Below are positions 1 to 30,396 of a DNA stretch of 30,396 bases, one piece after another (within the stretch, counting starts at the first letter, position 1; every line of letters starts with the position of its first letter). A program made the translations under genes and the position numbers. The notes under the pieces are model-generated. The model did no database searches and had not been told where the DNA came from. It saw only the letters and a program-made list of their open reading frames with translations. Origin of the DNA: a virus; the IMG/VR virus record IMGVR_UViG_3300046453_000057, positions 1 through 30,396 of that record; one strand, written 5' to 3'.

Positions 1-628
1 GGATCGGGAACGTCCACCAGAGTGCATCCCCGTAATCTTCATGCCATTCATCTATCGGCCTTGCAGTAATCCCTGGCGTAGGTGCTGCCGGTGCTGGGGT
101 ATCTGGGTAAAGGGTGGATAACTCGCGCTTCAACTCAGTTATGATGACTTCTGCCGCTCTGCTTTTATCGTTCCAGAGTCCATATTCTTCAATGGCACAT
201 TCTATCGCCACTTTCAGCCGTTGTTCCCGGTACTCCGCTTCCTTAAGCATCGCACTATTCCACATTTCGTTTGAAAACCGATCAGGTTCCTCTTCTTCAA
301 ACTTTTGCAATCGTTCCGCCACGTTCTTATATTCCTTGTTGTATATTGCTTTCATTTCCTCTATCTTGGCCTCTGCTGCGTCTGCACGGGCTCTCTCTGC
401 TGCTAAATCTTCCGCTGACCGTTGTACCATCCATTCCAAATGTTCTTTATCCCCTTGGAGTGTCTTGGCTTCTTGGAGCCAGTAGCCAGCAATATCCTCC
501 CACGGATCAGGCAGACCGTCTTGCCATGCCAGATTGATCAGAGGAGCATTGCAGAGTGTTCTGCCGTGCTTTGATTGCTGTACTCTCTCCATATCCTTTT
601 GCCAGTCCCTCGATGGTGTTTGTGTCAT
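1..628 (-). CDS. Phage protein with coiled coil, partial (C-terminus beyond window)
   Basis: Read from ATG at 628, this frame stays open to the window edge (over 200 codons), so its 3' end is missing. A strong GGGGAGG lies about 10 nt upstream, and the start overlaps the preceding gene's stop as ATGA. The protein begins MTQTPSRDWQKDMERVQQ. It then has a long charged, Ala/Glu-rich segment (AAERARADAAEAKIEEMK) expected to form a coiled coil, a Pro/Ala-rich linker, and a Trp-rich end (IDEWHEDYGDALWWTFPI). That end recalls the DUF551-type tails of phage proteins; this assignment is from memory and is not certain. It is the last visible gene of the leftward early operon. No function can be given. 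Confidence 0.8.
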   Translation of the reverse strand, partial: MTQTPSRDWQKDMERVQQSKHGRTLCNAPLINLAWQDGLPDPWEDIAGYWLQEAKTLQGDKEHLEWMVQRSAEDLAAERARADAAEAKIEEMKAIYNKEYKNVAERLQKFEEEEPDRFSNEMWNSAMLKEAEYREQRLKVAIECAIEEYGLWNDKSRAAEVIITELKRELSTLYPDTPAPAAPTPGITARPIDEWHEDYGDALWWTFPI

Positions 629-844
629 TGGGCTTCCTCCCCTACCTGATGAATAATTTCAAATGTTCCGACTTTCCTTCCTCCTGCAACAATTTCCCAA
701 TCATCTGTAAAATCAATATCTTTTGACATGATGGCCGCATTTTTCTTGCATTGGTCGTACATAAACTTGAATGTCAGTTTCCCCTTGCACTCTGCTTGCC
801 ATGATTTATTGTTTCGTCCAACATTTTTTGAATTTCACTAGCAT
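625..844 (-). pseudogene. Small phage gene broken by two apparent 1-nt deletions
   Basis: A good ribosome site (GGGAGG) precedes ATG at 844, but that frame stops after 12 codons. The other two frames hold what looks like one protein: ASEIQKMLDETINH in one, then WQAECKGKLTFKFMYDQC continuing through DIDFTDDWEIVAGGRKVG to the stop at 625-627. Adding one base just after the ATG and one near the CATGG at about 790 would join everything from start to stop. The stop overlaps the next ATG as ATGA, as in intact neighbours. Either the gene is decaying or the assembly lost two bases. Function unknown. Confidence 0.55.
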
Positions 845-944
845 GGTTTTTCCTCCCTTAGTGGGAGAGGAGGGTTACTCCTACTCCCTTAATGATCTGT
901 TTCGGCCCCCGGCTACGCCTAGGTTTATGCTGTCGGACGATGGC

Positions 945-1993
945 CTATCGGCCTAGTGCATCATCTATCGCTTTTATGCCCGCCATAATCGGGTAAATCT
1001 GCAAAGGCACTACGGCGTTACCAAGTGCCTTCAGCCGGCCAACCCGGTTCTTTACTCCCATTGCTACTCTTGGCGGCTCCCAATTATACTGTTCTGCTCC
1101 TTGTCCGGCAGGCCATCTATGTCCGTCCAGTCTTCTGGAAACCCCATCAAGCACTCTACCCAATTCGGATTTAATTGCCCTTCCTGTCTCATCCGGACTG
1201 CGTCTCCTAAAGTGTTTGTTTCTGGGTTCCGACCGGTTGCAGCTAATGCCTCTGGTGTCCTCGCGCCTTTCCATTCCCTTGTCGTTGGAGTCGGCCACAT
1301 CTTCACCTGATCGTTCAGATTCTGACTCCATCCCTGTTCCTGCTTCCTGCTGGCTCTCGGTCCATTCGGATTGTCTCCACTCCGATAATCCCTTGCTTGC
1401 GGAGTTGCCCATAAACCTTTCTTCCAATTCGCTATGTCCGTTCGAAGGCTCTTTCTCTGTCCGCCCCCGTGACTCCCCACTGCATCCGCTGCGCTCGGTG
1501 TACCCCACAATGAAGACCCGATCTCTTCTGTGCGGGGCGCCGACGGACGCAGCTGGAATAATAACCGGTTGCGCGGTGTACCCGATGTCTCCCAAGTCAG
1601 AAAGCACATCGTCGAGGCCCAAAGTGACGTGTCCAGCAACATTTTCGCCAACAAACCAACGGGGTCTGATCTCTTCCAGTAGGCGCTTAACCTCTGGCCA
1701 GAGGTGGCGGACGGCAACCGGCCTTGTCGCTTCCCGGCATTACTGAAAGGCTGGCAAGGATATCCTCCGGAAATAATGTCAATTGTTCGCCCATCTCTAA
1801 TGATTCCATCTGCCTCCAACCTCGCTTTCGTCAGTGTCTTCACATCATCGTATATAGGGATGCCAGGGAAGTTCTTTTGCAATACCTTCACTGGGTATGG
1901 CTCTCTTTCACAAAAGGCTACTGTTTTCATGCCGGCCCAGTGAGCTGCTAAATCAATGCCGCCGATGCCGCTGAACAGGCTTAAGTGATTCAT
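945..1993 (-). CDS. DNA cytosine-5 methyltransferase, disrupted by a frame change near 1715
   Basis: C5-cytosine methyltransferase that would methylate phage DNA. From ATG 1993 the first frame carries motif I (FSGIGG, residues 7-12) and motif IV with the catalytic Cys80 (PCQPFS). The second half lies in the frame reached by stepping back one base near 1725-1705: HLWPEVKRLLEEIRPRW, motif VI (GENV), motif VIII (HRRDRVF) and motif X (LKALGNAVVP), ending at 945. A single missing base, for example one G in GGCCGG, would restore one full-length enzyme of about 349 residues. Alternatively the ribosome shifts -1 here, though I see no classic slippery heptamer. The target-recognition region between motifs VIII and X has the VGYT/MGNS/VADS-type segments usual in phage enzymes. 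The start overlaps the upstream stop as ATGA. Confidence 0.75.
1064..1993 (-). CDS. Zero-frame product over the methyltransferase gene, with W-x-T-P repeats
   Basis: Without a frame change, translation from 1993 gives 309 residues. About 91 are the methyltransferase N-terminus; the rest is a second protein-like frame over the same DNA. This tail has three W[GAP]TP modules (LWGTPSAADAVG, LWATPQARDYRSG, MWPTPTTREWKG) and a late block NPNWVECLMGFPEDWTD. I recall the same pattern in separately annotated phage proteins next to cytosine methyltransferases. The two frames are locked together: a codon run for V-A-D-S read one base later gives W-P-T-P. Whether the tail is made as a protein is unknown; it could also be the remains of a gene that overprinted the methyltransferase. 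Confidence 0.45.
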   Translation of the reverse strand: MNHLSLFSGIGGIDLAAHWAGMKTVAFCEREPYPVKVLQKNFPGIPIYDDVKTLTKARLEADGIIRDGRTIDIISGGYPCQPFSNAGKRQGRLPSATSGQRLSAYWKRSDPVGLLAKMLLDTSLWASTMCFLTWETSGTPRNRLLFQLRPSAPRTEEIGSSLWGTPSAADAVGSHGGGQRKSLRTDIANWKKGLWATPQARDYRSGDNPNGPRASRKQEQGWSQNLNDQVKMWPTPTTREWKGARTPEALAATGRNPETNTLGDAVRMRQEGQLNPNWVECLMGFPEDWTDIDGLPDKEQNSIIGSRQE

Positions 1994-2328
1994 GTCGCCC
2001 CCTGTAGCGTGATATATGCCGCCTCTGCCCTCTCTCGGGGGCTGGCGGTGAGTAATGCTGCGATATATAAATCCAACGTTGGATGCTGAGCACCTACGAT
2101 CTCAGTTAGATTCAGGATGTAATTTTTATGATCTGCCTCTATAGCCTTTATCTGTACCTCTAGAGAGGCAGCAGGGTCAGTACAGTAGTTAGGTACTCTG
2201 TTTGACCATCGATCATCAGGTGGAAATCCATATATTGCGCCATCATCGTATTCAACTAATTCCTTCCATCCCATCAACTCCGCCAGCGCCCGGTTAAGCC
2301 GCTGGTCTGTTAGCTGTATCTGTGTCAT
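1990..2328 (-). CDS. Phage ABA sandwich (Phage_ABA_S) domain protein
   Basis: 112 residues. The block LNRALAELMGW, the PNYCTDPAASLEVQ segment and the C-terminal LYIAALLTASPRERAEAAY match the pattern of Phage_ABA_S proteins, which are common in early operons of Firmicutes phages. Their biochemical role is not established. The start overlaps the preceding gene by 4 nt (ATGA), and the stop overlaps the methyltransferase start by 4 nt, so the three genes are probably translationally coupled. Confidence 0.8.
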   Translation of the reverse strand: MTQIQLTDQRLNRALAELMGWKELVEYDDGAIYGFPPDDRWSNRVPNYCTDPAASLEVQIKAIEADHKNYILNLTEIVGAQHPTLDLYIAALLTASPRERAEAAYITLQGAT

Positions 2329-2573
2329 GGCTGTGCCTCCCCTTCCTCTGGATCTGACACGCCTATTTCTTCAAGTAATCGTCTTAACCGTTCGTTGTCC
2401 GCCATTGCACTATTCGCCAATGTTGACCATCTATTTCTTTCTTCGATAGCTAGGTCCAGTGCAATGTCTGCCTCTTCTATGTTCTGTTGTGCCTCTTCTA
2501 GTGCTTTCAAAAGCATCTTCTCAGTCTCTGTAATATCATCGCGTAGCTTTATGTCTTCTAATTTCACAGTCAT
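2325..2573 (-). CDS. Small coiled-coil protein, function unknown
   Basis: 82 residues, almost all predicted alpha-helix: charged heptad-like stretches (TETEKMLLKALEEAQQNIEE, then NERLRRLLEEIG) suggest a coiled coil or oligomer. GGAGGG lies 7 nt before the ATG. No enzymatic motif, Cys pair or membrane segment is visible. It overlaps the next gene by 4 nt. I do not recognise a family. Confidence 0.75.
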   Translation of the reverse strand: MTVKLEDIKLRDDITETEKMLLKALEEAQQNIEEADIALDLAIEERNRWSTLANSAMADNERLRRLLEEIGVSDPEEGEAQP

Positions 2574-2610
2574 ATGGATACCCTCCGTTGTTAGATGATG
2601 TGATTAATTA

Positions 2611-2790
2611 TTAATTCACTTTTTCACAATCGCACTTCATGATGCTATTCGCTCCTGGTCCATGTCCGAGCGTTTTATAAAGGTCCGGCATGGTTTCGTT
2701 TTCGGATACTTCAAATACCTCTCCAATGTGATCGTTATACCACCATGGCACTGGACAGATGGGTGTGTGTTTTACTATTCTCACTTTCAT
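2611..2790 (-). CDS. Small phage protein (59 aa) with C-terminal CDC motif
   Basis: Translation from ATG 2790 gives MKVRIVKHTPICPVPWWYND through to MKCDCEKVN. The ATG shares one base with the TAA of the preceding gene (TAATG), which supports coupled translation. Two Trp, two Pro-flanked residues and the C-x-C near the end suggest a compact, possibly metal-binding fold, but no family is assigned. Codon use matches the neighbours and the frame is clean over 60 codons. Confidence 0.7.
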   Translation of the reverse strand: MKVRIVKHTPICPVPWWYNDHIGEVFEVSENETMPDLYKTLGHGPGANSIMKCDCEKVN

Positions 2791-3074
2791 TAGTTCATCT
2801 CCTTTATCTTTTTCAAGGTGGTACGGGCTAGTTCGCCGTAGTCCGCTTTAATGCTAGCGTCCTTCATAAATGATTTCCCTTGATATTCTTCCGCTGTATC
2901 TCTATGGTTGTCTTCATTTCCGTACCAATCTAATGCCTTTAGCGCTTCTTCTAACTGATCAGTTAGTTGTGTTAACCATGTATCTGATTTAGATATAAGG
3001 TAAGCCGTCTCTTTAGTGTAATCAACACTTGCTTTTGACAGTGCTGCCCGCACTTCTTTGATTAGATCAGTCAT
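2790..3074 (-). CDS. Small phage protein with LDWYGNEDN motif
   Basis: 94 residues, helical, with the motif ALKALDWYGNEDNH followed by a segment that ends LARTTLKKIKEMN. A very similar Trp-Tyr-Gly pattern recurs in small early proteins of many Gram-positive phages whose role is unknown. AAAGGTG lies upstream of the ATG, and the start overlaps the previous gene's stop by 8 nt. Confidence 0.7.
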   Translation of the reverse strand: MTDLIKEVRAALSKASVDYTKETAYLISKSDTWLTQLTDQLEEALKALDWYGNEDNHRDTAEEYQGKSFMKDASIKADYGELARTTLKKIKEMN

Positions 3075-3423
3075 GTTCTATATCACCTTTCTTGATGTCT
3101 GAAATATTTACATTTCCAGCAGCACTATCATCAACCTTGTCTTTTATTGCAACTAAAACATCTAAAAAATGGTTTAACACAGGTATTTCTCTGTAGTAAT
3201 ACTGTTCATCTTCCATTGCTTCCATCAGTGTCGCAGTTACATCAGGAATTTCTTTTTCTAACAGACACTTGATTTCAAAAAGACAGGTAAGGTTGATTGA
3301 GTTCCATACAAAATCTGATCCATCCAACGGAATCACGCAACTTTCAATCTCATATTCCAACTTTTCATTGGTCACAAATCCAATTTTATCTTTGAGGTAT
3401 TTTAATCTTTTGTTAAAATCCAT
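3067..3423 (-). CDS. Hypothetical phage protein (118 aa)
   Basis: The frame can be opened upstream to 3498, but the start at 3423 (MDFNKRLKYLKDKIG) is preferred. It has a good ribosome site (GAGAGGGTG) and begins 4 nt after the stop of a separate 53-aa gene. The longer version would overlap that gene almost entirely and has no ribosome site. The protein is acidic and mixed helical, with Cys in VIESC-like and LTCLFEIKCLL segments, and ends KKGDIEHD. No known family recognised. Confidence 0.65.
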   Translation of the reverse strand: MDFNKRLKYLKDKIGFVTNEKLEYEIESCVIPLDGSDFVWNSINLTCLFEIKCLLEKEIPDVTATLMEAMEDEQYYYREIPVLNHFLDVLVAIKDKVDDSAAGNVNISDIKKGDIEHD

Positions 3424-3427
3424 TTCT

Positions 3428-3589
3428 TCACCCTCTCTTAATCTGTTTAAGCCAACTCTCATGGCACATATGTGATAATCTCTCCATGTTGAGCTCATAT
3501 TCGCTCTTTTTTCTCCATATACTAAAAATCATCGTTTCTGTTTCTATTGTGTCTACGATATACTCATAACTACCTTCCTTTTTAGTCAT
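3428..3589 (-). CDS. Small protein (53 aa), function unknown
   Basis: ATG at 3589 is preceded by AAGGTGAAAGGAT, which fits a ribosome site. The product reads MTKKEGSYEYIVDTIETETM, then FSIWRKKSEYELNMERL, ending KQIKRG. It sits between the 90-aa gene and the 118-aa gene with a 4-nt gap to the latter, like its coupled neighbours. No motif identified. Confidence 0.6.
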   Translation of the reverse strand: MTKKEGSYEYIVDTIETETMIFSIWRKKSEYELNMERLSHMCHESWLKQIKRG

Positions 3590-3622
3590 ATCCTTTCACC
3601 TTCTGTACGCCCCGTAGAGCGA

Positions 3623-3895
3623 TTAAAATGTCACTGCTGTCCTAATCTCTTCTCGGATGCGTTCAACGTCTGCTATAAGCTCGTGGAGCGTCTGCGCTGT
3701 TGATTTCTTGATCTTCATCATCAAAACTTTCGCCATCGCACTCTCAACCGTTGGAAAGTATCCTTTCGTGTTGTAAACGGGACGTCCTTCCTCGCCTTCT
3801 TTCGCTGGCTTGCTGATTGCTCCCGTGTATTCTTTGAGAATAAATTGATACTCGTCTGACTCGATATACAGATTTCCTTCTACTTGTACCTTCAT
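3623..3895 (-). CDS. DUF5405-like small phage protein
   Basis: 90 residues. The order of an N-terminal beta pair (VEGNLYIESDEYQFILKEY), a GYFPTVESAMAKVL helix and a C-terminal helix (LHELIADVERIREEIR) is the layout of DUF5405-type proteins seen in Gram-positive phages, which lack a known function. The match is by pattern only. AGGAGG lies upstream of the ATG. The 119 bases between this gene and the next (3896-4014) contain no convincing gene. Confidence 0.6.
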   Translation of the reverse strand: MKVQVEGNLYIESDEYQFILKEYTGAISKPAKEGEEGRPVYNTKGYFPTVESAMAKVLMMKIKKSTAQTLHELIADVERIREEIRTAVTF

Positions 3896-4014
3896 CGTGT
3901 TTCCTCCTGTACGCCTTTCTGCGGCGTTTAATTGTTTAATCTAAGCAAATACCTGACCTTGCGGTTATAACGTCTGTGTGGGGCTTGTATTAGCTATAAC
4001 GTTGCATAATCCGT

Positions 4015-4251
4015 TTACTCAAACCCGAAAATCACAAATCCGTCCTTCACATATGCTGGATCATCCAAAATGTAGGTTATAAATGCCATATACGCCCTGC
4101 CGCTGTACGAATCGCTTGCCGCGTCATATTCTTGCAGGTATACTTTGTCGCCTTCCTTGAATCCCCGGTCATTCTTTCGAACCTCGAACTTCTTTTTACC
4201 AGTTACAACTTGTTCGTAAAATGGTTGTACTGTTTTCAATTCGTGGATCAT
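4015..4251 (-). CDS. DUF3850 / ASCH-like (PUA-fold) protein
   Basis: 78 residues with the full signature of DUF3850: HELKTVQPFYEQVVTGKKKFEVRKNDRGFKEGD followed by a strand-rich end GFVIFGFE (text here shortened by family description, residues 3-35 and 70-78). The fold belongs to the ASCH/PUA group, so binding of RNA or a modified nucleotide is the family expectation; no phage role is proven. GGGAGG lies ahead of the ATG. Confidence 0.85.
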   Translation of the reverse strand: MIHELKTVQPFYEQVVTGKKKFEVRKNDRGFKEGDKVYLQEYDAASDSYSGRAYMAFITYILDDPAYVKDGFVIFGFE

Positions 4252-4268
4252 CCCTGTTTCCTCCCTTG

Positions 4269-4439
4269 TTATGCCACTTTACGCAACCATTTTGCAGCCT
4301 TGTATTCTTCGATTCCTTCCTGGATCTCTTCTCGTTCAAGTTCCGGGAATATCGGTTCCAACTGCCGTGCCCGCGGCAACAGGTGGTTAGGTAATCCGTG
4401 CTTTTTCAGGTATTCGTATACATCCCATCTGCTTTTCAT
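4269..4439 (-). CDS. Small helical protein (56 aa)
   Basis: Two ATGs lie close together; the second (4439) is preferred because GGAGG lies 7 nt before it, while it would be only 1 nt from the first (4445). The product begins MKSRWDVYEYLKKHGLPNHL and has a helix-breaker-helix shape, with a basic end KWLRKVA. It lies between the helicase gene (end 4451) and the ASCH gene. No family recognised. Confidence 0.65.
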   Translation of the reverse strand: MKSRWDVYEYLKKHGLPNHLLPRARQLEPIFPELEREEIQEGIEEYKAAKWLRKVA

Positions 4440-4450
4440 GTTCATCCCTC

Positions 4451-5755
4451 CTAACGGTTATAATCTTCATATTTCTGCACCCATCCTTTGAACAGGTACT
4501 TGAAAGCCTTTGTTCCCGTGTGCCGTCCCTTTGCAATGGTCGACTGAACGATTACCCCGTCCCGGCTGGTTTCGTCTGGATCTTGCCAAAGGAATTCAAC
4601 GGTGTCTGCTTCTTGCTCTATCTCCCCGGAATCCCGTAGGTGATGCAGCTGAGGCGCTCCCTCTGCCCCTTCTCGGCTAAGTTGTGCTAGAAGTATGACT
4701 GGGCAATCCAACTCCTGTGCCAGCCACTTGAAGCGTTTGGCGACCTCCCCTACTGCGCGGCTCCAGGTCTCACCCTTCTGCTGTTTGATGTTCATTCGGG
4801 TTAAGTAGTCCACGAATATGGCCCCGACTCTGCCTTTTTGGCGGTGAATCTGACGGGCAGTGGCTCTGACTTGGTCGAAAGTAACACCTGAGCTGTCGTC
4901 AATCATCATTGGGTACTGGTTGAACATGGTGTGCGCCTTCTTGATTAGGTTGAATTCAAACTCACTGAGATCCTTCTGCCTGATCTTGGCGTAATTAATC
5001 CCTGTGATAGTTGACATAATTCGTTCTTTCAACTGATTGCTGGTCATTTCCAGTGAGTACACCAGCACATCCCCGGCATCCTGCCGCGCCATATTTGTTG
5101 CCATCTGCATGGCCCTTGCTGTTTTTCCGATGCTCGGCCGGCCGGCTAATATGTATAGCCATCCTCTGCCGATTCCTCCAGACCATGTGTCAAAGTTCTC
5201 AAACCCGGTTTTGATCAACGCTTCCTTAGTCAACAGTGACTCCATAAATGATTCTTCTGTATCAGAGAAAGACTTCATTGCGCCTTTTAACTCCGGCCGC
5301 ATTTGAGTGAACATCGTGTCCAGCAGTTGCAGGTATTCTTCTGGTGTCTCGAAATCATCCTCGGTAGTAATGGCTTGAATGTCTCCGGCAAGCATCATTC
5401 CCTTTACTCGGATTGATTGGCGCTTGATGATCTTCACATAATGATTCGTGTATCCTCCAGTGAATTCTGCTTTAGCTATCCGTGATAAGTTTGTTACGCC
5501 GCCGATCTCTTCCAGCACCTTCGCCTGTTGAAGTTTCGCGCTGACGGTGATGATGTCAACCGGTTCATTCTTGGAATAAAGGGATAAGGCTGCTTCGTAA
5601 ATGTGCCGGAATGCGATCTCTTGGAAGTCTTCTGGGTGTAAGTGTCCGGCCAGTTCGTCCAATACCTTTCCACCCTGTAGTACTACCGATATGATCCCTC
5701 GCTCAGCCTGTATGCTCTGTTCAGAGGTTAACAATGTCTCCATCGGTATATTCAT
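4451..5755 (-). CDS. dnaB: Replicative DNA helicase, DnaB family
   Basis: 434 residues, close to the normal DnaB length. The N-terminal domain (about residues 10-110) starts SEQSIQAERGIISVVL. The RecA-type core has Walker A GRPSIGKT at 205-212, Walker B-like AIFVDYL, the LSLEM-type VYSLEMTSNQLKERI and the late DLRDSG-like HHLRDSGEIEQEAD. It would unwind the phage fork as a hexamer. It overlaps the DnaD-like gene by 35 nt and has GAGG 7 nt before its ATG, so the two replication genes are probably translated together. It probably serves the phage origin with host primase and polymerase. Confidence 0.95.
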   Translation of the reverse strand: MNIPMETLLTSEQSIQAERGIISVVLQGGKVLDELAGHLHPEDFQEIAFRHIYEAALSLYSKNEPVDIITVSAKLQQAKVLEEIGGVTNLSRIAKAEFTGGYTNHYVKIIKRQSIRVKGMMLAGDIQAITTEDDFETPEEYLQLLDTMFTQMRPELKGAMKSFSDTEESFMESLLTKEALIKTGFENFDTWSGGIGRGWLYILAGRPSIGKTARAMQMATNMARQDAGDVLVYSLEMTSNQLKERIMSTITGINYAKIRQKDLSEFEFNLIKKAHTMFNQYPMMIDDSSGVTFDQVRATARQIHRQKGRVGAIFVDYLTRMNIKQQKGETWSRAVGEVAKRFKWLAQELDCPVILLAQLSREGAEGAPQLHHLRDSGEIEQEADTVEFLWQDPDETSRDGVIVQSTIAKGRHTGTKAFKYLFKGWVQKYEDYNR

Positions 5756-6536
5756 TGCGGTTCCTCATTTCTTCTTGCAGTTTCATCACATGATCTTGGT
5801 ATGAAGATGATTGCTTTTCTCTTTCCAACTTCACGACTTGTGCCGACTTGATTGATTCTTTTGTGGTCTTCCCCTCTTCCACCAGTTCTTCAAGTACTCT
5901 TTTGGCATATGCAGCGTTTTTCTTTTCAGCCTTTTTAATGGCATATTCAATTACTTCGATATCAACTGCTCCGATGAAGGATGTAATCCCTTCTAGTTGT
6001 AAAACTCCCTTGCATTTCAGTTCGTATTTATTGATCCATTCCAGCACCTGTTGACGATAATTTGTGTCAGGATTTTCAGGTTCTAGTTTTGTTTTGTTTT
6101 GTTTTGTTTTGTTTGCATAATTTTGCATTGCATTTGCATCGTTATTTGATGCATTTGCATCTGATTGCTTCTTTTCCCATCGTTTATTAGCTGCTTCGGA
6201 CCGTTTTTCTGATACAGCGTCCCGATATTGCATCCTTTTTCGAAGGGAATTGGACCAAAATGTGATTCCGTCCGTTGCATACAGTTCGAATTCTTCAATG
6301 CAATCCGATACAAATTTCTGCAAAATATCTGATTTGCATTGCAATTGCATTGCATAAGCATTAAATGCGTACTTGCTCTTACAATCCAATTGGTATCCAT
6401 CTGACTCGGCCATAAGTTCATTTAGCATCCAGAACCACCCATACCCTTCGGCACCATATACGCAACGCATTGCTGATATTTTCGGGTCATGTCTGGCGTT
6501 CATATCGTGCGAAAAGAATGGAGCCTTTTTTGCCAT
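5721..6536 (-). CDS. DnaD-like replication initiator (DUF4373/Lin1244-type N-terminus)
   Basis: 271 residues. The N-terminal part (residues 5-100: FFSHDMNARHDPKISAMR, then GAEGYGWFWMLNELMAE) is the DUF4373 / Lin1244-type winged-helix region of phage initiators. A low-complexity linker rich in Asn/Ala/Lys/Gln follows (DANAMQNYANKTKQNKTK), then a DnaD-like C-terminal domain. It probably binds the origin and loads DnaB. The linker is encoded by iterated DNA (see 6087-6160), as in lambda O, where the origin lies inside the initiator gene. The gene begins 2 nt after the small HTH gene. Confidence 0.88.
   Translation of the reverse strand: MAKKAPFFSHDMNARHDPKISAMRCVYGAEGYGWFWMLNELMAESDGYQLDCKSKYAFNAYAMQLQCKSDILQKFVSDCIEEFELYATDGITFWSNSLRKRMQYRDAVSEKRSEAANKRWEKKQSDANASNNDANAMQNYANKTKQNKTKLEPENPDTNYRQQVLEWINKYELKCKGVLQLEGITSFIGAVDIEVIEYAIKKAEKKNAAYAKRVLEELVEEGKTTKESIKSAQVVKLEREKQSSSYQDHVMKLQEEMRNRNEYTDGDIVNL
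6087..6160. repeat. Iteron-like repeats inside the initiator gene, candidate replication origin
   Basis: Five perfect tandem copies of TTTTG (6087-6111) are followed at once by four TTTGCAT boxes starting at 6112, 6122, 6133 and 6154. A fifth lies at 6333. The block is strongly AT-rich compared with the surrounding genes and codes only for a flexible linker, so it is free to serve as DNA signal. Origins inside initiator genes are established for lambdoid and many Gram-positive phages; that this is the origin is inference. Confidence 0.55.
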
Positions 6537-6538
6537 GA

Positions 6539-6709
6539 TTACACCGCCTTGGTTTGACGTTCCTCAAACCACCGCATAACTTCGTCGGGATCAAACCGCA
6601 GTATCCGTTCAGAGATTCGAATGTGCGGCATACCTTCTTTAATCAGCTCGTAGACGGTGGGTCTGCTGATCTTGTACTTCTTTTGAATGTCTTTTGCGTC
6701 TACTAACAT
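6539..6709 (-). CDS. Small helix-turn-helix protein, excisionase/MerR-like
   Basis: 56 residues: MLVDAKDIQKKYKISRPTVY, ELIKEGMPHIRISERILRF and DPDEVMRWFEE are the classic order of HTH_17/Xis-type DNA-binding proteins (helix, turn, recognition helix, wing). GAGGTG lies 6 nt before the ATG. It is the first gene of the replication block, placed directly ahead of the initiator. It may be a replication-module regulator or a recombination directionality factor; its distance from the integrase makes the first more natural. Confidence 0.82.
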   Translation of the reverse strand: MLVDAKDIQKKYKISRPTVYELIKEGMPHIRISERILRFDPDEVMRWFEERQTKAV

Positions 6710-6852
6710 TGTTATCACCTCTTTGTACTTATCTTACTATAAGTTACGCAATTTGTACATCTACTTGTACATAATGTTCTGAATCATTTACTTTATGGGC
6801 ATGATGGATATGATAGAAATAGGTTATGACTATAAAATGGCTGGTGAATATT
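6710..6852. promoter_or_regulatory. Divergent promoter region with TGTACA boxes
   Basis: The region separates the leftward HTH-DnaD-DnaB genes from the rightward XRE gene. Two perfect TGTACA palindromes lie at 6754-6759 and 6766-6771, 12 nt apart, with a related TTTGTACTT at 6722-6729. On the minus strand, TGTACA (6754-6759), a 17-nt gap and TAAGAT form an acceptable promoter for the replication genes, so the box would overlap its -35. The boxes are good candidates for binding sites of the XRE protein encoded next door. Confidence 0.45.
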
Positions 6853-7059
6853 GTGATCAAAAGCAAATTGCATGAACAAATGTTGAAACATAAAGTGAGA
6901 AATATATCTGAGTTGGCAAGGGTGACGGAACTGGACCGCCGCACCCTCACCAACATTTGGGACGAAAAGAATAAGAGAATTGACTATGAAACTCTCAACA
7001 AACTGTGTGAACATTTCGATTGCAATGTCGGGGATCTGCTGGAATACATCCCAGACTAA
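6853..7059 (+). CDS. XRE/Cro-type transcriptional regulator
   Basis: 68 residues from GTG 6853 (IKSKLHEQMLKHKVRNISEL); GGTG lies 6 nt upstream. An in-frame ATG at 6826 would add nine residues but has a poor ribosome site. The HTH occupies most of the protein: ISELARVTELDRRTLTNIW, then an IDYETLNKLCEHFDCNVGDLLEY end, typical of small Cro/HTH_26 regulators. It is the only plus-strand gene inside the leftward early operon. Its stop overlaps by 4 nt the stop of the converging gene. It probably controls the divergent replication promoter. Confidence 0.88.
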   Translation: MIKSKLHEQMLKHKVRNISELARVTELDRRTLTNIWDEKNKRIDYETLNKLCEHFDCNVGDLLEYIPD

Positions 7060-7217
7060 GCACTCTGCCTTTCCGCCTCGTCAATCTTCTCCTGGTAAAA
7101 GTCAATTATGTGCTTGTTCCACTCTGTGCCGCCCACATCACCGTATCTCTCTGCCTCTGCTAGTGCTGTGGTATATACGGTGATGAATTCCTTCCACATG
7201 GCGATTTGTTCTCTCAT
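7056..7217 (-). CDS. Small helical protein (53 aa)
   Basis: From ATG 7217 the product reads MREQIAMWKEFITVYTTALA and ends FYQEKIDEAERQSA. The ATG overlaps the preceding gene's TGA (ATGA). The region between this gene's stop and the 6.7-kb promoter is taken by the converging XRE gene, so this is the last gene of the upper part of the early operon. No family recognised; helical and acidic. Confidence 0.7.
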   Translation of the reverse strand: MREQIAMWKEFITVYTTALAEAERYGDVGGTEWNKHIIDFYQEKIDEAERQSA

Positions 7218-7435
7218 GCGCTCATCCCTTTCTTTTGCTTCCGCCGCGCCCGGACTTCTGCGTCCAGATCATCTGCGATGCGCTGCAGCTTCTTTCCTGT
7301 CTTACAGGTATTGTGGCAATAGTGCTGGAACCGGTTGTGCTGGGTAGATAGGTATCCGGCTGTTTTCTTCTTAGTGCAGCCGGCGCAAACCTTGAGCAAA
7401 TCATCCAAATTCAGCAGCGTTTCCTTGCGGGTCAT
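7214..7435 (-). CDS. Small zinc-finger-like protein (zf-C2HCIx2C type)
   Basis: The frame opens upstream to 7480, but the start at 7435 (MTRKETLLNLDDLLKVCAGC) is chosen because it overlaps the stop of the upstream membrane protein as ATGA. Cys pairs CAGC and CHNTC with a His between, then GKKLQRIADDL, match the pattern of small zinc-binding proteins common in Bacillales. The end is strongly basic (RARRKQKKG), which suggests nucleic-acid or protein contact. Family by pattern. Confidence 0.75.
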   Translation of the reverse strand: MTRKETLLNLDDLLKVCAGCTKKKTAGYLSTQHNRFQHYCHNTCKTGKKLQRIADDLDAEVRARRKQKKGMSA

Positions 7436-7572
7436 ATCAGCGCCGCCAGTGCCGCAGCCAACAGCAGGAGAGCTCCACATATACGCAGCAGCATGTCGTT
7501 TAAGGTGGGCAGCGTCTCTTCACGTACGGTGCATATGGTGCCGTGCTGGTCACGGGTTACGAGTTGTTTCAT
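7432..7572 (-). CDS. Small single-span membrane protein (46 aa)
   Basis: ATG at 7572 gives MKQLVTRDQHGTICTVREET, then a hydrophobic end ALLLLAAALAALI that forms one transmembrane segment next to the C-terminus. It overlaps the upstream gene by 23 nt and the downstream zinc-finger gene by 4 nt. Its place among nucleic-acid genes is unexplained. It was found from overlapping start/stop signals rather than length. Confidence 0.65.
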   Translation of the reverse strand: MKQLVTRDQHGTICTVREETLPTLNDMLLRICGALLLLAAALAALI

Positions 7573-7777
7573 GGGTTTTCGCCTCTTCCAGTAGATTTGT
7601 GATTACTTCCGTCTGACTATCATCCATGCTCCATACCACGCGCAGCTCGTTTGCCCCTAGAGAGCGTTTCAGCCTACGTTCCAGTAAAACTACCAAGTCA
7701 ATGAATGACGCCTGTTTGGCCTGTTCTAGCTCGTCTGTGAGAGTGCCGGATAGTGATGCCAAGAAACGTTTGAACAT
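7550..7777 (-). CDS. Hypothetical phage protein (75 aa)
   Basis: Starts MFKRFLASLSGTLTDELEQA with AAGGAGG ahead of the ATG; the ATG shares a base with the TGA of the HNH gene. Alternating helix and strand (LVVLLERRLKRSLG, then ELRVVWSMDDSQTEVITNLL). No catalytic or metal-binding motif. Function unknown. Confidence 0.7.
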   Translation of the reverse strand: MFKRFLASLSGTLTDELEQAKQASFIDLVVLLERRLKRSLGANELRVVWSMDDSQTEVITNLLEEAKTHETTRNP

Positions 7778-8148
7778 CAGGCTTCCTCCTTGTACTGGAT
7801 TCGGTCCAATTCATCGAACCAGAAGTTTTCTCCGTACTTCTCACGCTGCAGCTCAATGTACTTGTTCAATACAGAGTTTTTCTCATGGATCACCTTGTGG
7901 CAGTAATTGCAGACACGCAGACCGTTCTCTTTAACGCCCCGGCCGGATCTGCTCCGGGGCATGATGTGATGTGTTTGCGTACCGCGGCTGACGTTGCAAA
8001 CCTGACACAAACCACCAGATTCGCTAATCAGTTCAGCCACTACGTATAAAGGGAACTCTGCTCGCTGTGAGCGCGTTTTGCTCTTTTTGTGGTGCTTGAG
8101 AATATCCTTTTTCCACGCCGATACTTCCTTTTTCTTCTTCTTTTGCAT
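7777..8148 (-). CDS. HNH endonuclease
   Basis: 123 residues. Very basic N-terminus (MQKKKKKEVSAWKKDI), then a treble-clef HNH core: Cys48-x2-Cys51, His60-His61 (THHIMPRSR), Asn75, Cys80-x2-Cys83-His84 and His88. All ligands and the catalytic His are present. HNH proteins cut or nick DNA; here it sits with the annealing protein in a recombination block, whereas terminase-linked HNH genes usually sit next to terminase. It could also be a free homing-type nuclease. Confidence 0.88.
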   Translation of the reverse strand: MQKKKKKEVSAWKKDILKHHKKSKTRSQRAEFPLYVVAELISESGGLCQVCNVSRGTQTHHIMPRSRSGRGVKENGLRVCNYCHKVIHEKNSVLNKYIELQREKYGENFWFDELDRIQYKEEA

Positions 8149-8151
8149 GGC

Positions 8152-8844
8152 TTACGCTCCTTTTTGGTATGAAGTAAGCTTGCTAATGAACGCACTGGCC
8201 TCGGACTTGGTCAATTCCTTAATGCTCTCTCGACCATTGAATTCAGCCAAAATGGCGCGGTAATCATCCTCTGGTATTCCTTTGTCCTTTTTAAGTCTGT
8301 TACACAACCCCATCTGTGCAGGGCTAATCAATCCCTGCGGCCCTGTGCCTGCGCTGGATCCGTTATGCTGTGCTGCTGGTGTATTTGTTTGGGCTGGTTG
8401 GCTAGGCGCTGCTGGAGGCGGTGTAGGTTCCTTCAGTTGATCATCTGATGGTTCTCCGGTATCTGGGAGGTCTTCACCGGCATAGATATATAAGCCTAAA
8501 CCATGTAAAGCAATTGCTTTTACAAGGCATCTCTGTATGCTTGTATTGATCTGGAATGACGTAGGCTGAGCAATCGGTCTGTTATTGTTGTCCAACACCG
8601 GATGAATCTGTGAAAGTGTGATATCCTGCACAGTTACAGCAACTTCAACGAAGTATCCTAGCGGCGTTGTCATGAACGGCATTCCGTTAAAACGTATGAC
8701 TTCCCATTTGGCTGTAGGGTCTGCTTTGCGCAAAACATCTACGGCATAAGCCCATGAGAGATAAGAAAACTTGCCTTTCTTCTCCACGTGCTCGTTGACG
8801 TTTATATTTGCAAGTTCAGTGAAGTGATTTATTTTTTCGCTCAT
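8152..8844 (-). CDS. Single-strand annealing recombinase, DUF1071 (Sak-type)
   Basis: 230 residues. The first 130 carry the DUF1071 signature: FTELANINVNEHVEKKGKFS, LSWAYAVDVLRK, a HPVLDNNNRPI loop, SFQINTSIQRCLVKAIALHG and LYIYAGEDLP. A Pro/Ala/Gln-rich linker (about 145-175) leads to a C-terminal helical domain (SPAQMGLCNRLKKDKGI) that is probably used for protein contact. Proteins of this kind pair complementary single strands in phage recombination. GGAGGTG is upstream and the start overlaps the preceding gene by 4 nt. Confidence 0.88.
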   Translation of the reverse strand: MSEKINHFTELANINVNEHVEKKGKFSYLSWAYAVDVLRKADPTAKWEVIRFNGMPFMTTPLGYFVEVAVTVQDITLSQIHPVLDNNNRPIAQPTSFQINTSIQRCLVKAIALHGLGLYIYAGEDLPDTGEPSDDQLKEPTPPPAAPSQPAQTNTPAAQHNGSSAGTGPQGLISPAQMGLCNRLKKDKGIPEDDYRAILAEFNGRESIKELTKSEASAFISKLTSYQKGA

Positions 8845-9062
8845 TCTGGCACCTCCAATTCATATGTGATCCGCACCGGCTGCGCCCGATATTCCGAAGG
8901 GTTAGGCGGAGAATAGTACCCGTATAGAAACGCCTGTATATCCTCCACGCTGCCCCAGCGGTCAACGGTCATAAAGTCCGCCTTGCGCTCCCCGCGGACA
9001 TTCAGGTATGTTCCATCACGGTGCTGTATGACATACCGGATACGTTCGTCCCGGGTCTTCAT
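8841..9062 (-). CDS. Small phage protein (73 aa)
   Basis: MKTRDERIRYVIQHRDGTYL, then NVRGERKADFMTVDRWGS and a C-terminal strand RITYELEVPE. The IQHRDGTYLN start, where a mature product describes its own column-like beta strands, recurs in small phage genes next to recombination genes; no role is known. The ATG overlaps the upstream 43-aa gene (ATGA). Confidence 0.65.
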   Translation of the reverse strand: MKTRDERIRYVIQHRDGTYLNVRGERKADFMTVDRWGSVEDIQAFLYGYYSPPNPSEYRAQPVRITYELEVPE

Positions 9063-9190
9063 CTGTATTGATCCTCGTAGTGATCTACTTCTCCAGACAA
9101 CATAGCTACTTGCTCGAGCAAATCAGCGTTCTCACTTTCGAGTTGTCGGATATAATCAGAGAGTTGTGCCAAATCTTCGAATTCACGCAT
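9059..9190 (-). CDS. Very small coiled-coil protein (43 aa)
   Basis: From ATG 9190 with GGAGG 8 nt before it: MREFEDLAQLSDYIRQLESE, NADLLEQVAMLSGEVDHYED, QYR. Regular Leu/Ile spacing gives one long amphipathic helix, so a dimeric coiled coil is expected. It ends inside the next ATG. Such micro-proteins may act as adaptors or inhibitors of host factors; nothing here shows which. Confidence 0.65.
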   Translation of the reverse strand: MREFEDLAQLSDYIRQLESENADLLEQVAMLSGEVDHYEDQYR

Positions 9191-9233
9191 ATTCCATTCC
9201 TCCTAAAGTTTTGGTATACTGAGATTGAATATT

Positions 9234-9386
9234 TTAATATGCAACTGACATGGGTGGCCCTCCAACGGCTGCCCATTCTCTTTTTAGCACCCTTGCGTAG
9301 TTCTTAAAGCACGTCCTCACCCAGCGTTTATCATTCGGCCTCTGCTTCGCCAGTTCCAGGTATAAAGTGCGGTCCTGCGGAATCAT
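9234..9386 (-). CDS. Small basic protein (50 aa)
   Basis: ATG 9386 overlaps the upstream gene's TGA (ATGA). The product reads MIPQDRTLYLELAKQRPNDK, RWVRTCFKNYARVLKREWAA, VGGPPMSVAY. High net positive charge suggests nucleic-acid contact. No family recognised. Confidence 0.6.
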   Translation of the reverse strand: MIPQDRTLYLELAKQRPNDKRWVRTCFKNYARVLKREWAAVGGPPMSVAY

Positions 9387-9613
9387 ACGATTCCAAACTG
9401 TCTGAAGCGCTCTGCGTGTTCCTCAACTTCCTCCACATGTTCGGTCAACGCTTCTATCAGTTTTTTGGCATCATTTATTCCGAAGTTCACCTCTACTTGC
9501 GCACCTTGTGCACCTATTTTCATTTTGAAAATTTCCTCAGAAGGATTCTTTGTGATCCGTTTTGCAGCGTATTCCATTCCGTATGTGGTGAAAATATAGT
9601 CAATTTCAAACAT
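9383..9613 (-). CDS. Hypothetical phage protein (76 aa)
   Basis: MFEIDYIFTTYGMEYAAKRI, a beta-rich middle (KMKIGAQGAQVEVNFGIN) and an acidic C-terminal helix (KKLIEALTEHVEEVEEHAER). GGGAGAG lies before the ATG. The 57 bases ahead of it (9614-9670) contain no gene. Function unknown. Confidence 0.65.
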   Translation of the reverse strand: MFEIDYIFTTYGMEYAAKRITKNPSEEIFKMKIGAQGAQVEVNFGINDAKKLIEALTEHVEEVEEHAERFRQFGIV

Positions 9614-9670
9614 TTCACTCTCTCCCTTATAGTGGTTTAAAATATCGGCTATCGTCTTAAGCAGATTCTT

Positions 9671-9823
9671 TCACTCCTTGTACGTCTTGTAATCCTCCAT
9701 GCGGCATTTATTGCATTTCAGTTTTACTGTGAACCCTCCCTGACCGTCATACCACCGGTCCTTTACTTCCCAAAGATGCGTTTTACAAGGCGGAAACATC
9801 CATTTCCATATTTTTCGTAACAT
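9671..9823 (-). CDS. Small zinc-ribbon-like protein (50 aa)
   Basis: ATG at 9823 with AAGGAG 8 nt upstream. MLRKIWKWMFPPCKTHLWEV is followed by GGFTVKLKCNKCRMEDYKTY. Cys13/His16 and a C-x2-C pair after a beta hairpin form a possible four-ligand zinc site, in the manner of a small zinc ribbon. No known family identified. Confidence 0.65.
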   Translation of the reverse strand: MLRKIWKWMFPPCKTHLWEVKDRWYDGQGGFTVKLKCNKCRMEDYKTYKE

Positions 9824-9834
9824 GTCACATCTCC

Positions 9835-10065
9835 TTAAGCAGTTTCTTTCAGCTCTCTTTCGATGTAGGCTTTGCTCAGTTCAATTTCAGCCTGTAATTC
9901 CTCGTGCTCGGCCCATGTCATGACCGTTCTCGCTTTCAAGTTTCTATCATGTAGAGCAAGGAATAGGCTTTCCATGTCTACCGCAGACCACGAAAGCAGA
10001 CGACCACACGTTGTTTCGATGTACCACTCTATACTGGGCGGTGGCGGTGGATACTTAGCTTGCAT
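9835..10065 (-). CDS. Hypothetical phage protein (76 aa)
   Basis: The start at ATG 10065 (MQAKYPPPPPSIEWYIETTC) is chosen over the in-frame TTG at 10071 because GGGGAGG lies 8 nt from the ATG and only 2 nt from the TTG. A proline run near the N-terminus is followed by two helices (VDMESLFLALHDRNLKAR; EELQAEIELSKAYIEREL). The start lies within the end of the upstream gene. Function unknown. Confidence 0.6.
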   Translation of the reverse strand: MQAKYPPPPPSIEWYIETTCGRLLSWSAVDMESLFLALHDRNLKARTVMTWAEHEELQAEIELSKAYIERELKETA

Positions 10066-10309
10066 CGTCAAACCCTCCCCACACTCTCCGGCCCCCGGCC
10101 TGACTGATGAAATAGTCTGTTACGTGCTCCGCATCCCAGAAGTACCTTTCATCAACGATGATGTATGATTCATCAAGGAAAACCTCTTTGTTACAACCGC
10201 AAGCGCACATTACATAATCTCTTTTATTGGTGTTTGGCGACTTCAACCACTTCCGATTCTCCGAAAGAGATACTACCGGGTTTTCCAATTCTTCAGGTCT
10301 TTTAGCCAC
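10055..10309 (-). CDS. Small protein with CxCGC motif (84 aa)
   Basis: GTG start at 10309 with GGGGGA 7 nt upstream. After a polar N-terminus the segment YVMCACGCNKEVFLDESYII, then YFWDAEHVTDYF, resembles short treble-clef-like zinc sites; the C-x-C-x-C group and a later His could be ligands. It overlaps the upstream DUF7667-type gene by 8 nt. Function unknown. Confidence 0.6.
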   Translation of the reverse strand: MAKRPEELENPVVSLSENRKWLKSPNTNKRDYVMCACGCNKEVFLDESYIIVDERYFWDAEHVTDYFISQAGGRRVWGGFDDAS

Positions 10310-10568
10310 TGTATATTCCCCCTCTGATGAATTTCTTGCTTACTGCTTCAATCCGTGCGCAGATGTCGTGCTGCCACTCTACATCACCCGTCTTAAACGC
10401 TTGCTTCGATGCAATCTTGATCTTTGCTAGCTCGTGCATTACGTCTGCGTTGATCTGCATGCAATCTTCCAACTCAACTTGCTCCTCCGGCTTAAGTGGG
10501 CGCTTATCAGCAATGGTGTGCAGCTCAGCCATCCGCTGGTGCACCGGTAGTACCACGAGTTCAACCAA
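10302..10568 (-). CDS. DUF7667-like phage protein
   Basis: 88 residues beginning at TTG 10568. AGGGGAG lies about 9 nt before it, and the start overlaps the stop of the upstream 43-aa gene by 8 nt, so coupled initiation explains the weak codon. LVVLPVHQRMAELHTIADKR and the later EWQHDICARIEAV match what I recall of a small family common in Paenibacillus phages (DUF7667). All helical; role unknown. Confidence 0.7.
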   Translation of the reverse strand: MVELVVLPVHQRMAELHTIADKRPLKPEEQVELEDCMQINADVMHELAKIKIASKQAFKTGDVEWQHDICARIEAVSKKFIRGGIYSG

Positions 10569-10692
10569 CTTTCTTCTCCCCTTTCTGCTTCGCTTGCTCC
10601 ACTTCTGTCAACATTCTCAGCAGCAACTCCGGCGATAAGTTGTTCACAGGTATCTTTACAGGGTGTCCAGGCTCTACATTGATTGATTTCAT
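10561..10692 (-). CDS. Very small protein (43 aa)
   Basis: Perfect GGAGG 6 nt before ATG 10692: MKSINVEPGHPVKIPVNNLS, PELLLRMLTEVEQAKQKGEK, KVG. It ends inside the start of the next gene. A longer frame over the same bases (from a GTG at 10699) lacks these signals and is taken as a shadow. It reads like a short strand followed by a helix. Function unknown. Confidence 0.65.
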   Translation of the reverse strand: MKSINVEPGHPVKIPVNNLSPELLLRMLTEVEQAKQKGEKKVG

Positions 10693-10773
10693 AGCGCACC
10701 TCCTTGGAAGTTTTATCCTTTTAAGTCGATTGGTGTCGGTATATAATTGATACTAGTTTGATAGATTAGTAAC

Positions 10774-11532
10774 CTATGCAGCTTTTAAAAACTTGTTAAT
10801 GAAGTAGATTTGACCTTTTCCGGTCACTTTGGAGGTGTATGTTAACTTAATCGTTCCGTCTGAGCTGCCACGGTGTCCTGTTTTGACTTCGAACAATCCA
10901 AGCTCCATGGAACGTTGCGTAGGTCTGTTATACTCAGAACCGGACTTGATCAGATAACCCTCTTCACGCATCCATTTGTACAACCGGTGTTCGCCGATCT
11001 CTACACCTTTCTGTCTCAGCAGCTTTGCAAGGTCGGCCACCAGGATGGAATCCTTGGAGATTTCAACGGATTCGGCAAAGTGAACTTTTGGCTTGTCGGC
11101 CTCAATCTTCTGCTGCAGCAACCGGTTCTTTTCTTGCTCTGTCTTCATTTGGTTTGCCATCTGTATAATGAAGTCTGGATCAGTGAGCACCTTTTCAATT
11201 GTGCTTGGGGTCATGTATGCACCGTGCTGCCGGATGCTCGGGATGACTTCGTGTGTGATCCAGCGTTTGAACTGTTTGGCCTCAGGTTTGCGGCTGCCGA
11301 GGATTAGAGTGTATAGTCCAGGTTCATTTACAGCTGTTTGAAGTCTGTCTTGTCTGCCATCATTTAAAATGACATCAGCTTTCTCATCAGAATCCAATCT
11401 CGAAACTGCTTGTCCCACATTTCCAATTTCAAGAACATCACAAATATCTTTTGCTACAAACCAAGGTTCACCGTTAATCACTGTGCTGCGTACCTCTTGA
11501 TTGCTGTACATAAATTGTTGAATTTCGTTCAT
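10774..11532 (-). CDS. Phage antirepressor (Bro-N plus KilA-C/ANT domain)
   Basis: 252 residues from ATG 11532 (GGGGATG upstream); the frame is open further upstream, but that part overlaps the Cro-like gene. Bro-N domain at about 5-110: QEVRSTVINGEPWFVAKDIC, then VNEPGLYTLILGSRKPEAKQ and FKRWITHEVIPSIR. ANT/KilA-C-like domain at about 150-250: VADLAKLLRQKGVEIGEHRL, YKWMREEGYL. Such proteins counter the repressor or regulate early genes. It is the second gene of the leftward early operon. Confidence 0.9.
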   Translation of the reverse strand: MNEIQQFMYSNQEVRSTVINGEPWFVAKDICDVLEIGNVGQAVSRLDSDEKADVILNDGRQDRLQTAVNEPGLYTLILGSRKPEAKQFKRWITHEVIPSIRQHGAYMTPSTIEKVLTDPDFIIQMANQMKTEQEKNRLLQQKIEADKPKVHFAESVEISKDSILVADLAKLLRQKGVEIGEHRLYKWMREEGYLIKSGSEYNRPTQRSMELGLFEVKTGHRGSSDGTIKLTYTSKVTGKGQIYFINKFLKAA

Positions 11533-11545
11533 ATTGCAACATCCC

Positions 11546-11782
11546 CTATGCTGATTTATTTTTTTCGTTACGTTGCACTTGTGTAACATCATCGTAAAAA
11601 AAAATCTCTCGTGGATCTTTTCCAAGGACATTCGAGATAGAAATTAGAAGTCTCCCAGAAGGCTCTTGACCATTCAGCTCAATATTAGTAATTGTCTGCC
11701 TTGAAGTTTTAGATCTTCGAGCAAGTTCAGCTACTGACATACCTCTTTCTTCTCTAATATTTCTGAGCTTGTTGTTAAACAT
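11546..11782 (-). CDS. Cro-like XRE regulator, first gene of the early operon
   Basis: 78 residues from ATG 11782 with AAGGAGGTG upstream. Earlier in-frame starts lie within the promoter and are rejected. HTH: LRNIREERGMSVAELARRSK, TSRQTITNIELNGQEPSGRL, then NVLGKDPREIFFYDD. Its position opposite the repressor at 11944 and next to the operators makes it the Cro-side partner of the switch. Confidence 0.9.
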   Translation of the reverse strand: MFNNKLRNIREERGMSVAELARRSKTSRQTITNIELNGQEPSGRLLISISNVLGKDPREIFFYDDVTQVQRNEKNKSA

Positions 11783-11803
11783 GTGTAACACCTCCTTGAC
11801 TAC

Positions 11804-11834
11804 AATGTAGCACATGTATTCCATTTTAGTCAAG
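11804..11834 (-). promoter_or_regulatory. Early leftward promoter with overlapping inverted repeat
   Basis: Minus-strand -35 TTGACT (11833-11828), 18 nt, then an extended -10 TGC-TACATT (TACATT at 11809-11804). The -35 lies inside one arm of a perfect 8-bp inverted repeat, CTTGACTA (11795-11802) and TAGTCAAG (11827-11834). The other arm reaches the ribosome site of the Cro-like gene. Regulator binding to both arms could shut off the early operon. Confidence 0.6.
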
Positions 11835-11862
11835 TATGTTTTCCATAAAATTTATTTAGTTT

Positions 11863-11894
11863 TTGTTATACGTGGTGTAAAGTAAGTATTACAC
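11863..11894 (+). promoter_or_regulatory. Repressor promoter with GTGTAA-8-TTACAC operator
   Basis: Plus-strand TTGTTA (11863-11868), 17 nt, then GTATTA (11886-11891) is a plausible promoter for the repressor. A perfect inverted repeat, GTGTAA (11875-11880) and TTACAC (11889-11894), covers the spacer and -10. A related GTGTAACAC lies at 11783-11791, over the ribosome site of the Cro-like gene. Shared half-sites on both sides of the switch suggest operators. Confidence 0.5.
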
Positions 11895-11943
11895 ACACTG
11901 AGAATGATTTTCTTATCATAATTAAAGGAAAAGGTGGTTTGAA

Positions 11944-12291
11944 ATGTATTCATTAGGTGAGGTTTTAAGAAATCTTCGAGGAAAGGAATCGTTGCGTGAT
12001 GCAGCTGACCGAATTGGAATCAGTCATACTTATCTAAGGATATTGGAAAAAGGGGTTGATCTGAGGTCCGGAAATCCGGTAAAGGTTACAGCAGATACAT
12101 TAAAGTTAATATCGAAGGCATACAGATATCCTTACAACCAGCTACTGAGAGTAGCCGATATTATAGATGATGAGACTAGGGATGAATTAATCGAAGAATC
12201 AAAATTGAAGATTGCTGAGGAAATCATAAATTTACCTGAAGATAAAAGAAAAATAATAGAGGACCTGCTACGCACGTTTAAAAGTAATTAG
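11944..12291 (+). CDS. Phage repressor, XRE type
   Basis: 115 residues. AAGGTGG lies 6 nt before the ATG. N-terminal HTH: LGEVLRNLRGKESLRDAADR, IGISHTYLRILEKG, then a long helical C-terminal half (ELIEESKLKIAEEIINLPED, KRKIIEDLLRTF) fit for dimer formation. There is no LexA-like peptidase domain and no metalloprotease motif, so induction would not be by self-cleavage; the antirepressor may provide the release. It is divergent from the Cro-like gene, the standard repressor position. Confidence 0.88.
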   Translation: MYSLGEVLRNLRGKESLRDAADRIGISHTYLRILEKGVDLRSGNPVKVTADTLKLISKAYRYPYNQLLRVADIIDDETRDELIEESKLKIAEEIINLPEDKRKIIEDLLRTFKSN

Positions 12292-12307
12292 CTGTCCCCG
12301 TTTTCGA

Positions 12308-12445
12308 TTATTTTATTAGAGAAATATAGTGTTCAATAGCCTCTTCAAGACTTGGAGTTTCTAACACTATAGATATTTCGAGAAGCACCATTAAATCATT
12401 TATGCTTGTCTTGAGTATTCGTTCTTGTATTTCATTATTAGACAT
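12308..12445 (-). CDS. Possible small protein (45 aa) facing the repressor
   Basis: From ATG 12445 (GGAG 9 nt upstream): MSNNEIQERILKTSINDLMV, LLEISIVLETPSLEEAIEHY, ISLIK. The helix pattern and amphipathic spacing look like a real protein, and it fills most of the 247-base gap between two XRE genes. There is no coupled neighbour to confirm it. It could be a small partner of the repressor. Moderate to low confidence. Confidence 0.5.
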   Translation of the reverse strand: MSNNEIQERILKTSINDLMVLLEISIVLETPSLEEAIEHYISLIK

Positions 12446-12538
12446 CGCATCATGCTCCGTTCTGTGCTGATTAAATTAATAATAAGCGAACGACTGTTCT
12501 TATGCAACCAAAATATGTACAAATTGTGAGGCTCGATC

Positions 12539-12751
12539 ATGGGTTACAAACCTGGTCGATGCCTACTCGATGTAATTCTTAAACGTAAACGGAAAACTCA
12601 ACAATGGCTAAGTGAGGATACTGGGATCAGCAAATCTCAGATATCCGATTATGTAACTAATAGAAGGCAAATGTCTCTGGGTAACGCCATGACAATTGCA
12701 AAATCACTTAGGTGCCACATTGAGGATCTATATGAATTTTACAAAGAGTAG
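12539..12751 (+). CDS. XRE-type regulator
   Basis: 70 residues; GAGG lies 7 nt ahead of the ATG. MGYKPGRCLLDVILKRKRKT, QQWLSEDTGISKSQISDYVT, NRRQMSLGNAMTIAKSLRCH and a FYKE end are a compact Cro/HTH_26-like fold. It is the third HTH gene of the lysogeny region, on the same strand as the repressor. The DNA just upstream (12515-12526) shares a 12-mer with the divergent region at 6749-6760. Confidence 0.85.
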   Translation: MGYKPGRCLLDVILKRKRKTQQWLSEDTGISKSQISDYVTNRRQMSLGNAMTIAKSLRCHIEDLYEFYKE

Positions 12752-12755
12752 GCTT

Positions 12756-12772
12756 GAGCAGCATTGCTGCTC
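12756..12772 (+). terminator. Perfect 7-bp hairpin after the XRE gene
   Basis: GAGCAGC-ATT-GCTGCTC begins 5 nt after the stop of the XRE gene. The stem is perfect and GC-rich, but no T run follows, so termination would be weak or need a factor. The rest of the gap to 12961 holds no gene that I can support; it is AT-rich, with a TCGAA/GTCGAAC direct repeat around 12902-12917. Confidence 0.4.
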
Positions 12773-12961
12773 CGACCCGGAGCGATGTACAGCAATTCGA
12801 GTACTGTAATTAATGATAATACATACTCTTAACATAATCACCTGCCCATAAGTACTATTTATTTCATGTCGTTAATATAACACCAAAAAAATGAAAACGC
12901 TGTCGAATGTGGTCGAACGATTGTAGGGGTAGAGCACCCTAAAAGGGGTTGACTTTCTTGA

Positions 12962-13294
12962 TTAAACCTGCTTTTTAACGTCAATATATGAGCCACCAAT
13001 GAAAGTTACAATAGACCCGTTATTATCAATTGCTTTAATAGTTTTAACGCGCCGAAGATTAACAACAGCGTGCCCCATCATTTCATACCCATACCGGTGA
13101 CATATCAATGCGATATCCAACAAAACTGTAACGGCTATGTAAGAACCGTGGTCCGTGTGAAATGCCAGCACCCTAGTTGAGTGCCTATTTTTCTGCCATA
13201 GGTCGATGTAGTTTATTTCATCTAGCAAATCCAATTCGACAAAATCGGATTCCGTGTCGTCTCTACCGTACATCTTTACAGCAATCATTTTCAT
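12962..13294 (-). CDS. LytTR-like DNA-binding protein, stand-alone
   Basis: 110 residues; GGGGGA lies 6 nt before the ATG. The C-terminal two thirds follow the LytTR order: LDEINYIDLWQKNRHS (strand and turn), THDHG-like FHTDHGSYIAVTVLLDIALI, then HAVVNLRRVKTIKAIDNNGS and a closing strand GGSYIDVKKQ; the VNLRRVKTI block is the family's most typical piece. There is no receiver domain. It would bind DNA directly, perhaps controlling the divergent cargo gene 13451. It may be phage or recently acquired host DNA. Confidence 0.65.
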   Translation of the reverse strand: MKMIAVKMYGRDDTESDFVELDLLDEINYIDLWQKNRHSTRVLAFHTDHGSYIAVTVLLDIALICHRYGYEMMGHAVVNLRRVKTIKAIDNNGSIVTFIGGSYIDVKKQV

Positions 13295-13450
13295 ATTGTT
13301 CCCCCTTGGTGTGATACCTCATTTTAAGGGGATTTCAGGAAATAATCATTGTGTAAAATATGACAAGGGATTTATAGTTATTGTTGGGAAATAACTAGGA
13401 ACATATAGTAAATACCGCAGCCGATGCGGATATATTAAGGGGAAATAGTG

Positions 13451-14158
13451 ATGAAAAAGAAAATCATAGGAATAGCAGTAGCAGCTAGTTTGATGTTAAC
13501 CGGAGTTGTAAGCGCGGCAAGTGTATGGGGAACATATAAAGGTAATGACATTATCCGAATAACTTCTAACGGTGCAGCGATTAAGGCCACAGATGTTCCA
13601 GCCATAAATTACAATGGACGTACAATGATACCCATTAACATGCTTGGTCAATTGGGTATTCCGTACACATGGAATCAAAGTAATAAGACGGTAGATGTTC
13701 AAATAAAGACTGATTCATCTGAATCCATAAAGAACTTTGTTGCTTATGCTGACTATTTTAATACTCTTGAGGCTTTAGGCAACTCGCTATCAGGTTTATC
13801 TGATAAGTATTTTACTGCAGCTAGGGCAATAGTCGACGATTCTAAAGACTCTGCATATCTGGATACAGTTAATGGATTATTAAATACGTTTATAGATTTA
13901 TACAACTCCACAGTTAATTTGGCCAGTGATTTTCCTGATAGTGAAGTTAATAACATATTACTGAATTATTATAATTCTATTGAATATTACAAAAAAATGG
14001 ACAGTGCATTATATGATTTTAAAAATTCAAGAAACAGTGCAAGCATGGATTTATTCGGCACAAATAATTCTCTAGGTTTAGACTCTTCTAAAAAAGGTTC
14101 ATTCGCTGCAATCAAAAAATACCAACAGTATATTGATTTAGCATTAAATGCAAAATAA
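13451..14158 (+). CDS. Secreted cargo protein with copper-amine-oxidase-N (stalk-type) domain
   Basis: 235 residues from ATG 13451; GGGGA lies 8 nt upstream (a GTG directly before it is less well placed). Signal peptide MKKKIIGIAVAASLMLTGVV with AlaXAla-type cut after VSAA. Residues 25-85 hold the Cu_amine_oxidN1-like fold: IKATDVPAINYNGRTMIPIN, MLGQLGIPYTWNQSNKTVDV. The remaining 150 residues are helical, rich in Ser/Asn/Asp, without a known fold. Placed on its own between regulators and integrase with lower GC than the neighbours, it is a typical moron expressed in the lysogen. Host surface function is likely but unproved. Confidence 0.8.
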   Translation: MKKKIIGIAVAASLMLTGVVSAASVWGTYKGNDIIRITSNGAAIKATDVPAINYNGRTMIPINMLGQLGIPYTWNQSNKTVDVQIKTDSSESIKNFVAYADYFNTLEALGNSLSGLSDKYFTAARAIVDDSKDSAYLDTVNGLLNTFIDLYNSTVNLASDFPDSEVNNILLNYYNSIEYYKKMDSALYDFKNSRNSASMDLFGTNNSLGLDSSKKGSFAAIKKYQQYIDLALNAK

Positions 14159-14166
14159 TAGAACCC

Positions 14167-14195
14167 TTGATGCATAAAAATCATTGTGCTAAGAT
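14167..14195 (+). promoter_or_regulatory. Promoter of the antitoxin RNA
   Basis: TTGATG (14167-14172), exactly 17 nt, TAAGAT (14190-14195), with TG one base ahead of the -10 (extended -10). There is no ribosome site or gene behind it until the integrase, and the transcript would meet a terminator 110 nt later. That fits a small RNA. Confidence 0.6.
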
Positions 14196-14201
14196 ACAAT
14201 T

Positions 14202-14317
14202 ATAAAAGGAGCCGTGCGTCAACACGACTCCAGTGTACAATCCGCATTAAGAGCGGTTGGCTTGGCAAGGGTGATCCATGAATAGACCGGTTCCTACCAC
14301 GGGCGGTCTATTTCTTT
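14202..14317 (+). ncRNA. Antisense RNA antitoxin, RatA-like
   Basis: Predicted transcript of about 115 nt from the promoter above to the terminator at 14281-14317. Its 5' hairpin pairs GGAGCCGTG (14208-14216) with CACGACTCC (14223-14231), with one mismatch. A second short stem, CCGC...GCGG, follows. The 3' end overlaps the last codons and the terminator of the minus-strand toxin gene, so it can pair with the toxin mRNA tail, as in TxpA/RatA of Bacillus subtilis. The assignment rests on position and structure. Confidence 0.6.
14281..14317. terminator. Shared terminator of toxin and antitoxin RNA
   Basis: AATAGACCG (14281-14289) and CGGTCTATT (14304-14312) pair perfectly over 9 bp. On the plus strand the run TTTCTTTTTG follows, so it ends the antitoxin RNA. 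The toxin's stop codon (14308-14310) lies in the stem, and the minus strand uses the same hairpin. Confidence 0.7.
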
Positions 14318-14391
14318 TTGTGGAATGATAGGATCAACACAACCAGTGTCGCAAACGAAATCATCAGCGTCAGTGCTTGGTATACCTCCAC
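14308..14391 (-). CDS. Type I toxin, small hydrophobic peptide (Hol_Tox/TxpA-like)
   Basis: 27 residues: MEVYQALTLMISFATLVVLI then LSFHKKK. GTG at 14391 is chosen because GGAGG lies 8 nt before it; an ATG at 14397 touches the ribosome site and would add two residues. One transmembrane helix followed by a basic end, with the order YxALxLMIxFA...LILSFHKKK, is the known pattern of holin-like toxins of Bacillales. Membrane insertion and growth arrest are expected. It faces the antisense RNA. Confidence 0.82.
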   Translation of the reverse strand: MEVYQALTLMISFATLVVLILSFHKKK

Positions 14392-14449
14392 GGGCATCAC
14401 CTCCCTTCCGGGAGATTAGCCGACCGCCCTTATGCCATTGTACCGGACT

Positions 14450-14455
14450 ATTATA
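14450..14455 (-). promoter_or_regulatory. Toxin promoter (-10, extended)
   Basis: A perfect TATAAT on the minus strand with TG one base ahead (TGATATAAT). The -35 is poor. The leader between it and the toxin GTG would be about 50 nt and contains GGAAGGGAGG, which can fold with CTCCCGG (CTCCC/GGGAG) and hide the ribosome site, as type I toxin mRNAs often do. Confidence 0.5.
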
Positions 14456-14458
14456 TCA

Positions 14459-14489
14459 GACCGTACCTAAATATGGGTATGGTCTTTTT
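14459..14489 (+). terminator. Intrinsic terminator before the integrase
   Basis: GACCGTACC (14459-14467) pairs with GGTATGGTC (14476-14484) over 9 bp with one G-U, and TTTTT follows. It would stop plus-strand transcripts from the cargo/antitoxin side from running into the integrase gene. The integrase therefore needs its own promoter in the 49 bases that follow (14490-14538), where I see no clear -35/-10 pair. Confidence 0.65.
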
Positions 14490-14538
14490 GTTACCCCTCC
14501 CCTACAATACAGACATAGAAAGATAAGGAGTGAACAAC

Positions 14539-15981
14539 ATGGTTGTTAAAGCAGACGGTACACAGATTGGTAAAATCAGAGCAGCCCTATACACCCGCGT
14601 ATCTACTGAACGCCAGAGCCAGGAAGGATATTCCCTTGAGGCCCAGCACGATCAGTTAATCGCATACACTAACGATAATCAAATGCAGATATTTAAGATT
14701 TACACCGATCCCGGCGTGTCGGCCAAGAATCTGAAGAGACCCGGCGTACAGGAGCTAATCCGCGACCTGAAGGCAGGGATGTTTGATTGCGTGATCGTTC
14801 ATAAGCTCGACCGGCTGACGCGTAACATATCGGACCTGTACGGCCTTGTAGAGCTCGTTAACGAGAAGAACGTGAAGTTAATCAGCTTATCAGAGCAAAT
14901 CGACACATCTAACCCTATGGGACGTATGTTTGTGTACCTGCTGGGGATCTTCGCTCAGATGTTCCGGGAAAACTTGGGCGAAGAAGTCACCAAGGGTATG
15001 AAGACACGTGCGAAAAAAGGGTTGCATAACATCACTGTAGATTTGTATGGGTATGAACGACAAAAAAACGGAGATTTGCTGATTAAAGAAGAAGAGGCGA
15101 AGTGGGTCCGCTGGATGTTTGAACGGTACGCTGCTGGTGACGGTTCTCCAAAAATCGCCAAGTCCCTCAACCGCCAGGGGATACGCCGAAACAAAGGTTC
15201 AAAGTGGGATCATAGTAAGGTCATGCTCTCTCTTGGGAATAAGCACTACTGTGGACAAGTGCATAACAAGTTCAAAAAAGACGATGAGGCCATTGTCAGA
15301 CAAGGAACTCATGAGCCTATCATAGATCCAGAGTTATTTAATCGAGTGCAGGTAATCATGGAGAGAAAGAGAGAAGGCCTCATCTCTCAAAACTCCTACG
15401 ATTATGTATTCGGTGGAATTGTTAAATGTGCAAAGTGCGGATATACGTACACCGGAATGACGGATAAGAGAACCCCAAGCCATGCAAGACACTATGCATG
15501 TGGCGGTAAAGCAAGGGCCGGCATCTGTGATCAAGGCGGAATTTCTGAGAAGAAACTGGCCGATCTTATATTTAAGACTACCTTTGCCAAAGGCGAGGAA
15601 TACACGCGAAAGCATGTACCTTCGAAACAAAATGACGAAGAAGCCGAAATCAGAAAAGCAATACGGGAAAGTGAAGCGCGGCGGGAACGATGGCAGATGG
15701 CCTATGGTGATGGGAATATGCCGTATGAAGATTTCAGCAAACGCATGCAGGCAGAGATGTTGATGATTACAGAAATCGAGAAGAAGTTATCCACAATCCC
15801 CAAACAGGTTGTTAGTCATTTATCCTCTGAAGCAGCTGTCAAGATGATCAATGACATGAAAGAGAATTGGGATTTATTTGAACAGCGCACAAAGAAGGAT
15901 ATCATGCAGTCAATATTCCAGAGGATTGTGATTCGAAAGGATGGAGATATTTGGAGAATTGATGAAATAGTGTGGGCATAG
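14539..15981 (+). CDS. int: Large serine recombinase, phage integrase
   Basis: 480 residues from ATG 14539 (AAGGAG 8 nt upstream; a GTG at 14530 lies inside the ribosome site). N-terminal resolvase domain with Arg20 and nucleophile Ser22 (YTRVSTERQ), a DRLTRN block at 91-96, then the recombinase domain (about 165-270). A zinc ribbon follows with Cys297/Cys300 and Cys321/Cys330, then a charged coiled-coil region (about 360-420). All catalytic parts are intact. It would join attP to a host attB without host factors; excision needs a directionality factor, not identified here with certainty. The presumed attP starts 4 nt after the stop. Confidence 0.96.
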   Translation: MVVKADGTQIGKIRAALYTRVSTERQSQEGYSLEAQHDQLIAYTNDNQMQIFKIYTDPGVSAKNLKRPGVQELIRDLKAGMFDCVIVHKLDRLTRNISDLYGLVELVNEKNVKLISLSEQIDTSNPMGRMFVYLLGIFAQMFRENLGEEVTKGMKTRAKKGLHNITVDLYGYERQKNGDLLIKEEEAKWVRWMFERYAAGDGSPKIAKSLNRQGIRRNKGSKWDHSKVMLSLGNKHYCGQVHNKFKKDDEAIVRQGTHEPIIDPELFNRVQVIMERKREGLISQNSYDYVFGGIVKCAKCGYTYTGMTDKRTPSHARHYACGGKARAGICDQGGISEKKLADLIFKTTFAKGEEYTRKHVPSKQNDEEAEIRKAIRESEARRERWQMAYGDGNMPYEDFSKRMQAEMLMITEIEKKLSTIPKQVVSHLSSEAAVKMINDMKENWDLFEQRTKKDIMQSIFQRIVIRKDGDIWRIDEIVWA

Positions 15982-15984
15982 ACT

Positions 15985-16026
15985 ATAGTTATGTGTGGAC
16001 CGGGACTCTGGTCAGTACACAACTAT
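15985..16026. other. Candidate attP site of the serine integrase
   Basis: Two 17-bp arms, ATAGTTATGTGTGGACC (15985-16001) and GGTCAGTACACAACTAT (16010-16026), form an inverted repeat with 13 of 17 positions paired. They surround an 8-bp core GGGACTCT whose centre is between 16005 and 16006. Size, imperfect symmetry and place next to the integrase gene are what serine integrase attP sites look like. Both sides continue with phage genes, so the site appears not to have recombined. Confidence 0.72.
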
Positions 16027-16037
16027 TACAAAACATG

Positions 16038-16066
16038 AAAAAAAGGCCACCCGGTTAAGGATGGCC
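16038..16066 (-). terminator. Late operon terminator
   Basis: On the minus strand GGCCATCC, a 6-nt loop and GGGTGGCC form an 8-bp stem with one G-U pair (16066-16045), followed by TTTTTTT (16044-16038). The stop codon of the protease gene touches the stem. It ends the long leftward late operon and shields the attP and integrase from it. Confidence 0.85.
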
Positions 16067-16725
16067 TACCGCAGAAACTCTTTCACTTCATCGATCGGAA
16101 TTGCAAACGAATATCCTGCTGCTGCTGCACGCATAATCCCCACTAACTCCCCGTTGGCATTAATGAACGGACCGCCTGAGTTGCCCTGAATAGATTGTGC
16201 GTCCGTCATGATGGCAGTCCAGCGCTCCCCGGTGGTCATGATGCATGGCCGGGCGATGTCTACAACAGTACCCTCTGAAAAACTCCAGTGTGCAAGCCCC
16301 TGCGGATGTCCTACGGTCATGATCTGCATCCCGGGATATATTTGTGTGTCTGATAATGTAAATCCCTCTGTGGTGCTGTCAATGCGTATGAGAGCGAAGT
16401 CCACGGTCCGGTCAATGCGCAGCAGCATTCCTTCATGTACTACTTTGTCGTAGGTGGTCACATCAATGTGCAACGTACCGGTGTTGCTGCCGATTACGTG
16501 GGCATTGGTCAGCAGCAGACCATCACCGATCAGTGTACCTGTCCCTGTGCCTTGGATACGCGTGCCCTCGAAACGTGAGGTATAGTATGCCGTGACAACC
16601 GCTGTCTTGGCTCGGGCAGACTCAAGCTGAGCCTGAAAGGTGTGCTGCTGGTTGTAGGGATATGCGCCAGCCGAAACAGGCATAAAAAAAGTGACCAGCA
16701 GCATAATACATATGCGCTTGATCAC
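16066..16725 (-). CDS. Secreted trypsin-like serine protease
   Basis: 219 residues. GTG start at 16725 overlaps the holin stop (GTGA); no strong ribosome site, so coupled translation is likely. Signal peptide MIKRICIMLLVTFFMPVSAG. Chymotrypsin/HtrA-like fold with an intact triad: His76 (LTNAHVIG), Asp109 (DFALIRI) and Ser183 (QGNSGGPF). There is no PDZ domain and no membrane anchor after cleavage. It is the last gene of the lysis cassette and lies directly next to attP. It could degrade surface proteins at lysis or act as a lysogen cargo factor if it has an own promoter. Such a protease is not a standard part of phage lysis cassettes. Confidence 0.88.
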   Translation of the reverse strand: MIKRICIMLLVTFFMPVSAGAYPYNQQHTFQAQLESARAKTAVVTAYYTSRFEGTRIQGTGTGTLIGDGLLLTNAHVIGSNTGTLHIDVTTYDKVVHEGMLLRIDRTVDFALIRIDSTTEGFTLSDTQIYPGMQIMTVGHPQGLAHWSFSEGTVVDIARPCIMTTGERWTAIMTDAQSIQGNSGGPFINANGELVGIMRAAAAGYSFAIPIDEVKEFLR

Positions 16726-16991
16726 TTCGTTGTACCTGGATTGTTTTTCTGTAGCTCATACAGCCCTGTGGCAGAGAACCCGGCGATGGCTCCAGCCCAT
16801 AGACGGTATACCAATTCCAGGTCAGTGAATTTATACGCTGCTGCACCTATGCCTAAACCGATCACAATACCGATAACCGGGATAAGGTTCTTCGGAAGAG
16901 TAACAGTCGCTTTCACGCCATTCAGCACGATAGTAACGAATACAGTAAGGGCAGTCGCCAAAGCAAGCACCTGATTTAATGCATCATTCAT
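16722..16991 (-). CDS. Holin
   Basis: 89 residues with two to three membrane spans: LALATALTVFVTIVLNG, then LIPVIGIVIGLGIGAAAY and a WAGAIAGFSATGLYEL end, the layout of the phage holin 5 (A118-like) group. It would open the membrane for the endolysin. It overlaps the amidase gene by 8 nt and the protease gene by 4 nt. Its C-terminal tail is short and polar. Confidence 0.88.
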   Translation of the reverse strand: MNDALNQVLALATALTVFVTIVLNGVKATVTLPKNLIPVIGIVIGLGIGAAAYKFTDLELVYRLWAGAIAGFSATGLYELQKNNPGTTK

Positions 16992-18189
16992 TTGTCACAC
17001 TCTCCTTTGGGTAAATTAACACTCGTTTGGTGTTGATGGCATCCGGGTCCAAGAACACGCCACGAACCACGCCCAGGTCCCGGAGATCCGTCCCTTTAAT
17101 GTAGCTGGTGCCATCGTAGATCTTCGTATCGACCTTTGTGTCACCAACATAGATACTGCGCAGTGCGTAGGACCAGCGAGCGCCCAGGGCGTTCAGGATT
17201 AGCTTAGCTGGCACCCAACTCTTTCCTTCGATCAGCAGGCCCTCGTATGGTACATCGTTGAGCAGTACATCTACCGGATATGTTCCGGCTGGGGTAACTC
17301 GAACTCCGTACTTCACGCCCAGGTATTCGCAGATTCCTTGTGCCATCGCTACAGCAAGTTTGTTTTGAAACTCTTCATTAAAGAGCAATTCTTCTTCGGA
17401 TGGATTTGTCAGGAATCCCGGCTCGATTAAGCATGCTGGCATCGTCGTGTTCCGGCATACAGATAGGTTCTGATACCGGCATTTGCGGTCGGTCAGACCG
17501 GTTGTAGCCATCAGGTACTTATGGATGATCATTGCGAATGGTTTGTCCATTTCCTTCGTGTACAGCGTCTCAGAGCCTTTAGATGCTGTGTCTCCGGCGT
17601 TAGCATGGATGGACAAGAATACGTATGCACCTGCTTTATTGGCGATCTTGGCGCGGTCTACAAGCTCGACAAACACGTCTGTTGAGCGTGTGAGGATTAC
17701 GTTGATCTCCGGGTTCTTCTTCAGCAGCTCGTTGATCTTAAGCACCATAGATAGGTTAAATTCCTTCTCGAGCTTCTTGGTTGCGCCTACCGCGCCGGAA
17801 TCTTTCTTGCCATGCCCGGCATCAAGTATGACTGTCTTCATCGGGTACCGCCTTTCCGGGGCGATTTCCCCCTGTGATTTCGTTGAAGATGAATCGAAGT
17901 TCTTCGCTGGCAACTTCCTTGAACGCCCAGCACCACGGTACTCTCTTTGGGGTAGAAATGGCTCCCCGCCTACCCTCACGAGTTGTTTTGAAACCCAGTT
18001 TCGCCATTGTGTATCCTCATCCTCCAAATGTTTGAAGTGTGTCACCATGAACCTGCGGAACATCTTCATGCCGGATCGCTTGCCGAATAAATAAAGGGAG
18101 TACCCTATAAGGGCCTCCCATTTGATGTTGTCTATATTTTTGAAGATGAAATAGCACAGATCATACAGCGTCTCGAAGACACTCCACAT
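16984..18189 (-). CDS. N-acetylmuramoyl-L-alanine amidase (endolysin) with N-terminal extension
   Basis: Open for 401 codons. The enzyme itself begins at Met117 (ATG 17841), which has its own AAAGGCGGT ribosome site: MKTVILDAGHGKKDSGAVG. Counting from there, zinc ligands are His10, Glu27 and His79 (SIHANAG), with catalytic Glu140 (CLIEPGF), as in Amidase_3. The last 100 residues (PVDVLLNDVPYEGLLIEGKS, WVPAKLILNALGARW) resemble the stalk/copper-amine-oxidase-N fold and may bind the wall. The first 116 residues (DLCYFIFKNIDNIKWEALIG) look like a separate small phage protein read through in frame. One long and one short product are possible. Confidence 0.9.
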   Translation of the reverse strand: MWSVFETLYDLCYFIFKNIDNIKWEALIGYSLYLFGKRSGMKMFRRFMVTHFKHLEDEDTQWRNWVSKQLVRVGGEPFLPQREYRGAGRSRKLPAKNFDSSSTKSQGEIAPERRYPMKTVILDAGHGKKDSGAVGATKKLEKEFNLSMVLKINELLKKNPEINVILTRSTDVFVELVDRAKIANKAGAYVFLSIHANAGDTASKGSETLYTKEMDKPFAMIIHKYLMATTGLTDRKCRYQNLSVCRNTTMPACLIEPGFLTNPSEEELLFNEEFQNKLAVAMAQGICEYLGVKYGVRVTPAGTYPVDVLLNDVPYEGLLIEGKSWVPAKLILNALGARWSYALRSIYVGDTKVDTKIYDGTSYIKGTDLRDLGVVRGVFLDPDAINTKRVLIYPKESVTNE

Positions 18190-18322
18190 TAATCCTCACC
18201 GCCGGGGCATATAGATTGTTCACTACTTCATCCCCGTTCAAGGATGCTATTAGTTGAAGTGATTTATTTGTGAAGTCAATCTGTAAGTACTCTTCCTCGT
18301 CAAATTGAATGAGGTTTTCCAT
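18161..18322 (-). CDS. Small late protein (53 aa)
   Basis: The ATG at 18322 shares a base with the TGA of the giant gene (TGATG). MENLIQFDEEEYLQIDFTNK, SLQLIASLNGDEVVNNLYAP, AVRINVECLRDAV is an acidic, beta-rich sequence. Its end overlaps the endolysin frame by 29 nt. In Gram-positive phages such a gene is often found between tail genes and lysis genes. Function unknown. Confidence 0.72.
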   Translation of the reverse strand: MENLIQFDEEEYLQIDFTNKSLQLIASLNGDEVVNNLYAPAVRINVECLRDAV

Positions 18323-21300
18323 CAGTTCACCTGCAATCCTAACTCTTCTTTTACCTCGTCCATGTATTCCTTGCGGACTTCACTGTAAATTTCCTCTAGC
18401 TGCGTGATCAATTCCTCATCCGTGCCGCCCTCAATCTCCATAACGCGGTTGATGATCTCGTTGCCGATGTCCTCTTGCAGCTTCTCATAGCGTTTTGGAG
18501 GTATTGAAATTGTCACAGATTCGTCATTTTCATTCTTTCCGCGAACTTTTTTAGCTGGTGCTGAAGGCGCAATCGAAGTATCACCGGTGCGTTCCATCAG
18601 GTCTACAATGAATTGACCAGCCTGAGTGTACCGAGCAACTTCGGACTTGTACGGATTCAGGTACTGACCCTTGATTCCAGGTGCGTTCAGCTTGTCTTGA
18701 CCTAATGTAGTCTTATTGGCTGGTAGGGATTCTGACAATCCTGGTATGCGTGACTTGTAGTAATCCTTCACATCAGCGACAATTCCGTCATTGTATGCCG
18801 TCTTGCGCATAACAGGGTCTTGTCTGCGTGCTTCTTGTGCCAACATGGATGGACTGAATGACTTCAAGAAGGATTCGCCCAATCGCGTAGCAACGCCTGT
18901 AGCCTTCTCCCCTTGTGTGCCTCCAAACTGAGGCTGGAACACATCCTGCACGCCTCTGAGCGTGGACATTCCAAAGAGTGAACCTGCAGCTCCCGAAACG
19001 GTGCCTGTAACTTGATTCGGTTTGCCTTTTAATGCGCTCGCTTCTGCGCCAATCGCTAAAGGGAATGCTAGTGGCTGGAGCTTGTTATAGTCAAACTGTT
19101 TATCGCCTTCTTGATACTTAGCCGCTTTCTCTGCTGCGTCAGCGCCTTTACCATCTAACAGAGCGCCTACATACCGTTGAAGGGCTGAAGTATTGAAACG
19201 ATATTTACCTTTACCTACCTGCTCCCGGATGTTGTCAACGTTCTTATCTCCGCTGTCATTTGATCCGGTGATGATGCCAAGTTGATTCAGGTAAAACCCA
19301 ATGGCCGATAATCCGGTACCGGTCAGGCCAAGCGATAGAGTACGAATCGCTTCACGCTGCGTAGCATTCGATTTAGAGGACAGCTGAATCAATCCCTTGA
19401 TAATCCCTCCCGGTGTCATAGTGACCGCTGTAGAGGCGATATTGATCGGTGTACGAACGAATGGGAATACTGTTCTTACTACCGGACTAACAACCTTTTG
19501 CACCTTACCGGATCCACTATTCAGCCAATTTGCGGTTTCACCGCCAAGGGTGTCATTACGCTGGAAAGTGGAGTTCTTCGCAATCCGGTCCGCCTGTTCC
19601 AGCGCTGCTTCAGGTGGATCGTTAACAAATTTGCGGATATGCTGCTTTATTGCGTCTTTGTTGCTACGTTTGATTCCGTTTTCCAGAGCGTCCAGGAAGC
19701 CTTGCTTCTCCATTTCACCCTTGTAGATGGCAGAATACGTTGCGTAGTCAGCACCTTTAGCTACAGCACCAAGTGACCGTTCCAGGTAGCTCAGTGGATT
19801 GTATTTTCCTTTGTATGTCAGGCCGCGAATTTCGTTTGAACCTTGAATACCTGCAGGGTTAACGCCTTCCCATCCTGCTTTCGCGCCAGTCTTCAGCGCT
19901 TTGAAATACTCTGCAGTGAATTTTACCGGGTTCGCACCATACAAAGTGGTGGTTCTTGGTGTCTTCAGGATTGTGGACAGTGTAGAATCGATCATCACAC
20001 CGAACATGTCCGCCACTCTCGCCGTGGTTGCCATGGCCGGGCCAGATATTGCATTGATGGCCTGAGTACCGGAGTTAAACAGCATCGCAATGTAACGGAT
20101 CGCATTCACCTTGTCCATGATAGAAGATTTCTCGTAGCTGTTTAGAATCTTCTGCATTGCCATATCTGCCTGAGTGCGCTCCAGTCCTTGCAGGTCCGTC
20201 AGGCTCTTGGACAGTTTGCGTAAGGATTCAATGTCCTTTGGTGTAACCTGCGGGTTAGCAGCGACATACTTCTCTACGATACGTTCTTGCTGGTTCATCG
20301 AAGACTTTCCAGTGATCCGTTTAAAGGCGTTGTCGGCCTTGATGAAGTCACCTTCTATAGATCCTTTGGTTACGCTGCCCACAAGCTCCTGTGCCTTTTC
20401 AAACACTTGACGAGCAATAGGGCGGATGTCTTCACCGAACAGCTTCACAAGGTCTTCAGCGTAGGTTTCAGCCTTGATGATGCCTTTACCTACTTTAGCC
20501 GCAATCAGAATGGAATAGTCAATCCATTCGTCTACCGGCAGGGAGTTTAAGCGTCCCCGGCGTTTGTTGATGCGGGCTTGTGCTGCGGCTTCCTGCGCTT
20601 CGAGGAAAGAAACGACCTTGTCCCGTGCGCGCGAGTCTTTGAGTTCATTCGGCAGTCTGTCCTTGACAGGCTTTGCTTTGATCTTACTTTCTGCACTCTT
20701 CAGGTAATCGCCAAGCGCTTTAATATCGTCCGCATTGGCACCGCCTTGTTCCAGCCGATTAAGGATGTCGGCGATGGAATTTTCTTCTTTACCGGCACCG
20801 GTGGTTTCTTGAACCTTCTCGGCAAGGTTCTTGAATTTCACACTGTCCGCAACGTCAACCACTTTTCCATTCTTTTCGGCCGTACGGATGAGGTTAAGCA
20901 ACTGGCCTTCTGGAGATAACCGAGAGATCAATGATGCAGCCTGAACCGTCTGTCCGGCCTCTGTGAGGTCTTTAGCAAGTTTGTCGGCTATAGCCAAGGC
21001 GCGAGCATGTTCACCTGCTTTATCAAGCTCCTGCATGGCTCTGTATCCGTTGCTGATGTGCTGTGCGCCACTTGAACCGGACTTAAGGAAATCCGACTCT
21101 ACTTTTGCCAAGTCTTTCAATGCTTCATTTGAATTTGCCAGTACATCAGCGTTCTTGGATGCTTGATATGTTTGATCCAATTTAGCAATTTTCCCTTTAA
21201 GTGTAGAGGAAATCGCCTTACTGTCGGTCATGGTTTTAAAGTTGGCCCGGATACCCGGAGTTTTCTTCTCAGGAACCGTAGAGAGTTTGGATACTTTTTT

Positions 21301-23136
21301 CACTTCTGTGACGATCGTTTTCTTTGCCACCGGTTCTGCCTTCACCTTCGTCTTAACCTCTGCCTTTGGTTCAACCCGCGCAACTTCGGTTTTAATCGTT
21401 GGTTTAACGTAGGTTGACTTCTCAGGGGTATTCTCCGGGAACAGCTTGTTTTTATCAAACTCCGCACTTTGGGCAAACTCGATGTCTGCTTGTGTTAGAG
21501 GCTGCTTCGCATTGACCTTGTTCATGATTTCCTGTTCGCGAGTCAAGGAGCTGCTGCGGATTGCCCCCTCTTTCGCTGTTCCGGTTGTTCCGACCTTTGC
21601 GATTACCTGTTTAGGCTGGGCAGCATCAGCAAATACTTGCGGCGCTGAGCTTTTTACTGGATTCCCTACGCCTGCCACTTCCCGCATTTCTTGATTGGCT
21701 CGGGCTGCTCCGATCATACCTTTCTGCGGTACGGCTGTGCGTTTCGGGTACGCCAGATCAATCAGTTCATTGAGGCTCGGGTCCGTGCGGTCAGCCATTT
21801 GGGACCATAGGTTCTCCAGTTCCAAATCTTCGCGTCCCGGCGTGAACGAACGTTTCTGTGCTTCGGCAATGAGGTTCTCGAACTTCTGCCGGTACACGTT
21901 CTGACGTTGCTCAATCCGTGCTGAAGTCGATGTGCTGCGCCCTGGAGGCAGCGCCAACAGTTCAGGTGATTGCGGAAGTGCTAAAGGATTCGTTTCAGGC
22001 AGGTTTGTCTTGATTTCACTTTGTGGCACAACCTCTGCTTGCGGCGTGTTAACTGCCTCTAGAGTTTCTGCTACTTCGCTGTCAGAACGTCCGGCCTTCT
22101 TCATAACTTTTCCAAGCGCTGTTGTGAATCCTTCACTAACGATGGAACCGGCATAACCAAGACCTAATCCTGCACCCAATCCGATTTGCGCATTATTAAT
22201 GATTTCTTGATTGCTGTCCTGCCCGTTGATTAATCCTGCTGCCACGTTTTGGAGTGGTCCTGCAAGGGTTTCGCCCACGGTTCCCGCCGCTACTCTCCCG
22301 GCTATCTCTGAGCTTCCTTTTGGGATTAACCCCCTGTTAATCAAGGAATTTGCGGCATAGTTAACATATTTCTGACCAATACCAGTATTAAGAACTTTGT
22401 TAGCCGCCTCATAAGGGGCCATATTGGGTCCAGAACCGACCGGCGCACCTGTGGGAGTGATGAATGGTGTAACAAAGTCGTTAATGGCGTCAGTAACCTT
22501 GTCAATTACAGGGAACTTTGTTGTGTCTCTTCGTGTAGCACCGGAATTCCCGGCGAATGCACGGGAGGCAGCTACCCCTGCCGGATTTCCCTGCGTGATG
22601 TAGTTCATGATGTTGGCATATGCTTTGACCGCGTCCGGCGCGTTATCGTCTGAAATTTCCTTCTTGGTAATCTCATATTGCGAAACTCCCGGGATATCTG
22701 AGGCGTTGGCCGGGCCGCGTCCTGTCTGATGCACGAGGTTGGCTGCTGGAACCTTGTCTTTGAGCGTGGACTGTATGCCTTGGCTGGTTTGAAGCAATTG
22801 AGGTGCTGGAATTTTGTCCTGTAGTGTAGGCGTTTCTTTTGGTGTCAGACGGATGGACGGCACAACTTCTGCGGTCTTGTTCTTCGCCTGTTCAGCTTTA
22901 AAGTCTACAGCGTATGGCTCTTTCTGCGGAACTGGTTGCTGTTTCATCACGCCGGACAAAGTGTCTTTTAACACTTGACTTGTGACACTGGATTTCTGCT
23001 GCTGTTCAGGTGTTTTCACTTCTCCGCGAAGTTCTTTCTTTCTGCGTTCAATAAAAGAGGAGGCACTCTCTGTGCCCCCTCCGTTTTTTTCGCGCAATTC
23101 TCTTTTGCGTTTCTCCACAAACGATTCGACTACCAT
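18322..23136 (-). CDS. Giant internal virion / DNA ejection protein (LPD38-like region)
   Basis: 1604 residues from ATG 23136 (GGAGG 6 nt upstream; the GTG further up lies in the ribosome site). The N-terminus repeats one short motif twice: SFVEKRKRELREK and SFIERRKKELRGE. A Pro/Lys-rich disordered part follows, then Ala/Gly-rich helices that could cross a membrane (TGLSAIGFYLNQLGIITG; GAGLGLGYAGSIV), long coiled coils (about 640-900), and a C-terminal third resembling the LPD38 region of large polyvalent phage proteins. Size and place after lysozyme and tailspike genes fit the T7 gp16-type ejected proteins. No catalytic motif was found. Confidence 0.78.
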   Translation of the reverse strand: MVVESFVEKRKRELREKNGGGTESASSFIERRKKELRGEVKTPEQQQKSSVTSQVLKDTLSGVMKQQPVPQKEPYAVDFKAEQAKNKTAEVVPSIRLTPKETPTLQDKIPAPQLLQTSQGIQSTLKDKVPAANLVHQTGRGPANASDIPGVSQYEITKKEISDDNAPDAVKAYANIMNYITQGNPAGVAASRAFAGNSGATRRDTTKFPVIDKVTDAINDFVTPFITPTGAPVGSGPNMAPYEAANKVLNTGIGQKYVNYAANSLINRGLIPKGSSEIAGRVAAGTVGETLAGPLQNVAAGLINGQDSNQEIINNAQIGLGAGLGLGYAGSIVSEGFTTALGKVMKKAGRSDSEVAETLEAVNTPQAEVVPQSEIKTNLPETNPLALPQSPELLALPPGRSTSTSARIEQRQNVYRQKFENLIAEAQKRSFTPGREDLELENLWSQMADRTDPSLNELIDLAYPKRTAVPQKGMIGAARANQEMREVAGVGNPVKSSAPQVFADAAQPKQVIAKVGTTGTAKEGAIRSSSLTREQEIMNKVNAKQPLTQADIEFAQSAEFDKNKLFPENTPEKSTYVKPTIKTEVARVEPKAEVKTKVKAEPVAKKTIVTEVKKVSKLSTVPEKKTPGIRANFKTMTDSKAISSTLKGKIAKLDQTYQASKNADVLANSNEALKDLAKVESDFLKSGSSGAQHISNGYRAMQELDKAGEHARALAIADKLAKDLTEAGQTVQAASLISRLSPEGQLLNLIRTAEKNGKVVDVADSVKFKNLAEKVQETTGAGKEENSIADILNRLEQGGANADDIKALGDYLKSAESKIKAKPVKDRLPNELKDSRARDKVVSFLEAQEAAAQARINKRRGRLNSLPVDEWIDYSILIAAKVGKGIIKAETYAEDLVKLFGEDIRPIARQVFEKAQELVGSVTKGSIEGDFIKADNAFKRITGKSSMNQQERIVEKYVAANPQVTPKDIESLRKLSKSLTDLQGLERTQADMAMQKILNSYEKSSIMDKVNAIRYIAMLFNSGTQAINAISGPAMATTARVADMFGVMIDSTLSTILKTPRTTTLYGANPVKFTAEYFKALKTGAKAGWEGVNPAGIQGSNEIRGLTYKGKYNPLSYLERSLGAVAKGADYATYSAIYKGEMEKQGFLDALENGIKRSNKDAIKQHIRKFVNDPPEAALEQADRIAKNSTFQRNDTLGGETANWLNSGSGKVQKVVSPVVRTVFPFVRTPINIASTAVTMTPGGIIKGLIQLSSKSNATQREAIRTLSLGLTGTGLSAIGFYLNQLGIITGSNDSGDKNVDNIREQVGKGKYRFNTSALQRYVGALLDGKGADAAEKAAKYQEGDKQFDYNKLQPLAFPLAIGAEASALKGKPNQVTGTVSGAAGSLFGMSTLRGVQDVFQPQFGGTQGEKATGVATRLGESFLKSFSPSMLAQEARRQDPVMRKTAYNDGIVADVKDYYKSRIPGLSESLPANKTTLGQDKLNAPGIKGQYLNPYKSEVARYTQAGQFIVDLMERTGDTSIAPSAPAKKVRGKNENDESVTISIPPKRYEKLQEDIGNEIINRVMEIEGGTDEELITQLEEIYSEVRKEYMDEVKEELGLQVN

Positions 23137-23147
23137 TTCGCGCCTCC

Positions 23148-23594
23148 TCACTTGGAAAACTTGTTGTAATACGTGGTTACGCCCTTAACCCAGTAATCGT
23201 TGAGTCCGTTCGGGTCGTTTGCCGCGCCATTTGGAGCATACTTTTTCTGGATCGCTTCGATGGTTGTCAGTCCCTTGTCGATGTAGTTACGTTTCAGGTT
23301 AGATGCCATCTTTTCGATTCCTTCTTCGATACTGTCAAACGTCATGAGTCCGTTTTTACCCATCATGCCGCCCACATTGTTCTTTGTCTTGACCGCATTG
23401 CTTGTACCGTTACCTGTCTCGTGTACAGCAATAGCCGCAAGCAAAGCAGGGTCAATGCCGTATTTAGCACCAATCGAAGAGAAGATATCTCCAGTGTTCT
23501 TAAGTGACCCGCCAAGACTTGAGTTGAGTTTAGCCCCACTAGCCGAAGCCGTAGGGCTAATTACTCCCCCTTTGAGGGTACCGCCCCGCCCCAT
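23148..23594 (-). CDS. Virion-associated lysozyme/glucosaminidase, probably made by -1 frameshift
   Basis: 148 residues if started at ATG 23594, but no ribosome site precedes that ATG. The frame is the -1 frame of the 558-codon gene, and a slippery A AAG GGG lies in the overlap, so the usual product is probably a fusion of 696 residues. The domain FSSIGAKYGIDPALLAAIAV, HETGNG with Glu59, NNVGGMMGKNGL and YAPNGAANDPNGLNDYWVKG is the lysozyme-like fold of mannosyl-glycoprotein endo-beta-N-acetylglucosaminidases. It would locally open the cell wall during DNA entry. Confidence 0.85.
   Translation of the reverse strand: MGRGGTLKGGVISPTASASGAKLNSSLGGSLKNTGDIFSSIGAKYGIDPALLAAIAVHETGNGTSNAVKTKNNVGGMMGKNGLMTFDSIEEGIEKMASNLKRNYIDKGLTTIEAIQKKYAPNGAANDPNGLNDYWVKGVTTYYNKFSK
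23530..23573 (-). promoter_or_regulatory. Programmed -1 ribosomal frameshift signal
   Basis: Minus strand: slippery heptamer A AAG GGG (23573-23567) in the reading frame of the 558-codon gene, followed by GAG TAA. A spacer of 6 nt (GAGTAA) leads to a stem of 7 perfect pairs, TTAGCCC (23560-23554) with GGGCTAA (23536-23530). A C-UUCG-G tip lies inside its 17-nt loop. After slipping, both tRNAs re-pair fully (AAA, GGG) and reading goes on as GGA GTA ATT into the lysozyme. Confidence 0.72.
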
Positions 23595-25237
23595 GTCAGG
23601 CCGTTTGCACGGTAGGCACGGTACATTTCGTATTCGGACATGTCGGAGTTAAGGATGTATTCTTCTACGGTATCCGGGTTCTTGAGGTTGCCTGTTTTGC
23701 TGTCTCTCACGGCTATTTTTTCAAGGGAGGACTGGTAATCTTCATATGTCTTACCAACGTTTTTCGACTCTGTTTCTTGCAGCTTTTGCAGTTCGGCTTC
23801 TGCGGTCAGCACCTTTAACTGGTCCAGTCTTGCATCAGAATCCGACTGATACGGAGTTTTCCCGATTTCAGCAACGGTCTTTCTCAGTTGCTCCAGTTGG
23901 AGTTTAGCCGCCTCAGAATAGTTTGAAGCGTCAATACTCTTCATTGCCAGATCAAGCGCTGCTGCTTGGTTCGTTGTGCTGTTCGGATCCGTCAATTGTG
24001 TCAGCTGGTAGGCCGCTGTGTCGTTGCTGATCTTACCGGACTGTACCTGCTGCTGTAGCTGCTTGATTTGGAGTTGCGAAGTCTCTGGATAGTTAGCGAG
24101 GTCAATCTGTGCAATCTGATTTGCAATCGCCTGTGATTGGTTGTTAAGCAACTGCCCGGCGGTAGAGGCTGCATTTGCTGCTCCCTGCATGGTTTGCTGT
24201 CCGTCCAGTACTCCAGTTAAACCAGCAACTTGGAGGTTATACTGCTTCTCAGCGCTTTCCAACTCTGCGGCCTTACTCTCAATGTAGTTACCCGATTGAT
24301 TGCGGAACGCGTTAGCTTGAGCGTATGCGGCTCCTGTAGCGTCTGTAAGGGCTTCTTGTGTGTAGTGGTCCTCTATGTTTCGTCCTCTGTCCTGCTGGGC
24401 TGCTTGGTATCCTGTAGACCCGTCCCATGCGGTAGGTGCGTTGTTCCGGTAAAAGGATGCATCCTGCAATGTCCGGTTGTCCTGCGTCACGTCATTGGCG
24501 TAATCGTAGCGGCGGTTCAGCTCCGTTTCCTGCGATTGTGCTGCGGCCATCATGGCAGCAAGTTCACGTTCATATGCTGCGGTGGCGAGGGAACGGTAAT
24601 CCTTCGGAACCACCTCTTCTATTGATGTTTCTGAAGTGGTTGTAGGCGACTTGGCACCCATACCATTGATATAGCTGCGGAGTTGATCCGCGCTCATTCC
24701 TTTGACCATTGCGGCAGTGTTCGGGTCCAGTTGGGCGTATAAAGGGTTTGCCTGTGAGGCGATATAGTTTTTGTTGGACGCATTGTAATTGTCCTTCAGA
24801 TACAGGATATCGTTGAGCGTCTTCCCGCCTTGCGCCACATAGTTTGTTGTAGGCGTTGCTTGCGCTGTAGGTGATACTGTAGGCGATACAGCAGCTTTAG
24901 GCGTTGCCACTGGAGTAACTGCAGCTTTTGGAACGGCTGCGGCATATGCGGCGTTATTGGCTGCATTGCTCGTATTGGTCAACGGTATTCCCGCTGCGGC
25001 TTTACGCTGAATCTCCGTCTGGATCTGCGGCGATATGGCAGGTGTTGCGCTGGCCTTCATCGTGCCGGTAGGCTGAGGCGCTGGAGCTAGTTTGTTCTGT
25101 GTAGGTGCCGGAACAGCTGCCGTCTGCACCGCTGGTGTGTCTACTTGTGGCGCGTTCACGGTTGAGGTGAATATAGGCTGTCCTGCCGCTGTTTTCGCTT
25201 TGGCTGCGGCTTGGAGTTGTTCGAGTCTGGTTGACAT
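23561..25237 (-). CDS. Internal virion protein, Ala/Gln-rich
   Basis: 558 residues, GGAGG 6 nt before the ATG. The first 140 residues are low in complexity (Ala/Pro/Thr, with a doubled PKAAV-TP unit). The rest is mostly helix: long Gln/Ala coils, with two related segments at about 375-400 (LANYPETSQLQIKQLQQQV) and 440-465 (IDASNYSEAAKLQLEQLRKT). The end VPSKGE stops right after the slippery site, so most ribosomes give this form and some add the lysozyme. Between the tailspike and giant protein genes, an ejected core protein (T7 gp14/gp15-like role) is the best fit. No sequence family recognised. Confidence 0.75.
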   Translation of the reverse strand: MSTRLEQLQAAAKAKTAAGQPIFTSTVNAPQVDTPAVQTAAVPAPTQNKLAPAPQPTGTMKASATPAISPQIQTEIQRKAAAGIPLTNTSNAANNAAYAAAVPKAAVTPVATPKAAVSPTVSPTAQATPTTNYVAQGGKTLNDILYLKDNYNASNKNYIASQANPLYAQLDPNTAAMVKGMSADQLRSYINGMGAKSPTTTSETSIEEVVPKDYRSLATAAYERELAAMMAAAQSQETELNRRYDYANDVTQDNRTLQDASFYRNNAPTAWDGSTGYQAAQQDRGRNIEDHYTQEALTDATGAAYAQANAFRNQSGNYIESKAAELESAEKQYNLQVAGLTGVLDGQQTMQGAANAASTAGQLLNNQSQAIANQIAQIDLANYPETSQLQIKQLQQQVQSGKISNDTAAYQLTQLTDPNSTTNQAAALDLAMKSIDASNYSEAAKLQLEQLRKTVAEIGKTPYQSDSDARLDQLKVLTAEAELQKLQETESKNVGKTYEDYQSSLEKIAVRDSKTGNLKNPDTVEEYILNSDMSEYEMYRAYRANGLTWGGAVPSKGE

Positions 25238-25252
25238 GGTTGTCCTCCTTTC

Positions 25253-27127
25253 TTACCAGAACCACATATTTGGTTTTATTGTGATTAGTATTCTTGCATC
25301 TGTTAGCGCATTTGAACTGGCTAGGTCTAAACAATACACCGTAATCTGAGTAAAACTATCATACGTGTTGTAATTATCTGCATCTACTGTATTCGTAGCA
25401 ACAACAGAGCAATGCAACCTTTGAGAAAGGTCGAATGTGTTTGCGTTCAACGCTTCCGCACTAACTAAAGCGCGCGATATTTGTTTTGTTCCAAACGTTA
25501 CGCGGTACGTTCCACTAGTTAATTTTGTGATTGTTGTAGTAATATCGCTAGGTAAATCATGGGTAGCCGATCCGTCTGCTTTTATATAGACATGAAATTC
25601 ACCATTATATAAAACGTTTGTTATGTTATCGTTTATCATAATCGGAGACACTGTAGTCGTTCCGTCAGTTATTTCAAATACTTGTTTGTTGTTCTTAAGA
25701 TTTATGCGTCCTCTTAGATTTCCGGTATCCTGCACATGGTCATTTGGGTAAAGTTGAAACAATACTTCTTTCACTGAAACATAACCAAAGTTAGCGTTTA
25801 TTTCCACTGTTCCGCCTGTACCGTATGGATAAATCCCACTTGCAATTGACGGATGTGTAGGTTTTTGGTCTTCACTATTGTAATGAGGGTTTATCTCTAA
25901 ATAGCCTAACTTTTGAATACTCGGTCTTGTCGTATTGCTTTCATACCAGCACGATTCAATTTTTAAATCTTGGAATTGTTGCAGATCAAAGGCTTGTCCA
26001 CCTAATTCAAAGTCGCAATCTTCGATATTGACATTAATAATCGTTGAGTAAACACCATCTTTTTTATTCGTGATGGCTATACCTGTGTTTTGAACGAAAA
26101 TATCGTTTTTAAATCTTAGAATAGTTGATATATTACCCGTACCCGGATTTGTGTTAGGACCAATGATAAAACCGTTATTGTTATTGTGAATATAATTGTC
26201 TTCAATATATACGATAACTCCAGCGATAACGCCGACAGTGTTAAAGCCGGTGATGTTCAACTTTCTGATGTTAGCGATATATCCAACAAAGTTGAACGCC
26301 GTTTGGTTGCTTGCGGCTCCAAGTCCTTGAAGGGTGAGATTGTACATATTTCCGTAGTTGGGAGAATAAGCAACTCCACCTATTAACGTAGTGCCGATGC
26401 CATAAAAAAGTTCCTTATTTGTTCCTATGAACTTTATAATAGCCCCTAACCAGTATTCTCCTTCCCACTCCATCCCGTTTTGTTTCATGTACAGCGTGTT
26501 GCTGACAATATAAGTGCCGTAAGGGAAATATAGTTTTGCTCCTGTATCTGACATTACTTGGAGTGCTACCGTGTCGTCAGTTACTCCGTCGCCTTTTGCA
26601 GATACCATCCCAGTAGGTGGGTATTTGACATTAATCCACTGGCTGTTACTTCTGTTTTCCAGTTGAATGAATTTAGCTTGTATTCCTGCATCTGATACAG
26701 GTCCGATTAATGCAGGATCTAGCTTATCAAGCGTTACAGAATTAGGAGCAATCGCGCGAGTGCTTACGGATGAAGTCCCGTATTTCGGTTCCGTAATCGT
26801 CCCATTCGCAATCTTTGCCGCTGTCACAACCAAGTCTGCAAGCTTTGCGAGTGTGATTGATCCATCTGCAAGCTTTTCTGTAGTAACTCCTAAGTTTGCA
26901 AGCTTAGAAGTGATGATAGCGGAATTACGAATATGCCGTGTAACAATGGATTGGTCAGGAATCGGCAGCTCTAACTCTGTGATGAAGTTAGAAAACAACG
27001 CATAGTTATCATTAATCGTTTGCGCAAGGTCCTGCAAGGCCGGGTCGATCACACCTGAGTTAATCGTATTACCCGGCGTTGTATTGGCGTAGTACGCGTT
27101 TAGGTTTGTTGTAGGTACGTTTCCCAT
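25253..27127 (-). CDS. Tailspike with pectate-lyase-type beta helix
   Basis: 624 residues; GGAGGT 5 nt before the ATG. The N-terminus (1-65) is the virion-binding part. Residues 66-145 hold about seven short repeats of the type VTTEKLADGSITLAKLA, as in trimeric fibre necks. From 168 the Pectate_lyase_3 start is plain: VSAKGDGVTDDTVALQ, then YFPYGTYIVSNTLYMK and a long series of right-handed beta-helix turns (INVNIEDCDFELGG). The last 150 residues are a beta-rich tip ending in Trp. It would bind and cut a surface polysaccharide. Catalytic residues cannot be named from sequence alone. Confidence 0.9.
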   Translation of the reverse strand: MGNVPTTNLNAYYANTTPGNTINSGVIDPALQDLAQTINDNYALFSNFITELELPIPDQSIVTRHIRNSAIITSKLANLGVTTEKLADGSITLAKLADLVVTAAKIANGTITEPKYGTSSVSTRAIAPNSVTLDKLDPALIGPVSDAGIQAKFIQLENRSNSQWINVKYPPTGMVSAKGDGVTDDTVALQVMSDTGAKLYFPYGTYIVSNTLYMKQNGMEWEGEYWLGAIIKFIGTNKELFYGIGTTLIGGVAYSPNYGNMYNLTLQGLGAASNQTAFNFVGYIANIRKLNITGFNTVGVIAGVIVYIEDNYIHNNNNGFIIGPNTNPGTGNISTILRFKNDIFVQNTGIAITNKKDGVYSTIINVNIEDCDFELGGQAFDLQQFQDLKIESCWYESNTTRPSIQKLGYLEINPHYNSEDQKPTHPSIASGIYPYGTGGTVEINANFGYVSVKEVLFQLYPNDHVQDTGNLRGRINLKNNKQVFEITDGTTTVSPIMINDNITNVLYNGEFHVYIKADGSATHDLPSDITTTITKLTSGTYRVTFGTKQISRALVSAEALNANTFDLSQRLHCSVVATNTVDADNYNTYDSFTQITVYCLDLASSNALTDARILITIKPNMWFW

Positions 27128-27128
27128 G

Positions 27129-28739
27129 TTAACCTCCTATTCCCGATGCCGTTCCTTCCACACGATAGCGGAGGATTTCAATCGGTTCGTCTCTGTCATT
27201 GCTGAAGATGATCTGCGCATATTTGGCTTTTTTGTGAAGTTTTTTACGCTTGACTTGGTTGATATTGTCCGTGTAGTTCAGATTTGCGTATTGGGCTTCA
27301 TCGTAGGCCGACACATCATACACGCCTATTTCATTGAATATCGCCTTGTCCAGCAGCAACGCTCCCGCACCGTACACAAACTTGATGTCCAGCGAGGACT
27401 TGACGGTGTACATGGCTGATTCAACCTGCATGTAATGAAAGTACGATGATTCCCCGGTGAACTCTGCACTCAGTAGTCCAGTAGCAATGTAAAACTTCAC
27501 GGTGGTTCCCGAAGACTTAGCTGCTTGGTCCCAATCCGTGTACAACGTTTCGTCTAGTTTGTGCAGGAGACCCGTTGTATTGCCGAAGTACATCGCCCCG
27601 GCAAACTCCGTCAGTGACTTTGTGGACCACGGTAAGCGCCACAGGTACCATTCTTGATTTTGAGTGTCGTAGTTGAAGATATAATGTGTAGATCCCCGGT
27701 CAATCGCCAGTTTCAAGCGTCCAGTTAAAGAGTCGAACGCCACCACTGCTGCGGTCTTTTCGGCATCCGTGAATCCGAATTTGTTGAAGTCGATTTTGTT
27801 GTCCATCAGGTTCCGTGTGCTGTACTGCCGTGTGCCGGACGTTTCAACATTGTCTATGCCTGTGTCGTATATCTCATTCATGCCGTTGTCAGAGAGGTAG
27901 GCGACAGTCTGCTGACCTGTGGGATAAGTGATCTTAGCGATCCCGCGGGATGATATGTTGCCATTGTTGGTGTTCAGGTACAAATTTGCTTTGAAAGGAT
28001 TATCAGACACTCCGTCATCAAATGTTTCACCGCTTATTACTCCCCAGCCTCTGCGCATGGGAAGCAGACAAAGACCTCCAAAGTCGATACCAGGTCCAGT
28101 TACATAATCGTTATCCCTCACAAATCTAAATATTTGTCCATCGTTTCCATCTACAGGAAAGTAATCATAGTGGTATCTCATGGAGTACCAGATAAGGTCT
28201 GTCCCATCGGAAACAAATACGTGTCCTGTAAAGACCCAAATGTATTTAATACCCCTAGCGTTTATGTTTGCTAGTCCGTTTTTGATTATTGGCATTGGTG
28301 CATCTGCTGCTGGAACAACATTTTTAACTTGTGATCCGTCATACTGCTGCAAGCTGCCTCCACTCGTCAGTAAGAGGTTGGATACGTCTGCATAGTCGGT
28401 ATATCCTACGCCAAACACGTTTGAGCTGGTGAATGCGTTCGTCATCGTCTGTGCTGCCAAAGCTCCCGCAGAGTACTTGTACAATGTACTCCCCGATACA
28501 GCGAACAGGTCAGGCGCTACGCTCGATGCTGTAGCCTTGTATGGTATGAGGTAGGTTAATGGTCCGCCTAACGCCGAAGTCGTTACAGGGACGCTACCAG
28601 GGCGCTTGCCGATGGTGTTCACTGACTTGAGGCAAGCATCCATTGCTAACCGCTGTGACCCGGCAGGAAGTTGTCCCGGGTTCAGCGCTGAGTTCATGCC
28701 AAGGGACGGTGTGATTTCAATTGCGAATGGAGTTTCCAT
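27129..28739 (-). CDS. Tail nozzle / hub protein, P22 gp10 or T7 gp12-like
   Basis: 536 residues. The opening IEITPSLGMNSALNPGQLPA and the sum of many short beta strands with repeated DGTDLIWYS-, GRLKLAID- and NTTGLLHKLDE-type turns suggest a beta-propeller. The set of adaptor, second connector, this protein, then tailspike is the normal podovirus tail order. The start overlaps the upstream stop by one base (TAATG). The fold is inferred from length, strand pattern and place. Confidence 0.72.
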   Translation of the reverse strand: METPFAIEITPSLGMNSALNPGQLPAGSQRLAMDACLKSVNTIGKRPGSVPVTTSALGGPLTYLIPYKATASSVAPDLFAVSGSTLYKYSAGALAAQTMTNAFTSSNVFGVGYTDYADVSNLLLTSGGSLQQYDGSQVKNVVPAADAPMPIIKNGLANINARGIKYIWVFTGHVFVSDGTDLIWYSMRYHYDYFPVDGNDGQIFRFVRDNDYVTGPGIDFGGLCLLPMRRGWGVISGETFDDGVSDNPFKANLYLNTNNGNISSRGIAKITYPTGQQTVAYLSDNGMNEIYDTGIDNVETSGTRQYSTRNLMDNKIDFNKFGFTDAEKTAAVVAFDSLTGRLKLAIDRGSTHYIFNYDTQNQEWYLWRLPWSTKSLTEFAGAMYFGNTTGLLHKLDETLYTDWDQAAKSSGTTVKFYIATGLLSAEFTGESSYFHYMQVESAMYTVKSSLDIKFVYGAGALLLDKAIFNEIGVYDVSAYDEAQYANLNYTDNINQVKRKKLHKKAKYAQIIFSNDRDEPIEILRYRVEGTASGIGG

Positions 28740-29401
28740 TACAAACCACTCCCAAACATTTCATCGACATCAGCCATGCTTGGAACATAACCACTACCAA
28801 ACGTTCCTCTGCCTGTAATGCTGGCTTTCTGGACTATTTTAAGATGTTCTTTAGAAAGTGTCATATAGTGTGACACCAAATCCTTCGCTGTGGGCCTGCT
28901 TTCTAAAATAAGACCTGCTACGTAATAACAAAGCCCCATTGCACCGGCATCAGGAAATTGAACAATACTGTCTAACGAAGCAATGGTGGAAGGGTAATGA
29001 ATGTAATGCAAAATATGGTCTCCAGCTGGCAGTGGGTTTCCGGGATATGTAAAACCTTTGATGTTTATCTGAAGGTTAGACGCATCTTTAAACCAACCCC
29101 GTGTGTCTGGAAACGAAACGCGCTTCTGCATATCTCTCCCATTAGGATCAATGATTCTCAACGGAGCATACATATCCGAAATATCTGATCCGCCTATCTG
29201 GAATATGGCATCATCATCTGTAGAGATATATAATGCATCCGACTTTTTTTCTTGGTATGCAATGTGGGCTAGTCTTCGCAGTGCCATGGTTAGCATTTCA
29301 AAGATAGCCGCATTTTGAACGCCTGTTTCGTCTCCGATTTCCTCTAAGAATGAGGCTGCTAGACGCTTTATAGTAGGAACTAAATCAGAGGCAATTAGCA
29401 T
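28739..29401 (-). CDS. Connector/tail-assembly protein, podovirus type
   Basis: 220 residues. Helical N-terminus (LIASDLVPTIKRLAASFLEE, ALRRLAHIAYQEKKSD), a beta-rich middle (DPNGRDMQKRVSFPDTRGWF, then GDHILHYIHYPSTI) and helical end (KDLVSHYMTLSKEHLKI). A helix bundle with an inserted beta domain is usual for head-tail connectors and tail tube gatekeepers of podoviruses. No direct family match can be named. Gap to the upstream gene is 1 nt. Confidence 0.65.
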   Translation of the reverse strand: MLIASDLVPTIKRLAASFLEEIGDETGVQNAAIFEMLTMALRRLAHIAYQEKKSDALYISTDDDAIFQIGGSDISDMYAPLRIIDPNGRDMQKRVSFPDTRGWFKDASNLQINIKGFTYPGNPLPAGDHILHYIHYPSTIASLDSIVQFPDAGAMGLCYYVAGLILESRPTAKDLVSHYMTLSKEHLKIVQKASITGRGTFGSGYVPSMADVDEMFGSGL

Positions 29402-29402
29402 T

Positions 29403-29987
29403 TCACCACATCCGATCTATAATGACTGGTTCGTCACTAAGTGAGTAATACGAAATTACATTTATTTTCATACCTTCGTACATTTGAGCATAGTTTTGCT
29501 GATTCGCTCTAGCTTGATTTTCACCAATACGAGCAATTACATCAGGTTGTTGATAGTACTTTGAAAATCCGTAGAACGTGTACACGGTTCTTAATCTATC
29601 AGGTAAGTCGATTTCATCAAATATTGTCTCGAAGTATGTCAGGTGCTTATAGTAATCAACAACCAGAGTATCAGGAGCAATCCATAAGATGCGCGGCAGG
29701 ATGATTTTCCCGCTGTAAATCCGGTAATCAATTAATAGATCAGTATCAATCATTTGATTAATATCGCTTTGCAGTCTCAGGCGGTTGATTAACTTCAGAT
29801 CATCGGGCAAAGTGTACTCTAAATCAGTAGTAGTTAATGTGATTTCAACAGGATCGGTAGGAATATTGATGTTTGTGCCAATATCCGCGTTCACTTCATT
29901 CGACCAATTAAGTACATCTGCGTCTTCAATCGCATATTTCACTTGACGTTCGATTAAAAACCGAATGTCAGATAGTGTTGTCGCCAT
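29403..29987 (-). CDS. Head-tail adaptor-like protein
   Basis: 194 residues. MATTLSDIRFLIERQVKYAI, the beta stretch VEITLTTTDLEYTLPDDLKL, IYSGKIILPRILWIAPDTLV and helical end QARANQQNYAQMYEGMKINV fit the adaptor proteins of podoviruses (P22 gp4/SU10-adaptor type), which join portal to nozzle. It starts 3 nt after the stop of the upstream gene. Assigned by pattern and place. Confidence 0.68.
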   Translation of the reverse strand: MATTLSDIRFLIERQVKYAIEDADVLNWSNEVNADIGTNINIPTDPVEITLTTTDLEYTLPDDLKLINRLRLQSDINQMIDTDLLIDYRIYSGKIILPRILWIAPDTLVVDYYKHLTYFETIFDEIDLPDRLRTVYTFYGFSKYYQQPDVIARIGENQARANQQNYAQMYEGMKINVISYYSLSDEPVIIDRMW

Positions 29988-29990
29988 GGT

Positions 29991-30335
29991 TTACACCCCT
30001 TTAGGTGCAAGGTATCCGCTGATTTCAAACGTTGTCTGCGGTGTAGCTCCGTTGGTGTACACCAGTCTCACGTATTGGCACAGCAAAGGCTCGTCAAACT
30101 TCGAAACAGTCCCGCCAGTGACAGCAACGGTAGTAAGTGTACGCCATGTTCCAGGATTGTGCGTCCCGTCTTGAAGTGGGTCTGCTTGCTGGATAGCCAA
30201 AGATCCGCTTTGATCAGAGTAAACTTTACCCGTCAGTCGGACGTACTTTTGTCCGTCTACCGTCCTGCTTGTGTACACTGCGGCCCCAGCTAGGTTCGTC
30301 AGGCTTTGTACTGCTAATGTTCTCGGTGCGTACAT
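29991..30335 (-). CDS. Small beta-sandwich virion protein
   Basis: 114 residues, nearly all beta: KYVRLTGKVYSDQSGSLAIQ, then TWRTLTTVAVTGGTVSKFDE and YVRLVYTNGATPQTTFEISG. The order VRLTGKVYSDQ...YVRLVYTNG resembles discoidin-like or Ig-like decoration modules of phage heads and tails. GGAGAG lies ahead of the ATG. It may decorate the capsid or the connector; no test from sequence is possible. Confidence 0.7.
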   Translation of the reverse strand: MYAPRTLAVQSLTNLAGAAVYTSRTVDGQKYVRLTGKVYSDQSGSLAIQQADPLQDGTHNPGTWRTLTTVAVTGGTVSKFDEPLLCQYVRLVYTNGATPQTTFEISGYLAPKGV

Positions 30336-30396
30336 GTGATCTCTCCTTTAAAAGTTCTATGATTAGATCGTTTTGTTCAATGATTTTTTGATTTTG
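30226..30396 (-). CDS. Possible C-terminal end of an upstream gene, partial
   Basis: A minus-strand frame enters from the right edge and stays open to TAA at 30226-30228. It reads QNQKIIEQNDLIIELLKERS then HVRTENISSTKPDEPSWGRS. The first 20 residues form a clear amphipathic helix, as at the end of phage coiled-coil proteins. The part after that overlaps the following gene by 110 nt, which is more than usual here, so the true end may differ or a base may be missing. Confidence 0.4.
   Translation of the reverse strand, partial: QNQKIIEQNDLIIELLKERSHVRTENISSTKPDEPSWGRSVHKQDGRRTKVRPTDG

Follow-up and report, generated by a model that had tools for sequence, protein, structure and literature searches.

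One locus in a viral DNA record (IMG/VR IMGVR_UViG_3300046453_000057, positions 1 to 30,396; this whole stretch of 30,396 nt is here referred to as the window) raises the question of whether the same DNA can serve two proteins at once and, if so, what the second one does beside a C5 DNA methyltransferase (MTase). The MTase frame lies on the minus strand, starts at 1993 with motifs I and IV, and resumes in a different frame down to 945 with motifs VI, VIII and X. Its N-terminal part, in the frame of 1993 (1721–1993; PF00145, 1.2e-19), contains motif I, LFSGIGGIDL (1949–1978), and motif IV, GGYPCQPFS (1742–1768). The C-terminal part (945–1710, with the stop at 945; PF00145, 3.9e-16, and phrog_363, 3e-41) contains motif VI, GENV (1638–1649), motif VIII, GAPHRRDRVFIV (1506–1541), and motif X, RLKALGNAVVP (1005–1037), and both halves match PHROG_363. 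The same DNA on the same strand, read one base on, gives a protein with W-x-T-P modules (here called W), whose stop is at 1064–1066. In translation, the MTase frame shows VGYT, MGNS and VADS segments together with motifs VI, VIII and X, and the W frame shows LWGTP, LWATP and MWPTP modules and then NPNWVECLMGFP.

The main part of W (1064–1710) matches phrog_1008 at 1.4e-40 and carries three cassettes. Cassette 1 (LWGTP SAADAVGSHGGG, 1415–1510) is the same as in relatives L002, L015, L016 and L017, cassette 2 (LWATP QARDYRSGDN, 1301–1414) is common to L005 and L016, and cassette 3 (MWPTP TTREWKGARTPE, 1178–1300) is common to L005. The cassettes are followed by a C-terminal element resembling motif IX (QLNPNWVECLMGFPEDWTD, 1121–1177); in the relatives with split or single-chain layouts described below, this element immediately precedes motif X. 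The N-terminus of W (MESLEMGEQLTLFPEDILASLSVMPGSDKA, 1711–1809) begins at an ATG at 1809 behind GGAGG and is cut off by a short patch, with a stop at 1687. The presence of two protein-like frames on one DNA, as noted in the preliminary description, is confirmed beyond chance by the PHROG_1008 match and by the family-wide tests below. The true start of W, at 1809, is upstream of the span given there (1064–1720).

Relatives of the locus are found well beyond the window. In the phages of Paenibacillus larvae the MTase ORF is intact, with 345 aa, and encloses the entire W ORF; some of their records list W as a second methyltransferase, others as 'g55 internal gene'. The pair is also present in phages of lactobacilli, Salmonella, Edwardsiella, Vibrio, Klebsiella and Pseudomonas, in one cyanophage and one mycobacteriophage, and in bacterial genomes of several phyla, with overlaps of 440 to more than 1000 nt. 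We also searched for W as an independent gene and found none apart from the MTase: at all of the 80 genome loci examined W is nested in the MTase, except at the split locus L227.

Long gene overlaps on one strand are rare in bacteria and phages, and they are hard to prove. We analyzed 128 non-redundant phage C5-MTase genes, picked by the MTase N-terminus alone, which is upstream of the core of W, and compared them with a null model in which synonymous codons were shuffled within each gene; internal controls came from the +2 frame, from the N-terminal part outside the overlap and from the region that follows W. Among the 72 non-redundant genes of the proteobacterial-type eiAU group, 57 are free of +1 stops across the overlap, where the synonymous shuffles predict 5.1, and the mean number of +1 stops is 0.28 compared with 3.09 in the shuffled genes and 10.4 in the +2 frame. 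The median length of the longest open +1 stretch is 309 codons in one group and 215 in the other (shuffled, 139 and 89; +2 frame, 50 and 47). Fourfold degenerate third positions are saturated before W, with an identity of 0.30 against 0.27 expected by chance; in the firmicute group the identity rises to 0.62–0.72 at the W start, codon 61, and returns to 0.31 past the W stop. For the other group the rise comes at codons 76–82.

The substitution rates point in the same direction. At MTase codon positions 1, 2 and 3 of the firmicute group they are.19/.14/.59 in the N-terminus,.49/.24/.18 in the cassettes and.23/.13/.56 after W, and in motifs V–VIII they indicate constraint from both frames. Between the window and its nearest relative, L005, the values are.35/.22/.10 in the cassettes and.15/.15/.46 after W. 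Position 1 is the fastest and position 3 slow in the cassettes, therefore W is the constrained frame there, and from motif VIII to the last codons of W the substitutions track the codons of W and not those of the MTase. As for the start of W, the position of the ATG is common to 32 of 55 firmicute-group genes, and some in-frame start is preceded by a Shine-Dalgarno-like sequence in 55 of 56; the position of the in-frame ATG is not conserved in the proteobacterial group. Since the open W frame holds an in-frame ATG in 49 of 56 genes of the firmicute group and in 71 of 72 of the proteobacterial group, programmed frameshifting as a means of making W was set aside as unneeded.

One might suppose that the W frame is open merely through chance, base composition or the codon bias of the MTase, with no second protein at all. 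Indeed, GC-rich genes carry few stops in their +1 frame, and a few GC-rich loci are individually non-significant in the stop test. Yet neither the shuffles nor the +2 frame, N-terminal and post-W controls reproduce the open W frame or the third-position signal, the cassette substitutions track W, and the split loci have an MTase frame full of stops with W still open. We regard this explanation as practically negligible. Both frames of the same DNA are under purifying selection, that is, they form an overprinted gene pair, and the nested arrangement is selectively kept in hundreds of phages. The earlier suggestion that selection maintains the overlap in the wider family is therefore borne out by stop counts, open stretches, third positions and substitution rates alike; many stops in W, or a constraint no greater than that of the MTase, were looked for in the homologues and were not found.

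Why, then, do the frames change places in the window? At 1711–1720 (minus strand) it has a patch of 10 nt, CGGTTGCCGT, for the 11 nt AAGGAAGATGA of relatives L005 and L002, a net change of −1 nt. The patch moves alpha (the MTase) from frame 0 to frame 2 and W from frame 1 to frame 0, and both proteins are broken. The MTase N-terminus is joined to W in the window because the patch shifts each into the frame of the other. The patch sequence had no second copy in the viral contigs searched, a set from which records very near the window may be missing. It is either a mutation or an assembly error, and because it breaks both genes with its net −1 nt, the window copy of the pair is either inactive or mis-assembled. 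The zero-frame join emphasized in the preliminary description is present in the window, but the two nested ORFs of the relatives and the −1 nt patch do not support it as a meaningful arrangement. That the join could itself be the functional product, by programmed frameshifting or natural fusion, appears very improbable: the frame that starts at 1993 does run through W without a stop as far as 1064, but this requires the net −1 nt patch, which is seen in no relative examined, the relatives keep a conserved W start with its ribosome-binding site, and the fusion would be without motifs VI, VIII and X. In a P. larvae prophage contig (IMGVR_UViG_2814123203_000008; L019/L155) the two nested frames are both broken by a different frameshift, which lies among the cassettes, and the sister prophages in that genome (L012–L014) are intact.

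We further focused on what each protein contains. The PF00145 alignment of the intact relatives stops at profile position 228 of 324; motif X is present in their alpha proteins and no motif IX was seen in them. In the alpha model the large domain has a pLDDT above 90, residues 169–204 and 229–239 fall below 50, and the entire stretch from motif VIII to motif X is low, its roughly 70 residues being unfolded in the model. Foldseek matches this model to M.HhaI across only about 171 columns. Alpha is modelled with high confidence as an M.HhaI-like catalytic large domain, and no recognition domain is predicted in it.

W itself had no match of weight in Pfam or NCBIfam, and its profiles, alone or with motif X, had no match among PDB sequences; the idea that W belongs to a solved or named family was therefore dropped. 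Modelled by itself with AlphaFold, W gave a poor result (pLDDT 60, pTM 0.26), and a fold search with this model returned meaningless matches only. Its C-terminal end reads LNPxWVExLMGFPxGW and resembles motif IX of M.HhaI, LHPRECARVMGYPDSY. When this motif was compared with 42 W proteins, the LMGFP element gave the best window in 40 of them, and with the motif reversed it did so in 1. The median p is 0.015, which is statistically weak; the same test with motif IX of M.MpeI or of a second MTase was not significant. A second MTase carried by L313 was dropped as a yardstick, as it gave only 5 near-copies. Pfam did not detect motif IX in the split and single chains. The element may thus be regarded as a candidate motif IX, an assignment drawn more from position than from sequence statistics.

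The natural rearrangements of the locus are the strongest evidence on the identity of W. In the split loci (L311/L227 from Brevibacillus borstelensis, L313, L314, L315, L317, L318 and L333) alpha ends directly past motif VIII and its frame has 6–23 stops over the cassettes; the W ORF is open throughout and runs in frame into motif X. Locus L316 carries motifs I–VIII, one cassette, the LMGFP element and motif X in a single ORF. In the alpha tree, where the row of L313 is misplaced, its second MTase having been picked, the split form is scattered beside nested relatives, with about four changes. These loci show that the place of the recognition domain and motif IX of a normal C5-MTase can be taken by the W cassettes and the LMGFP element. 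Mixed layouts also occur in mycobacteriophage Tweety (L361, 1201–2313) and Gordonia phage Baddon (L362, 1189–2259), in which a W-like N-terminus and a cassette are in the +1 frame and a motif-IX-like element (FPEWMMGWPAGW and FVEWMMGLPRGW, respectively) is in the MTase frame shortly before motif X.

W could still be a genuine protein of unrelated function, for example an inhibitor or an anti-defence protein, overprinted on the MTase gene. The selection tests say that W matters and not what it does, and W has no detectable structural relative. But W was not found away from an MTase at the loci examined, alpha has neither a recognition domain nor motif IX, and in the rearranged loci the cassettes and the LMGFP element sit exactly between motifs VIII and X, where those parts belong. 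On balance, an unrelated function seems unlikely.

The cassettes were also analyzed as separate units, with 439 of them cut from 176 loci (near-copies included), 1 to 6 per locus. As a result, we obtained 1387 cassette pairs (near-copies included) that are at least 75% identical despite alpha N-termini less than 65% identical. Conversely, the cassette sets differ in 120 pairs whose alpha N-termini are nearly identical. Such exchange would be expected of interchangeable recognition domains like those of the multispecific Bacillus phage enzymes.

Taken together, we consider it probable (roughly 0.83) that the locus encodes a heterodimeric C5-MTase from two nested genes on the same strand, in which W is the beta subunit carrying the cassettes and motif IX, with a probable anti-restriction role. 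Alpha, the longer frame, would supply the catalytic large domain with motifs I–VIII and X, and the part that separates VIII from X would serve only as a linker, for which no fold is predicted. Beta, the W frame, at +1 and with its own start inside alpha, would bring 1–6 exchangeable cassettes acting as target-recognition domains, and its C-terminal motif-IX element would dock them onto alpha. Alpha and beta together would methylate the phage DNA, with one specificity per cassette, and the methylation probably lets this DNA escape host restriction. We infer the binding of beta to alpha, the reading of DNA by the cassettes and the anti-restriction role alike. The preliminary description was right that a real overlapping protein accompanies the MTase, but it missed that W most probably supplies the recognition half which this enzyme would otherwise lack.

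Two-chain and multispecific C5-MTases are known from other systems. The target of M.EcoHK31I is YGGCCR and that of M.AquI is CYCGRG, and M.EaeI is probably like M.EcoHK31I; Lee et al. reportedly described in 1995 that the small gene of M.EcoHK31I lies inside the large one in another frame. Similarly, the phage alpha has motifs I–VIII and X without IX, and the second gene is nested in another frame. According to PMC3404938, M.EcoHK31I consists of two polypeptides, the large one with motifs I–VIII and X and the small one with motif IX, and the recognition domain is placed in the large subunit and not in the small one. In the phage alpha, by contrast, no fold is predicted for the stretch from VIII to X; moreover, the phage system is phage-borne, its nested subunit has 1–6 exchangeable cassettes, and the two are likened by layout and not by sequence kinship. 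PMC3404938 also gives M.AquI as split, with motifs I–VIII on one chain and the recognition region and motifs IX–X on the other. The split phage loci share this layout, but they still start the second chain inside the first gene, and the main nested form, including the close relatives of the window, keeps motif X in alpha. The multispecific Bacillus phage C5-MTases (SPR, H2, kin) carry several tandem recognition domains for several targets (PMC8936443). The phage family resembles them in its tandem exchangeable cassettes, with multiple specificity putative here; they are single chains, whereas its cassettes are in the nested frame. M.BatI, an orphan prophage C5-MTase, combines a recognition region of unusual shortness with a toxicity that does not stem from methylation (PMC8936443). 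M.EcoHK31I is the closest known enzyme, and we treat the phage family as a variant of this rare design and not as a member of a named enzyme type, because the likeness is one of layout and the recognition region differs in place from that of M.EcoHK31I.

The nested ORF has been annotated before. SHELLY_56, the 'g55 internal gene' of Fernvirus Shelly, is the same ORF in the Paenibacillus larvae phages, and PHROG_1008, the family matched by W of the window, is named 'DNA methyltransferase'; neither annotation gives it a role as part of a two-subunit enzyme, and our literature search found no paper describing the nested phage MTase/W family. It is rather probable, with somewhat less assurance than the reading of the locus itself, that this is a very widespread multispecific phage MTase family, in which the recognition cassettes are nested at +1 in the catalytic gene and the recognition half shifts among nested, split and single-chain states. 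If so, one stretch of DNA would at once encode a loose linker in one subunit and, in the other, the recognition half. The overlap itself is conserved among phages as different as those of Paenibacillus, Lactobacillus, proteobacteria, cyanobacteria and mycobacteria, and the tests of it have clean internal controls. The proposed reading would give a function to a frame that is usually missed or labelled 'hypothetical' or 'methyltransferase', and would account for the apparent absence of a recognition domain in these orphan phage methylases. Cloning the annotated protein alone, for example as a codon-optimised alpha, would destroy its partner, and the cassettes would offer a ready test of modular sequence recognition.

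Several loci deserve mention in their own right. In Salmonella phage W5_chr3 (L042, 2195–3124) and cyanophage Cy-LDV1 (L046, 2672–3226) the W frame is annotated and the MTase frame is not, with the labels 'Mte8-like protein' and 'methyltransferase', a recurrent annotation error. In mycobacteriophage OfUltron (L363, 1201–1960) a frameshift past the ENV motif has led to the annotation of two short 'DNA methylase' genes in place of one MTase. The nested MTase locus of Klebsiella aerogenes plasmid LR134256.1 (L210, 2136–3182) is broken into several frames and is apparently a pseudogene or low-quality sequence. The MTase gene of an uncultured Muribaculaceae (L228, 1286–2557) has an HNH-endonuclease-like stretch inserted just upstream of motif IV and then a stop (GGFP*SCQPFS), possibly an intron or another mobile insert. 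Finally, the chromosome of an uncultured Roseovarius (OX638333.1) contains five nested MTase loci with identical scores at five places (L248–L252), as if it carried five near-identical prophages.
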